Positions 1-64,000 of a stretch of DNA of 64,000 bases are shown here, one piece after another. Each line of letters begins with the position of its first letter. The stretch's first letter is position 1. Below the pieces are notes generated by a model. The model saw only the letters and a list, made by a program, of their open reading frames with translations, searched no databases and was not told the DNA's origin. The DNA comes from Streptomyces fradiae. Lineage in GTDB: Bacteria; Actinomycetota; Actinomycetes; Streptomycetales; Streptomycetaceae. The position numbers were made by a program, and so were the translations under genes. The stretch is from the NCBI RefSeq assembly GCF_041270065.1, contig NZ_CP065958.1, positions 5,704,001 through 5,768,000 of the forward strand, in the 5' to 3' direction.

Positions 1-2044
1 CCCCTGGGGGGTGCGCCGGCACGTCGACCCCGGGCCCGCCGCGGCCCGCGTCCGGCACCCGCACAGCCGCCCGCTCGCCGGCTCGCTCGCCGCGCTCACG
101 CCGTACCTCGCGGCCGCAGTCTGCACCCTGAGCATCCTGTACAACGTCGTCGAGGGCCGCAGCGTCGACCGCGTCGTCGTCCTCACCGGGTGCACGGTCG
201 TGCTCGCCCTCGTCGTCCGGCAGGGCATCATGCTGCTCGACAACATCGCCCTCACCCACGAACTGGCCCAGAAGGAGAACCACTTCAGGTCCCTCGTGCA
301 GGGCTCGAGCGACGTCATCATGATCGCCGCGCCGACCGGCATACTGCGCTACGTCAGCCCGGCCGCCGCCGGGGTGTACGGGCGAGAGGCCGAGGAGCTG
401 ATCGGCTCCGAGCTGGCCTCCCTCATCCACCCCGAGGACCTCGGCGGCGTCGTCCACGAGGTGCGCCGCTTCCTGGCCGCCCCGCCCTCCGAGGAGCCCA
501 CCACCCGGATCGAGTGCCGCTTCCGCTCCGGTCGCGGCGACTGGCTCAACGTCGAGTCCACCGTCAACCGGCACCAGGGCGGGCTGATCTTCAACAGCCG
601 CGACGTCACCGAACGGGTCCGGCTCCAGGCCCAGTTGCGGCACAACGCCGAGCACGACCCGCTCACCGACCTGCCCAACCGGGCGCTGTTCACCGAGCGG
701 GTGCGCGGCGCGCTCAGTGGCCGCCGCGCCACCGACATCGGCACCGCGGTGCTCTTCATCGACCTCGACGGCTTCAAGGCGGTCAACGACCGGCTCGGCC
801 ACCAGGCCGGCGACGAACTCCTCGTCCAGGCCGCCCGCCGGCTCCACGAGTCCGTGCGGGCCGGGGACACCGCCGCCCGGCTCGGCGGCGACGAGTTCGC
901 CGCGCTCATCCTCGGCGACGGCAACCGCGACCGGGCCGACCGCGAGTGCCGGGTGGCCGAGATCGCCGACCGGCTGCGGGTCACGCTCTCCCAGCCGTAC
1001 CGGGTGGACGGCGCCGCCCACGAGGTGCGGGTCGCCGCCTCCATCGGCGTCGCCTTCGCCGAGCCCGGCATCGGCGCGGGCGACCTGCTGCGCAACGCCG
1101 ACCTCGCCATGTACCGGGCCAAGGCCGCCGGCAAGGACCGGGTAGAGCTCTACGCCCCGCAGATGCAGGCCGAGGTGGTGCGCCGCACCGAGCTCGCCGC
1201 CCGGCTGCGCACCGCGCTGCACGACGGCGAGTTCGCCCTGCTCCACCAGCCCGTGGTCGACCTGAGCACCGGCCGGATCGCCGCCGTCGCCGCCCAGGCC
1301 CGCTGGCGCTCCGCGCAGGGCATCCTCTTCACGCCGGCCGAGTTCCTGCGGGTCGCCGAGGACGGCGAGCGCACCGCCGAGCTCGGCCGCTGGCTCTTGG
1401 AGGAGGCCGTCGAGCAGGCCGCCGAGCGGGCCGGAATCGGCCATCGCGCCCCGGTCACCGTGCGGCTCTCCGCCCGCCGGCTGCTCGACCGCTCGCTGCC
1501 GCTGGGCTCCGTCGAGTCGCTGCTCACCCGGCACGGGCTGCCCTCCGGCTCGCTGATCGTCGAGCTCGCCGACAGCGACCCCCGGGACCCCCGGGTCTCC
1601 TTCGACGAGCTGGAGCAGCGCCTGGCCGCCCTGCGCCGGCTCGGCGTCAAGATCGCCCTCGACGGATTCGGCAGCGGACATGCCGCGATCAACGCCCTGC
1701 GGCGGCTTCCGGTCGACATACTGAAGCTGGACCGCGGCCTGGTCGAGGGCATCGTGGAATCGGCCAGACTGCGCAAGATCACCAGCGGGCTGCTCCGCAT
1801 CGCCGGCGACCTCGGGATGCAGTCCGTCGCCGACGGCGTGGACATGCCCGAGCAGGTGCTGGCGCTGCGCTCCATGGGCTGCACCCACGGCCAGGGCATG
1901 GCGTTCTCCGGCCCGCTGGACGAGTACCGGCTGCGCCGGGCGCTGGTGCGGGACGAGTATCCGCTGCCCGGAGCGGTCGCGGTCAGCGCCGGAAACCGGC
2001 CGCCCACCCGCTCACATGATGAGACGCCTGTCCCACCTACTTGA
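1..2044 (+). CDS. PAS-GGDEF-EAL protein (diguanylate cyclase), 5' end outside window
   Basis: The frame is open to the window edge, so the N-terminus is missing; an in-frame GTG lies at 11 and residues are counted from it. Two hydrophobic segments (about 25-50 and 55-78) are followed by a PAS/PAC domain (about 94-200), a GGDEF domain and an EAL-type domain (about 385-640). The GGDEF motif is intact at 292-296, and an RxxD inhibitory site (RAGD, 283-286) sits exactly five residues upstream, so cyclic-di-GMP synthesis with product inhibition is likely. The EAL domain has lost its signature: AQARW stands where EALxRW is expected, and LDGFG where LDDFG is expected, so phosphodiesterase activity is unlikely. 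Position before ilvB matches SCO5511, which I recall as the CdgC orthologue; that name is not proven here. Confidence 0.9.
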   Translation, partial: PWGVRRHVDPGPAAARVRHPHSRPLAGSLAALTPYLAAAVCTLSILYNVVEGRSVDRVVVLTGCTVVLALVVRQGIMLLDNIALTHELAQKENHFRSLVQGSSDVIMIAAPTGILRYVSPAAAGVYGREAEELIGSELASLIHPEDLGGVVHEVRRFLAAPPSEEPTTRIECRFRSGRGDWLNVESTVNRHQGGLIFNSRDVTERVRLQAQLRHNAEHDPLTDLPNRALFTERVRGALSGRRATDIGTAVLFIDLDGFKAVNDRLGHQAGDELLVQAARRLHESVRAGDTAARLGGDEFAALILGDGNRDRADRECRVAEIADRLRVTLSQPYRVDGAAHEVRVAASIGVAFAEPGIGAGDLLRNADLAMYRAKAAGKDRVELYAPQMQAEVVRRTELAARLRTALHDGEFALLHQPVVDLSTGRIAAVAAQARWRSAQGILFTPAEFLRVAEDGERTAELGRWLLEEAVEQAAERAGIGHRAPVTVRLSARRLLDRSLPLGSVESLLTRHGLPSGSLIVELADSDPRDPRVSFDELEQRLAALRRLGVKIALDGFGSGHAAINALRRLPVDILKLDRGLVEGIVESARLRKITSGLLRIAGDLGMQSVADGVDMPEQVLALRSMGCTHGQGMAFSGPLDEYRLRRALVRDEYPLPGAVAVSAGNRPPTRSHDETPVPPT

Positions 2045-2077
2045 CAGTGACAGTGCGTCGGGGGGAGGGTCAGTGCC

Positions 2078-2119
2078 ATGCGCACCCGAATTCTCGTACT
2101 TGGACAGCGCGTCGGCTGA
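2078..2119 (+). CDS. ilvB leader peptide (MRTRILVLGQRVG)
   Basis: This 13-codon reading frame has a strong ribosome site (GGGGGAGGG, 2061-2069) eight bases before its ATG. It contains the consecutive codons Ile-Leu-Val-Leu and a further Val near the end. It lies about 145 bases before ilvB and is followed by a hairpin with a T-run. That is the layout of classical transcription attenuation by branched-chain amino acid supply, which comparative work has predicted before actinobacterial ilvB genes. The peptide is inferred to be regulatory only, with no function as a protein. Confidence 0.8.
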   Translation: MRTRILVLGQRVG

Positions 2120-2161
2120 GGCAGGCCAAGGAAGGCCCGCCTGAAACGCACCCGACGCGCT

Positions 2162-2195
2162 CCCCTCGCTTGCCTATCGGCACGGGGGGTTTTTT
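2162..2195 (+). terminator. ilvB attenuator terminator
   Basis: CCCC (2162-2165) can pair with the G-run 2184-2189, with an inner TGCC/GGCA stem (2171-2174 / 2179-2182) and loop TATC. A run of six T follows at 2190-2195. The stem is imperfect and asymmetric. An alternative antiterminator with the region 2120-2160 is plausible but I have not folded it. Confidence 0.6.
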
Positions 2196-2264
2196 GTTGC
2201 ACCGGATCACCCCGAAGTCGTACCAAACCCTCGCAAAAACCTCTGCTTCGAGAAGAGAATGCTG

Positions 2265-4112
2265 ATGACCGAGCAGGCCACCGGGCACCATCCGCAGCCG
2301 CGGACCCGTAGCGGCGCACAGCCCGCCACCACCGTCGAGCACGTCACGGGTGCGCAGTCCCTCATCCGCTCTCTCGAGGAAGTGGGCGCCGACACCGTCT
2401 TCGGCATTCCGGGCGGCGCGATTCTCCCGGCGTACGACCCGATGATGGACTCGAAGCGGGTCCGCCACATCCTGGTCCGCCACGAGCAGGGCGCGGGCCA
2501 CGCCGCCACCGGTTACGCGCAGGCCACCGGCAAGGTCGGCGTCTGCATGGCGACCTCGGGCCCCGGTGCGACCAACCTGGTCACCCCGATCGCCGACGCC
2601 CACATGGACTCCGTCCCGCTCGTCGCGATCACCGGCCAGGTCTCCTCCAAGGCGATCGGCACCGACGCCTTCCAGGAGGCGGACATCTGCGGCATCACGA
2701 TGCCGATCACCAAGCACAACTTCCTGGTCACCCGGGCCGAGGACATCCCGCGGACCATCGCCGAGGCCTTCCACATCGCCGCCACCGGCCGCCCCGGCCC
2801 GGTCCTGGTCGACATCGCCAAGGACGCCCTCCAGGCGAAGACCACCTTCAGCTGGCCGCCGCAGACCGAGCTGCCCGGCTACCGCCCGGTGACCAAGCCG
2901 CACGCCAAGCAGATCCGCGAGGCCGCCAAGCTGATCACCGCCGCCAAGCGGCCCGTCCTGTACGTCGGCGGCGGCGTCCTGAAGGCCGGCGCCACCGCCG
3001 AGCTGAAGGTCCTCGCGGAGCTCACCGGCGCCCCGGTCACCACCACCCTGATGGCCCTGGGCGCGTTCCCCGACAGCCACCCGCTGCACGTGGGAATGCC
3101 CGGCATGCACGGTGCGGTCACCGCCGTCACCGCGCTGCAGAAGGCCGACCTGATCGTCGCCCTCGGCGCCCGCTTCGACGACCGCGTCACCGGCAAGCTG
3201 GACAGCTTCGCCCCGTACGCCAAGATCGTCCACGCCGACATCGACCCGGCGGAGATCGGCAAGAACCGCACCGCCGACGTCCCGATCGTCGGCGACGCCC
3301 GCGAGGTCATCGCCGACCTGGTCCAGGCCGTCCAGGCCGAGCACAGCGACGGCCACAAGGGCGACTACACCGCCTGGTGGAGCGACCTGAACCGCTGGCG
3401 CGAGACCTACCCGCTCGGCTACGACCTGCCGGAGGACGGCAGCCTCTCGCCGCAGCAGGTCATCGAGCGGATCGGCAAGCTCGCCCCCGAGGGCACGATC
3501 TTCGCCGCCGGCGTCGGCCAGCACCAGATGTGGGCCGCCCACTTCATCGACTACGAGCAGCCCGCGACCTGGCTCAACTCCGGCGGCGCCGGAACGATGG
3601 GCTACGCGGTCCCGGCCGCCATGGGCGCCAAGGCCGGCATGCCGGACCGCACGGTCTGGGCGGTCGACGGCGACGGCTGCTTCCAGATGACCAATCAGGA
3701 GCTCACCACCTGCGCCCTGAACAACATCCCGATCAAGGTCGCCATCATCAACAACGGTGCCCTCGGCATGGTCCGTCAGTGGCAGACCCTCTTCTACAAC
3801 CAGCGCTACTCCAACACGGTCCTGCACTCCGGCCCGGAGGACATCAACCCGGAGGCCAAGGGCACCCGCGTCCCGGACTTCGTGAAGCTGTCCGAGGCCA
3901 TGGGCTGTGTCGCCCTGCGCTGTGAGGACCCGGCCGACCTGGACAAGGTCATCGCCGAGGCCAACGCCATCAACGACCGCCCGGTCGTGATCGACTTCAT
4001 CGTCCACGAGGACGCGCAGGTCTGGCCGATGGTCGCCGCCGGCACCTCGAACGACGAGGTCATGGCCGCCCGGGGCGTCCGCCCCGACTTCGGCGACGGC
4101 GAAGACGACTGA
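2265..4112 (+). CDS. ilvB: acetolactate synthase large subunit
   Basis: Catalyses the first common step of Val/Leu/Ile synthesis: two pyruvate to 2-acetolactate, or pyruvate plus 2-ketobutyrate to 2-aceto-2-hydroxybutyrate, with ThDP, Mg and FAD. The product is 615 residues, normal for the family. The ThDP-activating Glu is in [13 protein letters not shown] (about residue 74), and the ThDP/Mg motif GDGCFQM...NN starts near residue 468. The N-terminal 30 residues are a non-conserved extension typical of Streptomyces. I place the start at ATG 2265, 7-8 bases after GAGAAGAG; an ATG two codons earlier (2259) is too close to that site. It is first in ilvBNC and ilvN follows after 36 bases. The attenuator at 2078-2195 should control it. 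Confidence 0.97.
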
Positions 4113-4148
4113 GGCGAAGAGCGAAAGCGCGAACAGGAGACCCCCATC

Positions 4149-4664
4149 ATGTCCACGAAGCACACGCTCTCCGTCCTGGTCGAGAACACGCCCGGCATCC
4201 TCGCCCGGATCGCCGCCCTGTTCTCCCGCCGCGGCTTCAACATCGACTCGCTCGCGGTCGGTGTCACCGAGCACCCCGACATCTCCCGCATCACCATCGT
4301 GGTCGGTGTCGAGGACCTGCCCCTGGAGCAGGTGACCAAGCAGCTCAACAAGCTGGTCAACGTCCTGAAGATCGTCGAACTCGAGCCCAGCGCCGCGATC
4401 CAGCGCGAGCTCGTCCTGGTGAAGGTCCGCGCCGACAACGAGACCCGCTCCCAGATCGTCGAGATCGTCCAGCTGTTCCGCGCCAAGACCGTGGACGTCT
4501 CGCCCGAGGCGGTCACCATCGAGGCCACCGGTTCGAGTGACAAGCTGGAGGCGATGCTCAAGATGCTGGAGCAGTTCGGCATCAAGGAGCTCGTCCAGTC
4601 CGGCACGATCGCCATAGGGCGCGGGGCCCGGTCCATCACGGACCGCTCGCTGCGCGCCCTCGAC

Positions 4665-4676
<12 letters not shown>
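4149..4676 (+). CDS. ilvN: acetolactate synthase small (regulatory) subunit
   Basis: Regulatory partner of IlvB that activates it and confers valine feedback inhibition. At 175 residues it has the usual length. An N-terminal ACT domain (about 5-80) contains NTPGILARIAALFSRRGFNIDSLAVG-type sequence with the Gly/Asn residues expected at the ligand site, followed by the C-terminal ALS small-subunit domain. A ribosome site (AGGAG, 4135-4139) precedes the ATG. The stop codon lies inside the first unit of a 17-bp tandem repeat (see 4665-4732), so the C-terminal end (about RSA) is encoded by repeat DNA. Confidence 0.97.
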
Positions 4677-5856
<1,180 letters not shown>

Positions 5857-5863
5857 GCCTCTG

Positions 5864-5898
5864 GGCCCGGGTCCGGACACAGTGTCCGCACCCGGGCC
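5864..5898 (+). terminator. ilvC terminator hairpin
   Basis: GGCCCGGGT (5864-5872) pairs with ACCCGGGCC (5890-5898). After one mismatch the inner CGGAC/GTCCG arms extend the stem. No T-run follows, which is common in Streptomyces. Confidence 0.7.
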
Positions 5899-6092
5899 AC
5901 ATCGTTGGACACCCCGTCCAACCACGGAAGGGTGATCCTTCCAACGAGGCGCAGGAACCGCGCCACCGCACCACTACACTGCTCAACAACATCGCGTCTG
6001 GCCCACAGCGTCGTGCGCTTTCACGCGGCAAGCCCCCTCCACCGCTGCGGCCGTCGGGACGGCCGTCCGCACCGTCTCTGTGAGGACTCAAC
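5899..6092 (+). promoter_or_regulatory. serA upstream region with two tandem hairpins
   Basis: GTTGGAC/GTCCAAC (5904-5910 / 5916-5922, loop ACCCC) is followed directly by GGAAGG/CCTTCC (5926-5931 / 5937-5942). A TACACT hexamer at about 5974 could be a -10 element, which would leave a leader of roughly 110 bases before the serA GTG. No leader peptide or known riboswitch was recognised. Confidence 0.4.
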
Positions 6093-7682
6093 GTGAGCTC
6101 GAAACCCGTCGTACTCATCGCTGAAGAGCTGTCGCCCGCCACCGTGGACGCACTGGGCCCGGACTTCGAGATCCGGCAGTGCAACGGCGCCGACCGCGCG
6201 GAGCTGCTCCCCGCGATCGCCGACGTCGACGCCATCCTGATCCGCTCCGCGACCAAGGTCGACGCGGAGGCCATCGCCGCCGCCAAGAAGCTGCGCGTGG
6301 TCGCCCGCGCCGGTGTCGGCCTGGACAACGTGGACGTCTCCGCCGCCACCAAGGCCGGCGTGATGGTCGTGAACGCCCCGACCTCCAACATCGTCACCGC
6401 CGCCGAGCTCGCCTGCGGTCTGCTCGTCGCCACCGCGCGCAACATCCCGCAGGCCAACACCGCGCTGAAGAACGGCGAGTGGAAGCGCTCGAAGTACACC
6501 GGCGTCGAGCTCAGCGAGAAGACCCTCGGCGTCGTCGGCCTCGGCCGCATCGGCGTCCTGGTCGCCCAGCGCATGTCCGCGTTCGGCATGAAGATCGTCG
6601 CCTACGACCCCTACGTGCAGCCGGCCCGCGCCGCCCAGATGGGCGTGAAGCTGCTGTCCCTGGACGAGCTGCTCGAGGTCGCCGACTTCATCACCGTCCA
6701 CCTGCCGAAGACCCCGGAGACCCTCGGTCTCATCGGCGACGAGGCGCTGCACAAGGTCAAGCCCTCGGTCCGGATCGTCAACGCCGCGCGCGGCGGGATC
6801 GTGGACGAGGCGGCGCTGTACTCGGCGCTCAAGGAGGGCCGGGTCGCCGGCGCGGGCCTCGACGTGTACGCGAAGGAGCCCTGCACGGACTCCCCGCTCT
6901 TCGAGCTCGACCAGGTCGTCTGCACCCCGCACCTCGGCGCCTCCACGGACGAGGCCCAGGAGAAGGCGGGCATCGCGGTCGCCCGCTCGGTGCGCCTGGC
7001 GCTCGCCGGCGAGCTGGTCCCGGACGCGGTCAACGTCCAGGGCGGCGTCATCGCCGAGGACGTGAAGCCGGGTCTGCCGCTGGCCGAGAAGCTCGGCCGG
7101 ATCTTCACCGCCCTGGCCGGCGAGGTCGCCTCGCGCCTTGACGTCGAGGTCTACGGCGAGATCACCCAGCACGATGTGAAGGTGCTCGAACTCTCCGCGC
7201 TCAAGGGCGTGTTCGAGGACGTGGTCGACGAGACCGTGTCGTACGTCAACGCCCCGCTGTTCGCGCAGGAGCGCGGTGTCGAGGTGCGTCTGACCACGAG
7301 CTCCGAGTCGCCCGACCACCGCAACATGGTCACCGTGCGCGGCACGCTCTCGAACGGCCAGGAGATCTCGGTCTCCGGCACCCTCGCGGGCCCGAAGCAC
7401 CTGCAGAAGATCGTCGCGGTCGGCGACTACGACGTGGACCTGGCGCTCGCCGACCACATGGCGGTGCTGCGCTACGAGGACCGTCCGGGCGTCGTCGGCA
7501 CGGTCGGCAGGATCCTGGGCGAGGCCGGTCTGAACATCGCCGGCATGCAGGTCTCCCGGACCGTGGAGGGCGGCGAGGCGCTCGTCGTGCTCACCGTCGA
7601 CGAGACCGTCCCGGCGCCGGTCCTCGCGGAGATCGCGGAGGAGATCGGCGCGGCCTCGGCCCGCTCGGTCAACCTGGTCTGA
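6093..7682 (+). CDS. serA: D-3-phosphoglycerate dehydrogenase
   Basis: Oxidises 3-phosphoglycerate to 3-phosphohydroxypyruvate with NAD, the first step of serine synthesis. At 529 residues it is the long actinobacterial form. The order is: catalytic/NAD-binding core with GLGRIG (about 149-154) and catalytic His in CTPHLGAS (about 280), then an allosteric substrate-binding domain (about 320-450), then a C-terminal ACT domain (about 455-528) for serine feedback. GTG 6093 follows GAGGA with nine bases between. It follows ilvC on the same strand but is separated by a hairpin, so it is probably its own transcription unit. Confidence 0.96.
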   Translation: MSSKPVVLIAEELSPATVDALGPDFEIRQCNGADRAELLPAIADVDAILIRSATKVDAEAIAAAKKLRVVARAGVGLDNVDVSAATKAGVMVVNAPTSNIVTAAELACGLLVATARNIPQANTALKNGEWKRSKYTGVELSEKTLGVVGLGRIGVLVAQRMSAFGMKIVAYDPYVQPARAAQMGVKLLSLDELLEVADFITVHLPKTPETLGLIGDEALHKVKPSVRIVNAARGGIVDEAALYSALKEGRVAGAGLDVYAKEPCTDSPLFELDQVVCTPHLGASTDEAQEKAGIAVARSVRLALAGELVPDAVNVQGGVIAEDVKPGLPLAEKLGRIFTALAGEVASRLDVEVYGEITQHDVKVLELSALKGVFEDVVDETVSYVNAPLFAQERGVEVRLTTSSESPDHRNMVTVRGTLSNGQEISVSGTLAGPKHLQKIVAVGDYDVDLALADHMAVLRYEDRPGVVGTVGRILGEAGLNIAGMQVSRTVEGGEALVVLTVDETVPAPVLAEIAEEIGAASARSVNLV

Positions 7683-7706
7683 CCCGTCTGACCGGTGGAT
7701 ACACCC

Positions 7707-7757
7707 GTACCCGGCCGCTAGACATCCGTCTTACACGGGCGTCTAGTGGCCGGGTAC
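7707..7757. promoter_or_regulatory. 51-bp near-perfect palindrome, TetR operator and promoter
   Basis: The arms are centred on 7732. Outer arms GTACCCGGCC (7707-7716) and GGCCGGGTAC (7748-7757) are perfect, as are CTAGAC (7718-7723) / GTCTAG (7741-7746) and CCGT / ACGG (7726-7729 / 7735-7738). A possible promoter sits within it: TTACAC (7731-7736), an 18-bp spacer and TACAGT (7755-7760). That places transcription close to the ATG at 7767. It could also end serA transcripts. Confidence 0.75.
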
Positions 7758-7766
7758 AGTGCTGTC

Positions 7767-8339
7767 ATGGGACACAAGGAAGATCTGCTGGAGGGCGCCA
7801 AGCGCTGCCTCCTGGAGAAGGGGTACGGGCGCACCACCGCCCGTGACGTCGTCGCCGCCTCCGGCACCAACCTCGCCTCCATCGGCTACCACTACGGCTC
7901 CAAGGACGCCCTGCTCCAGCAGGCCTTCCTCGCGCTCACCGAGGAGTGGGGCGACGCGGTCGGCGGGGCCGACGCCGAGGGTGCCGACAAGCTCCCCGCC
8001 GATCCGTACGAACGGTTCCGCGCCGTCTGGGAGCGCCTGATCGGCGCCGCCGAGGCGAGCCGCCCGGTCTGGAAGCTGCAGACCGAGGTCGTCACCCGCC
8101 TCGACGACGACGAGAAGCTCCGTGAGGCGATCAAGGAGCCGCAGCGGGAGGGCCGGCTCGGCATGGCCGAGGGCATGCTCGGCATCGACCCGGCGGCGGA
8201 CCCCGAGAAGGCCCGGGTCGCCGGCCTGCTCCTGCAGGCCCTGGCGACCGGCGTGATGATCCAGTGGGTGGTCGATCCGGAGACCGCGCCGACCGCCGGT
8301 GACCTGACCGAGGGGCTCAAGGTGCTGATGGGGGAGTAG
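7767..8339 (+). CDS. TetR-family transcriptional regulator
   Basis: DNA-binding repressor of 190 residues. The N-terminal HTH (about 10-50) reads TTARDVVAASGTNLASIGYHYGSKDALL, a typical TetR recognition helix. The C-terminal ligand domain is not recognised. I chose ATG 7767 rather than GTG 7746, because 7746 lies inside the palindrome and TACAGT at 7755-7760 would put the transcript start near 7767; there is no ribosome site, so a leaderless mRNA is likely. The 51-bp palindrome over its promoter suggests autorepression. The DoxX-like gene on the other strand is convergent, so the regulated target is unknown. Confidence 0.9.
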   Translation: MGHKEDLLEGAKRCLLEKGYGRTTARDVVAASGTNLASIGYHYGSKDALLQQAFLALTEEWGDAVGGADAEGADKLPADPYERFRAVWERLIGAAEASRPVWKLQTEVVTRLDDDEKLREAIKEPQREGRLGMAEGMLGIDPAADPEKARVAGLLLQALATGVMIQWVVDPETAPTAGDLTEGLKVLMGE

Positions 8340-8359
8340 GGCTGGTCAGACCGGCCCGG

Positions 8360-8800
8360 TCATTCCACCCGGTCCGCCCGGTAGCGCTCCGCGAGCCGGG
8401 CCAGGGCGACCGCGCCGAGCAGCAGGCCGAAGTCGCGCAGGGCGACGTCGTAGTAGCCGGGGATGGTCAGCAGGTTGATGATGATGCCGGCCAGCCAGGC
8501 CGCCACCAGCCAGCCGCCGAACCGCGGGGCGAGCGCGACGGCGACGCCCGCGACGATCTCGATGACGCCCACCGCGTACATGGCCTGCTGCGCGGTGCCC
8601 GGGACGATGTCGTCGATCCAGGGCGCGAGGTACTGGGGCCAGTCGGTGAGCAGATTGGCGAACTTGTCCAGGCCGAACAGGATCGGCGCCACGGTGAAGC
8701 CGGTGCGCAGGATGAGGAAGGCCTGGTAGCCGGGGTCGTGGAGCGCGGCCCGGCGTTGCTGCCGCCCGGGAGTGGTGGATGGGGCAGTGGGGGACGACAT
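8360..8800 (-). CDS. DoxX-like four-helix membrane protein
   Basis: A 146-residue protein with four predicted transmembrane segments (about 28-48, 70-92, 98-112 and 118-136) after a short polar N-terminus. The LRTGFTVAPILFGLDKF...GVIEIVAGVAVAL pattern resembles the DoxX/DoxD-like superfamily. Members have been linked to redox balance or quinone pathways, but function here is unknown. The ATG at 8800 has GAGAGG about nine bases upstream. It is transcribed divergently from the HTH regulator at 8914, with an inverted repeat between them, so that regulator is the likely controller. Confidence 0.8.
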   Translation of the reverse strand: MSSPTAPSTTPGRQQRRAALHDPGYQAFLILRTGFTVAPILFGLDKFANLLTDWPQYLAPWIDDIVPGTAQQAMYAVGVIEIVAGVAVALAPRFGGWLVAAWLAGIIINLLTIPGYYDVALRDFGLLLGAVALARLAERYRADRVE

Positions 8801-8834
8801 GGCGCACGCCTCTCATGGCTCTCGCTGCCGATTT

Positions 8835-8864
8835 TTCTATCGACAACTCTCATTAACGATAGAA
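8835..8864. promoter_or_regulatory. inverted repeat between DoxX-like gene and HTH regulator
   Basis: TTCTATCG (8835-8842) and CGATAGAA (8857-8864) are perfect 8-bp arms separated by 14 bases, placed about 35 bases upstream of the DoxX-like start and about 50 before the regulator. A shared operator is the natural reading. Confidence 0.65.
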
Positions 8865-8913
8865 GCGCGCTCGCTCTCTTAAGTCAATGGGGGTGGGTTT
8901 TACACTGGTGTTC

Positions 8914-9579
8914 GTGGAGCACTCGAATGACGTATCGGCGGTAGCCGCCCTTGACGAGCCGACCCGGCGCCGGCTCTACGACCATGTGGTCCGCCGGCCG
9001 GATCCGGTCGGCCGCGACGAGGCAGCCGAGGCGCTCGGACTCGCCCGGCAGACCGCCGCCTTCCACCTCGACCGGCTGGCCGACGAGGGCCTGCTCGACG
9101 TGGTCTACGAGCGCCGCTCCGGCCGGACCGGGCCGGGCGCCGGCCGCCCCGCCAAGCTGTACCGGCGCTCCGGGCGCGAGGTCGCCGTCAGCCTGCCCGA
9201 GCGGCACTACGAACTCGCCGGCCGGCTGCTCGCCCAGGCCCTGGAGGAGTCCGAGACCACCGGCGAGCCCGCCCGGGAGGTCCTGCACCGCAACGCCCAC
9301 GCCCTCGGCGCCCGGCTCGCCGAGCGGGAGTGCGCCGAGCTCTTCGCCTTCCTGGAGCGGTACGGCTTCGAGCCGCGCCCCGACGGCCCGGACGGCACCG
9401 CGCTCGTGCTCGGCAACTGCCCGTTCCACGCGCTCGCGCGCGAACACACCGCCACCGTCTGCGGGTTGAACCTGCATCTGATGCGCGGAGTCCTCGAAGG
9501 ACTCGACGAGCAGGGGTACGAGGCGTGCCTGGCGCCCGGTGAGGGCCACTGCTGCGTCCGCCTGGAGCCGACCTCGTAA
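8914..9579 (+). CDS. HTH regulator of SufR-like (COG2345) type with C-terminal cysteines
   Basis: A 221-residue protein with an N-terminal winged HTH (LDEPTRRRLYDHV...AEALGLARQTAAFHLDRLADEGLLD) and a C-terminal sensory region. The C-terminal third has CPFHALAREHTATVC and then CLAPGEGHCC. SufR-type regulators hold an Fe-S cluster through cysteines in this arrangement, so redox or Fe-S sensing is inferred. The start is uncertain: GTG 8914 fits a leaderless transcript from TACACT (8901-8906), while ATG 8887 would add nine residues; neither has a clear ribosome site. It is divergent from the DoxX-like gene. Confidence 0.82.
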   Translation: MEHSNDVSAVAALDEPTRRRLYDHVVRRPDPVGRDEAAEALGLARQTAAFHLDRLADEGLLDVVYERRSGRTGPGAGRPAKLYRRSGREVAVSLPERHYELAGRLLAQALEESETTGEPAREVLHRNAHALGARLAERECAELFAFLERYGFEPRPDGPDGTALVLGNCPFHALAREHTATVCGLNLHLMRGVLEGLDEQGYEACLAPGEGHCCVRLEPTS

Positions 9580-9610
9580 GACCTCGTGACAACCCCGGCG
9601 CTCAACCGCC

Positions 9611-10849
9611 CTACAGGCGCGCCGACTTCAGCGCCATGTGCAGCAACAGACGGTCCTCGCCCGCGTCCAGGTCGAGGCCGGTGAGCTGCTCGACGCGGGA
9701 GAGCCGGTAGTAGAGGGTCTGGCGGTGGATGCCGAGGGCCGTCGCCGTGCGCCCCGCCTGGCCCGCGTGATCGAGGAACACCTCGGCCGTGCGGGCCAGT
9801 TCGGCATGGGCCGGGGCGAGCAGCGCACGGACCGCCGGGTCCGGTTCGGCCGCCGGGAGGGCGGTGAGCATCCGGTACGGGCCGATGGCCGACCACTCCG
9901 CGAGCGGGCCGAGCCGCGGCTGGGCGGTCGCCGCCCGGGCGGCGGAGGCGGCCTCGCGCCAGGACGCGTCGAGCTCCGCGAGCCCGCGCCGGGGCGCGGC
10001 GACCCCGGCGACGGCGGCCGGGCCCGCCGTGCCGCGCAGCCGGTCGGCGGCGGTGCCGGCGGGGGAGAGGTTGTCGGCCGAGCGCAGCCGGACGAGCACG
10101 GCGAGGGCGCGTCCGGTGCCGGGGCCGGTGCTGGGGCCGGTTCCGGTGCCGGAGCCGGGGACGTACGGATTCGGCGCGGCCCGGCCCTCGGGTGAACCGA
10201 CCCCGACCGGGCCCGCCGTCGCCCGCCACGGCACCGTGCAAAGGGCCGCCGCGCCCGGCACCGTACGCGGCGAGGGGGAGTCCTCCTCGGGCCAGGGCGC
10301 CAGGCAGACCAGGGTGTGCAGGCCGTCCGCGTCCGGGCCGAGCGCGGTGCGCAGGGCGGCGACGGCCATGTCGTACTGCCAGCCGCGCTCCGCCGTCAGC
10401 GTGGTCCGCAGCTCGCGGGAGAGGTCGGCGCCCGCCCGCTCCTCGTCGGCGAGCAGGTCCCCGATCCGGGACGCGACCTCCATCGCGGCGGTGAGCCGCT
10501 CGTGCGAGGGACCCGGCTCGGCGTCGAGCAGCCAGACGTACCCGAGGACGACACCCCGATGGCGTACCGGCAGACAGATCCGGTCCCGGAAGACCCCGGC
10601 GTCCGGCGCGGCCGGAATGCGCACCGGGCCGGTCGCCCGGGCGATGCCGAAGCCCTCGAACCAGGCGCGGACCGCGGGCGTGGACTTCCTGGTGAGGATC
10701 GACCGGGTGCGGACCGGGTCCATCGCGCTGTCGTCCTCGCTGTCGTGCGCGCCGAAGGCGATCAGGCCGAAGTCACGGTTCTCCAGGGTCGCGGGGGTGC
10801 CGAGCAGCGCCGAGATCTCGTCGACCAGGTCCTGGTAATCGCCCTTCAC
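9611..10849 (-). CDS. PucR-family transcriptional regulator, likely controls proline catabolism
   Basis: A 412-residue regulator. The N-terminal 150 residues resemble a GAF-like sensory domain ([23 protein letters not shown]). The C-terminus has the PucR HTH_30 domain, [23 protein letters not shown] (about 375-400). It is divergent from the proline dehydrogenase/P5C dehydrogenase pair, with a palindrome at 10881-10896 between them. Related PucR regulators next to such genes activate proline use, so that role is inferred from position. The middle segment (about 200-260) is Pro/Gly-rich low-complexity sequence. The start is ATG 10849. Confidence 0.9.
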
Positions 10850-10880
10850 GGCGCCATTCTCGCACCGTGACCGGAGTTCT

Positions 10881-10896
10881 TCAGACAGATGTCTGA
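10881..10896. promoter_or_regulatory. palindromic operator candidate for the proline genes
   Basis: TCAGACAGATGTCTGA has perfect 7-bp arms (TCAGACA/TGTCTGA) around GA. It lies 32 bases upstream of the PucR start and about 150 upstream of proline dehydrogenase, where a shared activator site would be expected. Confidence 0.6.
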
Positions 10897-11043
10897 GAGC
10901 GCGGACACGGATGCGTGACAGCTGTAGATGGCGGACGATCGGAGCGATCCTTAGGTTTCACGGTGGTTCTTCGTGCTGTTCCCGTTTGGTTACGAAAATT
11001 CGGGTACGGCGCCTTTCGTCACCCTGCCCTCTGGAGGTCCCCC

Positions 11044-11970
11044 GTGCTGGGTCCCGTGATCCTCGCCGCGTCGCGCAGCGACAAGATGCGCCGTTTCGTG
11101 TCGGCCGCCCCCGGGACCAAGCAGGTCGTGGCCCGTTTCATCGCCGGCGAGTCGGTGAACGACGTCGTCCCGATCGTGCAGGACCTGGCCGCCCGCGGCC
11201 TGGAGGTCACCCTCGACGTCGTCGGTGAGGACATCACCACCGTCGAGCAGTCGTACGCCGCCCGCGACGCCTACCTGGAGCTGATCGGCCGGCTCAAGGA
11301 GCTCGGCCTCGGCACCCGCGCCGAGATGTCCGTCAAGCTGTCGATGTTCGGCCAGTCGCTCGACAACGGTCATGAGCTCGCGCTGGCGAACGTCCGCCCG
11401 GTCGTCGCGGCCGCCGCCGAGATCGGCACCACGGTCACCCTGGACGCCGAGGACCACACCACGCTCGACTCGATGTTCGCCATCCACGAGGAGCTGCGGA
11501 AGGACTTCCCGCAGACCGGCTGCGTCATCCAGGCCTACCTCTTCCGCACCGAGGACGACGCCCGCCGCCTGGCCGCCGCCGGCTCGCGCGTGCGGATCGT
11601 GAAGGGCGCCTACAAGGAGCCCGCCGAGGTCGCGATCCAGGACAAGGCCGAGATCGACAAGGCGTACGTCCGGATCATGAAGATCCTCATGGACGGCGAG
11701 GGCTACCCGATGATCGGGTCGCACGACCCGCGCCTCATCTCGATCGCCCAGGAGCTGGCCCGGCGCGCCGGGCGCAAGCTGGACGAGTACGAGTTCCAGA
11801 TGCTGTACGGCATCCGCAGCGAGGAGCAGAACCGGCTCGCCGCCGAAGGCCACCGGATGCGCGTCTACACGGCCTACGGCACCGACTGGTACGGCTACTT
11901 CATGCGCCGCCTCGCGGAGAAGCCGGCCAACCTCCTCTTCTTCGTCCGCTCCATGCTCACCAAGGGTTAG
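11044..11970 (+). CDS. proline dehydrogenase
   Basis: FAD enzyme that oxidises L-proline to 1-pyrroline-5-carboxylate and passes electrons to quinone. The 308-residue single-domain form fits monofunctional actinobacterial PRODH. The TIM barrel contains the typical VSVKLSMFG-like strand (EMSVKLSMFGQ), LDAEDHTTLD and a C-terminal RVYTAYGTDWYGYFMRRLAEKP segment with the substrate-binding YxxRRxxE-like pattern. I chose GTG 11044, ten bases after GGAGG; the frame is open further upstream to 10915 but those codons do not resemble the family. It pairs with the P5C dehydrogenase downstream. Its stop codon lies in the left arm of the inverted repeat 11967-12132. Confidence 0.93.
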   Translation: MLGPVILAASRSDKMRRFVSAAPGTKQVVARFIAGESVNDVVPIVQDLAARGLEVTLDVVGEDITTVEQSYAARDAYLELIGRLKELGLGTRAEMSVKLSMFGQSLDNGHELALANVRPVVAAAAEIGTTVTLDAEDHTTLDSMFAIHEELRKDFPQTGCVIQAYLFRTEDDARRLAAAGSRVRIVKGAYKEPAEVAIQDKAEIDKAYVRIMKILMDGEGYPMIGSHDPRLISIAQELARRAGRKLDEYEFQMLYGIRSEEQNRLAAEGHRMRVYTAYGTDWYGYFMRRLAEKPANLLFFVRSMLTKG

Positions 11971-12132
11971 GCCGTGCCATGTGGATCATGCCGGGCTCCC
12001 GACGTCCGATACCGCGCCTCGCCGCGTTGTCGTCGGTCGCCGATGCTCCGCATCGCTTCCCTCCTCCGCCTTGCGATCCACGGCACCGGACGCCGCTCGC
12101 TGATCCGGCCTGATCCACATGGCACGGCCTAA
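11967..12132. repeat. 166-bp element bounded by perfect 22-bp inverted repeats (MITE-like)
   Basis: The left arm 11967-11988 (begins TTAGGCCGTGCC) and right arm 12111-12132 are exact reverse complements. After one mismatch a further five G-C pairs extend the stem inward. A small hairpin CGATGC/GCATCG (12041-12046 / 12050-12055) lies inside. No gene fits in it. It fills the space between the two proline genes, and its left end contains the proline dehydrogenase stop codon. A non-autonomous mobile element or a long folded spacer are both possible. Confidence 0.8.
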
Positions 12133-12181
12133 GCCCCCCACCCCCCAGGCCTCCCACCCCTCCGAAGGAGTCAAGAGACAC

Positions 12182-13813
12182 ATGGACGCTGTGACCCAGG
12201 TCCCCACTCCCGTCAACGAGCCGGTGCACGGCTACGCCCCGGGCTCCCCCGAGCGCGCCCGCCTGGAGGCCAAGCTCAAGGAGCTGGCCGACAACCCGCG
12301 CGACCTGCCGATGACCATCGGCGGCGTGAAGCGCATGGGCGGCGGCGAGGAGTTCAAGGTCGTCCAGCCGCACAACCACAAGGCCGTCATCGGCACCTTC
12401 CGCGGTGCCACCCAGGCCGACGCCCAGGACGCGATCGACGCCGCCCTGGCCGCCGCCCCGGCCTGGCGCGCGATGTCCTTCGACGACCGCGCCGCGATCA
12501 TCCTGCGCGCCGCCGAGCTGCTCGCCGGCCCGTGGCGCGAGACGCTGGCCGCCTCCACCATGCTCGGCCAGTCGAAGACCGCCCAGCAGGCCGAGATCGA
12601 CACCCCGTGCGAGCTCGTCGACTTCTGGCGCTTCAACGTCGCCTACGCCCGCCAGATCCTCGCCGAGCAGCCGCCGGCGAACTCCCCCGGCGTGTGGAAC
12701 CGGCTCGACCACCGCCCGCTGGAGGGCTTCGTCTACGCGATCACGCCGTTCAACTTCACGGCCATCGCGGGCAACCTGCCCACCGCCCCCGCCCTCATGG
12801 GCAACGTGGTGGTCTGGAAGCCGTCCCCGACCCAGACCCACTCCGCCGTGCTCCTCATGGAGCTCCTGGAGGAGGCCGGCCTGCCGAAGGGCGTCATCAA
12901 CCTGGTGACCGGCGACGGCATCGCCGTCTCGGACGTGGCCCTGAACCACCCCGACCTGGCCGGCATCCACTTCACCGGTTCCACCCGCACCTTCCAGCAC
13001 CTGTGGAAGACGGTCGGCACCAACATCGAGAAGTACCGCTCCTACCCGCGGATCGTCGGCGAGACCGGCGGCAAGGACTTCGTCGTCGCGCACCCCAGCG
13101 CCGACCGCGCCGTCCTGAAGACCGCGCTGACCCGCGGCTCCTTCGAGTTCCAGGGCCAGAAGTGCTCCGCCTCCTCCCGCGCCTACGTCCCGGCCTCCAT
13201 CTGGAACGACGGCTTCAAGGAGGAGTTCGCGGCCGAGGTCGACGGCATCAAGATGGGTGACGTCACCGACCTCACCAACTTCATCGGCGCCGTCATCGAC
13301 GACCGCGCCTTCGCGAAGAACAAGGCCGCGATCGACCGCGCCAAGGCCGACGAGACCTGCACGATCGTCGCCGGTGGCACGTACGACGACTCCGAGGGCT
13401 ACTTCGTGCGCCCGACGGTCATCGAGTGCGCCGACCCCGAGAACGAGGTCTTCACGACCGAGTACTTCGGCCCGATCCTCGCGATCCACGTCTACGACGA
13501 CGCGAAGTACGACGAGATGCTGACCCAGATGGAGTCGGTGTCCGCCTACGCCCTGACCGGCTCGGTCATCGCGAACGACCGCGCCGCCGCCGCGTACACG
13601 ATGGAGAAGCTGCGCTACGCCGCCGGCAACTTCTACATCAACGACAAGTCGACCGGCGCCGTCGTCGGCCAGCAGCCCTTCGGCGGCGGCCGCGCCTCGG
13701 GTACGAACGACAAGGCCGGCGCCCCGCAGAACCTGATGCGCTGGACGCTGACCCGCGCCATCAAGGAGACGCTGGTCCCGCCGACCGAGTACGGCTACCC
13801 GCACATGGGCTGA
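12182..13813 (+). CDS. L-glutamate gamma-semialdehyde (1-pyrroline-5-carboxylate) dehydrogenase
   Basis: NAD-dependent aldehyde dehydrogenase of 543 residues that completes proline degradation by converting glutamate semialdehyde to glutamate. Visible family features are FNFTAIAGNLPTAPALMGNVVVWKPS (cofactor region), HFTGSTRTF, GETGGKDF with the general-base Glu, and GQKCSASSRAY with the catalytic Cys (about residue 330). ATG 12182 has AAGGAG eleven bases upstream; an in-frame ATG at 12119 would start within the inverted-repeat element. It is probably co-transcribed with proline dehydrogenase, unless the element between them ends the message. Confidence 0.95.
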   Translation: MDAVTQVPTPVNEPVHGYAPGSPERARLEAKLKELADNPRDLPMTIGGVKRMGGGEEFKVVQPHNHKAVIGTFRGATQADAQDAIDAALAAAPAWRAMSFDDRAAIILRAAELLAGPWRETLAASTMLGQSKTAQQAEIDTPCELVDFWRFNVAYARQILAEQPPANSPGVWNRLDHRPLEGFVYAITPFNFTAIAGNLPTAPALMGNVVVWKPSPTQTHSAVLLMELLEEAGLPKGVINLVTGDGIAVSDVALNHPDLAGIHFTGSTRTFQHLWKTVGTNIEKYRSYPRIVGETGGKDFVVAHPSADRAVLKTALTRGSFEFQGQKCSASSRAYVPASIWNDGFKEEFAAEVDGIKMGDVTDLTNFIGAVIDDRAFAKNKAAIDRAKADETCTIVAGGTYDDSEGYFVRPTVIECADPENEVFTTEYFGPILAIHVYDDAKYDEMLTQMESVSAYALTGSVIANDRAAAAYTMEKLRYAAGNFYINDKSTGAVVGQQPFGGGRASGTNDKAGAPQNLMRWTLTRAIKETLVPPTEYGYPHMG

Positions 13814-13851
13814 CGCCCCTCGCCGCTCTCTTCCCCGAGCGGCCACTGAAC

Positions 13852-13895
13852 ACCGCCCCCTTCCTTGGTCCCCCAACCGAGGTCGGGGGCGGTTT
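13852..13895 (+). terminator. terminator after P5C dehydrogenase
   Basis: ACCGCCCCC (13852-13860) pairs with GGGGGCGGT (13885-13893), followed by TT. An inner ACC/GGT pairing is possible. Confidence 0.7.
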
Positions 13896-13951
13896 CCATG
13901 GGGCGGGTTTACGCTGCTGGGGAGGGGGCCGGTGCTGCGAGGAGGTACGGC

Positions 13952-14188
13952 ATGCCTGGTTCGACGACCCTCGGCCCCGGGCACGGGGTCGACGCGATCG
14001 ACCACCCCGACGCCCAGCGGTTGACGACCGTGATGCGGGAGCTGCACCGGCTGCTCACCGCGACGGGACCGGAGCGGCTCACGCACGCGCAGGTCACCGC
14101 CCTGTGCGAGGGCGACGCGCACGCGCGCATGGATTTCACCGCATGGGTGGAGCGCGTGACCCACGAGCTGGAGCGGGCTACGGCCTGA
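13952..14188 (+). CDS. small hypothetical protein (78 aa)
   Basis: The ATG at 13952 has a strong ribosome site (AGGAGG) seven bases before it. The protein is acidic-to-neutral and probably helical, without cysteines, signal peptide or membrane segment. Its sequence (for example DAQRLTTVMRELHRLLTA, DFTAWVERVTHELERA) looks like a compact three-helix soluble domain. I do not recognise a family. It stands alone between the terminator at 13852 and a convergent hydrolase. Confidence 0.7.
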   Translation: MPGSTTLGPGHGVDAIDHPDAQRLTTVMRELHRLLTATGPERLTHAQVTALCEGDAHARMDFTAWVERVTHELERATA

Positions 14189-14205
14189 CTGCCCCGGCCT
14201 GACCG

Positions 14206-15093
14206 CTACGGCGCGTCGGTGACCCGCCGCGCCAGGAAGTCGTCGATCAGCGCGGCGATCCGCGGCGCGTGGGTCTCCAGGGCGAAGTGGCCCGTGGGCA
14301 GCAGATGGATCTCGGCGTCCGGGAGATCGCGCCGGAAGGCCTCGGCACCGGCCGGTACGAAGACCTGGTCGCCCTCGCCCCAGACGGCGAGCAGCGGCAC
14401 CCGGCTGGTGCGGAAGTACTCCTGGAAGGCCGGGTAGAGGGCGAAGTTGGCCCCGTAGTCGCCGATCAGGTCGAGCTGGATCGCGTCCTGGCCCGGGCGG
14501 GCCATCAGGGCCGCGTCGTGGTGCCAGGCGTCCGGGCTGAGCAGCTCGCGGAACTCCTCCGGGACGCCCGTCTCGTACTGCCAGCGGATGCCGTCCAGGG
14601 AGCGGATCTCCCGCACCGGCTCCTCGGTCTCGGGCGTCCGGTCGGCGATCATCGCGAGGACCGGCGCCCAGGCCTCGGCGCCCAGCCCCTCCTCGTACGC
14701 GTTGCCGTTCTGGCTGATGATCGCGGTGATCCGCTCGGGGTGCGCGAGGGCGAGGCGCAGGCCGATCGGCGCGCCGTAGTCCTGGATGTAGAGCGCGAAC
14801 CGGTCGAGCTTCAGCTCCTCGGTGAACTCTGCGGTGAGCGCCGCCAGTTCCGCGAAGGTGTACGGGAAGTCGGCGGCGTCCGGCGCGTCGCTGCGGCCGA
14901 AGCCCAGATGGTCCGGGGCGATCAGGCGGTAGCGGTGGGCGAGCCGGGGGATCAGCTCGCGGAACATGTGCGAGCTGGTCGGGAAGCCGTGCAGCAGGAG
15001 CAGTGCGGGCGCGTCGGCGGGGCCCGCCTCCCGGTAGTGGATCGCGTGGCCGCGGACGGTGACGGAGCGGTGGTGGACCGGGAGCACGGACAT
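14206..15093 (-). CDS. alpha/beta-fold hydrolase (haloalkane dehalogenase / epoxide hydrolase type)
   Basis: A 295-residue hydrolase. HGFPTSS (about 35-41) supplies the oxyanion region. The nucleophile is Asp in YIQDYGAPIG (about 105), not Ser, which points to the dehalogenase/epoxide hydrolase branch. The catalytic His is in LPTGHFALET near the C-terminus. The substrate is unknown. ATG 15093 has GAGGGG about nine bases upstream. CTCTAAC-type motifs recur at its start and in the spacer upstream (see 15156-15186). Confidence 0.88.
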   Translation of the reverse strand: MSVLPVHHRSVTVRGHAIHYREAGPADAPALLLLHGFPTSSHMFRELIPRLAHRYRLIAPDHLGFGRSDAPDAADFPYTFAELAALTAEFTEELKLDRFALYIQDYGAPIGLRLALAHPERITAIISQNGNAYEEGLGAEAWAPVLAMIADRTPETEEPVREIRSLDGIRWQYETGVPEEFRELLSPDAWHHDAALMARPGQDAIQLDLIGDYGANFALYPAFQEYFRTSRVPLLAVWGEGDQVFVPAGAEAFRRDLPDAEIHLLPTGHFALETHAPRIAALIDDFLARRVTDAP

Positions 15094-15155
15094 GTCTCTA
15101 ACCCCTCATGCGGCGGTGACCGGTTATGTGGTGACGAGAGGAGTCAACCGCGTCC

Positions 15156-15186
15156 ACCTCTAACCTGTCAATGACACTTTAGAGGT
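15156..15186. promoter_or_regulatory. inverted repeat upstream of the hydrolase
   Basis: ACCTCTAA (15156-15163) and TTAGAGGT (15179-15186) are perfect 8-bp arms. A third CTCTAAC lies next to the hydrolase start at about 15095. This resembles a repressor operator; the right arm just touches the stop codon of the preceding gene. Confidence 0.5.
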
Positions 15187-15917
15187 TAGGAAGGGGTCTG
15201 GGTCTCCTTGCTCCTCCGGGCCTCCTCGCCCTTCCGGGTCTCCAGGCTCGCCGTCAGCAGCGCCATGGCCGCGCCGCCGAGCGCCACCAGGACCGCGAGG
15301 CCCGGCGTGCCCATCGACACGTACGCCGCCGCCGAGGCCACCGCCCACACCGCGAGCAGCGCCTTCGCGCGCCGGCTCAGGAAGAGATGGCCGACGGGGG
15401 TGCGCGGGACCGCGCGCAGGGCGCCCTCCGGGCCGGCCGTCGCCGCCTTCGGGCGCTTGAAGTAGCCGTACACCAGCCACTCGCCGCACAGTTCCCAGCC
15501 CTCCGGCTCCAGCGCGCCGAACACCGCCGCCCGGCGCCGGCCGGCGATCACCTCGCGCCGGTACTCCCAGGCGAGGGCGATTCCGGGTGCGCGGCGGCAG
15601 ACGAAGCGGCCGAGGGAGTCCAGCGACTCCACCTCCCAGCCCTGGTCGCCGTGGACCGCGAGCATCCGCCGGTCGTTGAAGAGGTCCGCCGTCCAGGTCC
15701 AGCGCTCCGCCTCGGCCTCCGGCTCGCCGGGCGTGGGCGCGAGCCCGCCGAGCGAGCCGGCGAACGCGGCGGCCGGGCCGAACTCCTCCTCCGGCGTCGT
15801 CCCGGACTCCGCCAGGTGGGTGCGCAGTTCGTCCACCGTCCGGGTGATCTGCTCCTCGGGGACGCCGGATGTGCGCAGCGTCTCGGTGAGTTCGGTGAAG
15901 TAGGCGTCGGTGCTCAT
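15186..15917 (-). CDS. membrane protein paired with PadR regulator
   Basis: A 243-residue protein. The first 60 residues (YFTELTETLRTSGVPEEQITRTVDELRTHLAESG) resemble the helical DUF1700/HAAS-type domain that often follows PadR genes. Two transmembrane segments lie near 188-205 and 207-225, followed by a charged tail. Its ATG overlaps the PadR stop codon by four bases (ATGA), so the two are translationally coupled. In such pairs the PadR protein usually represses the operon. The biological function is unknown. Confidence 0.8.
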   Translation of the reverse strand: MSTDAYFTELTETLRTSGVPEEQITRTVDELRTHLAESGTTPEEEFGPAAAFAGSLGGLAPTPGEPEAEAERWTWTADLFNDRRMLAVHGDQGWEVESLDSLGRFVCRRAPGIALAWEYRREVIAGRRRAAVFGALEPEGWELCGEWLVYGYFKRPKAATAGPEGALRAVPRTPVGHLFLSRRAKALLAVWAVASAAAYVSMGTPGLAVLVALGGAAMALLTASLETRKGEEARRSKETQTPS

Positions 15918-16255
15918 GATGCGGTTCCCCCTGTGTGCAGCTTGTTCTGTACGGCCCGGTGGAACTCCGTCCACGCCTCGGTCTCGGCCGTGAGATGGGT
16001 GCGGCCCGCCCCCGTGAGCCGGTAGTAGCGCCGCCCGGGGCCGCGTTCGGCGGCCCGGAACTCGGCCTCCACCAGGCCCGCCTCCTCCAGGCGGTTCAGT
16101 ACGGGATAGAGCGTCCCGCCCTTGATCTCGCCCAGGCCCGCCTCCGCGAGCGCCTTGGCGATCTCGTACCCGTAACTCTCCCCGTCGGTCAGGCAGGAGA
16201 GGACGAGCAGGTCGAGGACTCCCTTGAGCCAGCTGGGTCTGCGGTCTGCGGCCAT
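15914..16255 (-). CDS. PadR-family transcriptional regulator
   Basis: A 113-residue winged-helix regulator. LKGVLDLLVLSCLTDGESYGYEIAKALAEAGLGEIKGGTLYPVLNRLEEAGLV is the diagnostic PadR N-terminal domain, followed by a short dimerisation helix. It is first gene of a two-gene operon with the membrane protein at 15186. A perfect palindrome and a second CTAG-rich site lie just upstream, consistent with autoregulation. Confidence 0.93.
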   Translation of the reverse strand: MAADRRPSWLKGVLDLLVLSCLTDGESYGYEIAKALAEAGLGEIKGGTLYPVLNRLEEAGLVEAEFRAAERGPGRRYYRLTGAGRTHLTAETEAWTEFHRAVQNKLHTGGTAS

Positions 16256-16270
16256 GGCGGCATTCCATCA

Positions 16271-16299
16271 CTACCTAGGTAGGAATGCAATCTAGCTAG
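16271..16299. promoter_or_regulatory. PadR operator candidates
   Basis: CTACCTAGGTAG (16271-16282) is a perfect 12-bp palindrome 16 bases before the PadR start. CTAGCTAG (16292-16299) lies 21 bases further upstream. CTAG is rare in this DNA, so two such sites together are notable. Confidence 0.65.
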
Positions 16300-16518
16300 G
16301 TGTGCGAGTGTGCGCCGTCTCAGATAGTAGGAAGTCCGAGTAATTGTGGAGACAGTCGCGCGGTTCGGGTCTAGCTTTGTGGAAGCCGAACGTCCCGCTC
16401 CATCGAGCGCAGGGCGGTCGAGAGCGCGACGCCCCATGCAGGCAACCCCTGCGGCGGCGCTCCCCGCCCCATTCCGGCGCCTTCGATCACCGCCCTGATC
16501 TCAAGGAGTCGATCCCTC

Positions 16519-16650
16519 ATGGCCGCTCAGACCGCCCGCCGCGTCCGCCACTCCGCCGTCCGCCCCAGCGACGACGCCCGCAAGAACGCCGCCGCCGCCC
16601 TCCAGCGCGCCCTCGACCGCCGTGACAACGGTGGCGAGACCGGCCACTGA
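16519..16650 (+). CDS. very small basic protein (43 aa)
   Basis: ATG 16519 is preceded by AAGGAG (16503-16508). The product, MAAQTARRVRHSAVRPSDD... to GGETGH, is Arg/Ala-rich with a helical middle (ARKNAAAALQRALDRRD). No cysteine or membrane segment is present. I have a memory of similar short proteins upstream of leuB in other Streptomyces, but no function. It may simply be a conserved leader product; leuB starts 90 bases downstream. Confidence 0.6.
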   Translation: MAAQTARRVRHSAVRPSDDARKNAAAALQRALDRRDNGGETGH

Positions 16651-16740
16651 AACCCGCCCGGGTCCACTTCCCGACCTGTCCGTTCGTCCACATGGTGGAC
16701 GGGACGTGTCAGACGATGGGACGAGCAGTAGGGTGCCGAC

Positions 16741-17781
16741 ATGTCTCACAGCATCGATCTCGCAGTCATCCCCGGCGACGGCATCGGCCAGGAGGTCGTG
16801 GCCCAGGGCCTCAAGGTCCTCGCGGCCGTCCTTCCCCAGGATGTGAAGCTGGAGACGAAGGAGTACGACTTCGGCGCCAAGCGCTACCACGCCACCGGTG
16901 AGACCCTCACCGACGCCGACCTCGACGCCCTCAAGCAGCACGACGCGATCCTGCTCGGCGCGATCGGCGACCCGTCGGTCCCGTCCGGCGTCCTGGAGCG
17001 CGGCTTCCTGCTGAAGCTCCGCTTCGCCTTCGACCACCACGTCAACCTGCGTCCCTCGAAGCTGCTCCCCGGCGTCGCGACCCCGCTCGCCGGCCAGCCC
17101 GAGATCGACTTCGTCGTGGTCCGCGAGGGCACCGAGGGCCCGTACACCGGCAACGGCGGCACCATCCGCAAGGGCACCGAGCACGAGGTCGCCACCGAGG
17201 TCTCCGTCAACACCGCCTACGGTGTCGAGCGCGTGGTCCGGGACGCCTTCGCCCGCGCCCAGGCCCGCCCCCGCAAGAAGCTCACGCTGGTCCACAAGAA
17301 CAACGTGCTGACCTTCGCGGGCCACCTGTGGACGAACATCTTCAACAAGGTCGCGGCCGAGTTCCCCGAGGTCACCACCGACTACCTGCACGTCGACGCC
17401 GCGACGATCTTCCTGGTCACCGACCCGGCCCGGTTCGACGTCATCGTCACCGACAACCTCTTCGGCGACATCATCACCGACCTCGCCGCGGCCGTCTCCG
17501 GCGGCATCGGCGTCGCCGCCTCGGGCAACATCAACCCGAGCGGCGCCTTCCCGTCCATGTTCGAGCCGGTGCACGGCTCCGCGCCGGACATCGCGGGCCA
17601 GGGCAAGGCCGACCCGACGGCCACCGTCCTCTCCGTCGCCCTCCTGCTGCGCCACCTCGGCCACGAGTCCGAGGCCGCCCGGATCGAGGCGGCCGTCGCC
17701 GCCGACCTCACCGAGCGCGGCGACGCCGTCCGCTCCACGGACGAGATCGGCGACGCGCTCGCCGCGCGAGTAGCGAGCTGA
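16741..17781 (+). CDS. leuB: 3-isopropylmalate dehydrogenase
   Basis: Oxidises and decarboxylates 3-isopropylmalate to 2-ketoisocaproate with NAD in leucine synthesis; with CimA present it can also act on 3-methylmalate. The 346-residue protein has the IMDH/IDH fold: [12 protein letters not shown] at the N-terminus, substrate residues in [15 protein letters not shown], the Lys/Asp metal site in [13 protein letters not shown] and [15 protein letters not shown], and the NAD motif [16 protein letters not shown]. There is no ribosome site before the ATG, and TAGGGT (16729-16734) lies six bases upstream, so the transcript may be leaderless. Confidence 0.96.
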
Positions 17782-17813
17782 CCCGCCGCTGACGCTTCGC
17801 ACCTTCCACGAAG

Positions 17814-17849
17814 ACAGCCGCCGGGTCGCCCCTCGCACCCGGCGGCTGT
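17814..17849 (+). terminator. leuB terminator
   Basis: ACAGCCGCCGGGT (17814-17826) and ACCCGGCGGCTGT (17837-17849) form a perfect 13-bp stem with a 10-base loop. The remaining 205 bases to ilvE hold its promoter region, in which I recognise nothing further. Confidence 0.85.
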
Positions 17850-18054
17850 ACCTGTGCGGTCGCAGGGTGCCACCATCGAACCCTGGACCGCGTACACACC
17901 GTTTCGTGCACCGGCTCCCACGCGCGATAATCGAACGTGGGGCCGCGGCATGCGGGAAAGCTCGGACGTCCTAGCAGTACCGCGTGAGGTTTGCGTGACT
18001 GCGGAGCGGCGTGAGCGCGGTCCGACCCACACAACCGGTGAAGGACAAGCACTC

Positions 18055-19146
18055 ATGACGACGCCCACCATCGAGCTCAAGCCCTCCTCCAGCCCGCTGT
18101 CCGACGCGGAGCGCGAGGCGATCCTGGCCAACCCCGGGTTCGGCCGGCACTTCACCGACCACATGGTCACCGTCCGCTGGACGGAGGGCCGCGGCTGGCA
18201 CGACGGCCAGCTCGTGCCGTACGGCCCGCTCTCCCTCGACCCGGCGACGAACGTCCTGCACTACGCCCAGGAGATCTTCGAGGGCCTGAAGGCCTACCGC
18301 CGCCCCGACGGCTCCGTCGCCAGCTTCCGCCCGGACGCCAACGCCCGCCGCTTCCAGGGCTCCGCGCACCGCCTCGGCATGCCCGAGCTGCCCGTCGAGA
18401 CCTTCATCGAGGCCTGTGACGTGCTGGTCCGCCAGGACCAGGCCTGGGTCCCGGCGCACGGCGGCGAGGAGTCGCTCTACCTGCGCCCGTTCATGATCGC
18501 GACCGAGGTCGGCCTGGGCGTCCGCCCGGCCAACGAGTACCTGTTCGTCGTCATCGCCTCCCCGGCCGGCCCGTACTTCGCCGGCGGCGTGAAGCCCGTC
18601 TCCATCTGGGCCTCCGAGGACCGGGTCCGCGCCGTCCCCGGCGGCATGGGCGACGCCAAGACCGGCGGCAACTACGCGGCCTCCCTGCTCGCGCAGGCCG
18701 AGGCGGCCGAGAAGGGCTGCGACCAGGTCTGCTACCTGGACGCGGTCGAGCACAAGTGGGTCGAGGAACTCGGCGGCATGAACCTGTACTTCGTGTACGG
18801 GAACAAGATCATCACCCCGGCCCTCACCGGCTCCCTGCTCGCGGGCATCACGCGTGACTCGCTGCTCAAGCTCGCCACCGACCTCGGGTACGAGGTCGAG
18901 GAGGGCCGCGTCTCCATCGACCAGTGGCAGGCCGACACCGCGAACGGCACCCTCACCGAGGTCTTCGCCTGCGGCACCGCCGCCGTCATCACCCCGGTCG
19001 GCACGGTCAAGTCCGCCCGGGGCGACTGGCAGCACTCCGGCGGTCAGCCGGGCGAGACCACGATGAAGCTGCGCGAGGCGCTGCTCGCCATCCAGACCGG
19101 CCGCGCCGAGGATGTCCACGGCTGGATGCACGAGCTGGGCAAGTAG
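18055..19146 (+). CDS. ilvE: branched-chain amino acid aminotransferase
   Basis: PLP enzyme that makes the last step of Leu, Ile and Val synthesis (and the first step of their breakdown) with glutamate/2-ketoglutarate. At 363 residues it is a type II (eukaryote-like) BCAT. The probable PLP lysine is in [16 protein letters not shown] (about 203), with [11 protein letters not shown] and the C-terminal [10 protein letters not shown] phosphate-binding stretch also conserved. ATG 18055 has AAGGAC about nine bases upstream. It lies downstream of leuB but after a strong terminator, so it is a separate unit. Confidence 0.95.
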
Positions 19147-19188
19147 CACCCGGGGCCCGGGGTTCACGGCCCCGAGCCCATCAGGGGT

Positions 19189-20643
19189 TTACGGCTCCGA
19201 GTCCACCAGGGCGCCCGGGACGGTCTCCGTCCCGGGCGCTTCCGCGTTCCCGGGCGCCGCCTGCGCGGTGGACGCCGGCGTGAGCAGCGCGTACAGCACT
19301 CCGCCGACGATCCCGGAGAGCACGAAGCTGCAGTCGATGCCGCCGGTCAGGGAGAGCAGCGGGCCCTCGTAGAGCGGGGTGGACACCCCGGCCAGGCCGA
19401 CCGCCGCGCCGATCGCCCAGGCGGCGGTGGCGCGCGGGTGCCAGCCGGCGGCGAACCAGTAGATCCCGCCGCGCGAGCGCCGGTTGTAGACCTGGAGCGC
19501 CTCCGCGTCGTACTCCCCACGGCACCGCCGGTGCCCGATCAGGGTGATGACCGCCCACGGCGTGCCGATCGCGGTGAGCAGCAGCACGAACGAGGTCATC
19601 GCGGTCTGGGCGTCCGAGGCGAAGTGCCCGAGGAAGACGAAGGCGGTGGCGACGGCCGCGACGACCAGGGTGGCGCGGGCGCGGGTGGCCTTCGGCAGGA
19701 TCGCGTCCAGGTCCAGGCCCATCGAGTAGAGCATCAGTCCGGCGTTGCCGACCGAGCCGGCGGTCGCGGCGAGCAGCAGCGGCACCAGGTACCAGACGGG
19801 CGAGGCGGCGACCAGCGGTCCGGCGTAGTCGGCGCCGCCGCGGGCGGCGAGGGCGGTGAAGGTGCCGAAGAGCTGGGGCACGAGGAGGCCGATGACCAGG
19901 CCGAGACAGGTGGCCCGCCAGACCTTCTTCGGGTCGTGCTTCCGCGGCGAGATGTAGCGGGTGTAGTCGCCGAGCAGGGTGATGAAGGCGACCGGTCCGC
20001 TGAGGCCCGCGGCGACCGCCGAGAGCAGCCAGGTCGGCCAGAAGGAGCCGAGCAGATATGGGGTGTCGGGCGCCGCCGCGGTGGTGAAGTCCCCGGCGTA
20101 CGCGACGAGTCCGACGGCGAGCAGCACGGTCATGCCGATGGCGAGGACCTGGCTGAGCCGGAGCAGCAGCCGGTAGCCGTAGACCGCGCCGATCACGGTG
20201 AGCGCGGCGAGCAGCGCGTACACGGCGGAGTGCGTGGCGCCGCCGGTGGGCAGGCCGATCAGCCGCTCCAGGGTGCCGACCATCACGTCGCCGCCGATCC
20301 ACAGGGTCAGCGCGGTGTAGCCGAGGGAGAGCAGCAGTCCGACCACCGAGCCGACGAGCCGGCCGCGGACGCCGAAGAAGGCGCCGGAGGAGGTGGAGAG
20401 GTTGGTGGCGGTGCGCAGCGAGACCAGCGCGAGCGGGGCGGTGACGGCGACGCCGACGAGGGTGCCGGCGACCACCGAGGTCACCGAGGCCCACCAGCCG
20501 AGCCCGAAGGAGACCGGGAGCCAGCCGAAGACGATCACGCCGAGGCAGAGGTTGGAGCCGAGCAGGATCGACACGAGGTCGCGGGGACCGCTGGTGCGTT
20601 CCTCCTCGGGGACGGTGTCGACTCCGCGCTGTTCTATCGCCAT
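19189..20643 (-). CDS. NCS1-family nucleobase/cation symporter
   Basis: A 484-residue protein with about twelve hydrophobic segments. RDLVSILLGSNLCLGVIVFGWLP, the GDYTRYISP motif and RRSRGGIYWF are typical of cytosine/purine/hydantoin permeases (NCS1). Substrates in this family are cytosine, purines, allantoin or hydantoins, and the exact one is not readable. GGGAG lies seven bases before ATG 20643. It is divergent from the urease genes with 171 bases between, so uptake of a nitrogen compound for the neighbouring amidohydrolases is inferred. Confidence 0.88.
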   Translation of the reverse strand: MAIEQRGVDTVPEEERTSGPRDLVSILLGSNLCLGVIVFGWLPVSFGLGWWASVTSVVAGTLVGVAVTAPLALVSLRTATNLSTSSGAFFGVRGRLVGSVVGLLLSLGYTALTLWIGGDVMVGTLERLIGLPTGGATHSAVYALLAALTVIGAVYGYRLLLRLSQVLAIGMTVLLAVGLVAYAGDFTTAAAPDTPYLLGSFWPTWLLSAVAAGLSGPVAFITLLGDYTRYISPRKHDPKKVWRATCLGLVIGLLVPQLFGTFTALAARGGADYAGPLVAASPVWYLVPLLLAATAGSVGNAGLMLYSMGLDLDAILPKATRARATLVVAAVATAFVFLGHFASDAQTAMTSFVLLLTAIGTPWAVITLIGHRRCRGEYDAEALQVYNRRSRGGIYWFAAGWHPRATAAWAIGAAVGLAGVSTPLYEGPLLSLTGGIDCSFVLSGIVGGVLYALLTPASTAQAAPGNAEAPGTETVPGALVDSEP

Positions 20644-20814
20644 GAGAACTCCCAGATCGTGGGGCGCCGATTTTGAGCGCCGCTCTAGTCCCGGCTTGCC
20701 GTTCAATGTGAACCACGTCCGTCGGTCACGTCAATGCTTGGAAGATGGCGTCTCACCATTTAGAGTGTTGCTCAAAGTGTGCTCGAAGTCGTTCGATCAG
20801 GAGGTGTACGGGAC

Positions 20815-21513
20815 GTGCGACTGACCCCCACGGAACGCGACCGGCTGCTGCTCTTCGGCGCGGCCGAGCTGGCCCGCGCGCGCCGGGCCCGCGGCCTGCG
20901 GCTCAATGTCCCCGAGGCGACCGCGCTGATCGCGGACACCGTCTGCGAGGCGGCCCGCGACGGCCGGCGGCTCGCCGAGGCGATCGCGGCGGCCCGCTCG
21001 GTGCTCGGCCCCGACGACGTGCTGCCCGGCGTCGCCGACGTGGTCACCGAGGTGCACGTCGAGGCCGTCTTCGACGATGGCTCCCGGCTCGCGGTGGTCT
21101 CCGACCCCATCGGCGGGGGCACGCTGGGGGACGGCGCGCCCGGCGCGCTGCTCCCGGGGCCCGCGTACGAGGAGACCGCCCCGGCCGTCGCCCTCGTCGT
21201 CCGCAACACCGCCGCGGTCCCGGTCAGCGTCACCTCCCACTTCCACTTCTTCGAGGCCAATCCGCGCCTCGAGTTCGACCGCGCGGCGGCGTACGGCATG
21301 CGCCTGGCCATCCCGGCCGGAGCCTCCTTCCGCTTCGACCCCGGCGGCGCGGCCGAGGTCGGCCTGGTCCCGATCGGCGGCGCCCGCGTCGCGATCGGCT
21401 TCGCCGGCCTGGTCGACGGCCCGCTGGACGCCCCCGGGGCGCGGGACGAGGCCCTGCGCAGGGCCGCGGCCTGCGGATATCTCGGCGCCGAAGCCCCGAA
21501 GGAGGGCGAGTGA
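20815..21513 (+). CDS. ureAB: urease gamma-beta fusion subunit
   Basis: A 232-residue fusion. Residues 1-100 match urease gamma (LTPTERDRLLLFGAAELARARRARGLRLNVPEATALIAD...LPGVADVVTEVHVEAVFDDGSRL) and about 105-230 match urease beta (VSVTSHFHFFEANPRLEFDRAAAYGMRLAIPAGASFRFDPG). GTG 20815 has GGAGG upstream (about 20801). The stop codon overlaps the ureC ATG (TGATG), so the two are coupled. Fused gamma-beta subunits are known in several ureases, including those of Streptomyces. Confidence 0.92.
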   Translation: MRLTPTERDRLLLFGAAELARARRARGLRLNVPEATALIADTVCEAARDGRRLAEAIAAARSVLGPDDVLPGVADVVTEVHVEAVFDDGSRLAVVSDPIGGGTLGDGAPGALLPGPAYEETAPAVALVVRNTAAVPVSVTSHFHFFEANPRLEFDRAAAYGMRLAIPAGASFRFDPGGAAEVGLVPIGGARVAIGFAGLVDGPLDAPGARDEALRRAAACGYLGAEAPKEGE

Positions 21514-23195
21514 TGGACCCCTACGAGTACGCCTCCGTGCACGGCCCCCGGGCCGGCGACCGGGTCGTCCTGGGCGACTCCGGCCTCGTCGTACGCGTCG
21601 AGTCCGACTCCCAGAAGCCCGGCGACGAGTTCCTCGCCGGCTTCGGCAAGACCGCCCGCGACGGGCTGCACCTGAAGGCCGCCGCCGTCCGCGACACCTG
21701 CGACGTCGTGATCAGCAACGTGCTGGTGATCGACCCCGTGCAGGGCGTCCGCAAGACCTCGATCGGCATCCGCGAGGGCCGCATCCACGCCATCGGGCGG
21801 GCCGGCAACCCGGACACCCTCGACGGCGTCGACGTGGTCGTCGGCACCGGCACCTCGATCGTCTCCGGCGAGGGCCTGATCGCCACCGCCGGCGCCGTCG
21901 ACACCCATGTCCACCTGCTCTCGCCCCGGATCATGGAGGCCTCGCTCGCCAGCGGTGTCACCACGGTCATCGGCCAGGAGTTCGGCCCGGTCTGGGGCGT
22001 CGGCGTCAACTCGCCGTGGGCGCTGCGGCACGCCTTCAACGCCTTCGACGCCTGGCCGGTCAACATCGGCTTCCTCGCCCGCGGCTCCTCCTCCGACCCG
22101 GCGCCGCTCGTCGAGGCGCTGGCCGAGGGCGGCGCCTCCGGCTTCAAGGTCCACGAGGACATGGGCGCCCACACCCGGGCCCTGGACACCGCACTGCGGG
22201 TCGCCGAGGAGCACGACGTCCAGGTCGCCCTGCACAGCGACGGCCTCAACGAGTGCCTGTCGGTCGAGGACACCCTGAAGGTCCTCGACGGGCGCACCAT
22301 CCACGCCTTCCACATCGAGGGCTGCGGCGGCGGGCACGTCCCCAACGTGCTGAAGATGGCGGGCGTGCCGAACGTCATCGGCTCCTCCACCAACCCCACG
22401 CTGCCCTTCGGACGCGACGCCGTCGCCGAGCACTACGGCATGATCGTGTCCGTCCACGACCTGAAGACCGACCTGCCCGGCGACGCCGCGATGGCGCGCG
22501 ACCGGATCCGGGCCGGGACGATGGGCGCCGAGGACGTCCTGCACGACCTCGGTGCGATCGGCATCACGTCCTCGGACGCGCAGGGCATGGGAAGGGCCGG
22601 CGAGACCGTACGCCGGACCTTCGCCATGGCCGGCAAGATGAAGGCCGAGCTCGGGCCCCTTGAGGGCGACGGCGCGCACGACGACAACGCGCGCGTGCTG
22701 CGCTACCTGGCCAAGCTCACCCTCAACCCGGCCATCGCGCACGGCCTCGCGCACGAGATCGGCTCGATCGAGACCGGCAAGCTCGCCGACATCGTGCTGT
22801 GGCGGCCCGAGTTCTTCGGCGCCAAGCCGCAGCTGGTGCTGAAATCCGGCTTCCCCGCGTACGGGGTCACCGGCGACCCGAACGCCGCCACCGACACCTG
22901 CGAACCGCTCGTGCTCGGCCCGCAGTTCGGCGCCCACGGGGCGACCGCCGCCGACATCTCCGTGGCCTTCGTCGCGCAGGCCGCCGTCGACCTCGGCGCC
23001 GACCGGATGCCCACCCGCCGCCGGCGCGTCCCGGTGCGCGGCACCCGCGGCATCGGCCCCGCCGACCTGCGGCTCAACTCCCGCATCGGCGACGTCCAGG
23101 TCGACGGCCGCACCGGCCTCGTCTCGCTCGACGGCACGCCGATCCGCTCGGAGGCGGCCGAGTCCGTCTCGCTCAACCGCCTCTACTTCCTCTGA
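21513..23195 (+). CDS. ureC: divergent urease alpha subunit
   Basis: Catalytic subunit, 560 residues, of the nickel amidohydrolase family. Canonical ligands are kept: His132 and His134 (DTHVH), the carbamylated-Lys equivalent Lys212 (GFKVHED), His in ALHSDGLNE and GGGHVPN, and Asp in TSSDAQGMG. The mobile flap differs: the usual MVCHH is replaced by IVSVHDL, so Val314 takes the place of the conserved Cys while the catalytic His (His315) stays and the next His is Asp316. The segment after the first His pair also differs strongly from classical ureases. No ureD/E/F/G lies nearby. Urea hydrolysis or a related substrate are both possible. Confidence 0.88.
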   Translation: MDPYEYASVHGPRAGDRVVLGDSGLVVRVESDSQKPGDEFLAGFGKTARDGLHLKAAAVRDTCDVVISNVLVIDPVQGVRKTSIGIREGRIHAIGRAGNPDTLDGVDVVVGTGTSIVSGEGLIATAGAVDTHVHLLSPRIMEASLASGVTTVIGQEFGPVWGVGVNSPWALRHAFNAFDAWPVNIGFLARGSSSDPAPLVEALAEGGASGFKVHEDMGAHTRALDTALRVAEEHDVQVALHSDGLNECLSVEDTLKVLDGRTIHAFHIEGCGGGHVPNVLKMAGVPNVIGSSTNPTLPFGRDAVAEHYGMIVSVHDLKTDLPGDAAMARDRIRAGTMGAEDVLHDLGAIGITSSDAQGMGRAGETVRRTFAMAGKMKAELGPLEGDGAHDDNARVLRYLAKLTLNPAIAHGLAHEIGSIETGKLADIVLWRPEFFGAKPQLVLKSGFPAYGVTGDPNAATDTCEPLVLGPQFGAHGATAADISVAFVAQAAVDLGADRMPTRRRRVPVRGTRGIGPADLRLNSRIGDVQVDGRTGLVSLDGTPIRSEAAESVSLNRLYFL

Positions 23196-23215
23196 ACCGC
23201 TTAGGACCCGCCCTG

Positions 23216-24235
23216 ATGAACTACCGCATGCCCGCCGAGTGGACCCCCCACGAGCGCACCTGGATGGCCTGGCCCAGCCCCAACCCCACCTTCACCAACG
23301 ACGAGGAGCTGGCCGAGGCCCGCGAGGCCTGGGCCTCCGTCGCCCGCGCCGTCCACCGCTTCGAGCCGGTCACCATGGTCGTCGCGCCCGGCGACGCCGA
23401 CTCGGCCCGGGCCCTCCTCGGTGACGGCGTCGAGCTGGTCGAGCGGGAGCTCGACGACGCCTGGATGCGCGACATCGGCCCCACCTTCGTCAAGGACGAG
23501 GACGGCCGGCTCGCCGCCGTGGACTGGGTCTTCAACGGCTGGGGCGGGCAGGACTGGGCCCGCTGGGAGCACGACTCCAAGATCGCCCGCCATGTCGCGG
23601 ACGTGGCGGGGGTCCCCGTACTGCCGTCCCCCCTCGTGAACGAGGGCGGCGCCATCCACGTCGACGGCGAGGGCACCGTCCTGCTCACCGACACCGTCCA
23701 GCTCGGCGCGGGCCGCAACCCCGAGTGGAACCGCCAGCAGGTCGAGGCCGAGATCCACGCCAGGCTCGGCACCACCAAGGCGATCTGGCTCCCGCACGGT
23801 CTGGCCGGCGACTACGGCCTCTACGGCACCCAGGGCCACGTCGACATCGTCGCCGCCTTCGCCCGCCCCGGCACCGTCCTGGTCCACAGCCAGCAGAACC
23901 CCCAGCACCCCGACTACGAGCGCTCCCGCCTCTACGTCAACCTGCTGCGCGGCCAGACCGACGCCCAGGGCCGCCCCCTGGAGGTCATCGAGGTCCCGGC
24001 CCCCACCGTCCTCAAGGACGAGGAGGGCGACTGGGTCGACTACTCCTACATCAACCACTACCTCTGCAACGGCGGCGTCGTCCTCTGCGCCTTCGACGAC
24101 CCGCACGACGAACTCGCGGCCGAGATCTTCCGCCGCCTCTTCCCGGACCGCGAGGTCACCCTGGTCGACGCCCGCCCGATCTTCGCGGGCGGCGGCGGCA
24201 TCCACTGCATCACCCAGCAGCAGCCGGCGGTCTGA
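23216..24235 (+). CDS. aguA: agmatine deiminase
   Basis: Hydrolyses agmatine to N-carbamoylputrescine and ammonia. The 339-residue protein is a pentein-fold guanidino-modifying enzyme: MPAEWTPHERTWMAWP at the N-terminus, MRDIGPTFV and NEGGAIHVDGEGT carry Asp/Glu substrate residues, HVDIVAAF supplies the catalytic His, and Cys331 in GGGGIHCITQQQP is the nucleophile. It follows ureC by 20 bases and probably shares its operon. No N-carbamoylputrescine amidase (aguB) is adjacent. Confidence 0.92.
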   Translation: MNYRMPAEWTPHERTWMAWPSPNPTFTNDEELAEAREAWASVARAVHRFEPVTMVVAPGDADSARALLGDGVELVERELDDAWMRDIGPTFVKDEDGRLAAVDWVFNGWGGQDWARWEHDSKIARHVADVAGVPVLPSPLVNEGGAIHVDGEGTVLLTDTVQLGAGRNPEWNRQQVEAEIHARLGTTKAIWLPHGLAGDYGLYGTQGHVDIVAAFARPGTVLVHSQQNPQHPDYERSRLYVNLLRGQTDAQGRPLEVIEVPAPTVLKDEEGDWVDYSYINHYLCNGGVVLCAFDDPHDELAAEIFRRLFPDREVTLVDARPIFAGGGGIHCITQQQPAV

Positions 24236-24254
24236 GCGGGGTATCCCGCGACAG

Positions 24255-24289
24255 GCCCGGCCGGTCACGGGAGATGTGACCGGCCGGGC
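24255..24289. terminator. bidirectional terminator
   Basis: GCCCGGCCGGTCAC (24255-24268) and GTGACCGGCCGGGC (24276-24289) form a perfect 14-bp stem with a 7-base loop between two convergent genes. Confidence 0.85.
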
Positions 24290-24297
24290 CCGGGCTC

Positions 24298-24525
24298 TCA
24301 CGGTGAGGCGACGGGTTCGCTGGTGCCGTCACCGGTGCAGGCGAGGCACGGCTCGCTGTACAGCACGTGGCGATCGGCGTCGACCAGGACGACGCGGCGG
24401 GCGCCCTTGCAGCTGCGGCAGCGTCCGGGGCCACGGCGGGTGCCGAGGAATCGGCGGGTGCGGCGCAGCTCGGTGAGATGGCCGAGGAGGCCGTTCGCGT
24501 TGTCGTTCTGCCACGAGGTGCTCAC
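24298..24525 (-). CDS. small zinc-ribbon-like protein (75 aa)
   Basis: The basic N-terminal half (LRRTRRFLGTRRGPGR) is followed by CRSC and later CLAC, a CxxC...CxxC arrangement that suggests one bound zinc. Start is GTG 24525, without a clear ribosome site, 27 bases after the preceding gene, so translation may depend on it. Last of four small genes on the minus strand (25542 to 24298). I do not recognise the family; a nucleic-acid-binding role is only a guess. Confidence 0.6.
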   Translation of the reverse strand: MSTSWQNDNANGLLGHLTELRRTRRFLGTRRGPGRCRSCKGARRVVLVDADRHVLYSEPCLACTGDGTSEPVASP

Positions 24526-24551
24526 GGACAGTCAGCCTAGCGCTGTGCCGG

Positions 24552-25040
24552 TCAGTTCGGGTGGGCGTCGCTGCAGTTGGCCTCGCAGTTCCCGTCCCCA
24601 CAACTCGCGTGCTCGCACTCTGCGGCGACAGGGATACCGCCGTTCGAGGGCCCGAGCCACAGGGTGCGGTCGACCACGTAGCCGGCCTCGGTGATCCGGG
24701 CCTGCGTGCGCTCCAGGGCCGTCGGGTCGTGCCGCGTCGGGTCCGGCCGCTCGGGGACATGGTGTACGAAGCGGCCGAGCCGCCTGCACAGCGCCTGGTA
24801 GACGCGAGTGTGGAGGATCAGCGCGTGCCAGCCCTCGTCAATCGTGCGGGACGGCCGCATACCGCCCGGGAACATGGCTGCGGCAGCGACGAACTTGAGG
24901 GCCTCCTCGACGATCCGCCGGGCGTCCTGCTCGGCCATGTCGCGGTTGTTGTCGAGGACAGTGGCCGTGACGCCGTCGAATTCGGCCCGAGTGAGGAGGG
25001 ATGCGGCGTCTCGAACCGCGGGTGTCGCAGTGGTACTCAT
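24552..25040 (-). CDS. GRDP-like (glycine-rich domain-containing-like) protein with Cys-rich tail
   Basis: A 162-residue protein. DEGWHALILHTRVYQALCRRLGRFVHHVPERP resembles the core of the bacterial family related to plant glycine-rich domain proteins (WH...H...FVHH pattern). The last 30 residues are Cys-rich (CEHASCGDGNCEANCSD), which could bind metal. GGGAGG sits seven bases before ATG 25040. Function is unknown. It belongs to a run of small minus-strand genes that all carry cysteine pairs. Confidence 0.68.
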   Translation of the reverse strand: MSTTATPAVRDAASLLTRAEFDGVTATVLDNNRDMAEQDARRIVEEALKFVAAAAMFPGGMRPSRTIDEGWHALILHTRVYQALCRRLGRFVHHVPERPDPTRHDPTALERTQARITEAGYVVDRTLWLGPSNGGIPVAAECEHASCGDGNCEANCSDAHPN

Positions 25041-25163
25041 GGTGGTGCCTCCCGTTCTGCAAGAGGGTGGGTGCGCCCCGGTCGGGTTCCTGGCGAGGTA
25101 TGCGGCCGGGGCGGTTTTGGGCCTGCTCGCGGACGGACCGCTGTCTCGTCCACGAGCAGACGT

Positions 25164-25364
25164 TCATCGGCCCGCGCGACGGCGGCGGGCCATGTCCTGG
25201 TATTGGGCGGTCGCGACGAGCAGGTCGCCAGCGGGTGCCGCCAGCTCGGTCCGGTGGTCGGCGCATGCGTACACGTCGCGACCGTCCTCGACAGCGACGA
25301 CCACGACGGGCGCCCCGTTCGGGCTGGTGGCCTTGCGGCAGCGGGCGCAGCGGCGGTCAGGCAC
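25164..25364 (-). CDS. small cysteine-pair protein (66 aa)
   Basis: GTG 25364 has AAGGAG (25372-25377) seven bases upstream, and the frame begins inside the end of the preceding gene (8-base overlap). The product starts MPDRRCARCRKATSP and has a CxxC pair plus a later Cys-x-x-His (YACADH), suggesting a zinc site. The C-terminus is basic. I do not recognise a family. A longer form from GTG 25406 lacks a ribosome site. Confidence 0.62.
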   Translation of the reverse strand: MPDRRCARCRKATSPNGAPVVVVAVEDGRDVYACADHRTELAAPAGDLLVATAQYQDMARRRRAGR

Positions 25365-25542
25365 GGGGGTGCTCCTTCGGGGCCGGGGGGTGGCAGGGGC
25401 AGACACACGACACGGTGAATACGAGGTCGTCGTAGGTCGGGGTGCGGACCTCGCCGGTCTTGCAAGCGAAGTGCACCTCGAACCGGCACTCGGGGAGGAT
25501 GTGGGCGGTCGGTTTGGCCGGGGCGCTCACTGGGCGACGCAT
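25357..25542 (-). CDS. small Cys-containing protein (61 aa)
   Basis: The product MRRPVSAPAKPTAHILPECRFEVHFACKTGEV... contains CVCPC near the C-terminus, five cysteines in all. The start is either ATG 25542 or GTG 25530; neither has a strong ribosome site. Upstream, the stretch 25543-25780 holds a second open frame with a plausible helical segment (TTCVKALERARRHAVATELS) but no convincing start or end, so a broken upstream gene is possible. I recall similar small proteins from Streptomyces mobile or accessory regions. Confidence 0.55.
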   Translation of the reverse strand: MRRPVSAPAKPTAHILPECRFEVHFACKTGEVRTPTYDDLVFTVSCVCPCHPPAPKEHPRA

Positions 25543-25829
25543 GCGGGCTGAGCTCGGTGGCGACAGCGTGCCGGCGGGCCCGTTCCAGGGCCTTGACGCA
25601 CGTGGTCCATCGGTGAGAAGTCGAGGGGATCCGCCAGAGAGGGCCGGAGGTCCGCTGCGGTCCGGGGACGGGAATTTGCGTGGTCTCGCAGGGGACCCGT
25701 ACCCCATCCCACCATCTACCGGCCGCCCGCATCATGATCGTGCGTCCAGCGGGCAGCCGGTCCGTGAGCCGAGATGTCATGCCGCAAGGATCTGGTGACG
25801 GAGGGTGCTGATTCGATCTCAGACCGGTA

Positions 25830-25844
25830 ATCTCATGGTGAGAT
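25830..25844. promoter_or_regulatory. palindrome upstream of the XRE regulator
   Basis: ATCTCATGGTGAGAT has perfect 6-bp arms around TGG, 36 bases before the regulator's ATG at 25880. The 300-base gap 25543-25879 contains no other feature I can support. Confidence 0.5.
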
Positions 25845-25879
25845 GGATTTCGATCCCACGATGACTGTGGAGGCGTCGC

Positions 25880-26722
25880 ATGGCCCTCGGACCCATCGAG
25901 TTAGAGGCATGGTCGTGGGAGCGGGCGGAGGTCCGGCAGGCCCTGCGTGCGCGCGACATCGGCGCGGTCTTCCGGTATGTACAGCGGTACAGCGGCGCCA
26001 GTCAGGCCCGGATCGCCACTGCCGTCGAACTGTCGCAGGGGCGCGTGAACGAGATCATCAACGGCAGGCGGGAAGTCAAGGACTTGGAGGTCTACGAGCG
26101 GATCGCCGACGGCCTGCGGATGCCCGACGACGCCCGCCACATCCTCGGCCTCGCCGCCGGCAGGGAGAAGCGGGCCGGCGGGGTCGCATTCGACCTTGCC
26201 GCCTTCCCTGAGGTCGTCAGGGTCTACTCCTCCCAGGCCTCCGCGCGCGCGGAGATCCGCCAGCATGCCGCAGCCGCCGAGGAGCTCGACGTCCTGGCCG
26301 TGCGCGGCCTTGGGCTCATCGGCCTCAACGACAGCCTCCTCAGGGAGTACTGCCTGCCTCGTGACCAGGGCGGTCGGGGATTGCGCGTCCGGGTGCTGCT
26401 CCTCGACCCCGAGTCGCCGGCCACCGTCCGCCGCGCAGCCGAGATCGGGGAGTCCGCCGAATCCCTCGCCAGTGGGATTCGGCTGGCAGAGGCACGACTG
26501 CGCGAACTCTCGGGCGACGTACAGGTCTACCGGTACCGGCAGCTGCCCACTTGGCGCATTATTCGGCTCGACGGCACGATGTTCACCGGCGCCTTCGACG
26601 CGGGCTGGGAAGGCCACGAGTCGGCGACGTACAAGGTGATGGAGACGCCGCACGGCCCCTTCTGCCGGGGCTTCCGGCGAATGTTCGAGGCGCTCCTCGA
26701 CGGTGCGGAGCGGACCGTATGA
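25880..26722 (+). CDS. XRE-family regulator with C-terminal DUF5919-like domain
   Basis: A 280-residue protein. An HTH_XRE domain (about 20-85) contains YSGASQARIATAVELSQGRVNEIINGRREVKDLEVYERIADGLRMP. The C-terminal half (about 110-275) has VRVLLLDPESPATVRRAAEIGES and VYRYRQLPTWRIIRLDGTMFTGAFD, which resembles the domain often attached to such HTH proteins in Streptomyces and recalls phospholipase-D-like folds. GGAGG (25869-25873) is six bases before the ATG. A CYTH enzyme gene follows after 16 bases, so the two form a module. Confidence 0.82.
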   Translation: MALGPIELEAWSWERAEVRQALRARDIGAVFRYVQRYSGASQARIATAVELSQGRVNEIINGRREVKDLEVYERIADGLRMPDDARHILGLAAGREKRAGGVAFDLAAFPEVVRVYSSQASARAEIRQHAAAAEELDVLAVRGLGLIGLNDSLLREYCLPRDQGGRGLRVRVLLLDPESPATVRRAAEIGESAESLASGIRLAEARLRELSGDVQVYRYRQLPTWRIIRLDGTMFTGAFDAGWEGHESATYKVMETPHGPFCRGFRRMFEALLDGAERTV

Positions 26723-26738
26723 GGGAAGGGAGAAGCCG

Positions 26739-27296
26739 GTGATCGAGGCGGAGCTCAAGGCCCGCGTGCACACACCGGAGGAGGTCCTGCGGCGACTCGA
26801 CGGGCGGGCTGAGGGTGTCCCCGAGGTCTACCAGGACACGTACTACGACGCCCCGGATGGCAACCTCGAAGCGCGCGGCGCCGAGCTGCGCATCCGCACC
26901 GTCCACGGACCTACCGACACGCGAACCGTCCTGACGTACAAAGGCGCCGCAGTCGATGAGGCGTCGGGCTCGAAGCCGGAAGCGGAGACCCGGGTCGAGA
27001 ACGCCGACGCGGCGCACGCGATCGTCCGTGGTCTCGGCTATGTCCCCACGATCGCGTTTGAGAAGCGGTGCCGGAACTACACCTTCAAGGCCCGGGGCCG
27101 AGAGATGCTTGCGACCCTCGTGCGAGTCCCCGAGGTGGATGGAACCTTCCTTGAGGTGGAGACCCTGGTAGCTGATGCCCAGGTCCACGAGGCGCTGAGC
27201 GACATCCGTGTCGTCCTGGCCGAGCTTGGCATCGAGGAGAAGGACTTGACTCGCGAGCTCTACACCGACGCTGTGCGGGCGCGTCGGCAGTCGTAG
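26739..27296 (+). CDS. CYTH-domain protein (class IV adenylate cyclase / triphosphatase type)
   Basis: A 185-residue single-domain protein. The signature ExExK is at residues 3-7 (MIEAELKAR). Basic and acidic tunnel residues follow in ELRIRTV, RTVLTYKG, EAETRVEN, FEKRCRNY and FLEVETL. CYTH proteins act on triphosphates: adenylate cyclase (CyaB), thiamine triphosphatase or polyphosphatase; which one applies cannot be read from sequence. GTG 26739 has GGGAG about eight bases upstream. Codon use is less GC-extreme than in neighbours (TTG, CTT, TTT appear), hinting at transfer. Probably co-transcribed with the XRE gene. Confidence 0.83.
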   Translation: MIEAELKARVHTPEEVLRRLDGRAEGVPEVYQDTYYDAPDGNLEARGAELRIRTVHGPTDTRTVLTYKGAAVDEASGSKPEAETRVENADAAHAIVRGLGYVPTIAFEKRCRNYTFKARGREMLATLVRVPEVDGTFLEVETLVADAQVHEALSDIRVVLAELGIEEKDLTRELYTDAVRARRQS

Positions 27297-27300
27297 CTCT

Positions 27301-27330
27301 GGGGGCGCCACGAACATACAAGGCGCCTCC
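27301..27330 (+). terminator. terminator after CYTH gene
   Basis: GGGGGCGCC (27301-27309) pairs with GGCGCCTCC (27322-27330), nine pairs including one G-T, with a 12-base loop, starting four bases after the CYTH stop. Confidence 0.6.
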
Positions 27331-27411
27331 TCCGTCCGAAGGCGAGGGGGCGCGCCGCCGGAACAGAAAGCCGGTGTCCCGGTCCGTGCTGCCGCTCTAG
27401 GATCGCGGCCG

Positions 27412-27903
27412 ATGGAGAGACTGCTCTGCGCGGCCTGCGACCGCCCCCTCACCGTGCCCCTCCGGCTGCTCGACCCGATGCCCGAACGGCCCGGCTTCGA
27501 CGGGCTCGTCGGTCCGGACGGCTATCGGCGCCCGCCGGCGACCCTGCCGCGCGGCCGCTACGCGGTCGACCCCGAGCGCCGGACGGGGCCGTTCGTCCCG
27601 TACGAGGGCGACGACGACGCGTACGACGGGGCGTTCCCCGACGGTCCGTGGAGGTGCGGCGAGTCCGGCTGGCTCGTCGCCGGCGGTCCGCGGGACTGCT
27701 ACGTCCTGCACCCCGACGACGTGCTCCCGCTCGACTTCCACCCGGACTACCGGCGGCTCATCGGCTGCTGCGGGCCCGCGGGCGACGGGGGTGCCAACCG
27801 GGTCTGCGCCTGTGGGGCCGAGGTGGCCATCGCGCTCGGTGACTGCACCACCGCGTACGAGACCCTCTTCCCGCCGGACGCCGTCCGCGTGGAACCGGTC
27901 TGA
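27412..27903 (+). CDS. hypothetical protein with cysteine pairs (163 aa)
   Basis: The N-terminus LLCAACDRPLTVPL has a CxxC knuckle and later segments have IGCCGP and VCACGAEV, so a zinc-binding fold is likely. The rest is rich in Asp, Pro and Gly, with aromatic-rich stretches (YVLHPDDVLPLDFHPDYRRLIG). ATG 27412 has no clear ribosome site. The family is unknown to me, though I recall similar proteins in Streptomyces. It stands alone before a strong hairpin at 27907-27932. Confidence 0.7.
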   Translation: MERLLCAACDRPLTVPLRLLDPMPERPGFDGLVGPDGYRRPPATLPRGRYAVDPERRTGPFVPYEGDDDAYDGAFPDGPWRCGESGWLVAGGPRDCYVLHPDDVLPLDFHPDYRRLIGCCGPAGDGGANRVCACGAEVAIALGDCTTAYETLFPPDAVRVEPV

Positions 27904-27906
27904 GCC

Positions 27907-27932
27907 CGGCGGCCGGGTCCTCCCGGCCGCCG
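27907..27932 (+). terminator. terminator
   Basis: CGGCGGCCGGG (27907-27917) and CCCGGCCGCCG (27922-27932) make a perfect 11-bp stem with loop TCCT. Confidence 0.75.
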
Positions 27933-27951
27933 CATCCTGTAGAACGTACGA

Positions 27952-28584
27952 GTGAGTCAGAGCAGCAACCCCACCCCCTCGCCGTCCCACCCCCGGCGCC
28001 GCAATCAGGCCGCGCCGCCCCGGGAGGACGTGCTCGCCGCCGCCATGGGCACCATCGCCGAGCGCGGGCTCGACGGGCTGACCATGGCCGGGCTCGGGCG
28101 GCAGGTCGGGATGAGCAGTGGGCATCTGCTCTATTACTTCCGCACCAAGGACGAGCTGCTGCTGCAGACGCTGGAGTGGAGCGAGGGGCGGCTCGGGGCC
28201 GAGCGCGGGGCGCTGCTCGCGGGGCCGGGCACCGCGCGGGAGCGGCTGGACGGCTATGTCGAGGTGTACGTGCCGGACGGGCCGCGCGACCCGCACTGGA
28301 CGCTCTGGCTGGAGGTCTGGAACCGCTCGCAGAACGCCGACGACGACGCCCGCGCCCGGCAGGCCGCCATCGAGGGCGCCTGGCACCGCGACCTGGTCGC
28401 GATCCTCGCCGAGGGCGTCTCGCGCGGCGAGTTCCGGCCCGTCGACCCGGATCGCTTCGCGCACCGGATGCGGGCCCTGCTCGACGGATTCAGCGTGCAC
28501 GTCGCGGTCGGCATCCCCGGCACCGGCCGGGCCCAAGTCCTCGACCACGTACGGGAGTTCATCGCCGAAACACTGCTTCCGTGA
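27952..28584 (+). CDS. TetR-family transcriptional regulator (BetI-like)
   Basis: A 210-residue regulator. After a disordered Ser/Pro-rich 25-residue lead, the HTH reads DGLTMAGLGRQVGMSSGHLLYYFRTKDELLLQ. The C-terminal domain (about 85-205) has LWLEVWNRSQNADDDARARQAAIEGAWHRDL and RMRALLDGFSVHVAVG, as in BetI-type regulators. Start is GTG 27952. The MFS transporter gene starts 81 bases downstream on the same strand, so control of that transporter is the simplest guess. Confidence 0.88.
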   Translation: MSQSSNPTPSPSHPRRRNQAAPPREDVLAAAMGTIAERGLDGLTMAGLGRQVGMSSGHLLYYFRTKDELLLQTLEWSEGRLGAERGALLAGPGTARERLDGYVEVYVPDGPRDPHWTLWLEVWNRSQNADDDARARQAAIEGAWHRDLVAILAEGVSRGEFRPVDPDRFAHRMRALLDGFSVHVAVGIPGTGRAQVLDHVREFIAETLLP

Positions 28585-28665
28585 CCGTTAGGCACGCAAG
28601 TAGTCCCGATCGTTGCGCCGTTCACCCTTGTTGCCGCCCGGCCGCCTCCGGCACGGTTCCTGCCC

Positions 28666-29988
28666 ATGGGACGAGAGCACTGGAAGAAGATCTGGGTCGG
28701 TTCGGCCGGCAACATGGTCGAATGGTTCGACTGGTTCGTGTACGCGAGCTTCGCGACCTACTTCGCGGGGGCGTTCTTCCCCGAGGGGAACGACACCGCC
28801 AAGCTCATGAACACCGCCGGCATCTTCGCCGTCGGCTTCTTCATGCGCCCGGTCGGCGGCTGGCTGCTCGGCCGGGTCGGTGACCGCAAGGGCCGCAAGG
28901 CGGCCCTCACCCTCACCGTCACCCTGATGTCCGCCTCGGCGGTCCTCATCGCCGTCGCACCCACCTACGCCGTCGCCGGCTACGGCGGCGCCGCCGTCCT
29001 CCTGATCGCCCGGCTCCTGCAGGGCCTGTCCGTCGGCGGCGAGTACGCCGCCAGCGCCACCTACCTCACCGAGGCCTCCGCCCCGCAGCACCGCGGCTTC
29101 GCCTCCAGCTTCCAGTACGTGTCCATGACGGCCGGTCAGATCATCGGCCTCGGCCTGCAGATCGTCCTCCAGCGGACCATGTCCACCGAGGCCCTGCACA
29201 GCTGGGGCTGGCGCATCCCCTTCATCGTCGGCGCCCTCGGCGCGGCCGTCGTCTTCTACCTCCGCCGCACCATGCTGGAGACCGAGGTGTACGAGGAGAC
29301 CGCCGACGCCGGCGTCGCCCAGGGCCAGCAGGGCACCCTCAAGGCCCTGTGGGCGCACAAGCGCGAGGCCTTCCTCGTCGTCGCGCTCACCATGGGCGGC
29401 ACGGTGGCCTACTACACGTACACCACCTACCTCACCAAGTACCTGTCCAACTCCGCCGGACTGCCCAAGCAGACCGCGACCCTGGTCTCCTTCTGTGCGC
29501 TGATCGTCTTCGCCTGCCTGCAGCCGCTCGCCGGCCGGCTCTCCGACCGGATCGGCCGCCGCCCGCTGCTCATCACCTTCGCGGTCGGCTCCACCCTCCT
29601 CACCGTGCCGATCATGACGCTGCTCCAGCACGCCGGATCCTTCTGGCCCGCCCTCGGGCTCGCCCTGCTCGCGCTGGTCGTCGTCACCGGCTACACCTCG
29701 ATCAACGCCTGCGTGAAGGCCGAGCTCTTCCCGACCGGCATCCGCGCCCTCGGCGTCGCACTGCCGTACGCCATCGCCAACGCGCTGTTCGGCGGCACCG
29801 CCGAATACGTGGCCCTGTGGTTCAAGGACGCGGGAATCGAGTCCGGCTACTACTGGTACGTGGCCGGCTGTGCCGCCGTCTCCCTGATCGTCTACCTCAC
29901 CATGAGGGAGACCCGCGACATCGACCTGGCCCGGGTGGGCGCCACCACCGAGCCGCGGCGGCCGCGAGATCAAATGCCCGTATCGTGA
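28666..29988 (+). CDS. MFS transporter, metabolite:H+ symporter (KgtP/ProP-like)
   Basis: A 440-residue protein with twelve hydrophobic segments. The N-terminus KKIWVGSAGNMVEWFDWFVYASFATYFA and the loop motif GRVGDRKGRK, with LLQGLSVGGEYAASATYLTEAS, are typical of the MHS family that takes up 2-ketoglutarate, proline/betaine, citrate or shikimate. The substrate cannot be told. It is preceded by a TetR gene and followed by the cimA attenuator region. Confidence 0.88.
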   Translation: MGREHWKKIWVGSAGNMVEWFDWFVYASFATYFAGAFFPEGNDTAKLMNTAGIFAVGFFMRPVGGWLLGRVGDRKGRKAALTLTVTLMSASAVLIAVAPTYAVAGYGGAAVLLIARLLQGLSVGGEYAASATYLTEASAPQHRGFASSFQYVSMTAGQIIGLGLQIVLQRTMSTEALHSWGWRIPFIVGALGAAVVFYLRRTMLETEVYEETADAGVAQGQQGTLKALWAHKREAFLVVALTMGGTVAYYTYTTYLTKYLSNSAGLPKQTATLVSFCALIVFACLQPLAGRLSDRIGRRPLLITFAVGSTLLTVPIMTLLQHAGSFWPALGLALLALVVVTGYTSINACVKAELFPTGIRALGVALPYAIANALFGGTAEYVALWFKDAGIESGYYWYVAGCAAVSLIVYLTMRETRDIDLARVGATTEPRRPRDQMPVS

Positions 29989-30031
29989 GACCGGCGTCCG
30001 CCTGATCCGCCACCTGTGTCAGACTTCCGGC

Positions 30032-30088
30032 GTGCTCGCTACCACCATGATTATCGGCAGCAGCGCGCCGGTCCGCAGTGGCCACTGA
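30032..30088 (+). CDS. putative cimA leader peptide with Ile-Ile
   Basis: From ATG 30047 the frame reads MIIGSSAPVRSGH and stops at 30086-30088. An in-frame GTG at 30032 would add five residues (Met-Leu-Ala-Thr-Thr). Two adjacent isoleucine codons follow the ATG. No good ribosome site is visible, which lowers confidence. A textbook terminator lies 55 bases after the stop, then the citramalate synthase gene. The arrangement suggests attenuation by isoleucine. Confidence 0.55.
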   Translation: MLATTMIIGSSAPVRSGH

Positions 30089-30142
30089 TTCGCGGTACGA
30101 CCCCCGCGGCAGTGGACACCGTGCCCCAGACCCGCGCGCAGA

Positions 30143-30168
30143 CCTCTCGCACCCGCGAGGGGTTTTTT
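30143..30168 (+). terminator. intrinsic terminator (attenuator) before cimA
   Basis: CCTCTCGC (30143-30150) pairs with GCGAGGGG (30155-30162), eight pairs with one G-T, loop ACCC, followed by six T at 30163-30168. It lies 102 bases upstream of the cimA start, in the untranslated leader. Confidence 0.85.
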
Positions 30169-30270
30169 CGTTTTCCGGCCCCACCAGTGCCGGAAGCGGA
30201 CGGCGCGTGAGAATGGGGGCAAGTGGATCCATACCTTCCGGAGCCACATCCGACAGGAGTCATCAGAGCC

Positions 30271-31887
30271 ATGACCACGGAGAACGCCGAGGGCTCGCGC
30301 CTCGACGACAGTTTCCATGTCTTCGACACCACCCTGCGCGACGGCGCGCAGCGTGAAGGCATCAACCTCACCGTCGCGGACAAGCTGACCATCGCGCGGC
30401 ACCTCGACGACTTCGGGGTCGGCTTCATCGAGGGCGGCTGGCCCGGCGCCAACCCGCGGGACACCGAGTTCTTCGCCCGCGCCCGGCAGGAGATCGCGTT
30501 CAAGAACGCCCAGCTGGTCGCCTTCGGCGCCACCCGCCGGGCCGGCGGCAGCGCCGCCGACGACCCGCAGGTCAAGGCCCTGCTCGACTCCGGCGCCCCG
30601 GTGATCACCCTGGTCGCCAAGTCCCACGACCGGCACGTCGAGCTCGCCCTGCGCACCACCCTCGACGAGAACCTGGAGATGGTCCGCGACACCGTCTCCC
30701 ACCTGCGCGCCCAGGGCCGCCGGGTCTTCGTCGACTGCGAGCACTTCTTCGACGGCTACAAGGCCAACCCCGGCTACGCCAAGGACGTCGTCCGCACCGC
30801 GCACGAGGCCGGCGCCGACGTCGTCATCCTCTGCGACACCAACGGCGGCATGCTGCCCGCCCAGGTCCAGGCCGTGGTCGCCACCGTCCGCGCCGACACC
30901 GGCGCCCGCCTCGGCATCCACGCCCAGGACGACACCGGCTGCGCCGTCGCCAACACCCTCGCCGCCGTCGACGCCGGCGCCACCCACGTCCAGTGCACCG
31001 CCAACGGCTACGGCGAGCGGGTCGGCAACGCCAACCTCTTCCCTGTCGTCGCGGCCCTGGAGCTCAAGTACGGCAAGCGGGTGCTGCCCGACGGCGCGCT
31101 CGCCGAGATGACCCGGATCTCGCACGCCATCGCCGAGGTCGTCAACCTCACCCCCTCCACCCACCAGCCCTACGTCGGCGTCTCCGCCTTCGCCCACAAG
31201 GCCGGCCTGCACGCCTCCGCCATCAAGGTGGACCCCGACCTCTACCAGCACATCGACCCCGAGCTGGTCGGCAACACCATGCGGATGCTGGTCTCCGACA
31301 TGGCCGGCCGCGCCTCCATCGAGCTCAAGGGCAAGGAGCTCGGCATCGACCTCGGCGGCGACCGCGCCCTGGTCGCCCGGGTCGTCGAGCGGGTCAAGGA
31401 GCGCGAGCTCAAGGGCTACACCTACGAGGCCGCCGACGCCTCCTTCGAGCTGCTGCTCCGCGAGGAGGCGGAGGGCCGGGCCCGCCGCTACTTCCGTACG
31501 GAGTCCTGGCGCGCGATCGTCGAGGACCGCCCCGACGGCACCCACGCCAACGAGGCCACCGTGAAGCTCTGGGCCAAGGGCGAGCGGATCGTCGCCACCG
31601 CCGAGGGCAACGGCCCCGTCAACGCCCTCGACCGGGCGATCCGGATCGGCCTGGAGCGGATCTACCCGCAGCTCGCCAAGTTCGAGCTCATCGACTACAA
31701 GGTCCGCATCCTGGAGGGCCGGCACGGCACCGAGTCCACCACCCGCGTCCTGGTCACCACCAGCGACGGCAACGGCGAGTGGTCCACGGTCGGTGTCGGC
31801 GAGAACGTCATCGCGGCCTCCTGGCAGGCCCTGGAGGACGCCTTCACCTACGGGCTGCTGCGGGCCGGCGTCGACCCCGCCGAATAG
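30271..31887 (+). CDS. cimA: (R)-citramalate synthase
   Basis: Condenses pyruvate and acetyl-CoA to (R)-citramalate, a threonine-independent route to 2-ketobutyrate and isoleucine. The 538-residue protein has an N-terminal HMGL-like TIM barrel with FDTTLRDGAQREGINLT and metal ligands in GIHAQDDTGCAVANTLAAV, and a C-terminal LeuA allosteric domain (about 400-535). The LRDGAQ sequence and overall form fit the citramalate rather than the isopropylmalate branch. ATG 30271 has AGGAG eleven bases upstream. The Ile-containing leader and terminator upstream support the isoleucine assignment. A methylthioalkylmalate-like activity cannot be excluded. Confidence 0.88.
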   Translation: MTTENAEGSRLDDSFHVFDTTLRDGAQREGINLTVADKLTIARHLDDFGVGFIEGGWPGANPRDTEFFARARQEIAFKNAQLVAFGATRRAGGSAADDPQVKALLDSGAPVITLVAKSHDRHVELALRTTLDENLEMVRDTVSHLRAQGRRVFVDCEHFFDGYKANPGYAKDVVRTAHEAGADVVILCDTNGGMLPAQVQAVVATVRADTGARLGIHAQDDTGCAVANTLAAVDAGATHVQCTANGYGERVGNANLFPVVAALELKYGKRVLPDGALAEMTRISHAIAEVVNLTPSTHQPYVGVSAFAHKAGLHASAIKVDPDLYQHIDPELVGNTMRMLVSDMAGRASIELKGKELGIDLGGDRALVARVVERVKERELKGYTYEAADASFELLLREEAEGRARRYFRTESWRAIVEDRPDGTHANEATVKLWAKGERIVATAEGNGPVNALDRAIRIGLERIYPQLAKFELIDYKVRILEGRHGTESTTRVLVTTSDGNGEWSTVGVGENVIAASWQALEDAFTYGLLRAGVDPAE

Positions 31888-31962
31888 TCCGGAACGGACA
31901 GACCGATCGTTCGATATCAGCCATCTGTGTTCGGTTTGGTCTGGTTCGGGTAGCTTCGAATC

Positions 31963-33309
31963 ATGAGGACCAGGGCGATATCCGTGTGGTCCGCCCTCGG
32001 CGGGCTGATACTCCTGCTGCTTCTGGTCCTGGCGCCCACCGCGAGCGCCAGGGCCACGGGCGTGCCCGACGTGGCCGCGGCCCTCAAGCAGGGCCCGGTG
32101 TACGTCGACCCCGGCGCCGCCGATCAGCTCTCCACGGCCGACGCCACCGCCCTCGCGCAGAAGATCAAGGACGCCGACAAACCGCTCTTCGTGGCGGTGC
32201 TGCCGGCGAACGCGCAGTTCCCGCCCGAGAACCTGCTGCGCAACGTACGCACCCAGACCGGGATCACCGGGCTCTACGCGATCCGCCTCGGCGACGGCTT
32301 CGACGCGGGCGCCGACCGCGCCGTGATGTCGAGCGCCGCCGTCGACAACCTCGTCACCTCCGTACGGCAGCCCGGCGTGGACGCGGCCACCGAGCTCAAC
32401 AACTTCGTCGACCAGGCCCTGCCCACCCTGCGCGGCTCCGCCCCGGCCTCCTGGGGCACGGCCGCCGACGACTCCGGGGTGCCGGTGGCCGGACTCGTCG
32501 TCCTCGGCGGTGTCGTGGTGGCCGGCGGCGCCGGCGCCTACGCCGTGGTCCGGCGCAACCGGCTCCGCAAGGAGGCCGAGGAGCGCGCCGCCCTCGACCG
32601 GCTGCGGGTCGTCGTGGACGAGGACATCACCGCCTTCGGCGAGGAGCTCGAACGGCTCGACTTCCACCCGGCCGAGGCCGGCGCCGACGACGCCATGCGC
32701 GGCGACTACGAGCGCGCCCTCGACTCCTACGACACGGCGAAGTCGCGGATGGGCGCCGTGACCCGGCCGCACGAGGTGCGGGCCGTCACCCAGGCCCTGG
32801 AGGACGGACGCTTCTCGCTCGCCGTCCTGGCCGCCCGCCGCGAGCACCGGCCGCTGCCCGAGCGCCGCCCGCCCTGCTTCTTCGACCCCCGCCACGGCCC
32901 CTCGGCCCAGGACCGCACCTGGACCCCGGCCGGCGGCGCGCCCCGCGAGGTCCCGGTCTGCGCCGCCGACGCGGCCCGGCTGGACGACGGCCAGGACCCG
33001 CAGGCCCGCACGGTCGACACCGACGGCGGCCGCCGCCCCTACTGGGAGGCGGGCCCGGCGTACGGCCCGTGGGCCGGCGGCTACTTCGGCGGCGGCCTGC
33101 TGCCCGGCCTGCTCGTCGGCACCATGCTCGGCTCGATGCTCTCCACCCCCGCCTACGCCTCCGAGTACGGCGGCGGGGACTTCCAGGACTTCCAGGGCGG
33201 CGACTTCTCCGGCGCCGACTTCAACCCCGGTGACTTCGGCGGCAGCGACTTCGGCGGGGGCGGAGGCTTCGACGGAGGCGGCGGGTTCGACGGCGGAGGG
33301 GGCTTCTAG
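31963..33309 (+). CDS. TPM-like membrane protein with Gly/Phe/Asp-rich tail
   Basis: A 448-residue protein. A signal peptide or membrane anchor (about 10-30, ALGGLILLLLLVLAPTASA) precedes an extracytoplasmic domain (about 35-160) with a TPM/Psb32-like look, then a transmembrane segment (about 172-195) and a cytoplasmic helical part (about 196-290). The C-terminal 75 residues are a low-complexity tail of GGGDFQDFQGGDFSGADF and GGGGFDGGGGF type. There is no ribosome site, and the ATG lies seven bases after TAGCTT, so a leaderless mRNA is possible. Function unknown. Confidence 0.78.
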   Translation: MRTRAISVWSALGGLILLLLLVLAPTASARATGVPDVAAALKQGPVYVDPGAADQLSTADATALAQKIKDADKPLFVAVLPANAQFPPENLLRNVRTQTGITGLYAIRLGDGFDAGADRAVMSSAAVDNLVTSVRQPGVDAATELNNFVDQALPTLRGSAPASWGTAADDSGVPVAGLVVLGGVVVAGGAGAYAVVRRNRLRKEAEERAALDRLRVVVDEDITAFGEELERLDFHPAEAGADDAMRGDYERALDSYDTAKSRMGAVTRPHEVRAVTQALEDGRFSLAVLAARREHRPLPERRPPCFFDPRHGPSAQDRTWTPAGGAPREVPVCAADAARLDDGQDPQARTVDTDGGRRPYWEAGPAYGPWAGGYFGGGLLPGLLVGTMLGSMLSTPAYASEYGGGDFQDFQGGDFSGADFNPGDFGGSDFGGGGGFDGGGGFDGGGGF

Positions 33310-33339
33310 AAGCCCCGCGCGGTCGACCCCGCGCGGTCG

Positions 33340-34455
33340 TCAGACCAGCGGCTTCACCGACATCAGCAGATGCCGGTGGGTGCCCTCACCTCCGTCCGTC
33401 GCGTCCGTGATCAGGGCCCGCTGGCCCGGACCGAGCAGCCGCAGGCTCAGCTCCGGCGCGTCGAACGAGCCCAGCGCGTCGAGCAGATACCCCGGGTTGA
33501 AGGCCACCGTCATGGCGTCGGCGCCGGTCAGCGCGGCCGGCAGCCGCTGCGAGGCCACATCGTCCTCGTACCCCGCCTGGAGGTGGACGGTCGTCCCGTC
33601 GAAGGCCAGCTGTACGGGGCTGTCGCCCTCCGCGACCACCGCCACCCGCTTCACGGCCTCCACCAGCGGCGCCCGCCCGGTCACGGCCACCGCGTGCTCC
33701 CCGAGCGCGAAGAGCTTGTCGTGCCGGGGGAGCCGGCCGTCGAGCAGCCGGGTGGTGGTGCGCATCCCGCCGCTCTCGAAGCCGAGCGAGCCGCCGTCCA
33801 GGGCGAGCCGGACCCTCCCGGCGCCGGTGAACGAGCGGGCCACCTCGCTGAGCCGGCGGGCCGGCACCACGACGTCCAGCGCCTCGCCGGAGGCGTCTGC
33901 CGCCGGCTTCCACTCCAGGGTGCGCACCGCGTACCGATAGCGGTCGGTCGCGGCCAGCGTCATCGTCGCGCCGTCCAGGCCGAGGCGTATTCCGGTGAGC
34001 ACCGGCAGCGCGTCGTCCCGCCCGGCCGCCACCGCCACATGCCCGACGGCCGCCGCGAACGCCGCCGCGTCGACCTCGCCGCGCAGCGCGGGCAGCGCGG
34101 GCCGGTCCGGATAGTCGTCGAGCGGCAGCAGCGAGAGCCCGAACCTGGCGCCGCCGCCGGTCACCGAGAGCCGCGCCCCGTCCACCGCGCACTCCACCGG
34201 CCCCGGCGGCAGCACCTTGCAGATGTCGAGCAGCCGCCGCCCGAGCACCAGGGCCCGGCCCTCCCCGAGGACCTCGGCGTCGGCCTCGGTCCGGGCCGAG
34301 GCCTCGTAGTCGAGACCGGAGACGCCGAGCCGTCCGTCCGCCGTCGCCTCCAGGAGCAGGCCGCCGAGGACCGGGACGGGGGAGCGGGCGGGCAGCACGC
34401 GGGCGGCCCAGGCCACGGCCTCGGTCAACGCCCCGCTGTCGATACGGAATTCCAT
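33340..34455 (-). CDS. DNA polymerase III beta-subunit (sliding clamp) paralogue
   Basis: A 371-residue protein with the three-domain clamp layout: MEFRIDSGALTEAVAWAARVLPARSPVPVLGGLLLEA at the N-terminus, VLTGIRLGLDGATMTLAATDRYR in the middle and the C-terminal LLMSVKPLV, close to the usual LVMPMR-type tail. It lies far from the origin genes, so it is a second clamp rather than DnaN itself. Paralogous clamps in actinobacteria are of unclear role. ATG 34455 is chosen over an upstream start because the family begins at this MEF. It is divergent from a DUF4267 gene with phased CTAG palindromes between. Confidence 0.85.
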   Translation of the reverse strand: MEFRIDSGALTEAVAWAARVLPARSPVPVLGGLLLEATADGRLGVSGLDYEASARTEADAEVLGEGRALVLGRRLLDICKVLPPGPVECAVDGARLSVTGGGARFGLSLLPLDDYPDRPALPALRGEVDAAAFAAAVGHVAVAAGRDDALPVLTGIRLGLDGATMTLAATDRYRYAVRTLEWKPAADASGEALDVVVPARRLSEVARSFTGAGRVRLALDGGSLGFESGGMRTTTRLLDGRLPRHDKLFALGEHAVAVTGRAPLVEAVKRVAVVAEGDSPVQLAFDGTTVHLQAGYEDDVASQRLPAALTGADAMTVAFNPGYLLDALGSFDAPELSLRLLGPGQRALITDATDGGEGTHRHLLMSVKPLV

Positions 34456-34502
34456 GTCGCCGACGCTAACGGCCGCCACTGGCAATCCCTCACACAAAGA
34501 AT

Positions 34503-34568
34503 TCTAGCGGTGCTAGACAGGAGAGCATAGCTAGGTCTAGCGTTGCCGTTGTGCCTAGCGCCGCTAGG
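34503..34568. promoter_or_regulatory. three evenly spaced CTAG-containing sites
   Basis: TCTAGCGGTGCTAGA (34503-34517), CTAGGTCTAG (34531-34540) and CCTAGCGCCGCTAGG (34554-34568). The outer two are perfect palindromes with 6-bp arms. Their centres are about 25.5 bp apart. They lie between the divergent clamp paralogue and the DUF4267 gene. Confidence 0.7.
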
Positions 34569-34629
34569 TCGCTGGTTTTGTCCGCCAACTGTGTCCGTCA
34601 GCTGTGTCCGTCAGCTCCAGGGGGTTCCC

Positions 34630-35127
34630 ATGTCCGTGCAGTCGTCCGTGCAGTCGTCCGCCCCGTCCCTCGCGCAGGCGTCCAGGACGTCCCTCACCCA
34701 CCGCGCCGCCACCGTCCTCGCCGCCCTCGGCGGCCTCGCCTGCCTCTGGTTCGGCCTCGACTTCCTCTTCGCCCCGGAGACCGCCGCCGCCGGCTTCGGC
34801 ATCCCGGCCTGGCCCGAGGGTCAGGCGGCCGGCTACTTCGGCGTCAAGGCCGCCCGCGACCTCGCCAACGGCGCCGTCATCCTCGCCCTGCTGGCCCTCG
34901 GCCGCCGCCGCTCGCTGGCCTGGGTGATGCTGCTGATGACGATCGCGCCCGTCGGCGACTGCCTCTCGGTCCTGAGCCACGGCGGCTCGTACGCCGCCGC
35001 CCTCGGCATCCACGCGGCCACCGCCGCCGCCGTCCTCGTCGCCGCCGGACTGCTCTTCGCGACCAGCGGCCCCGGGCGGGAATCCGGGCGGGAATCCGGG
35101 CGGGCCCTTGATCGTTCGGGTGTCTGA
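34630..35127 (+). CDS. DUF4267-type membrane protein
   Basis: A 165-residue protein with four hydrophobic segments (about 28-48, 70-90, 95-113, 120-140). AGFGIPAWPEGQAAGYFGVKAARDLANGAVILALLALGRRR matches the DUF4267 pattern. The C-terminus repeats GRESGRESGRA. ATG 34630 lies seven bases after a G-rich site (AGGGGG). The gene is preceded by three CTAG palindromes; in related loci such proteins are under TetR/MarR control, but no regulator is adjacent here. Confidence 0.78.
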   Translation: MSVQSSVQSSAPSLAQASRTSLTHRAATVLAALGGLACLWFGLDFLFAPETAAAGFGIPAWPEGQAAGYFGVKAARDLANGAVILALLALGRRRSLAWVMLLMTIAPVGDCLSVLSHGGSYAAALGIHAATAAAVLVAAGLLFATSGPGRESGRESGRALDRSGV

Positions 35128-35164
35128 GACAGCCGCGAGGATGCACACAGGGGGAGGGGCGGTC

Positions 35165-36325
35165 ATGACGCAGGTCCACGGCACCGTGGCGAGCGGATTC
35201 GAGTCCGTACGGGAGGAGTTCGCCACGGTCGCGGCCGAGGAGGCCCGGGACGGCGGCGCCCAGCTCGCCGTCTACCACCGCGGCGAGCTCGTGGTCGACC
35301 TGTGGGGCGGCGAGGGTGTCGAAGGCGACACGCTCCTCGCGCTCTACTCCTCCGCCAAGGGCGTCACCGCCCTGGTCGCCGCCCTCCTCGTGCAGGACGG
35401 CGCACTGGACCTCGACCGCGAAGTGGCGTCCTACTGGCCCGAGTTCGCCGCCGCGGGCAAGGGCGCCGTCACCGTCCGCGAGCTGCTCGCCCACCGGGCC
35501 GGCGCCATCGGCGTCACCGGCGGCTTCACCCTCGACGAGCTCGCCGACGACCGCCTCGTCGCCGCCCGGATCGCCGCCCACGCCCCGTACTGGGAGCCCG
35601 GCACCGGCCACGGCTACCACGCGCTCAGCTTCGGCGCCCTGGCCGGCGAGGTGGTGCTGCGCGCCACCGGCCGCACGGTCCAGGACCACTACGCCGAGCG
35701 CGTCCGCGAGCCGTACGGCGCCGACTACCACCTCGGCCTGCCCGAGGAGTTGGAGGCCCGCTTCCGCCCGGCCCTGCCGGTGCGGCCCACCCCGGTCCAG
35801 GAGGCCTTCGAGGCGGAGCACCCGATCGCGCCGGACAGTCTGCTCGCCGTCGCCTTCGACCAGCAGGCCGATCCGCCCTTCGACATCGTCGCCTTCGGCA
35901 ACTCCCGCGCCGTGCACGCCGCCTCGCCGCTCTCCGGCGGCGGCATCGGCACCGCGCGCGGCCTCGCCCGGGTGTACGCGGCGGTGGCCGGCGAGCTCGA
36001 CGGCCGGCCCCCGCTGCTCAAGCCGGAGACGCTCGCCGAGTTCTCCCGGGCGCACTCCTCGGGCACGGACCTGGTCACCGGCGAGACCAACGCCTTCGGC
36101 CTCGGCTTCGTCCCGCTCGCCACCCGCTACCCCTCCCTCGGCCCGACCGCCGTCGGCCACAGCGGCGCCCCCGGCACCCAGTCCCTGGCCGACCCCTCCC
36201 GTGCCCTCTCCTACAGCTACGCCCGCCGCCGCTTCGGCTTCCTGGCCGGACCGGGGGCGCTGGAGAACGGCCGCCTGATCCGTACGGTCACGGCCGCCGC
36301 GGACCGCCGGGACGGCCGCGCATGA
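35165..36325 (+). CDS. serine hydrolase (class C beta-lactamase / EstB family)
   Basis: A 386-residue cytoplasmic-looking protein without a signal peptide. The SxxK motif is in LYSSAKG (about residue 63-66) and the Tyr motif in GHGYHALSFG (about 155). The absence of a signal peptide and the YxA-type motif favour an esterase or peptidase of the beta-lactamase superfamily, rather than a resistance enzyme. It overlaps the next gene by four bases (ATGA). Confidence 0.87.
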   Translation: MTQVHGTVASGFESVREEFATVAAEEARDGGAQLAVYHRGELVVDLWGGEGVEGDTLLALYSSAKGVTALVAALLVQDGALDLDREVASYWPEFAAAGKGAVTVRELLAHRAGAIGVTGGFTLDELADDRLVAARIAAHAPYWEPGTGHGYHALSFGALAGEVVLRATGRTVQDHYAERVREPYGADYHLGLPEELEARFRPALPVRPTPVQEAFEAEHPIAPDSLLAVAFDQQADPPFDIVAFGNSRAVHAASPLSGGGIGTARGLARVYAAVAGELDGRPPLLKPETLAEFSRAHSSGTDLVTGETNAFGLGFVPLATRYPSLGPTAVGHSGAPGTQSLADPSRALSYSYARRRFGFLAGPGALENGRLIRTVTAAADRRDGRA

Positions 36326-36705
36326 CCGAGCTGCTGTTCTTCCTGCCGTTCGTGCTGCTCGTCGGCTGGCTCGTCCGGGGCGGGCAGCGCCGCCGCGCCG
36401 CCGCGCTCGCCGACGGGGGCACGGCCGCCGTCCCCGTGCTGCTCCGGCAGGGCTCCCGCTGGCGGCCGGGGCGCCTGGTGATCGGCGCGCGGCCGCTGGT
36501 CTGGCGCCCGTTCGCGCGCGGCGGCGAGGTCGTGCTGCCGGCCGAGCTGCGGGTCACCGGCACCCGCCGGCCCACCGTCCGCGAGGCCGTACGACTCAAT
36601 CCGCTCGCCCGGATCGTGGCCTGCGAGTCGGCCGCCGGACCGGTCCTCCTCGCGGTCATGCCGGAGGAGCTGGAGCCGGTGCTCGGCGCCCTGGAGCGCG
36701 GCTGA
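36322..36705 (+). CDS. DUF2550-like membrane protein (127 aa)
   Basis: One N-terminal transmembrane helix (LLFFLPFVLLVGWLVRGG) is followed by a small basic domain with RWRPGRLVIGARPLVWRPFARGGEVVLP, which fits the actinobacterial DUF2550 pattern. Its ATG overlaps the serine hydrolase stop codon (ATGA), so the two are coupled. Function unknown. Confidence 0.72.
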   Translation: MTELLFFLPFVLLVGWLVRGGQRRRAAALADGGTAAVPVLLRQGSRWRPGRLVIGARPLVWRPFARGGEVVLPAELRVTGTRRPTVREAVRLNPLARIVACESAAGPVLLAVMPEELEPVLGALERG

Positions 36706-36742
36706 GTCGGGCGGAGGCGAGAGGCAGGGGGAAACACCACCG

Positions 36743-36767
36743 CCCGGCAGCCCTCGGGGCTGCCGGG
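36743..36767. terminator. bidirectional terminator
   Basis: CCCGGCAGCCC (36743-36753) and GGGCTGCCGGG (36757-36767), perfect 11-bp stem with loop TCG, between convergent genes. Confidence 0.85.
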
Positions 36768-36799
36768 TTCGGGGTGTGCGGTCGCCTGGAACCGGGGGA

Positions 36800-37414
36800 T
36801 CAGGCGGCGTTCTTGATGGCGGAGATGTCGAAGTTCAGCTTCACCTTGTCGGAGACCATGACGCCGCCGGTCTCCAGGGCCGCGTTCCAGGTCAGGCCCC
36901 AGTCGGAGCGCAGGATCTCGGCGGTGCCCTCGAAGCCGACCCGCTCGTTGCCGTAGACGTCGGTCGCGGTGCCGTTGAACTCCAGGTCGATGGCGAGCGG
37001 CTTGGTGACGTCCTTGATCGTCAGGTCGCCCTTGACCTGGTACTTGTCGCCGCCCAGGTGCGCGGCCTCGGTGGACCGGAAGGTCATCAGCGGGAAGGTC
37101 TCCGCGTCGAAGAAGTCGCCGCTGCGCAGGTGCCCGTCGCGGTCCGCGATGCCGGTGTCGATCGAGGCGATCTTGACATCGATGGCGGCGCTGGAGGCGG
37201 CCGGGTCGGTGCCGTTCAGCTTCAGCGAGCCCTCGTGCTCGGCGAAGCTGCCGCGGACGTTGGTGACCATGGCGTGCCGAACGGTGAAGCCGATGCTGCT
37301 GTGGGCCGGGTCGATGGTGTAGTCGCCGGTCAGGGCGGCCAGGGCCGGGTCCACGGGGAGGGTGGCGACGGTGGCGGCGGACTCGGTGTTGTTCTTGCGG
37401 CTGAAGAGACCCAT
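36800..37414 (-). CDS. YceI-family lipocalin-like protein
   Basis: A 204-residue protein. GDYTIDPAHSSIGFTVRHAMVTNVRG and the middle GHLRSGDFFDAETFPLMTFRS are the YceI signature; the fold is a lipocalin-like barrel that binds isoprenoid chains. There is no signal peptide, so it is cytoplasmic. ATG 37414 has AAGGAG about eight bases upstream. A palindrome at 37467-37482 and a related half-site nearer 37505 suggest repression, perhaps by a MarR-type protein encoded elsewhere. Confidence 0.9.
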   Translation of the reverse strand: MGLFSRKNNTESAATVATLPVDPALAALTGDYTIDPAHSSIGFTVRHAMVTNVRGSFAEHEGSLKLNGTDPAASSAAIDVKIASIDTGIADRDGHLRSGDFFDAETFPLMTFRSTEAAHLGGDKYQVKGDLTIKDVTKPLAIDLEFNGTATDVYGNERVGFEGTAEILRSDWGLTWNAALETGGVMVSDKVKLNFDISAIKNAA

Positions 37415-37466
37415 GACGTGCTCCTTGGGGGGACGGTGCGCGGGGGGAGGCGCTTGGTCGTGCATT

Positions 37467-37482
37467 CGTTGAACCTTCAACG
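37467..37482. promoter_or_regulatory. palindrome upstream of YceI gene
   Basis: CGTTGAACCTTCAACG has perfect 7-bp arms around CC. A similar sequence (GTTCAACTTTCAAC) is at about 37505-37518. The TTGAA/TTCAA core is of the kind bound by MarR-family repressors. Confidence 0.6.
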
Positions 37483-37547
37483 ACATCGACCATAGACCTA
37501 TTCCGTTCAACTTTCAACATCTGGGGAAGAGATTCACCCCTCCAGGG

Positions 37548-37563
37548 CAGCAAGCGCTTGCTG
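37548..37563. promoter_or_regulatory. LacI-type operator before PL8 lyase
   Basis: CAGCAAGCGCTTGCTG is a perfect 16-bp palindrome with the central CG typical of LacI/GalR operators. It is 75 bases upstream of the lyase GTG. No LacI-family gene is in the window. Confidence 0.65.
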
Positions 37564-37637
37564 TGCTCATTGATTGCGTCGGAAGGCCGCTGCTAGAACC
37601 AGGCGCCAACCGGTCCCCATCCCCCCGGGAGGCTCCC

Positions 37638-40019
37638 GTGCCCGTCTGGTCCCGCCGCACCTTCCTGACCACCACCTCCGCTGCCGCTGCTGCCGCCGCA
37701 GCAGTCCTAGCCCTCGCACCGCAGGCCCAGGCCGCCACGGCCGAGGGCACGGACGCCGACTCGGACTCGGCCGAGTTCGAGACGCTGCGGCGGCGCTGGC
37801 TCGACCTCCAACTCGGCTCCGGCTACGACGCCGCGGCCGAGCCCTACGCCTCCCGGCTCGCCGAGACCGGCACCCTCGCCCGCGGCTTCCGCGCCGCCAT
37901 GGCCCCCACCGCCACCACCCTCTGGCCCGGCGTCCCCTTCGACCCGCCCGCCGGCATCACCCAGAGCTACGGCCGGCTGTGGACCATGACCCAGGCGTAT
38001 GTGCAGGAGGGCACCGGCTCCACCGGCGACCCGGCGCTCCTCGCCGACGTCCTGCGCGGCCTCGACCACCTCTCCGAGCGGGTCTACCGGAGCGGTGCTC
38101 CGCGCTACGGCAACTGGTGGGAATGGCAGATCGGCTCCCCGCGGATCCTCATGGACATCGTCGCCGCGCTCCACCCGCTGCTCGGCGCCGAGCGGATCGC
38201 CGCCGCCTGCGCCGCCGTCGACCACTTCGTCCCCGACGTGACGCTCGGCTCGTACACCGGCACCTCCACCGGCGCCAACCGTGTCGACCTGTGCCGCTCG
38301 GTCGCCCTGCGCGGGGTCCTCGGCGCGAGCCCCGCCAAGATCGCCCTCGCCCGGGACGCGCTCTCGCCCGTCTTCCCGTACGTCACCAAGGGCGACGGCC
38401 TCTACGCCGACGGCTCCTTCGTCCAGCACACCTGGGTCGCCTACTCCGGCACCTACGGACAGGTCATGCTCGACGGCCTCGGCCGGCTCTTCACCCTGCT
38501 CGCCGGATCCAGCTGGGCCGTCATCGACCCGAACCGGCAGATCATCCTCGACAGCGTCGAACGGGCCTACGCGCCCTTCCTCTACGACGGCCTGATGATG
38601 GACAGCGTCAACGGGCGTGCCATCAGCCGCGGTTACCTCAAGGGCGACGAGCGGCAGATCATGCGCTCCGACCACTTCCACGGCCAGGGTCTGATCGCCG
38701 CGATCGCGGTGCTCGCCGGCGGCGCGAGCCCCGCCGAGCGGGACCGCTGGCACGCGCGCGTGAAGGGGTGGATCGAACGCGACACGGTCACCCCGATCCT
38801 CGAAGCCCGCCAGTTCGGCGTCGCCGACCTCGCCCGGCTCCGCGCCATCGCCGACGGCCCCGCCCCCGCCGCACCCGAACCCACCGGCCACCGTCTCTTC
38901 GCCGCCATGGACCGGGCCGTGCACCGCCGCCCCGGCTGGGCCGCGAACATCTCCATGGCCTCCGAGCGGATCACCCACTACGAGTGCGGCAACGGAGAGA
39001 ACCCGCGCGGCTGGCACACCGGATCCGGGATGCTCTCCTGGTGGACGAAGGGTCAGGGCGGCCAGTACACCGACTGGTTCTGGCCCACCGTCGACCCCTA
39101 CCGGCTGCCCGGCACCACCGTCTCCACCAAACGCCTCGCCGACCGCGCCGGCGGCGAGTGGGGCGCGCCCCGGCCCGCCGTGAAGTGGGTGGGCGGCGTC
39201 ACCGACGGCGAGTTCGCCGCCGTCGGTCAGCACCTCAAGGGCCTCGGCTCCACCCTGGAGGCCCGCAAGTCCTGGTTCTGCGCGGCGGACACCGTCATCT
39301 GCCTGGGCGCCGGCATCACCGCGAAGGACGGCGTCCCGGTCGAGACGATCGTCGACAACCGCTGCCTGGGGGAGGGAGGCACCGCCGCGCTGACCACCGG
39401 CGACGGCTGGGCCCACCTGGCCGGCCACGGAGGCTGGGTCTTCCCCCGCCCCGGCGGCGCCGGCCCCGATGGCGCCGCGGACCTGCGCACCCTGCGCGAG
39501 GACCGCACCGGCGCCTGGAGCGACATCAACACCACCAGCTCCACCGAGCGCCGCACCCGCCGCTACCAGACCCTCTGGTTCGACCACGGCACCGACCCGG
39601 CGGACGCCTCGTACGCCTACCTCCTGATGCCCGGCGCCGGCGTCCGCACCCTCGCCGCCCGCGCCGCCGACCCCGGCTGGCTGCGGATCCTCGCCAACCG
39701 CGCCGAGCTCCAGGCCGTCCGCGTCCCGTCCCTCGGACTGACCGCCGCCAACTACTGGCGCGCCGGTACGGTGGACCGGCTCACCGCCTCCGCCCCCGCG
39801 AGCGTCCTGCTCCGCCGGACGGGGACCACCGCGACCCTGCGGACCGCCGAGCCGATGCGCTCAGGACAGCCCTACGAGCTGCGCTGGGACCGGCCGGTCC
39901 GGGCGGTGCTCGCCCGGGACGCGTCGGTCGAGGTGCTGGCCGCCGGGACGGGCGGGCTGCGGCTGCGGATCACCCCGGGGACGGCCGGGGCGGGCCACCG
40001 CTGCGACGTGCTGATGTGA
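37638..40019 (+). CDS. secreted polysaccharide lyase family 8 (hyaluronate/chondroitin/xanthan lyase type)
   Basis: A 793-residue secreted enzyme that cleaves uronic-acid polysaccharides by beta-elimination. The N-terminus has a twin-arginine signal (SRRTFLTTTSAAAAAAAAV, about 4-35). The alpha/alpha-toroid catalytic domain has Asn214 (GANRVDLC), His264 and Tyr273 (QHTWVAYSGTYG). Their spacing, 50 and 9 residues, equals that of the pneumococcal hyaluronate lyase triad N349/H399/Y408. A beta-sandwich follows. GTG 37638 has GGGAGG five bases upstream. The 16-bp palindrome upstream suggests sugar control. The stop codon lies in a short tandem repeat (40005-40037). Confidence 0.92.
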   Translation: MPVWSRRTFLTTTSAAAAAAAAVLALAPQAQAATAEGTDADSDSAEFETLRRRWLDLQLGSGYDAAAEPYASRLAETGTLARGFRAAMAPTATTLWPGVPFDPPAGITQSYGRLWTMTQAYVQEGTGSTGDPALLADVLRGLDHLSERVYRSGAPRYGNWWEWQIGSPRILMDIVAALHPLLGAERIAAACAAVDHFVPDVTLGSYTGTSTGANRVDLCRSVALRGVLGASPAKIALARDALSPVFPYVTKGDGLYADGSFVQHTWVAYSGTYGQVMLDGLGRLFTLLAGSSWAVIDPNRQIILDSVERAYAPFLYDGLMMDSVNGRAISRGYLKGDERQIMRSDHFHGQGLIAAIAVLAGGASPAERDRWHARVKGWIERDTVTPILEARQFGVADLARLRAIADGPAPAAPEPTGHRLFAAMDRAVHRRPGWAANISMASERITHYECGNGENPRGWHTGSGMLSWWTKGQGGQYTDWFWPTVDPYRLPGTTVSTKRLADRAGGEWGAPRPAVKWVGGVTDGEFAAVGQHLKGLGSTLEARKSWFCAADTVICLGAGITAKDGVPVETIVDNRCLGEGGTAALTTGDGWAHLAGHGGWVFPRPGGAGPDGAADLRTLREDRTGAWSDINTTSSTERRTRRYQTLWFDHGTDPADASYAYLLMPGAGVRTLAARAADPGWLRILANRAELQAVRVPSLGLTAANYWRAGTVDRLTASAPASVLLRRTGTTATLRTAEPMRSGQPYELRWDRPVRAVLARDASVEVLAAGTGGLRLRITPGTAGAGHRCDVLM

Positions 40020-40037
40020 CGTGCTGATGTGACGTGC
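40005..40037 (+). repeat. 2.5 tandem copies of a 13-bp repeat over the PL8 stop codon
   Basis: GACGTGCTGATGT starts at 40005 and is repeated exactly at 40018-40030, then half again to 40037. The PL8 stop TGA (40017-40019) spans the first junction. Confidence 0.85.
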
Positions 40038-40110
40038 CGCGGTAGGGGCCACGCGTACGGTCCGGACGGGGTCTATGTGGAAACCCTACAATCATCTGGG
40101 GTGTACGGCT

Positions 40111-40186
40111 GTCGACTCGACCTGGTGGGGCGACGGTTCTGTCATGCCCCACCAGGATTCGACACGCGAGACTGTACGGAGTCGAC
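40111..40186 (+). promoter_or_regulatory. nested inverted repeats in the accB leader
   Basis: Outer arms GTCGACTC (40111-40118) / GAGTCGAC (40179-40186) enclose inner arms CCTGGTGGGGC (40121-40131) / GCCCCACCAGG (40146-40156). The same area has direct repeats of TGTACGG (40102 and 40173). It ends 37 bases before the accB ATG, so it could hold an operator or a folded leader. Confidence 0.6.
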
Positions 40187-40223
40187 GGCGGGGTTTTATC
40201 GGGTGAGTTCGTAGGGTCGGTAC

Positions 40224-41807
40224 ATGACCGTTGTGGACCAGATCCCGAGCGAGCCCGCCGACGCCCGTGGCCGTGTGGCCGAGCTGCACGAACTGCGTGA
40301 GCAGGCGCGGCGCGGCCCGAGTGACCGTGCGACCGAGGCGCAGCACGCGAAGGGCAAGCTCACCGCGCGCGAGCGGATCGAGCTGCTCCTGGACCCGGGT
40401 TCCTTCCAGGAGGTCGAGCAGCTGCGCCGGCACCGCGCCAGCGGCTTCGGCCTGGAGGCCAAGAAGCCGTACACCGACGGTGTCATCACCGGCTGGGGCA
40501 CGGTCGAGGGCCGCACGGTCTTCACCTACGCGCACGACTTCCGGATCTTCGGCGGTGCCCTGGGCGAGGCCCACGCCACCAAGATCCACAAGATCATGGA
40601 CATGGCCATCGCGGCCGGTGCGCCGCTGGTCTCCCTGAACGACGGCGCCGGCGCCCGTATCCAGGAGGGCGTCTCCGCCCTCGCCGGCTACGGCGGCATC
40701 TTCCAGCGCAACACCAAGGCCTCCGGCGTCATCCCGCAGATCTCCGTGATGCTCGGCCCGTGCGCCGGCGGCGCCGCCTACAGCCCGGCCCTCACGGACT
40801 TCGTCTTCATGGTCCGCGAGACCTCGCAGATGTTCATCACCGGCCCGGACGTCGTCAAGGCGGTCACCGGCGAGGAGATCACCCAGAACGGACTGGGCGG
40901 TGCCGACGTGCACGCCGAGACCAGCGGCGTGGCGCACTTCGCGTACGACGACGAGGAGACCTGCATCGCCGAGGTGCGGTACCTGCTGTCGATGCTGCCG
41001 CAGAACAACCGCGAGAACCCGCCGGTCGTCGCCTCCGAGGACCCGGCGGACCGCCGCTCCGACGTGCTGCTCGACCTGGTGCCGGCCGACGGCAACCGCC
41101 CGTACGACATGCACAAGGTCATCGAGGAGCTCGTCGACGAGGGCGACTACCTGGAGATCCACGAGCGCTGGGCCCGCAACATCATCTGCGCCCTGGCCCG
41201 GCTCGACGGCCAGGTCGTCGGCATCGTCGCCAACCAGCCGCAGTCCCTCGCCGGTGTCCTTGACATCGAGGCCTCCGAGAAGGCCGCCCGCTTCGTGCAG
41301 ATGTGCGACGCCTTCAACATCCCGATCATCACTCTTCTGGACGTACCCGGCTTCCTGCCTGGTGTAGACCAGGAGCACGGTGGAATCATCCGGCACGGCG
41401 CGAAGCTGCTGTACGCGTACTGCAACGCGACCGTGCCCCGGATCTCGCTGATCCTGCGCAAGGCCTACGGCGGCGCGTACATCGTGATGGACTCCCAGTC
41501 CATCGGCGCCGACCTGACGTACGCCTGGCCCACCAACGAAATCGCGGTCATGGGCGCCGAGGGCGCCGCGAACGTGATCTTCCGCAAGCAGATCGCGGAG
41601 GCCGAGGACCCCGAGGCGATGCGGACGCGCATGGTCAAGGAGTACAAGGCCGAGCTGATGCACCCGTACTACGCGGCGGAGCGCGGCCTCGTCGACGACG
41701 TCATCGACCCCGCCGAGACCCGCGAGGTCCTTGCCAAGTCCCTTGCGATGCTCCGCACCAAGCACGCGGACCTGCCGTCCCGCAAGCACGGCAACCCGCC
41801 GCAGTAA
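40224..41807 (+). CDS. accB: acyl-CoA carboxylase carboxyltransferase (beta) subunit
   Basis: Transfers CO2 from biotin (on a separate AccA subunit) to acetyl-CoA or a short acyl-CoA, giving malonyl-CoA for fatty acids and polyketides. The 527-residue crotonase-fold protein has the oxyanion glycines in MLGPCAGGAAYSPAL and KAYGGAYIVMDS. The residue that sets substrate in this family (Asp422 in propionyl-specific PccB) is Ile in GGAYIVM, which agrees with an acetyl-CoA-accepting AccB. ATG 40224 is used; accE follows after 62 bases. Confidence 0.95.
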   Translation: MTVVDQIPSEPADARGRVAELHELREQARRGPSDRATEAQHAKGKLTARERIELLLDPGSFQEVEQLRRHRASGFGLEAKKPYTDGVITGWGTVEGRTVFTYAHDFRIFGGALGEAHATKIHKIMDMAIAAGAPLVSLNDGAGARIQEGVSALAGYGGIFQRNTKASGVIPQISVMLGPCAGGAAYSPALTDFVFMVRETSQMFITGPDVVKAVTGEEITQNGLGGADVHAETSGVAHFAYDDEETCIAEVRYLLSMLPQNNRENPPVVASEDPADRRSDVLLDLVPADGNRPYDMHKVIEELVDEGDYLEIHERWARNIICALARLDGQVVGIVANQPQSLAGVLDIEASEKAARFVQMCDAFNIPIITLLDVPGFLPGVDQEHGGIIRHGAKLLYAYCNATVPRISLILRKAYGGAYIVMDSQSIGADLTYAWPTNEIAVMGAEGAANVIFRKQIAEAEDPEAMRTRMVKEYKAELMHPYYAAERGLVDDVIDPAETREVLAKSLAMLRTKHADLPSRKHGNPPQ

Positions 41808-41869
41808 GCCTCCCGGGCTTCCCCCGACCTCCCCCGCCTCAGCAACCCTCATCAGAGGAGTTCACCGAA

Positions 41870-42073
41870 GTGACCACGCCTGCCACAGCCAACCTGCTCC
41901 GGGTCGAGAAGGGCCACGCCGACCCCGAGGAGCTCGCCGCCATCACCGCGGTCCTCCTCGCCCGCGCCGCGGCCCAGCCCGCCGAGCCGGCCGCCCACCA
42001 CCGTCCCCGCACCGCCGGCTGGCGCCGTCTGGAGCGCGAGAACGGCTTCCGCGCCCCGCACAGCTGGCGCTGA
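41870..42073 (+). CDS. accE: acyl-CoA carboxylase epsilon subunit
   Basis: A 67-residue activating subunit that binds the AccA-AccB complex. The N-terminal RVEKGHADPEELAAITAVLLARAAA is the family helix and the C-terminus GWRRLERENGFRAPHSW is conserved. GTG 41870 has GAGGAG (41855-41860) nine bases upstream. It lies directly after accB and the pair ends at a strong terminator, so it is a two-gene operon. Confidence 0.92.
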   Translation: MTTPATANLLRVEKGHADPEELAAITAVLLARAAAQPAEPAAHHRPRTAGWRRLERENGFRAPHSWR

Positions 42074-42089
42074 CGCACGGACCGACGGC

Positions 42090-42130
42090 GAAGGGCCGGA
42101 CCCCCGGGAACACCCGGGGTCCGGCCCTTC
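42090..42130. terminator. strong bidirectional terminator
   Basis: GAAGGGCCGGACCCC (42090-42104) pairs perfectly with GGGGTCCGGCCCTTC (42116-42130), with a further CCC/GGG inside. It separates accBE from the convergent kinase operon. Confidence 0.9.
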
Positions 42131-42167
42131 GCCGTGTCCGTAGCCGTGTGTGCCGCCGGCACGGGCG

Positions 42168-43607
42168 TCAGGAGACCAGCGCCCCGATCAGCGCGACGAT
42201 CCCCCAGACCACCCCGACCAGGATGGCCAGCGCCCCCACGATCAGGGTGATCGCGAGCGCGATGTCGCCCTTGGTCAGCGGGTCCGGCTTCTGCGCGTGC
42301 GCGGGCGTCGGCGAAGGCGGCGAGGGCGGTGCCGCCGGGGGCGGCGGGGGCGGCGGAGCGGAGGCCTTCGCGGACGCCGACGGCCGCGCCGACGCGGAGG
42401 CGGACGCCGAGGCCGAAGCCGATGCCGATACGGACGCGGACGCCGAGGCGGACGCCGAGGCCGAATACGACGCCGAGGCGGACGCGCCGGGGGCCCGGAC
42501 CCGGGTCCCGCCGCCCCCGGTGAAGGGGTCCGGGTGGCCCTTCTCCGCGTGCGCGCACCACGGGCAGGCCCGCAGATGCCCGCCGTAGTGGTGCTCCGGC
42601 ACCTCGCCGCACACCACCACGGACTCCTTCGCCTCGTCCAGGGCCTGCAGCCAGGCCGCCGAGGACGGCCGCCGGGCGGGCTCGCGCCAGCCGGGCCCGA
42701 AGGTCTGCCGGGCCAGCCGCAGCACCTCCGGCGGCAGCGTCTCGACCGGCAGCTGCCGGCGCGGCACCCGCACCCGGTCCGGATGCACCAGGAAGGAGTT
42801 CCCGGCGAGCACGTTGTCCTTGCGGGTGGACTCGGCCGCACCGACCCGCGGGCTCCCGTCGTACGGATGGTTCCCGCTGGTCAGCAGCTGGTAGACGAGG
42901 ACCGCGAGCGCGAAGTCGTCCGAGTGCCGGGTCGGCGGCCCGCCGCGGTGCCGCTCGGGTCCCGCGTAGTCGTCGGTGAAGACGTCGCTGCCGAAGAACT
43001 CACCGGTCAGCGGGTCGGTGAAGGCGAAGGAGTCGCAGTCGAGCAGGGTGACATAGCCCTTCGGGTCGACCACCGCGTTCGCGCTGGACAGATCGCCGAC
43101 CACATAGCCGCGCTGGTGCAGCTCCGCCGTCATGTACGCGAGGTTGGACGCCACCCCGAGCAGGAAGCCCCAGTGCGCCCGGCCCTGGTACTGGCTGCGC
43201 CGCACGTTCTTCTGCAGCAGCCCGCTGAGCCGGACGTGCGCCGCCGGGTCCAGGATCGGCATCCCGTACCCGACCGGCCGCCCCGCCGACTCGATCAGCT
43301 GCACCGGCCACACCAGCATCGGCGGCTGCCCGGCCGCGAGTTGCTCCCCGGCCAGCGGGTCGGCGCGCAGCATCGCGGCGAGCCGACGCAGCTGGGCCGC
43401 GTCGGGCGGCCGGTTGTAGATCTTGCCGGCGAGGTCGGCGCGTTCCGCGAAGGCCCAGACGCTGCCCTGGCCGCCGGTGCCGAGGGGCTTGCCGGTGCGG
43501 CTGATCCGGGTGCCGTCGCCGAGCGTCAGGTCCACGGGGTCGGTGAGGGAGTCGTCGTCGCCGGAGTCGGAGCCGGTGCCGGCGCCGGTGCCGTCAGTGG
43601 TCGTCAT
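42168..43607 (-). CDS. atypical Ser/Thr kinase of the YegI / TerY-P type
   Basis: A 479-residue protein, last of the six-gene operon. The kinase domain (about 30-320) has a Gly-rich loop GTGGQGSV (43-50) and Lys62, but its catalytic loop is VGDLSSAN (Asp172, Asn177) instead of HRDLKPxN, and DFG is DCD (190-192). E. coli YegI is an active kinase with such altered motifs. Cys333, Cys348, Cys351 and His353 (CPWCAH) form a zinc knuckle. A long Ala-Ser repeat (about 375-412) and a Pro-rich stretch lead to one C-terminal membrane segment (about 452-475). Its start overlaps the PP2C gene by 14 bases. Confidence 0.87.
   Translation of the reverse strand: MTTTDGTGAGTGSDSGDDDSLTDPVDLTLGDGTRISRTGKPLGTGGQGSVWAFAERADLAGKIYNRPPDAAQLRRLAAMLRADPLAGEQLAAGQPPMLVWPVQLIESAGRPVGYGMPILDPAAHVRLSGLLQKNVRRSQYQGRAHWGFLLGVASNLAYMTAELHQRGYVVGDLSSANAVVDPKGYVTLLDCDSFAFTDPLTGEFFGSDVFTDDYAGPERHRGGPPTRHSDDFALAVLVYQLLTSGNHPYDGSPRVGAAESTRKDNVLAGNSFLVHPDRVRVPRRQLPVETLPPEVLRLARQTFGPGWREPARRPSSAAWLQALDEAKESVVVCGEVPEHHYGGHLRACPWCAHAEKGHPDPFTGGGGTRVRAPGASASASYSASASASASASVSASASASASASASARPSASAKASAPPPPPPPAAPPSPPSPTPAHAQKPDPLTKGDIALAITLIVGALAILVGVVWGIVALIGALVS
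42358..42492 (-). repeat. hexanucleotide-like minisatellite encoding Ala-Ser repeat
   Basis: Within the kinase gene the plus strand runs as repeated GACGCC/GAGGCC-type units of 6 bp, encoding (Ala-Ser)n linker sequence between the kinase/zinc part and the membrane anchor. Such tracts can change length by slippage in steps of two residues. Confidence 0.75.
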
Positions 43608-44460
43608 GTCGTATCGCCCACAGGAGAGTCTTGTCGTCCCCGGTCACTCGGGAGATCTGGTCGGAGGCGAGGAATTCCGCGAGCCGGCGGTCCTCCTCGT
43701 CGTGGTCGTAGCCGTCCCGGCCGAGCCGTTCGAAGAGATGGCCGAGGAAGGCGTCGTGCGGCAGCGGCGGCCCGGCGGGGGAGCGGCGGAGCAGGGCGTG
43801 CGTGAGCCCGTCCGTGGACAGCAGCACCCCTTCGATCCGCGGGTCGCGGACACAGTCCACCCGCAGCTGCCCGAGCGCGGTCGGCGAGCCGAGGAAGACG
43901 GTCTCGTTGGCGTACTCGCTGCCGGAGTGGGTCTGGGGGAGCAGATGGTACGAGGCGGGGCCGGGCGGCGAGGCCGTGTCCCCGCCACCGGGCGGGCGCT
44001 CGTCCGGCACCCCGCCCTCCGCCCGCAGCAGCACCAGGCCGTCGCCGATCGACACCTGGCCCAGCCAGCCCTCCGCGGCCACCACCACGGTGAGGGTGGT
44101 CGCGAACGGGGCGGCCGGGCCCGCGCACCAGGTCAGGAACTCGGCCCGGACCTCGCGGAAGGCCTCGGTCAGCAGCTCCCTGCGCTCGTGCGGGTCGTCC
44201 CCGCGCCGCCAGGGCGCGGCGACCGGGGCGAAGGCGTCCACCGCGAGCTCCACCGCCACCCGCGCGCCCTCGCCGGAGCGTTCGGCGCTGCCCGCGCCGT
44301 CCGCCACCGCCAGGACCAGACCGCCCGGGACCTCCCGGTGCTTCCAGGCGTCCTGGCAGGGCTTGTCGTCCCGCAGGTGCCGGTAGCCGGTCGCGCTGAT
44401 CCCGTGCACCCGCCAGCGGTGGGCGGGCCGGCCCCGCCGGCTCGCCCCGCCGGGGCTCAC
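43594..44460 (-). CDS. PP2C-type protein phosphatase
   Basis: A 288-residue metal-dependent phosphatase. Family motifs are WRVHGISATGYRHLRDDKPCQDA, AVADGAGSAERSGEGA (Asp54 metal ligand) and LLSTDGLTH, with GDDKTLL near the end. GTG 44460 overlaps the VWA stop codon (GTGA), so the two are coupled, and its own end overlaps the kinase start. In the TerY-P triad, the phosphatase opposes the partner kinase. Cytoplasmic, without membrane segments. Confidence 0.9.
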   Translation of the reverse strand: MSPGGASRRGRPAHRWRVHGISATGYRHLRDDKPCQDAWKHREVPGGLVLAVADGAGSAERSGEGARVAVELAVDAFAPVAAPWRRGDDPHERRELLTEAFREVRAEFLTWCAGPAAPFATTLTVVVAAEGWLGQVSIGDGLVLLRAEGGVPDERPPGGGDTASPPGPASYHLLPQTHSGSEYANETVFLGSPTALGQLRVDCVRDPRIEGVLLSTDGLTHALLRRSPAGPPLPHDAFLGHLFERLGRDGYDHDEEDRRLAEFLASDQISRVTGDDKTLLWAIRHDDH

Positions 44461-45287
44461 GCCGGGACCTGCCCGCCGCCGCGCCGGCGCTTCAGCCGGG
44501 CGAAGATCTCCTGGAACTCGGCCTCGTCGGCACCGCCCTGGGTGGCGCGGGCGCTGTGCGACATCGCGGTGAGCAGCTCGGCGAACGGGAAGCCGTCCAG
44601 CCAGGCGTGGTAGTGCGGGGCCAGCTCCTTGAGGACCTCCTCGGCCCCGGCGTGCCGCTCGCCGACGCCGACCGCGAAGAGCCGGAAGCGGCGCTCCTCC
44701 TCGGCCTTGCGCAGCTCGGGCAGCAGATCCCGGTACGCGTGCGAGAAGCGGCCCTGCTCGTCGCTGGGCGCGCCGTCCGTGACCACGCAGATCTGCGGCC
44801 GGTAGTAGGTGAGGCCCTCCTCGCGCAGCCCGGCCTTGTAGTCGGCGACGACCTCCATGGCGAGCCGCAGCGCCCGGTCCATCAGGGTCACGCCGTGCGC
44901 GCGCAGCGCCGGCGGCCGGAACTCGTGGGCCGGTACGAACGGGCTGTGCGGCCAGCGCGGGGCGAGCGCGCCCAGCGGGGTGGCGCCCTGCCAGACGGTG
45001 ATGCCCTCGGTGCCGCCGAAGGTGATGAGGGCGACGTCCACGGCGGCGCTGAGCGCGGTGTCCTCGGCGAGGCTCCCGGCCCAGGAGTCGAGGGCGTCGT
45101 TGAGCGCGCCGATCGCGCCGCTCTGGCTGAGCGACGAGGAGGTGTCCAGGCACAGCAGCAGCGGCAGCCGCTGGGCGCTGTCGAACTCGAAGCCCATGTA
45201 CGGCACGGGGAGCGGGGCTTCGTCGGGACTTGCGGTCGGGTACACGGCTACTCCGGCGTGCGAGGGCGGAACGGGGACGGTGAGCAT
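44457..45287 (-). CDS. VWA-domain protein (TerY/YegL-like)
   Basis: A 276-residue von Willebrand A domain protein. The MIDAS motif is DTSSS (48-52) in LLCLDTSSSLSQSGAIGALNDAL, with the Thr in VTLMDRAL and the Asp in VVTDGAPSDEQG completing the metal site. This matches TerY/YegL, the VWA member of the triad with PP2C and kinase, and it probably serves as the scaffold or substrate. The N-terminal 30 residues are extra. ATG 45287, 48 bases after the OB-fold gene. Confidence 0.9.
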   Translation of the reverse strand: MLTVPVPPSHAGVAVYPTASPDEAPLPVPYMGFEFDSAQRLPLLLCLDTSSSLSQSGAIGALNDALDSWAGSLAEDTALSAAVDVALITFGGTEGITVWQGATPLGALAPRWPHSPFVPAHEFRPPALRAHGVTLMDRALRLAMEVVADYKAGLREEGLTYYRPQICVVTDGAPSDEQGRFSHAYRDLLPELRKAEEERRFRLFAVGVGERHAGAEEVLKELAPHYHAWLDGFPFAELLTAMSHSARATQGGADEAEFQEIFARLKRRRGGGQVPA

Positions 45288-45335
45288 GCTTCGGGTGTGC
45301 GTCAGGAGAGCGAAAGGTCCAGGAGAGCGGGGAGT

Positions 45336-46199
45336 TCAGTGGAGCGGGGAGGCGATGAGCAGCGGCGGGTCGGTGTCCGGCGACGCGGTGACCCGGACCA
45401 GGTCCCCGGGGCGCGGGTAGGCCGTCGCGGGGCCGCGCCAGCGGGCCCGGCACAGGGCGCCGTCCCACTCCACGTACCCGTCGGGGCGCAGCCAGGTCGC
45501 GGCGGTGACGACGGCCCGGTAGCCGGTGCCGAGGGCGAGGGTGTCGGACTCGCGCGCGGCGGCCGTCGCGGCGGCGGCCCGGTACACGGTCCCGGGCCCG
45601 GCGGCCGGCTCCGGTGCGGGTGCGGGCGGCGGCTCCGGCTTCGGCACCGGTGTCGGCTCCGGCTCAGGAGCGGGCTCCGGCGCCGGCCGCCAGCCGCTCG
45701 GCAGTTCGGGGGCCCGGGGCGCGGGCGGCAGCGCCGCGGGCGGTCCAGGCGCGGGAGCGGGAGCTCCGGGAGCGGGGGCCGGTGCGGGCTCCTGCCCCGG
45801 AGGCGTCGGGGCCGTCGGGGCCGTACGGAACGGCAGCAGCCCGGCCGCCGCGTCGAGCGCGGTGTCGAGGGCGTCGCCGAGGACCGCGCGCGAGTTGGAC
45901 ACCATCCACCGGACGTCGTCCTGCAGCCGGGGGTGGGCCGCCCGCTCCGTCCGCGGCCGGGCGCCCCGCCCCTCCCGGGTCCCGTCCTGCTCGGGCATCG
46001 GCGCCTCCTCGGACAGGGACTCGGACTCGGACGCGTACGCGGAAGGGGCCTCGGGCGTGGCCGGTGCCTCGTGCCGCGGCTCCGGCTCCTCGGGGCGCCG
46101 GGAGCCGGAGAACCAGGAGCCGGTGCTCGCCCACAGCGCGAGCAGCAGGGCCGTCGGCGGCAGCACCACGAAGGTGAGGATCAGCGCGGAGGTCTCCAC
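45336..46199 (-). CDS. membrane protein with Pro-rich linker and NfeD-like OB domain
   Basis: A 287-residue protein. A transmembrane helix at the N-terminus (SALILTFVVLPPTALLLALWAST) is followed by about 170 residues of Pro/Ala/Glu-rich sequence and then an NfeD-type OB-fold (about 225-285; AVVTAATWLRPDGYVEWDGALCRARW...GDLVRVTASPDTDPPLLIASPL). I chose GTG 46199, four bases after the upstream stop with GGAG eight bases before it; ATG 46226 would overlap that gene. In the operon it may bring the module to the membrane. Confidence 0.72.
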   Translation of the reverse strand: METSALILTFVVLPPTALLLALWASTGSWFSGSRRPEEPEPRHEAPATPEAPSAYASESESLSEEAPMPEQDGTREGRGARPRTERAAHPRLQDDVRWMVSNSRAVLGDALDTALDAAAGLLPFRTAPTAPTPPGQEPAPAPAPGAPAPAPGPPAALPPAPRAPELPSGWRPAPEPAPEPEPTPVPKPEPPPAPAPEPAAGPGTVYRAAAATAAARESDTLALGTGYRAVVTAATWLRPDGYVEWDGALCRARWRGPATAYPRPGDLVRVTASPDTDPPLLIASPLH

Positions 46200-46203
46200 G
46201 GGC

Positions 46204-46680
46204 TCACTCCGGCGAGGCGAGGTCATCGGAGCTCCGCAGCACGAAACCCAGGTCGTGGCACTCCCGCAGCAGCCGCACCGAGCGGTCGAGCAGCGCGTCG
46301 AGGGTGGTCGCGAACCCGGTGGCCGTCAGATGGCAGACCAGCGGCAGCGCGAGCACCGCGGAGAGCAGCGGTTCCTCGCTGCGGGCGTCGCCGAGCACCG
46401 CCGCCGGCGTCACCTCGTGGGCGTTCCACGCGGTCGCGGCGGCCGCCGTCGGGGCCAGCCGGTCCGAGGGGACGAGCGTCCCGTCGGTGACGGCCACCAC
46501 CAGCGAGCCGGCGGCCCGGCTGATGTCCACGGTGAGCCGGGGCCCGGACGGGTCGCCGGTCCTGGTCTCCAGGAAGAGGGCGCCGTCCTCGGTCTGGACC
46601 GGCTCGCCGCGGCGGCGCGCCCATTCCCGTACCAACGACTCCCAGCCGTCGCGCAGTTCGACCACGGGCTCAGGGCTCAC
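46204..46680 (-). CDS. YbjN / T3SS-chaperone-like protein
   Basis: A 158-residue soluble protein without membrane segments. The sequence pattern (VELRDGWESLVREWARRRGEP, then a beta-rich middle and LLSAVLALPLVCHLTATGFATTLDALLDRSVRLLREC) resembles the YbjN fold of the type III chaperone superfamily, which commonly binds partner proteins. The assignment is from look only. GTG 46680 overlaps the upstream kinase stop by 11 bases. Confidence 0.6.
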   Translation of the reverse strand: MSPEPVVELRDGWESLVREWARRRGEPVQTEDGALFLETRTGDPSGPRLTVDISRAAGSLVVAVTDGTLVPSDRLAPTAAAATAWNAHEVTPAAVLGDARSEEPLLSAVLALPLVCHLTATGFATTLDALLDRSVRLLRECHDLGFVLRSSDDLASPE

Positions 46681-47671
46681 GGTGCAGCACCGCCTTCCGG
46701 ATCAGCGGACGGGACAGCCCGGCCGCGAGCAGCCGCGCGGCGACCGGGCGCAGCGCGCAGCCCCCGCCGGCGGCCGGCGGCACGGGGGCGTGGCAGTGGT
46801 GCGGGGGATCGGCGACCGGGACGGTCGGCGGGTGCGGCGGCTTCGGCACCGGACGCCCGGCCCCCGGCGGGGGCTTCAGGAGCGCCCCGAGCTCCGCCAT
46901 CAGCTCGTCCGGACCGGGCCGGTCGGCCGGGGCGGGGGCGAGGCAGGAGCGGACGACCCCGGCGAGCGCGGCCGGTACACCGGTGAGCCGGGGCGGCACC
47001 CCCTGGTAGATCCGCAGGGTGGCGGGAAGGCCGTGCCCGAAGGGCAGCAGGCCGGTGGCGGCGAAGACCAGGACGACCCCGAGCGCGAACACGTCGACGG
47101 CGGGCGTCGGTTCGCCGCCGCGCAGGCTCTCGGCCGGGATGAAGCCGTTGGTGCCGGGTGGCGACATCGGGTCGGTCAGACCCCGGGTCCAGCTGTCGGA
47201 GCGGACGATGCCGAAGTCGATGAGCCGCGGCTCGCCGTCCTCCAGGATGATGTTGCTGGGCTTGAGGTCCCGGTGGATCAGCCCGTGGGCGTGCACCCCG
47301 GCCAGCGCCTCGGCGAGCATCGCGCCCAGCTCGGCGACCCGCCGCTCGGGCAGCGGCCCCCGCTTGCGCACGTGCTGGTCGAGGGTGGGGCCCTCCACGT
47401 AGCGGGAGGCGAGCCAGTACGGCGGGGTGAGCGTCTCGGCGTCGTACAGCGGGAGGGTGTACGGGCTGCGCACGTCGCGCAGCGCCTCGACCTCGCGGTG
47501 GAACCTGATCCGCCCGGCCCGCGAGTGCGCGAGCTCGGCGCTGATCACCTTGACCGCCAGGCGTAACCCGGCGGGGGTGCGGCACAGATAGACCTTGCCC
47601 ATCCCGCCGTTGCCCAGCGTGCGTTCGACCGTGAAGCGGCCGATCCGGCGCGTACCGTCCAGCGAACCCAT
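46670..47671 (-). CDS. canonical Hanks-type Ser/Thr protein kinase
   Basis: A 333-residue cytoplasmic kinase with all catalytic motifs: GNGGMGKV (20-27), Lys41, Glu60, HRDLKPSN (133-140) and DFG (152-154). The activation loop is short and the C-terminal 80 residues are Pro/His-rich with no membrane segment, unlike PknB. First gene of the six-gene operon. It is upstream of a second, atypical kinase (42168-43607), so the operon encodes two kinases and one phosphatase. Confidence 0.93.
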   Translation of the reverse strand: MGSLDGTRRIGRFTVERTLGNGGMGKVYLCRTPAGLRLAVKVISAELAHSRAGRIRFHREVEALRDVRSPYTLPLYDAETLTPPYWLASRYVEGPTLDQHVRKRGPLPERRVAELGAMLAEALAGVHAHGLIHRDLKPSNIILEDGEPRLIDFGIVRSDSWTRGLTDPMSPPGTNGFIPAESLRGGEPTPAVDVFALGVVLVFAATGLLPFGHGLPATLRIYQGVPPRLTGVPAALAGVVRSCLAPAPADRPGPDELMAELGALLKPPPGAGRPVPKPPHPPTVPVADPPHHCHAPVPPAAGGGCALRPVAARLLAAGLSRPLIRKAVLHREP

Positions 47672-47736
47672 CGTCTCCCCCCGAGGTCCCCGTACAACGT
47701 ACTGGACGCCCCGCCCCGCGGGGGCGGTTTCGCGTG

Positions 47737-47774
47737 TCGGGGATCACATGCGGAGTTCGGGGATCACATGCGGA
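47737..47774. repeat. 18-bp direct repeat, period 20
   Basis: TCGGGGATCACATGCGGA occurs at 47737-47754 and again at 47757-47774. It lies between the start of the kinase operon and the terminator of the conservon, so it may be a regulator binding array or a duplication. Confidence 0.75.
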
Positions 47775-47809
47775 AGGCCGCGTCCCGGAACGGGAACGCG
47801 GCCTTCCGC
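47770..47809 (-). terminator. conservon 2 terminator
   Basis: GCGGAAGGCCGCGT (47770-47783) pairs perfectly with ACGCGGCCTTCCGC (47796-47809). It starts about 17 bases after the CvnD stop codon on the minus strand. Confidence 0.85.
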
Positions 47810-47826
47810 GAAAGACGGCGGGACAA

Positions 47827-48408
47827 CTACCGCAGGCGGGCCATGAGGGCGTGCTCGACCAGCGTGATGAGCGCGCTCTTGGCGTCCGCGCGGTGGCGGG
47901 CGTCGGTGGTGATGATCGGGGTGTCGGGACCGATCTGAAGGGCCTCGCGGACCTCCTCCGGCTGGTACGGCTGGTGGCCGTCGAAGCCGTTGAGGGCGAT
48001 GACGAAGGGGAGGCCCGAGTTCTCGAAGTAGTCGACCGCGGGGAAGCAGTCGGCGAGCCGCCGGGTGTCCACCAGGACGACGGCGCCGATGGCACCGCGC
48101 ACCAGGTCGTCCCACATGAACCAGAAGCGGTCCTGACCGGGCGTACCGAAGAGGTACAGGATCAGGTCCTGGTCCAGGGTGATGCGGCCGAAGTCCATGG
48201 CGACAGTCGTCGTCGTCTTGTCGCCCGTGTGGGTGAGGTCGTCGATGCCCGCGGAAGCGGACGTCATGACGGCCTCGGTTCGCAGCGGGTTGATCTCCGA
48301 GACCGCGCCGACGAACGTGGTCTTGCCCACGCCGAAGCCGCCCGCCACCACGATCTTCGCGCTGGTGGTTGAACGGGCCGCGCCGCCGCTAGAGCTTGCG
48401 AAGTCCAC
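47827..48408 (-). CDS. cvnD: conservon GTPase CvnD (second copy)
   Basis: A 193-residue small GTP-binding protein. The P-loop is GGFGVGKT (about 22-29), with DFGRI and GTPGQDRFWFMW as the G3 region; the usual NKxD is NGFDG. CvnD is thought to cycle under control of the CvnA-C complex and to signal to regulators of development or metabolism. It is last in the conservon and overlaps CvnC by 20 bases. It is 90% or more like the other CvnD at 53067 by eye. Confidence 0.95.
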   Translation of the reverse strand: MDFASSSGGAARSTTSAKIVVAGGFGVGKTTFVGAVSEINPLRTEAVMTSASAGIDDLTHTGDKTTTTVAMDFGRITLDQDLILYLFGTPGQDRFWFMWDDLVRGAIGAVVLVDTRRLADCFPAVDYFENSGLPFVIALNGFDGHQPYQPEEVREALQIGPDTPIITTDARHRADAKSALITLVEHALMARLR

Positions 48409-48934
48409 TGAGCACCCTTTCGAGCAGTGTCACGTCTGGCTGACCGCCGGCGGCCTCGTCGCCGCCGGGCTGGTGGATGGCTACGAGTCCGGCCTCGGCC
48501 AGGTCGGCCACGAGAATCCGGGCAACGCCGAGGGGGATGGAGAGCAGTGCCGAGATCTCGGCGACCGACTTGATCTCGAAGCACAGCCGGCAGATCCGCT
48601 GGTGCTCGGGCAACTGCCCCTGCAGCCGGGCCGGATCGGCCGTGGTACTGACCAGCGCCTCGATGGCGAGCTGGTAACGCGGCCGGGTCCGGCCGCCGGT
48701 CATCGCGTACGGGCGGACGAGCGGGTTGTTCCCGCCCGCGGCGCCCGCACGGCCGGCCGGCGCACCCGGCGCACCGGTGGGCGTGGGCTGGGCCTGCGGC
48801 TGCTGATACGGCTGCGACATACCCGGTCTGCTCGGCGCGGAGGGAAAGTTGTAGCGGTTCTGCGCGGGGTCGCCCACCGGCGACTGATGCGCGTCAAAAC
48901 CGTTATAAGGGCTTCCGCCCGGGGGTGTGCCCAC
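48389..48934 (-). CDS. cvnC: conservon DUF742 protein CvnC (second copy)
   Basis: A 181-residue DUF742 protein. The conserved core is VRPYAMTGGRTRPRYQLAIEALVSTTADPARLQGQLPEHQRICRLC with SIPLGVARILVADLAEAGLVAIH, a winged-helix-like domain. The N-terminal 70 residues are Gly/Pro/Gln-rich and absent from the other CvnC. I chose GTG 48934, four bases after GGAGGAGGA; ATG 48985 would start within a sequence that lacks a ribosome site. Confidence 0.93.
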   Translation of the reverse strand: MGTPPGGSPYNGFDAHQSPVGDPAQNRYNFPSAPSRPGMSQPYQQPQAQPTPTGAPGAPAGRAGAAGGNNPLVRPYAMTGGRTRPRYQLAIEALVSTTADPARLQGQLPEHQRICRLCFEIKSVAEISALLSIPLGVARILVADLAEAGLVAIHQPGGDEAAGGQPDVTLLERVLSGLRKL

Positions 48935-49027
48935 GTCTCCTCCTCCGACTGCCTCGCGGTCCCATGTCCCTTGGAACCGCGCCACCGCACCCTACGGTGC
49001 GGTGGCGAGAAACGCACTGTCTGTCTG

Positions 49028-49450
49028 TTAGTTGAGAAGACTTCCCTGGAGCTCGGCCCGCAGATCGGGGGTGAGCACGCTGCCCGCCCGGTCGACGAGC
49101 AGAGCCATCTCGTAGCCCACGAGACCGATGTCGGACTCCGGGTGGGAGAGCACGGCCAGCGAGGAGCCGTCCGAGATCGACATGATGAAGAGGAAGCCGC
49201 GCTCCATCTCCACGACGGTCTGGTTGACCGCACCGCCCTCGAAGATCCGGGACGCGCCCGCGGTCAGCGAGGTCAGTCCGGAGGCGACCGCCGCAAGCTG
49301 GTCGGCGCGGTCCCGGGGAAACCCGTCGGACATCGCCAGCAGGAGGCCGTCGGCGGAGACCACCACCGTGTGCGACACCCCGGGGGTGTTGTCCACGAAG
49401 TTGGTGATCAACCAGTTCAGATTCTGCGCCGCCTGGCTCATCGCGCTCAC
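49028..49450 (-). CDS. cvnB: conservon roadblock/LC7 protein CvnB (second copy)
   Basis: A 140-residue Roadblock/LC7 domain protein. NLNWLITNFVDNTPGVSHTVVVSADGLLLAMSDGFPRDRADQLAAVASGLTSL is the family core. Such proteins resemble GTPase-activating partners (MglB) and probably bind CvnD. GTG 49450 lies seven bases after AGGAG and one base after the CvnA stop; ATG 49441 is an alternative. Confidence 0.95.
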   Translation of the reverse strand: MSAMSQAAQNLNWLITNFVDNTPGVSHTVVVSADGLLLAMSDGFPRDRADQLAAVASGLTSLTAGASRIFEGGAVNQTVVEMERGFLFIMSISDGSSLAVLSHPESDIGLVGYEMALLVDRAGSVLTPDLRAELQGSLLN

Positions 49451-49451
49451 A

Positions 49452-52400
49452 CTAACGCTCCTGGTTGTAGGTGTTGCCCGGGCCGAGGCCCGATCCGTTC
49501 GTGTCCGTACCCGCGCTGCGTCCCTGCTGGATGCCGCGGCGCAGGTTGCTCAACCTGCCCCGGACGTCCTCGGGTGCGCGGGAGACCTGTGGGCCGCCCT
49601 GCGGGGTGTGCTCCGCGGCTCCCTCGACCAGATTGGCCTTGGGAACCCGTCGGGGAAGGCCGGAGGAGGTGACCCCGCCCGCCTTCGGGTCGCGGAGCTT
49701 CTCGGCCCGCTGCCAGCGCTCGTCGTTGGCCGAGCGCCAGTCGTCGGAGCCGCCGGCGTCCATGGGTGCCGTGCTCGTGCTGTCCTGCCGCATCTGCTGG
49801 GCCGGCGGCTCGGACTGTCCCGCCTGCGGGGTCTGCGGCGCCTGCGGGGCGCTGCTGCCGCGGCGCGGCAGTCCGGCACCGGTCAGCGTGTGGCCGGCGT
49901 CCGGGGTGGGAGTGGGGCCACTCCCCGGACGGTCGAAGCCTACGCGGTCGCGGTCCTGTTCGGGAGCGCCCTGGGCAGATTCCGATTCCGTCCCGAACTG
50001 CTGTGCGTAGCCCTGGTCGTAGCCGGGCTGCTGCGGCCAGCCGCCCTGGTCGGCCTGGGGTTCGTAGCCGTTCGCGTACCCCTGCTGAGCGGTCGCGCCC
50101 TGGTCGTACCCGGCTTCCGCATAGCCCTGCGCCGGGTAGCCGTCTGCGGGCTGCTGGTAGCCCTCGTAACCCTGCTCGGCATAGCCGTAGGCGTCCTGGC
50201 CCTGCGGCTGCTGCGGCTGCGCGTAGTCCTGCTGGTACTCCTGCTGGTACTCACCGGGGTAGGCCGATGCGTACTCCTGCTCGTGCTCCTGCTGTACGAA
50301 CGTCTGCTGATCGGGCGCGCCGGATTCGAGCTCGTCCTGGAACATCGGGCGCTCGCCGCCCTGCACCTGGGCCTCCAGGGCCGCCCGGCGCTCCTCGCGC
50401 ATCAGCGAGCGGTTGACCGGGTCGAGCTGGCGCTCCTCGCCCGGCTGCTCGTAGCGCGAGTCGTCGAAGCCGAGCTCGGCCGCGGTGCGCATCGGCTGGG
50501 CCTGCGGCTCGAAGGCCGACTGGACCTGCTGCTGCGGGATGATCTGCGAGACGGTGAAGTCGTCCTGCATCGGCGCCGTCTCGCCACCACCACCATGGGT
50601 GATCGCGTCCGGCAGCATGACCAGCGACGTGGTGCCGGCCTGCTCGCCCGAGGGGCGCAGCTGGACCCGGATGCCGTGGCGGTCGGAGAGCCGGCCGACC
50701 ACGAAGAGGCCCATGCGCTGGGAGACGGCCGCGTCCACGGTCGGCGGGTTGGCCAGCTTGTGGTTGATGTCCGCGAAGTCCTCGGCGGTGAGGCCGATGC
50801 CCTTGTCGTGGATCTCGACCATCACGCGGCCGTCGGGCAGCCGGGTCGCGGTGACCCGGACCTTGGTCTGCGGGGAGGAGAACGTGGTGGCGTTCTCCAG
50901 GAGCTCGGCGAGCAGGTGCACGAGGTCGGTCACGGCCTGGCCGTGGATCTCGGCCTCCGGTACACCGGCGATGTCGATGCGCTCGTACTGCTCCACCTCG
51001 GAGGCGGCGGCGCGCATGACGTCCACCAGCGGGACCGGCTGGTCCCAGCGGCGGCCGGGCTCCTGGCCGGCGAGGACCAGGAGGTTCTCGCCGTTACGGC
51101 GCATACGGGTGGCCAGGTGGTCCAGGCGGAAGAGGTTCTCCAGCTGGTCCGGGTCGGCCTCGTTGTTCTCCAGGTCGGTGATGAGGCCCAGCTGGCCCTC
51201 GATCAGCGACTGGTTGCGCTGCGACAGGTTGGTGAAGATCGCGTTGATGTTGCCGCGGAGCAGGGCCTGCTCGGCGGCGAGCCGGACGGCCTCGCGGTGC
51301 ACCTGGTCGAAGGCGCGGGCGACCTCGCCGATCTCGTCCGTGGAGTCGATCGGGATGGGCTGCACCCGGGTGTCGACCCGGCCGGGCTCGGTCCGGGAGA
51401 GCTGGTCGACGAGCATCGGCAGACGCTGCTCGGCGATGCCGAAGGCGGCGGTGCGCAGCTCGCGCATCGAGCGGCTCATCTGGCGGGCCATGAGGCCGGC
51501 CAGGATGAAGGCGGCGAGCAGGGCGACGACGGTGATGCCACCGGTGACGTAGGCGTCGGTCTGGGCCTCGCCGGAGATGTCGGCGGCCTCGGTCACGGCC
51601 TTGTCGACGAGCTCCTTCTCGACCTCGGTGTAGCCGTCGAACTTGGCGGTGGCGACGGCCATCCAGGTCTCGGGCGTGATGCCCTGCTTCTTCAGGTCCG
51701 CGATCGCGTCGGCGTCCTTGGCACCGCCGATGGCCTGGGCCACGCCTGCGTAGACGGACTGGTCCTTGCCGGTGCCCTTGGGCAGCTCGATGCCCAGCTG
51801 GGCCATCTTCTTGGCGCCCTCGGAGGCCTTGCCCGCCATGACCTCCTTCAGCCGGTCCACGTCCGCCTGCGTGCCGCCGGACTGGTACTCGCCGAGGGCG
51901 ATCTGCTCCAGGTAGTTGTACGAGTTGAAGGCGACCGACTGCTGGGCGAAGACCTCGTCCTTCGCGCTGGGCCGGACGAGCAGCTGGGTGCCGATCGAGC
52001 GCTGCAGGGACTCGGCGGCCTTCGACAGCTGGATCGCGTAGACGGTGCGGCCGTAGCTGGTGATGTTGCCGGTGCCCAGACCGAGCTCGTTGGAGAACTC
52101 CATCAGGTAGTGCTGGACCTCGGTGTACGAGGTCTGGGTGGTCACCGGGTCCTGGGACCGGGTGTACGCGACCTTGCGGAGCTCCTCGAGCTTCGGCTCG
52201 GCGTTGCGGAACAGGCTCAGGCGGCGCTCAAGGCCGTCCCCGCTCGGCATGCTCTTGACGGCCTCGTCGAACTTCGCCTTGGCGGCGTCGGTGGCGGCGT
52301 AGGCCTGGGTGACCTCGTCGCTCTCGCGGTCCTCGGGCGACTTCGCCTTGAGGAGCGGGGCGGCGGTGAGGTCGCGCTCGTTGAGCAGAGCCTGGCCGTA

Positions 52401-52703
52401 GTCCGAGGCGGCGCGCACGATGAGCGCCGTCTTCTCGGCGTCCTGCGCCTCCTGCCAGGTGTCGATGGCCGTCTTCACCTGGAAGCCGCCCATGACGAGG
52501 CCCACAAGCACGGGTATGAGGAGGATCGCGTTCAGCTTGGTGGGCACCCGCCAGTTGCGCGGGGACATCTTGCTGGTGCTGCCCTTGCGGCTCGGGGCCG
52601 GCGACGCCACGGGCTCGTCCGCGGGCGGCATAGCCGCGCGCGACGGCGGCGTGAAGTTGCCCCGCGTCTGCTGCTCCGCGGAGCTTTCCTTGCTTCGCCT
52701 CAC
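49452..52703 (-). CDS. cvnA: conservon sensor histidine kinase-like protein CvnA (second copy)
   Basis: A 1083-residue membrane protein. After a basic 50-residue N-terminus comes transmembrane helix 1 (about 58-75), an extracytoplasmic nitrate/sulfate-sensing-type helical domain, helix 2 (about 394-415), a HAMP-like linker and an HATPase domain (ELLENATTF near 598, DKGIGL). There is no canonical phospho-His box. The C-terminal 400 residues are Gln/Tyr/Pro-rich low complexity and disordered, carrying repeats such as YQQ and EQ. GTG 52703. First gene of this conservon. Confidence 0.94.
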   Translation of the reverse strand: MRRSKESSAEQQTRGNFTPPSRAAMPPADEPVASPAPSRKGSTSKMSPRNWRVPTKLNAILLIPVLVGLVMGGFQVKTAIDTWQEAQDAEKTALIVRAASDYGQALLNERDLTAAPLLKAKSPEDRESDEVTQAYAATDAAKAKFDEAVKSMPSGDGLERRLSLFRNAEPKLEELRKVAYTRSQDPVTTQTSYTEVQHYLMEFSNELGLGTGNITSYGRTVYAIQLSKAAESLQRSIGTQLLVRPSAKDEVFAQQSVAFNSYNYLEQIALGEYQSGGTQADVDRLKEVMAGKASEGAKKMAQLGIELPKGTGKDQSVYAGVAQAIGGAKDADAIADLKKQGITPETWMAVATAKFDGYTEVEKELVDKAVTEAADISGEAQTDAYVTGGITVVALLAAFILAGLMARQMSRSMRELRTAAFGIAEQRLPMLVDQLSRTEPGRVDTRVQPIPIDSTDEIGEVARAFDQVHREAVRLAAEQALLRGNINAIFTNLSQRNQSLIEGQLGLITDLENNEADPDQLENLFRLDHLATRMRRNGENLLVLAGQEPGRRWDQPVPLVDVMRAAASEVEQYERIDIAGVPEAEIHGQAVTDLVHLLAELLENATTFSSPQTKVRVTATRLPDGRVMVEIHDKGIGLTAEDFADINHKLANPPTVDAAVSQRMGLFVVGRLSDRHGIRVQLRPSGEQAGTTSLVMLPDAITHGGGGETAPMQDDFTVSQIIPQQQVQSAFEPQAQPMRTAAELGFDDSRYEQPGEERQLDPVNRSLMREERRAALEAQVQGGERPMFQDELESGAPDQQTFVQQEHEQEYASAYPGEYQQEYQQDYAQPQQPQGQDAYGYAEQGYEGYQQPADGYPAQGYAEAGYDQGATAQQGYANGYEPQADQGGWPQQPGYDQGYAQQFGTESESAQGAPEQDRDRVGFDRPGSGPTPTPDAGHTLTGAGLPRRGSSAPQAPQTPQAGQSEPPAQQMRQDSTSTAPMDAGGSDDWRSANDERWQRAEKLRDPKAGGVTSSGLPRRVPKANLVEGAAEHTPQGGPQVSRAPEDVRGRLSNLRRGIQQGRSAGTDTNGSGLGPGNTYNQER

Positions 52704-52872
52704 TCGACCAACAACCTCTCGGCGCCGGCACCTGTGTTGTGCCGGGTGTTTCGTTCAGGGCCGTACTACTCGGGAGTTCATGAATTGCAGCACGTGAAGG
52801 GGGTCCCCTCCAAACAGTGCGGAGCGCCCGGTTTTCGTGGCTCACGCCGCCGATAAAACGGGCATAAAGAGC

Positions 52873-52896
52873 GAGCCCCGCCAAAAGGCGGGGCTC
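52873..52896 (-). terminator. terminator of the first conservon
   Basis: GAGCCCCGCC (52873-52882), loop AAAA, GGCGGGGCTC (52887-52896), perfect 10-bp stem. On the minus strand it is followed by a short T-rich stretch. It lies 171 bases downstream of the CvnD stop at 53067. The rest of the 363-base gap 52704-53066 holds the promoter region of the next conservon, in which I recognise no motif. Confidence 0.85.
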
Positions 52897-53066
52897 ATGT
52901 GAGCGCAGCGGCATCAGCCGGATGCGTCGGGTGTCCGAGACGCCGCAATTCTCTGTCGAAACGTTATGAACCGGCGGAACCGTCAAGGGCGGTCGTGTCC
53001 AACGACACAGACCGCCCCCAAAATCTCTACGACAACTGACGTATATCGACTTCTACTTGCGGTGTA

Positions 53067-53654
53067 CTACTTCAACCGCGCCATGAGGGCGTGCTCGACG
53101 AGGGTGATGAGCGCGCTCTTGGCGTCCGCGCGGTGGCGGGCATCGGTCGTGATGATGGGAGCGTCCGGCCCGATCTGCAGCGCCTCGCGCACCTCGTCCG
53201 GCGTGTAGGGCTGCTGCCCGTCGAAACCGTTGAGCGCGATGACGAAGGGGAGGCCCGAGTTCTCGAAGTAGTCGACCGCGGGGAAGCAGTCGGCGAGCCG
53301 CCGGGTGTCCACGAGCACCACGGCGCCGATGGCACCGCGGACCAGGTCGTCCCACATGAACCAGAAGCGGTCCTGACCGGGCGTACCGAAGAGGTACAGG
53401 ATCAGGTCCTGGTCCAGGGTGATACGGCCGAAGTCCATCGCCACGGTGGTGGTCGTCTTGCCACCGGTGTGCGTCAGGTCGTCGATGCCCGCCGAGGCGG
53501 ACGTCATGACGGCCTCGGTCCGCAGCGGGTTGATCTCGGAGACGGCGCCCACGAACGTGGTCTTGCCCACGCCGAACCCGCCGGCCACCACGATCTTCGC
53601 GCTGGTGGTCGAACGGGCCGCGGAGGCGGGGCCGCTAGAGCTTGCGAAGTCCAC
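53067..53654 (-). CDS. cvnD: conservon GTPase CvnD (first copy)
   Basis: A 195-residue GTPase nearly identical to the CvnD at 47827 over its whole length; differences cluster at the N-terminus (SSSGPASAARS against SSSGGAARS) and around NGFDGQQPYTPDEV. The P-loop GGFGVGKT and GTPGQDRFWFMW are intact. It overlaps CvnC by 20 bases, as in the other copy. Together with the neighbouring genes it is probably the Cvn1 locus. Confidence 0.95.
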   Translation of the reverse strand: MDFASSSGPASAARSTTSAKIVVAGGFGVGKTTFVGAVSEINPLRTEAVMTSASAGIDDLTHTGGKTTTTVAMDFGRITLDQDLILYLFGTPGQDRFWFMWDDLVRGAIGAVVLVDTRRLADCFPAVDYFENSGLPFVIALNGFDGQQPYTPDEVREALQIGPDAPIITTDARHRADAKSALITLVEHALMARLK

Positions 53655-54042
53655 TGAGCACCCTTTCGAGCAGTGTCACGTCCGGCGTGCCGCCGGCCTC
53701 TCCGTTGCCCGGCTGGTGGATGGCCACCATGCCCGCCTCGGCCAGGTCGGCCACGAGGATGCGGGCGACGCCGAGCGGCATCGACAGGAGCGCCGACACC
53801 TCGGCCACCGACTTGACCTCACGGCAGAGGTGGCAGATCCGCTGGTGCTCCGGCAGCAGGGTGGCCAGATGCGCCGGGTCGGCCGTGGTGCTGACCAGCG
53901 CCTCGATGGCGAGCTGGTAGCGCGGCCGGGTCCGGCCGCCGGTCATGGCATAGGGCCGGACCAGCGGCTGGTCGCCTTCCGCTCCGTACGGCTCGTCTAT
54001 CGATGTGCCGTACGGATCGTGAGAGGCGGGGGGCGGGGTCAT
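53635..54042 (-). CDS. cvnC: conservon DUF742 protein CvnC (first copy)
   Basis: A 135-residue DUF742 protein, 46 residues shorter than the copy at 48389 because it lacks the Gly/Gln-rich N-terminal extension. The core VRPYAMTGGRTRPRYQLAIEALVSTTADPAHL and SMPLGVARILVADLAEAG is shared. GGAGG lies four bases before ATG 54042. A 198-base gap, wider than in the other copy, separates it from CvnB. Confidence 0.94.
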   Translation of the reverse strand: MTPPPASHDPYGTSIDEPYGAEGDQPLVRPYAMTGGRTRPRYQLAIEALVSTTADPAHLATLLPEHQRICHLCREVKSVAEVSALLSMPLGVARILVADLAEAGMVAIHQPGNGEAGGTPDVTLLERVLSGLRKL

Positions 54043-54240
54043 GAATCCTCCGGGCGTGACAGCAGAACCTTCTGCCGTCTGATGGGGCCGGTGGGGGGCC
54101 GAGTGCTTTGGGGCGGCCGGACGGTGAACGGGTCCGGGGCGGTGCGGAGGGGCGCACCGCCCGCGGGCGTGTCGGTTTCGGGTACGGATCGGTCTCGGGT
54201 ACGGATTCGAGCGGTCCGGGCTCGACGGGCGGCGCCCCGG

Positions 54241-54663
54241 CTAGCGGAGCAGGCTGCCCTGGAGCTCGGCCCGCAGATCGGGGGTGAGGACGCTGCCCGC
54301 CCGGTCGACGAGCAGCGCCATCTCGTAGCCCACGAGACCGATGTCGCACTCCGGGTGGGCGAGTACGGCCATCGAGGAGCCGTCGGAGACCGACATGATG
54401 AAGAGGAAGCCGCGCTCCATCTCCACCACGGTCTGTGCCACGGGTCCGCCCTCGAAGATCCTGGACGCGCCCGCGGTCAGCGAGGTCAGTCCGGACGCGA
54501 CCGCCGCAAGCTGGTCGGCGCGGTCGCGGGGGAACCCTTCGGACATGGCAAGGAGCAGTCCGTCGGCGGAGACCACCACCGTGTGCGACACCCCGGGGGT
54601 GTTGTCCACGAAGTTGGTGATCAACCAGTTCAGATTCTGCGCCGCCTGGCTCATCGCGCTCAA
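54241..54663 (-). CDS. cvnB: conservon roadblock/LC7 protein CvnB (first copy)
   Basis: A 140-residue protein almost identical to the other CvnB. The start that matches the paralogue is TTG 54663, six bases after AGGAG and overlapping nothing; ATG 54654 is possible. Use of TTG here and GTG in the paralogue at the same distance from AGGAG supports the upstream start. Confidence 0.94.
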   Translation of the reverse strand: MSAMSQAAQNLNWLITNFVDNTPGVSHTVVVSADGLLLAMSEGFPRDRADQLAAVASGLTSLTAGASRIFEGGPVAQTVVEMERGFLFIMSVSDGSSMAVLAHPECDIGLVGYEMALLVDRAGSVLTPDLRAELQGSLLR

Positions 54664-57600
54664 CTAACGCTCCTGCTGGTGGGTCGGACCGACATGGAAG
54701 GAACCCGTGGTCGAGTTGCCCGCCTGACGGCCCTGCTGGATACCGCGGCGCAGATTGGTGAGCCGGCCGCGGACGTCGTCGGGTGCGCGGGACACCTGGG
54801 GGCCGGCCTGCGTGGCCTGCTCCTGGGCGGTCCCGGGCACGAGGTTGGCCCGCGGCACGCGCCGCGGGAGCCCGGAGGTGGTGACCCCGCCGGCGGCGGG
54901 CTTGCGCACCCGCTCGGCCTGGCGCACCAGCTCGTCGTTGGGCGAGGTCCGCCAGGCGGCCGGGCCGTTCGGCCGGCCCGCCTCGGACTGCGGGACCACC
55001 GGGGTCTGCGTCGTCCGCTCGACGTCCGGCGCGCCCTGGGAGGGAGCGGCCGGAGCCGGGGCCTGACGCGGGGCCTGGTACTGGCCCTGGCCCTGACCCT
55101 GGTTCTGCGCGGGAGCCTGGTACTGGCCCTGCGCGGGAGCCTGGTACTGGCCCTGCGGCTGACCGCCCTGGGCCTGGCCCTGCTCCTGGTGGAACCAGTT
55201 GGTCTCCAGCGTGTCGTACAGCGGGGTACGGCCGTCACCGGCGTGCTGCGCCGGCGGCAGGGCCTCCGGGCGGCGCGGCTGCTGGAGCTGCGGCTGCTGG
55301 GGCTGCTGCGGCTCGTTCGCCGTGCGCTGGCGCGGGGCCTGCGGTGCCTGCTGCGGGGCCTGTGCCTGCGGTACGTACGGCTGGTGGCCGTACTGCTGCT
55401 GCTGGGGAGCCTGCTGGGCGCCGAAGTCCGGGCGCGGGAACTGCGCCGTGGACGCCGGGTCCTGGTAGCCCTGCGGGGCCATCGGCTGCTGGGCCGGGGC
55501 CTGCTGGGGAGCCTGCGGCGCACCGAAGTCGGGGCGCGCGAACTGGCCGGTGGAGCCCGGACCGTCGAACGGCTCCTCGTGACCACGCGGCGCGTCCAGC
55601 GGCGTCATGTCCTGCTGCGGCCGGCGGACCGGCTGCGCCTGGTCGTTGCCCCAGCTGGTGGCCTGCGGCCGGGCCGGGTGCTGTGGCTGAGACGTGCCCC
55701 CGGGCAGCTCGGCCCGCGGGAAGCCGCCCTGGACCGGACGCGGCTCCTGCGGGGCCTGCGGCTGCTGGGGAGCCTGCGGGGCCTGCGGGCCGCGCGCGGG
55801 CTGCCCGTTCGCCGGACCCTGGCCGCCCCACACGTCCGTACGGGACGGGATGGCGCTCTGCGCGCCGCCGCCGAAACCACCGGGCGCCGGGCGCCGGTCG
55901 TCCTGCGGGACCGGCGGCATCGGCTGGGTCTGCGGACCCGGGTCCTGGGCCGGAGCCTGGGCCTGCGCCGGGGCGGGCGCCTGCGAGCGCTCCTGGAAGA
56001 AGTTCTGGCCGCTCGGGCCGTTCTGGCCCTGGCCGGCGCCGTCGCGCGCGGGCAGCGCGCCACGGGCCGCACCGGCACCGAGCCGGCCGCCGGGCGCCGA
56101 CGGGGCACCGCCCGGACGCCCGCCGCCGAGCGCGCCGGGGCCACCGGCCGCGCCCTGACCGCCGGCGAGGCGCCCGCCCGGGGCACCCTGGCCCTGCGGC
56201 ATCGCGCCCTGGCCGCCGGCGCCGGGCTTCGGCGCGGGCTTCTTGCCGCCGTGGGCGACGTCGACCGGGAGCATGACGAGCGCGGTGGTGCCGCCCGAGT
56301 CGGACGGCCGCAGCTGGATCCGGATGCCGTGGCGCAGGGACAGCCGGCCGACCACGAACAGACCCATGCGGCGGGAGACCGAGACGTCCACGGTGGGCGG
56401 CGAGGCGAGCCGCTCGTTGATCGCGGCCAGGTCCTCGGGGGAGAGGCCGATGCCGGTGTCGTGGATCTCGACGAGCACGCGGCCGTCGGGCAGCGCGTGA
56501 CCGGTGACCCGGACCTTGGTCTGCGGCGAGGAGAACGAGGTGGCGTTCTCGAGCAGCTCGGCGAGGAGGTGGACGAGGTCGTTGACGACCCGGCCGGCGA
56601 CCTCGGTCGCCGGGACCGCGGCCAGTTCGATGCGCTCGTACTGCTCCACCTCGGAGGCGGCGGCACGGAGCACGTCGACCAGCGGGACCGGGCGGGTCCA
56701 GCGGCGGCCCGGCTCCTCGCCCGCGAGGACGAGGAGGTTCTCGCCGTTACGGCGCATACGGGTCGCGAGGTGGTCGAGCTTGAACAGCGAGGACAGCTGG
56801 TCCGGGTCGGCCTCGCGGGACTCCAGCTCGGAGATGAGCGAGAGCTGGCGCTGGATGAGGCCCTGGGAACGGCGCGAGAGGTTGGTGAACATCGCGTTGA
56901 CGTTGCCCCGGAGGAGGGCCTGCTCGGCGGCGAGGCGGACCGCCTCGCGGTGCACGTCGTCGAAGGCCGCGGCCACCTGGCCGATCTCGTCCCGGGAGTG
57001 CACACCGACGGACTCGACGGAGGTGTCGACGTCCTGCGGGTCGGACTCGGAGAGCTGCTTGACCAGCTCGGGCAGGCGTTCCTGGGCGACCTTGGTCGCG
57101 GTGTCCTGGAGCCGGCGCAGCGAGCGGATCATGGACCGGGCCACGACGAAGGCGCCGACGAGGGAGACGCCGAGGACGAGGAGGATCAGCGCACCGTTGA
57201 TGATGGCGTCGCGCTGCGACTCCTGCCGCAGCTCGCGCGCCTTGGTCTCCATCTCGCCGAGCAGCGTGGCCTCGATGGTCTTCATCGCACGCATCTTGGT
57301 GTCGTACTCGTCGGTGAAGTTCAAGTGACCGCGCTTGATGTCGAGCGGACGGTCCGCCTTCAGCATCCGGCGCGTGTAGTTGTTGGCGGCCTCGATCGAG
57401 GGGTTGCCGCTCTCCAGGGAGGCGGTGAGCTCCTCGGCGTCGCCGCCGGTCGACTCGTAGATCGCCTTGAACGACTTGAGCTCGACGTCCTCGCTGGTGA
57501 ACGCGGCGTCGCCGTAGAGGCGGTCGCCGAGCGCGATGCTGCCGGCGCGGCTGTCGTTGGGGGGCAGCGCGGAGGCGATGATCGCCTGCTGGATGGAGGC

Positions 57601-58434
57601 GTACTCCTTGGCGGACGAGAACGCGGCGAGCGCGCGGGTCCGCTTGATCATGTCCGGGTTGCTGGTGGCCTGGGCCATGTCCTGGGACAGGCTGAGCAGC
57701 GAGCGGATGAGACGGCTGTAGGCCTCGACCGTCACCGAGTGGGCGACGTTCTTCTCGTACGCGGTGGCGCGGATCGAGCCGAGCGAGCTGACCTGCGAGG
57801 CGATCTGGCTGACGTTCTGCCGGATGCTGCGCAGCGACTCGTCGTCGTCGGTCGCCGGGATCTCGTTGGTGGCGTCGAGGAAGGCCCGGTGCGCGCGGTC
57901 GGTCTCCTTGCGCGGGCTCGCGACCTGGTAGTCGCCGCTCGACCGGCCGTTCGCCAGCGGACCGGCGGAGAGGTCGCGCTCCCGCTGCAGCTTCTCGGCG
58001 AAGTTGGTGGCTTCCTTGGTCAACCTGGTGAGCAGCTGCATCTGATCCAGCTGTTCCATGTCCTGCAAGGACTCGTTGATGCGGATGCCGCCGAGGCTGG
58101 TCGCCGCGACCACGGGGAGGGTCAGCAGCGCGACCAGGCGCGTGGAGATGCGCCAGTTGCGCAGGGCTATTCGCGGGCCGACCTGGTTGTCGCCGGCCAG
58201 CCGGGGCAGCGGAGCGCTCTCCGCCACGGCGTCCGCGGCGGTGCCGCGGCCCGAGCCGTCGCCGGAGTCGCCCTTGCCCTGGGTCTTCCCCTGGGGCTTC
58301 CCCTGGTTCTGGGGGTGCGGGGCCGGGGATCCGTGCTGGGTCCCGGCACGCGGCTCCTGCTCCGCAGCAGCTTCCCCTCGGCCCTTGCGGGCCTGGGAAG
58401 AGCCCGTGCCATCCCTCTTGAAACGTCCCTGCAC
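54664..58434 (-). CDS. cvnA: conservon sensor histidine kinase-like protein CvnA (first copy)
   Basis: A 1256-residue membrane protein. A 90-residue Gly/Gln-rich lead is followed by helix 1 (about 96-115), a sensing domain, helix 2 (about 411-430), HAMP-type linker and HATPase (ELLENATSF near 620, DTGIGL). The C-terminal 500 residues are extremely Gln/Pro/Ala/Gly-rich with repeats of type QAPQQP and FARPDFGAPQ. GTG 58434 (VQGRFKRDG) is chosen because upstream codons are Arg-rich and unlike protein sequence. It is the larger of the two CvnA proteins; the disordered tail is the main difference. Confidence 0.92.
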   Translation of the reverse strand: MQGRFKRDGTGSSQARKGRGEAAAEQEPRAGTQHGSPAPHPQNQGKPQGKTQGKGDSGDGSGRGTAADAVAESAPLPRLAGDNQVGPRIALRNWRISTRLVALLTLPVVAATSLGGIRINESLQDMEQLDQMQLLTRLTKEATNFAEKLQRERDLSAGPLANGRSSGDYQVASPRKETDRAHRAFLDATNEIPATDDDESLRSIRQNVSQIASQVSSLGSIRATAYEKNVAHSVTVEAYSRLIRSLLSLSQDMAQATSNPDMIKRTRALAAFSSAKEYASIQQAIIASALPPNDSRAGSIALGDRLYGDAAFTSEDVELKSFKAIYESTGGDAEELTASLESGNPSIEAANNYTRRMLKADRPLDIKRGHLNFTDEYDTKMRAMKTIEATLLGEMETKARELRQESQRDAIINGALILLVLGVSLVGAFVVARSMIRSLRRLQDTATKVAQERLPELVKQLSESDPQDVDTSVESVGVHSRDEIGQVAAAFDDVHREAVRLAAEQALLRGNVNAMFTNLSRRSQGLIQRQLSLISELESREADPDQLSSLFKLDHLATRMRRNGENLLVLAGEEPGRRWTRPVPLVDVLRAAASEVEQYERIELAAVPATEVAGRVVNDLVHLLAELLENATSFSSPQTKVRVTGHALPDGRVLVEIHDTGIGLSPEDLAAINERLASPPTVDVSVSRRMGLFVVGRLSLRHGIRIQLRPSDSGGTTALVMLPVDVAHGGKKPAPKPGAGGQGAMPQGQGAPGGRLAGGQGAAGGPGALGGGRPGGAPSAPGGRLGAGAARGALPARDGAGQGQNGPSGQNFFQERSQAPAPAQAQAPAQDPGPQTQPMPPVPQDDRRPAPGGFGGGAQSAIPSRTDVWGGQGPANGQPARGPQAPQAPQQPQAPQEPRPVQGGFPRAELPGGTSQPQHPARPQATSWGNDQAQPVRRPQQDMTPLDAPRGHEEPFDGPGSTGQFARPDFGAPQAPQQAPAQQPMAPQGYQDPASTAQFPRPDFGAQQAPQQQQYGHQPYVPQAQAPQQAPQAPRQRTANEPQQPQQPQLQQPRRPEALPPAQHAGDGRTPLYDTLETNWFHQEQGQAQGGQPQGQYQAPAQGQYQAPAQNQGQGQGQYQAPRQAPAPAAPSQGAPDVERTTQTPVVPQSEAGRPNGPAAWRTSPNDELVRQAERVRKPAAGGVTTSGLPRRVPRANLVPGTAQEQATQAGPQVSRAPDDVRGRLTNLRRGIQQGRQAGNSTTGSFHVGPTHQQER

Positions 58435-59016
58435 TAGCGTCGCAACCTCTGGACCAGGCGTCCTTCCGGGTGAACGGAGAGGACGGTGTCGGCGTCGTGG
58501 GGCGCAGGTGCGCCCCAGTGGTGGTCGTCGGTGACCGGCGCAGATCCCCCTTCCCCGCCACTCGGCCGGCGCTGCGTTGCGCCCCCTGCGCGCCGGCCTG
58601 AAGCCCGCGGCGGTGCGTGGAATTCCAGCACAGTGCCGGATCTCCAACAAGGGCCGTGGAGCGTGCCGAGACAGGCATGACAACGTGTGAACGCGGTGTC
58701 ACCCCATGTAGAAGATGATCACGGACGAACCGGGCGAAACCTGGCGAAGTGACGGAGGGGTGGGGGTGTCCCAGTCGCGATGATCAGCAGCGGAATGAAT
58801 CGTTCAGTGGAGGAATGTCCGTTTCGGTTACCTCGAATGGCGGTGCGTAATGCCCGGATTGTTCCCGTGGTGGTGAGCAAACTCACACGTAGTTCGTTGA
58901 ATCCGCCATGCATTCGAAGGGAATTGCATGTTTAGCCTGACGCTTTACAGAATGGGCATCCCGTACCACGCGCCCCCTACGGGCGCGCCCCACGCAGACA
59001 AGGGTCCGACACCGCG
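58435..59016. other. gene-free region upstream of the first conservon
   Basis: This 582-base stretch separates CvnA from a small divergent gene. A GTGAGCAAACTCAC palindrome (58873-58886) and a GCGCCC/GGGCGC hairpin near 58971-58987 are the only structures I see. The part nearest CvnA (58435-58680) is Arg/Gly-rich in every frame. Promoters for both neighbours should lie here. Confidence 0.5.
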
Positions 59017-59217
59017 ATGAACACGACGTCCGTACTCCGCACCACGGCCAACCCCCGCCGCTCCACCCTCGCCCACCTCGAGGACGCGCAGGAGCTCGGC
59101 CGGGGAGCCCAGCCCGAGTACGCCGCCGCGCTCCCCGGCGCGACCGCCAACCCGCGCCGCACGGTCCTGATGGTCCCGCCCGCCCCGTACGTCCCGGCGT
59201 ACCTCTCCGCCGAGTGA
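59017..59217 (+). CDS. small protein with internal repeat (66 aa)
   Basis: The protein repeats a short motif: TTANPRRSTLAH (9-20) and ATANPRRTVLMV (42-53). The C-terminus is Pro/Ala/Tyr-rich. AAGGG lies about 12 bases before ATG 59017, a weak site. I recall similar proteins near gltX in other Streptomyces. Function is unknown; it may be a regulatory small protein or secreted peptide without clear signal. Confidence 0.6.
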   Translation: MNTTSVLRTTANPRRSTLAHLEDAQELGRGAQPEYAAALPGATANPRRTVLMVPPAPYVPAYLSAE

Positions 59218-59297
59218 TCAGACGGTCACCGCTACCGGCCGAGATAGCCTGACAGCGTCAGACTCCAGCCAGTAGCAAGTGAGGGGCGACAGCACTC

Positions 59298-60092
59298 GTG
59301 CGCATCGCCAGATTCTCCATCGACGGCAACGTCGCCTTCGGAGCCGTGGAGGGCGAGGGGACCGTCGAGTCCGGCGGCCTGGTCCTCGACATCATCAAGG
59401 GCATCCCGTACACCGACTTCGAGCTCAGCGGCACCAAGGTCCCGCTGAGCAAGGTCCGGCTCCTGCCGCCCGTGCTCCCCAACAAGGTCGTGGGCATCGG
59501 GCGCAACTACGCGGAGCACGCCAAGGAACTCGGCAACGAGGTCCCCGAGGTCCCGGTGGCCTTCTTCAAGCCCACCACCTCGGTGATCGGCCCCGGCGAC
59601 GCCATCGAGTACCCCTCCTTCTCCCACGAGCTGCACCACGAGGCCGAACTGGCCGTGGTCATCGGCCGCATGTGCCGCGAGGTGCCCCGCGAGCGCGTCC
59701 AGGACGTCGTCTTCGGCTACACCTGTGCCAACGACGTCACCGCGCGCGACGTCCAGAAGCGCGAGTCCCAGTGGGCCCGCGCCAAGGGCTTCGACACCTC
59801 CTGCCCGCTGGGCCCCTGGATCGAGACCGGCCTGAGCACCGCCGACGCGAACGACCTCACCGTCCAGGCGACGGTCAACGGCGAACAGCGTCAGCTGGGT
59901 CGTACGAGCGACATGATCCGCTCCATCGAGGACCTGGTCGTCCACATCTCCGAGGCCATGACGCTGCTCCCGGGCGACGTCATCCTCACCGGCACCCCCG
60001 CCGGGGTCGGCCCCCTCAACGTCGGCGACGAGGTCGCCGTCACCATCGAAGGCATCGGCACTCTCACCAACAGGGTGATCAAGCGTGGCTAA
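59298..60092 (+). CDS. fumarylacetoacetate hydrolase family protein
   Basis: A 264-residue FAH-superfamily enzyme. GIGRNYAEHAKELG and HHEAELAVVIG carry the Glu-x-Glu metal site, and FGYTCANDVTARDVQ with GDVILTGTPAGVGPL completes the fold. Such enzymes are 2-hydroxyhepta-2,4-diene-1,7-dioate isomerases, oxaloacetate decarboxylases or acylpyruvate hydrolases; which is not readable. GTG 59298. It overlaps gltX by 8 bases, so they are co-transcribed. Confidence 0.9.
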   Translation: MRIARFSIDGNVAFGAVEGEGTVESGGLVLDIIKGIPYTDFELSGTKVPLSKVRLLPPVLPNKVVGIGRNYAEHAKELGNEVPEVPVAFFKPTTSVIGPGDAIEYPSFSHELHHEAELAVVIGRMCREVPRERVQDVVFGYTCANDVTARDVQKRESQWARAKGFDTSCPLGPWIETGLSTADANDLTVQATVNGEQRQLGRTSDMIRSIEDLVVHISEAMTLLPGDVILTGTPAGVGPLNVGDEVAVTIEGIGTLTNRVIKRG

Positions 60093-61560
60093 CGCGAATA
60101 TCCGCGTCCGTTTCTGTCCCTCGCCGACCGGCAACCCCCACGTGGGCCTGGTCCGCACCGCCCTCTTCAACTGGGCCTTCGCCCGGCACAACCAGGGCAC
60201 CATGGTCTTCCGCATCGAGGACACCGACGCTGCGCGCGACTCCGAGGAGTCGTACAACCAGCTCCTCGACTCGCTGAAGTGGCTCGGCCTCGACTGGGAC
60301 GAGGGCCCCGAGACCGGCGGCCCGCACGAGCCGTACCGCCAGTCGCAGCGGATGGACATCTACAAGGACGTCGCCGAGCGGCTGCTCGCCGGCGGGTACG
60401 CGTACCACTGCTACTGCACCCAGACCGAGCTGGACGACCGCCGCGAGGCCGCCCGCGCCGCCGGCAAGCCGTCCGGCTACGACGGCCACTGCCGCGAGCT
60501 GACCGCCGAGCAGGTCGAGGTCTACCAGGCGGAGGGCCGCGAGGCCATCGTCCGCTTCCGGATGCCCGACGAGACCATCACCTTCACCGACCTGGTCCGC
60601 GGCGAGCTCACCTTCACCCCGGAGAACGTCCCGGACTACGGCATCGTGCGCGCCAACGGCGCCCCGCTGTACACCCTGGTCAACCCGGTCGACGACGCCC
60701 TGATGGAGATCACCCACGTCCTGCGCGGCGAGGACCTGCTCTCCTCCACCCCGCGCCAGATTGCGCTCTACAAGGCGCTGATCGAGCTGGGCGTCGCCAA
60801 GGAGATCCCGCACTTCGGCCACCTGCCGTACGTGATGGGCGAGGGCAACAAGAAGCTCTCCAAGCGCGACCCGCAGGCCTCTCTCAACCTCTACCGGGAG
60901 CGCGGCTTCCTCCCCGAGGGCCTGCTGAACTACCTGTCCCTCCTCGGCTGGTCCTTCTCCGCCGACCAGGACCTCTTCACCATCCCCGAGATGGTCGAGA
61001 AGTTCGACATCGCGGACGTCAACGCCAACCCGGCCCGCTTCGACCTCAAGAAGGCCGAGTCCATCAACGCGGACCACATCCGCATGCTGGACGTGAAGGA
61101 CTTCGCCGCGGCCTGCGAGCCCTGGCTGCGGGCCCCGCACGCGAACTGGGCCCCGGAGGACTTCGACCGGGCCGCCTGGGAGGCCATCGCGCCCTACGCC
61201 CAGACCCGCCTGACCGTCCTGTCGGACATCACGGCCAACGTCGACTTCCTCTTCCTGAAGGAGCCGGTCTTCGACCAGCCCTCCTGGGACAAGGCGATGA
61301 AGGGCGAGCCCGCCGCCCTCCTCACCACCGCCCGCGAGAAGCTCGTGGCCGCCGACTGGAACGACCCGGAGTCGCTCAAGAACGCCGTCCTGGCCGCCGG
61401 CGAGGCCCACGGCCTCAAGCTCGGCAAGGCCCAGGCCCCGGTCCGCGTCGCCGTCACCGGCCGCACGGTCGGCCTCCCGCTCTTCGAGTCCCTCCAGATC
61501 CTGGGCGAGGAGAAGACCCTGACCCGCATCGACGCGGCCCTGGCGAAGCTCGCCGGCTGA
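60085..61560 (+). CDS. gltX: glutamyl-tRNA synthetase
   Basis: Charges tRNA-Glu with glutamate. The 491-residue protein has the class I motifs HVGL (HIGH-type, in PTGNPHVGLVRT) and KKLSKR (KMSKS-type). Streptomyces lacks GlnRS in general, so this enzyme probably also glutamylates tRNA-Gln for later amidation by GatCAB. It overlaps the FAH-family gene by 8 bases. A cluster of tRNA-Glu and tRNA-Gln genes lies 880 bases downstream. Confidence 0.97.
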   Translation: MANANIRVRFCPSPTGNPHVGLVRTALFNWAFARHNQGTMVFRIEDTDAARDSEESYNQLLDSLKWLGLDWDEGPETGGPHEPYRQSQRMDIYKDVAERLLAGGYAYHCYCTQTELDDRREAARAAGKPSGYDGHCRELTAEQVEVYQAEGREAIVRFRMPDETITFTDLVRGELTFTPENVPDYGIVRANGAPLYTLVNPVDDALMEITHVLRGEDLLSSTPRQIALYKALIELGVAKEIPHFGHLPYVMGEGNKKLSKRDPQASLNLYRERGFLPEGLLNYLSLLGWSFSADQDLFTIPEMVEKFDIADVNANPARFDLKKAESINADHIRMLDVKDFAAACEPWLRAPHANWAPEDFDRAAWEAIAPYAQTRLTVLSDITANVDFLFLKEPVFDQPSWDKAMKGEPAALLTTAREKLVAADWNDPESLKNAVLAAGEAHGLKLGKAQAPVRVAVTGRTVGLPLFESLQILGEEKTLTRIDAALAKLAG

Positions 61561-61581
61561 CCCTCCCCGGGCCCGCCCGGA

Positions 61582-61612
61582 GTACCCCCGTCCCGCCCCG
61601 GGACGGGGGTAC
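61582..61612 (+). terminator. gltX terminator
   Basis: GTACCCCCGTCCC (61582-61594) pairs perfectly with GGGACGGGGGTAC (61600-61612), loop GCCCC. The stem ends ten bases before the HAD gene ATG. Confidence 0.85.
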
Positions 61613-61622
61613 CGTCGTTTCC

Positions 61623-62345
61623 ATGGCCATCCGCGCCGTCCTCTGGGACATCGACGACACGCTCTTCGATTACGCCGCCGCCGACCGTGCGGGCATGCGC
61701 GCCCATCTCGCCGCGGAGGGGCTGCTCGGGCGGTACGGGTCGGTGGAGGACGCCCTCGCGCGCTGGAAGGAGCTCACGGAGCTGCACTGGCGGCGTTACG
61801 AGGCGGGCGGCGGGGACTGGCAGGAGCAGCGGCGGGGGAGGGTCCGGGACTTCCTCGGGCGGCCGGAGCTGACCGCCGGGGAGGCCGACGGCTGGTTCGA
61901 GCGCTATGTGGTCCATTACGAGGCCGCCTGGGCGCTGTTCCCCGACGCCGTGCCCGTCCTGGACCTGCTCGCCGCCGACTACCGTCAGGCGGTCCTCTCC
62001 AACTCCAGCCTGCACAACCAGGACCACAAGCTCCGCGCGCTCGGCGTGCGGGACCGCTTCGAGGCCGTGGTGTGCGCCGTGGAGCTCGGCGTGGCCAAGC
62101 CGGCCCCGGAGGCCTTCCATGCCGCCTGCACCGCCCTCGACCTGCGGCCCTGCGAGGTCGCGTACGTGGGGGACCACCCCGACATCGACGCGCGCGGCGC
62201 CGACGGGGCCGGCCTGACGGGCATCTGGCTGGACCGCGCGGACACCGGCGGACGGCCCGAACTGAAGCGGATCACGAACCTCCGCCAGCTCCCGGCGCTG
62301 CTGCGAGCGGATACGCGTTTTGGAGCACCGTCCACCTTCGGGTAA
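61623..62345 (+). CDS. HAD-family hydrolase
   Basis: A 240-residue haloacid dehalogenase-superfamily phosphatase. Motif I is WDIDDTLFDY (8-17), motif II in AVLSNSS, motif III around GVAKPAPEAF and motif IV GDHPDIDARGA. The helical cap (about 20-100) places it in subfamily I. Substrate unknown. Its ATG lies ten bases after the gltX terminator stem, so it needs read-through or a promoter within the hairpin region. Confidence 0.9.
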   Translation: MAIRAVLWDIDDTLFDYAAADRAGMRAHLAAEGLLGRYGSVEDALARWKELTELHWRRYEAGGGDWQEQRRGRVRDFLGRPELTAGEADGWFERYVVHYEAAWALFPDAVPVLDLLAADYRQAVLSNSSLHNQDHKLRALGVRDRFEAVVCAVELGVAKPAPEAFHAACTALDLRPCEVAYVGDHPDIDARGADGAGLTGIWLDRADTGGRPELKRITNLRQLPALLRADTRFGAPSTFG

Positions 62346-62441
62346 TGTTCTTCCTGCGCCGAGGGGAACGGGCCGAAAGGCCGGAAAGCCCCGGAAGCGC
62401 AAGCCAGAGCAAGATCCCCTCTCGATGGGATCGCGCCCCGG

Positions 62442-62513
62442 TGGCCTATGGTGTAATTGGCAGCACGACTGATTCTGGTTCAGTTAGTCTTGGTTCGAGT
62501 CCAGGTAGGCCAG
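62442..62513 (+). tRNA. tRNA-Gln (CTG), copy 1
   Basis: 72 bases. Acceptor TGGCCTA (62442-62448) pairs with TAGGCCA (62506-62512), discriminator G. The anticodon loop TTCTGGT (62473-62479) gives CTG. No CCA is encoded. Confidence 0.95.
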
Positions 62514-62555
62514 CTCGCAGAGCTCATCTGCAACCGTGGATAATAGATCCACAAA

Positions 62556-62628
62556 GCCCCCGTTGTGTAGCGGCCTAGCACGCTGCCCTCTCAAGGCAGT
62601 AGCGCCGGTTCGAATCCGGTCGGGGGTA
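62556..62628 (+). tRNA. tRNA-Glu (CTC), copy 1
   Basis: 73 bases, GCCCCCG acceptor (62556-62562) with CGGGGGT, anticodon loop CTCTCAA giving CTC. The anticodon stem is CTGCC/GGCAG, where copies 2 and 3 have CCGCC/GGCGG. Confidence 0.95.
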
Positions 62629-62689
62629 CAGATCCTTCCCGCAGGATCACTTGGGTAGCTCCCGGTGACTCTGATGCAGGATCGCTAGG

Positions 62690-62762
62690 GCCCCCGTTGT
62701 GTAGCGGCCTAGCACGCCGCCCTCTCAAGGCGGTAGCGCCGGTTCGAATCCGGTCGGGGGTA
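62690..62762 (+). tRNA. tRNA-Glu (CTC), copy 2
   Basis: 73 bases, same structure as copy 1, anticodon stem CCGCC/GGCGG. No encoded CCA. Confidence 0.95.
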
Positions 62763-62782
62763 CGAGTTGGTCTAAACCACTT

Positions 62783-62854
62783 TGGTCTATGGTGTAATTG
62801 GCAGCACGACTGATTCTGGTTCAGTTAGTCTAGGTTCGAGTCCTGGTAGACCAG
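62783..62854 (+). tRNA. tRNA-Gln (CTG), copy 2
   Basis: 72 bases. Acceptor TGGTCTA pairs with TAGACCA, with the C-G pair of copy 1 replaced by T-A. The T-stem also has a swapped pair (CTAGG/CCTGG against CTTGG/CCAGG). Confidence 0.95.
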
Positions 62855-62882
62855 CTTGGATCTGCGGAGACGCAGGATCCAT

Positions 62883-62955
62883 GCCCCCGTTGTGTAGCGG
62901 CCTAGCACGCCGCCCTCTCAAGGCGGTAGCGCCGGTTCGAATCCGGTCGGGGGTA
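62883..62955 (+). tRNA. tRNA-Glu (CTC), copy 3
   Basis: 73 bases, identical to copy 2 across the gene. Confidence 0.95.
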
Positions 62956-62961
62956 CGCACA

Positions 62962-62995
62962 GAAGAAGCCCTTCCCTTCGGGGGAGGGCTTCTTC
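62962..62995 (+). terminator. tRNA cluster terminator with UUCG tetraloop
   Basis: A 15-bp stem (62962-62976 / 62981-62995, one G-T) closes a TTCG tetraloop (62977-62980), starting seven bases after the last tRNA. Confidence 0.9.
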
Positions 62996-63033
62996 GTCGT
63001 TCCATCACGGACGATCTTGTGGCGGACACAACT

Positions 63034-63069
63034 CCGGCCCACCGCTGCGGCGTTGGAGCGGTGGGCCGG
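63034..63069 (-). terminator. ndgR terminator
   Basis: CCGGCCCACCGCT (63034-63046) pairs with AGCGGTGGGCCGG (63057-63069), perfect 13-bp stem, between the convergent tRNA operon and ndgR. Confidence 0.85.
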
Positions 63070-63114
63070 ACACGTGCAGATGAAGCGCGTACAGCTGAAC
63101 AGAGGGAAAGCGGG

Positions 63115-63831
63115 TCAGCCGTTGCGGCGCAGGGCCTCGGACAGGCGCGCGGCGGCGTCGATGACCGCCTGGGCGTGCATCCGGCCCGGGTGGCGGGTCA
63201 GGCGCTCGATCGGCCCGGAGACCGACACGGCGGCCACCACGCGGTTGCTGGGGCCGCGCACGGGCGCGGAGACGGACGCGACGCCCGGCTCCCGCTCGCC
63301 GATCGACTGGGCCCAGCCGCGGCGCCGTACGCCCGACAGGGCCGTCGCCGTGAAGCGGGCGCCCTGGAGGCCGCGGTGCAGCCGCTCGGGCTCCTCCCAG
63401 GCCATCAGGATCTGCGCGGACGAGCCGGCCTTCATCGTGAGCGTCGAACCGACCGGGACGGTGTCCCGGAGTCCGGACAGCCGCTCGGCCGCCGCCACGC
63501 AGATGCGCATGTCGCCCTGGCGCCGGTAGAGCTGGGCGCTCTCGCCGGTCACGTCGCGCAGATGCGTGAGCACCGGTCCGGCCGTCGCGAGCAGCCGGTC
63601 CTCGCCGGCCGCGGCGGCGAGCTCCGCGAGCCGCGGTCCGAGGATGAACCGGCCCTGCATGTCGCGGGCCACCATCCGGTGGTGTTCCAGTGCCACGGCC
63701 AGTCGGTGGGCCGTGGGTCGTGCGAGTCCCGTCGCCGCGACCAGTCCTGCGAGGGTGGCCGGACCGGACTCCAGGGCGCTCAGGACAAGGGCTGCCTTGT
63801 CGAGAACGCCTACGCCGCTAGAGTTGTCCAT
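63115..63831 (-). CDS. ndgR: IclR-family regulator NdgR
   Basis: A 238-residue regulator. The winged HTH reads VLDKAALVLSALESGPATLAGLVAATGLARPTAHRLAVALEHH and the C-terminal IclR ligand domain follows (about 80-238, with MRICVAAAERLSGLRDTVPVGS and GWAQSIGEREPGVASVSAPV). NdgR controls leucine and other amino acid genes and is divergent from leuCD in Streptomyces. ATG 63831 (MDNSSGVG) is chosen because it is the conserved N-terminus; the frame extends to 63852. Confidence 0.95.
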   Translation of the reverse strand: MDNSSGVGVLDKAALVLSALESGPATLAGLVAATGLARPTAHRLAVALEHHRMVARDMQGRFILGPRLAELAAAAGEDRLLATAGPVLTHLRDVTGESAQLYRRQGDMRICVAAAERLSGLRDTVPVGSTLTMKAGSSAQILMAWEEPERLHRGLQGARFTATALSGVRRRGWAQSIGEREPGVASVSAPVRGPSNRVVAAVSVSGPIERLTRHPGRMHAQAVIDAAARLSEALRRNG

Positions 63832-63844
63832 GCAACGATATTCG

Positions 63845-63863
63845 CGTCTCACTCTGTGAAACG
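63845..63863. promoter_or_regulatory. palindromic NdgR operator candidate 1
   Basis: CGTCTCACTCTGTGAAACG has arms CGTxTCAC/GTGAxACG around TCT. It lies 14 bases before the ndgR start, so autorepression is likely. Confidence 0.6.
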
Positions 63864-63888
63864 CAAGTTCAATTTTCCGAGGAACGCG

Positions 63889-63900
63889 TCACTCTGGTGA
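63889..63900. promoter_or_regulatory. palindromic NdgR operator candidate 2
   Basis: TCACTCTGGTGA shares the TCAC-TCT-GTGA core of site 1 and lies 72 bases upstream of leuC, so the two sites may serve the divergent genes. Confidence 0.5.
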
Positions 63901-63971
63901 GGCGGCCGCACGACGGCCCGCGAAACGATCTCTAGTGGTGTCGGCGCACGCCGCCGGCCGGAGGGAAAGCG

Positions 63972-64000
63972 ATGGGTAGGACTCTCGCGGAGAAGGTCTG
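63972..64000 (+). CDS. leuC: 3-isopropylmalate dehydratase large subunit, 5' end only
   Basis: ATG 63972 has GGAGGG (63959-63964) seven bases upstream. The visible residues MGRTLAEKV match the LeuC N-terminus, and divergence from ndgR is the known arrangement. The rest of the gene is outside the window. Confidence 0.85.

Follow-up and report, generated by a model that had tools for sequence, protein, structure and literature searches.

The window, a 64,000-nucleotide stretch of Streptomyces fradiae DNA, carries on its minus strand a conserved six-gene operon (42168-47671) that has about an even chance of being an accessory membrane-tethered phosphorylation switch, probably acting in stress or defence, and a six-part variant of the TerY-P/YegI-PphC-YegL systems. 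The operon, as first described at these positions, is real. It encodes a Ser/Thr kinase (kinase 1), a YbjN-fold protein (gene 2), an NfeD-like membrane protein (gene 3), a VWA protein, a PP2C phosphatase and an atypical tail-anchored kinase (kinase 2). Each ORF runs uninterrupted from ATG or GTG to its stop, and neighbouring ORFs overlap by 4 to 23 nt, apart from a single 48-nt gap. Because the six genes are found in this order at three types of chromosomal place, the arrangement is not due to chance, and the six-gene operon proposed in the earlier note is borne out both as six ORFs and as one conserved unit.

The last three genes form, judged by homology, a TerY-P/YegI-PphC-YegL triad, their products being 30-31% identical to the E. 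coli proteins. The VWA protein (44457..45287, minus strand; start codon 45287 or 45206, uncertain) matches Pfam VWA_2 below cutoff (E 0.006) and YegL by BLASTP at E 5e-24. It has a complete MIDAS, with residues D48, S50, S52, T134 and D171 invariant in 16/16 aligned sequences and in 5/5 of an alignment that includes YegL. The phosphatase (43594..44460, minus strand; PP2C_2, E 1.7e-38) is a homologue of PphC, or YegK (BLASTP E 6e-17), and its acidic residues D37, D54, D140, D217, D275 and D276 are kept in all eight aligned sequences. Kinase 2 (42168..43607, minus strand) is a YegI-type atypical kinase (BLASTP E 2e-37 against YegI) with a weak, below-cutoff Pkinase match (E 4e-5) and the motifs K62, GDLSSAN and LDCDS. 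Its knuckle, an extended CPWC motif of the form C-x5-H-x8-C-x2-C, is common to YegI, and the four residues (C333, H339, C348 and C351) are invariant in 16/16 aligned sequences; at the motif level the C-terminal module is of zinc-binding type, with putative metal binding. An Ala-Ser linker is present, and hydropathy predicts a C-terminal membrane helix at residues 449-467. The earlier assignment of the three proteins to the TerY-P or YegL-YegK-YegI type thus reflects true homology, and the DCD motif, CPWC, Ala-Ser repeat and membrane helix ascribed to the atypical kinase are all there.

Three genes are added upstream of this core. Kinase 1 (46670..47671, minus strand; Pkinase E 1.1e-37, residues 13-259) is a canonical Ser/Thr kinase with intact HRD and DFG motifs, both found in all kinase-1 homologues printed, and the only hydrophobic stretch flagged in it (191-209) falls within the kinase domain. 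Gene 2 (46204..46680, minus strand) encodes a small protein with no Pfam match whose predicted structure has a YbjN, type III secretion chaperone-like, fold: a Foldseek search with its AlphaFold model (mean pLDDT 77.4, pTM 0.76) places chains of E. coli YbjN and AmyR in all of the top seven positions (E 5e-5 to 1e-3). The Pfam YbjN model matches 4 of 11 members of the family at E <= 1 (best 1.5e-4), and a member scored singly reached 18.9 of 22 bits, below cutoff. Gene 3 (45336..46226, minus strand) has an N-terminal membrane helix predicted from hydropathy (13-31), a long Pro-rich linker and a C-terminal domain that is conserved across 25 loci and is best seen as NfeD-like, the window copy scoring below the Pfam cutoff (E 0.027, 15.1 of 29.1 bits). 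Of the three upstream genes named previously, the canonical kinase and the YbjN-like protein stand, and the "OB-fold" membrane protein is refined to NfeD-like.

The operon resembles several known systems without coinciding with any of them. In the E. coli YegL-PphC(YegK)-YegI module all three core proteins are homologous and follow the same VWA-PP2C-kinase order, and YegI has been reported to be membrane-bound, as is predicted for kinase 2, although YegI has a long additional C-terminal region. YegD, an annotated chaperone, lies alongside the E. coli genes, whereas the window operon lacks an Hsp70 and adds the kinase 1, YbjN-fold and NfeD-like genes. The TerY-P triad, associated with defence and with CoCoNuT, likewise comprises VWA, PP2C and a kinase whose C-terminal motif is of zinc-binding type. 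That kinase carries an OB-fold fusion in some antiphage versions (available part of PMC11090510); here a putative OB-type domain sits on a separate membrane protein, there are an extra kinase and a YbjN protein, and the six genes include no restriction gene. PADLOC gave no TerY-P-specific match for the window proteins, a search that had no positive control for TerY-P because the E. coli triad was missed too (none for YegL and PphC, kinase-domain models only for YegI); the six proteins matched kinase-domain models and, weakly, one PP2C model (E 0.017). Actinobacterial GAP1-N2 GTPase conflict systems combine a zinc-ribbon/TM kinase, an adjacent PP2C and a standalone vWA (PMC7159879, in its section 29). 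A related locus, L045, which lies beside a DO-GTPase, closely fits this kinase-PP2C-vWA theme. Among the six window proteins no DO-GTPase or GAP1 Pfam match was found at E <= 1, and the words YbjN and NfeD are absent from the main text of PMC7159879.

With two Ser/Thr kinases and one PP2C (PF13672) in a single operon, the cassette also recalls the KKP modules, in which PfkA and PfkB are toxic when co-expressed, PfpC neutralises them and the modules defend against lytic phages, mobile genes lying near 70 of 114 (available part of PMC11341870). A type VII toxin-antitoxin of this kind, with both kinases jointly toxic, PP2C as antidote, phage block of PP2C leading to growth arrest, and the VWA, YbjN and membrane proteins as regulators, is an unlikely explanation, even though the operon is present or absent as a discrete block and kinase 1 matches the PADLOC mad6 and PD-T4-6 kinase models, which are kinase-domain matches. 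KKP is sought as a neighbouring triplet, whereas in the window and the six-gene loci three further conserved partners part kinase 1 from PP2C and kinase 2, and the second kinase is of YegI type. A mobile neighbourhood is usual for KKP; here, by eye, only one fetched relative (L039) has a mobile-type neighbour, an ORF that we take to be TnpB-like.

A second lineage of the operon adjoins a pckG-like gene in 19 genomes. Its gene 3 is longer, with a signal/TM segment, a predicted ClpP-like domain, a TM segment and the NfeD-like domain (NfeD matches at E <= 0.1 in 16 of 45 relatives, best 2.3e-4), and the window copy lacks this ectodomain. The ectodomain is predicted to be secreted and ClpP-like in fold, apparently without a serine nucleophile: the inferred position holds E, Q, G or A in 45/45 sequences, never Ser, and there are conserved cysteines. 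Such a domain would make the gene 3 product a receptor, and these relatives look receptor-like. A profile of them against PDB sequences returned two matches (E 0.43 and 1), both to signal/TM stretches and taken as meaningless. The domain order is that of long-form NfeD (1510-N type), which differs in that its ClpP-like ectodomain is a serine protease: the window copy has no such domain, and the predicted one of the pckG type has no Ser at the presumed nucleophile position. The operon has no SPFH gene, Pfam finding no stomatin/flotillin domain in the six proteins. The NfeD-like domain, the predicted ClpP-like ectodomain and the pckG-like neighbour could together point to a regulator of membrane quality control or carbon metabolism. 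We hold this decidedly unlikely, given the missing SPFH partner, the apparent lack of a nucleophile, an accB lineage that is not beside pckG and a rare, accessory distribution.

The YbjN gene was found in 32 of 295 Streptomyces genomes searched, the absences not being firm because no more than 10-26 candidates in each genome were scored against the profiles. The earlier note had asked how often the six genes co-occur and whether the two halves separate freely; the order is intact in 28 of these 32, so for the most part they do not. One of the other four is cut by a contig end, two have genes 2-6 without kinase 1 inside a larger operon, and one has the YbjN protein beside dynamins and Hsp70 with no triad. 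Elsewhere the triad core recurs in operons whose further members are Hsp70, dynamin- or AAA-type proteins, a caspase or CHAT. Searches with the VWA protein gave no tblastn match in 50,697 phage records; in plasmids the matches were confined to distant YegL-type VWA proteins, in 50 of 72,556 records (28-32% identity among the 20 listed).

In the window the operon lies between accE and cvnD1, where it is rare (3 of 121 genomes). Among the 80 fetched accE-cvnD1 (cvn1/accB) sites without it, of which 79 have an accE match, 63 have no room for it; this rules out a housekeeping operon at this place in all Streptomyces, the unit being absent there from most Streptomyces examined. The near pair L030 and L081 differs by a clean 6.2-kb insertion or deletion, the six genes being present or absent as a discrete block. 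A hairpin just downstream of cvnD1 (47770..47809, minus strand; -40.8 kcal/mol, z -6.2) marks the upstream edge of the slot, and a long one between kinase 2 and accE (42076..42142) the downstream edge, folding on both strands (minus -63.6 kcal/mol, z -9.0; plus -62.8, z -7.8). Both came from folding, a sigma-70/terminator scan having found nothing, and inverted repeats matching both were seen by eye in the empty site L081. Exact direct or inverted repeats of at least 9 nt linking the two block edges were not found at three loci. It is very unlikely that the operon is a co-inherited signalling partner of the cvn1 conservon in developmental or metabolic regulation: at every occupied accB-site locus seen it is on the same strand as cvnA1-D1 and immediately 3' of cvnD1, but most of the cvn1/accB sites examined could not accommodate it, a hairpin lies between it and cvnD1, and the stretch fetched around the pckG-like site showed neither cvnD nor cvnB.

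On a flank tree of 88 tips, 12 of them occupied (5 of 93 sequences, including the occupied L024, were left out for gaps), presence and absence require 6 parsimony changes, against a mean of 11.5 and a minimum of 8 in 500 shuffles, and a single-gain model requires 22 losses. An operon tree built without gene 3 has 5 of 9 splits in common with the flank tree, so the operon was inherited only partly vertically. Gain and loss at accE-cvnD1 both fit the tree. The earlier suggestion of a gained module is borne out as regards absence from most sites examined; gain as such is not proven, loss fitting too. NACHT genes occur in 3 of 80 sites, and other sites hold Dak-type kinase, MFS, glycosyltransferase, LysR or DUF4360 genes, cargo that weakens the idea of a pure defence hotspot. 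The cargo of L116, L217, L221 and L224 may be one event, as all four fall in one flank-tree clade.

Homology and genomic context suggest a stress or defence role, and we infer that the phosphorylation switch would work as a complex at the membrane. Kinase 2 and PP2C may oppose each other on a common set of substrates, with the VWA protein as their metal-dependent assembly partner. Kinase 1 could prime or amplify the signal, the YbjN-fold protein may be an adaptor or chaperone, and a putative cytoplasmic OB-type domain of gene 3 would dock the complex. An envelope cue or phage product might then tip the kinase/phosphatase balance so that host targets become phosphorylated. A bolder and rather doubtful proposal is a new class of transmembrane phospho-relay, in which a receptor derived from NfeD, sensing outside through a dead ClpP-like domain and docking inside through OB, gates the YegI/PP2C/VWA switch by way of the YbjN-fold adaptor and second kinase. 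The whole would be a self-contained system that senses the envelope and serves immunity or stress, and the window lineage would have no outside sensor.

The six-part cassette extends a known three-gene module in a new way. For E. coli YegI/PphC no expression-promoting condition had been defined (available part of PMC13232886). A conserved Streptomyces version with membrane and adaptor partners and natural empty sites makes the role of the module testable, and the relatives that bear the ectodomain point to a possible input to the TerY-P-type switches of antiphage and predicted conflict systems.

The operon proposed in the earlier note lies where it was placed, at 42168-47671, and all six of its open reading frames are on the minus strand. 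A canonical Ser/Thr kinase gene (kinase 1, 46670-47671) is followed by genes for a YbjN-like protein (46204-46680), a membrane OB protein (45336-46226), a VWA protein (44457-45287), a PP2C phosphatase (43594-44460) and an atypical kinase (kinase 2, 42168-43607). Neighbouring genes overlap by 4 to 23 nt, apart from a single 48-nt gap. One flank converges on the operon and carries genes which, from their sequences, we take to be accB (40224-41807) and accE (41870-42073). The other flank, on the operon's strand, is presumably the cvn1 conservon, with cvnD1 at 47827-48408. A second conservon copy with cvnD- and cvnC-like genes (53067-53946) lies upstream of cvn1, and a tandem conservon pair also occurs in many of the fetched relatives. 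Upstream of accB, 37638-40019 encodes a large protein with a twin-arginine-like signal, which we take to resemble secreted polysaccharide lyases.

Pfam gave strong matches for kinase 1 and PP2C, but only weak ones or none for the remaining operon proteins, so these were tested separately. Against the annotated E. coli triad of locus L193, kinase 2 is 30% identical to YegI over 334 alignment columns (E 2e-37), PP2C is 30% identical to PphC (E 6e-17) and VWA is 31% identical to YegL (E 5e-24). Functional residues are also shared, which bears out the earlier match of these three proteins to YegL, PphC and YegI. VWA D48, S50, S52, T134 and D171 are invariant in 16/16 relatives and in 5/5 sequences when aligned with YegL, and PP2C D37, D54-G55, D140, D217-G218 and D275-D276 in all eight sequences aligned. 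The kinase 2 residues K62, D172, D190 and D192 and its knuckle (C333-x5-H339-x8-C348-x2-C351) are invariant in 16/16 relatives and in 5/5 sequences including YegI. The segment in L193, an E. coli plasmid record, is ordered yegL-pphC-yegI-yegD, and an IS1 element (1796-2493) lies between pphC and yegI. The membrane anchor ascribed to kinase 2 is present in the window as a single C-terminal helix (residues 449-467). The helix is found in nearly all six-gene loci whose sequences were inspected, the exceptions being L023 (= L180), from a frame-broken genome, and L170, cut by its contig.

VWA matches (E <= 0.001) occur in 19 of 121 Streptomyces genomes searched, with identity of at least 49% in 14 and at least 78% in three, own genome included. 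The fetched surroundings place the operon between accE and cvnD1 in these three genomes and show the full six-gene order in 12 of the 14. A YbjN profile matched 32/295 Streptomyces, 9/150 genomes at family level and 3/246 at class level, one of the last being a weak match within an open frame of 616 residues. The six genes do co-occur: their order was recognised in fetched neighbourhoods of 28 of the 32 YbjN-positive Streptomyces, counting G419 (kinase 2 cut by the contig end) and G454 (several frames broken in the record). Six of these loci lie at accE-cvnD1, 19 beside a gene that, from its sequence, is presumably pckG, and three elsewhere. The other four genomes hold kinase 1 and YbjN only, followed by the contig end (G376); OB-VWA-PP2C-kinase 2 with dynamins, Hsp70 and YbjN, without kinase 1 (G085, G079); or YbjN alone, present twice, both times within what by eye is a dynamin-Hsp70-type cluster (G510). 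Outside the genus, the six-gene order is retained in five loci (L181-L185); L186, from the same genus, is like the second type, and the stretch fetched for it does not include its VWA; L187 is a weak match standing alone. The genome collection supplied ten further named contigs, three of which (G380, G421, G454) also belong to the 295 set, and the operon lies between cvnD1 and accB in 10/10. At one pckG-site locus, an ORF about 3.4 kb from kinase 1 (L039, 1850-3049) resembles an IS605-type TnpB.

The accE-cvnD1 slot is a variable locus with mixed cargo. Among 112 genomes lacking the operon there but having a strong accB match, 80 accB loci were fetched. The accB-cvnD distance is at most 1.1 kb at 63 of these and 1.8-5.3 kb at nine; four are not convergent, and four have no cvnD match, of which L086 looks empty and L222 is truncated at a contig end. 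The nine inserts and L222, part profiled and part read by eye, include NNH1-NACHT (NLR-like) genes in three Streptomyces (L100, 4536-7598; L110, 6352-9363; L202, 5687-8779), as well as dihydroxyacetone-kinase-like and MFS genes, a methyltransferase with a glycosyltransferase, a LysR regulator with a tautomerase, and DUF4360 genes. It is this mixture of NACHT and metabolic-type inserts that marks the slot as variable. In a near pair, occupied L030 and empty L081, the flanks align at 93.7% and 95.0% and enclose about 6.2 kb and 44 nt, respectively. In the window, both edges of the block carry strong hairpins (folding energies -40.8 kcal/mol, z -6.2, and -63.6 kcal/mol, z -9.0), and inverted repeats matching them are visible in empty L081, so the operon occupies the gap where two convergent genes end. 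No repeats common to both operon ends were found in the three loci compared. On an 88-tip flank tree with the operon at 12 tips, parsimony gives six changes and a single gain requires 22 losses; operon and flank trees share 5/9 splits, a pattern of gain, loss or exchange recurring at a single site.

Parts of the operon are reused elsewhere. In L033 (661-18580, profiled) and L040 (read from sequence starts), OB-VWA-PP2C-kinase 2 leads into genes for two dynamin-like GTPases, a C39-type peptidase, an Hsp70-like protein and YbjN, divergent from CHAT, caspase-domain and cNMP-binding/Crp-HTH proteins. The dynamin-Hsp70-YbjN-type module occurs without the triad in the fetched stretches of L169 (1353-9232), L178 (2195-9501) and L179 (3258-9109), read by eye except for the profiled GrpE-like and C39-like genes of L169. 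In L045 (185-17251) the triad is joined by an activase-like radical SAM protein, a ClpB-like AAA ATPase, Hsp70, a DO-GTPase, CHAT and a weakly matched macro-domain; L044 has a similar order by eye. L045 is likely a conflict system, and its make-up is similar to the kinase-PP2C-vWA theme described for GAP1-N2 systems (PMC7159879, section 29). At the pckG site, L034 (10459-11403) and 44 relatives (alignment A7) have a domain predicted to be secreted and ClpP-like, in which four cysteines are conserved, ahead of a membrane helix and then an NfeD-like domain; in none of them is the inferred nucleophile a serine.

The evidence best supports a model of a kinase-kinase/phosphatase switch that is tethered to the membrane and has a YegI-PphC-YegL (TerY-P-type) core, in which the NfeD-like membrane protein would serve as dock or receptor and the YbjN-fold protein as adaptor. 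On mechanism, the strongest alternative is a toxin-antitoxin that works by phosphorylation in the manner of KKP, but the operon does not have the KKP gene layout (PMC11341870). The switch model builds on a known module, which the operon extends; among the open-licence papers listed, no title or opening of an abstract described the six-gene form itself, which is weak evidence that it is undescribed. As described in PMC11090510 and PMC7699616, TerY-P comprises VWA, PP2C and a kinase with a C-terminal zinc ribbon, and OB-fused versions act as antiphage systems. Because of these versions and the reuse of the core in other operons, the context, though not proof, suggests that the operon may have a stress or defence role.
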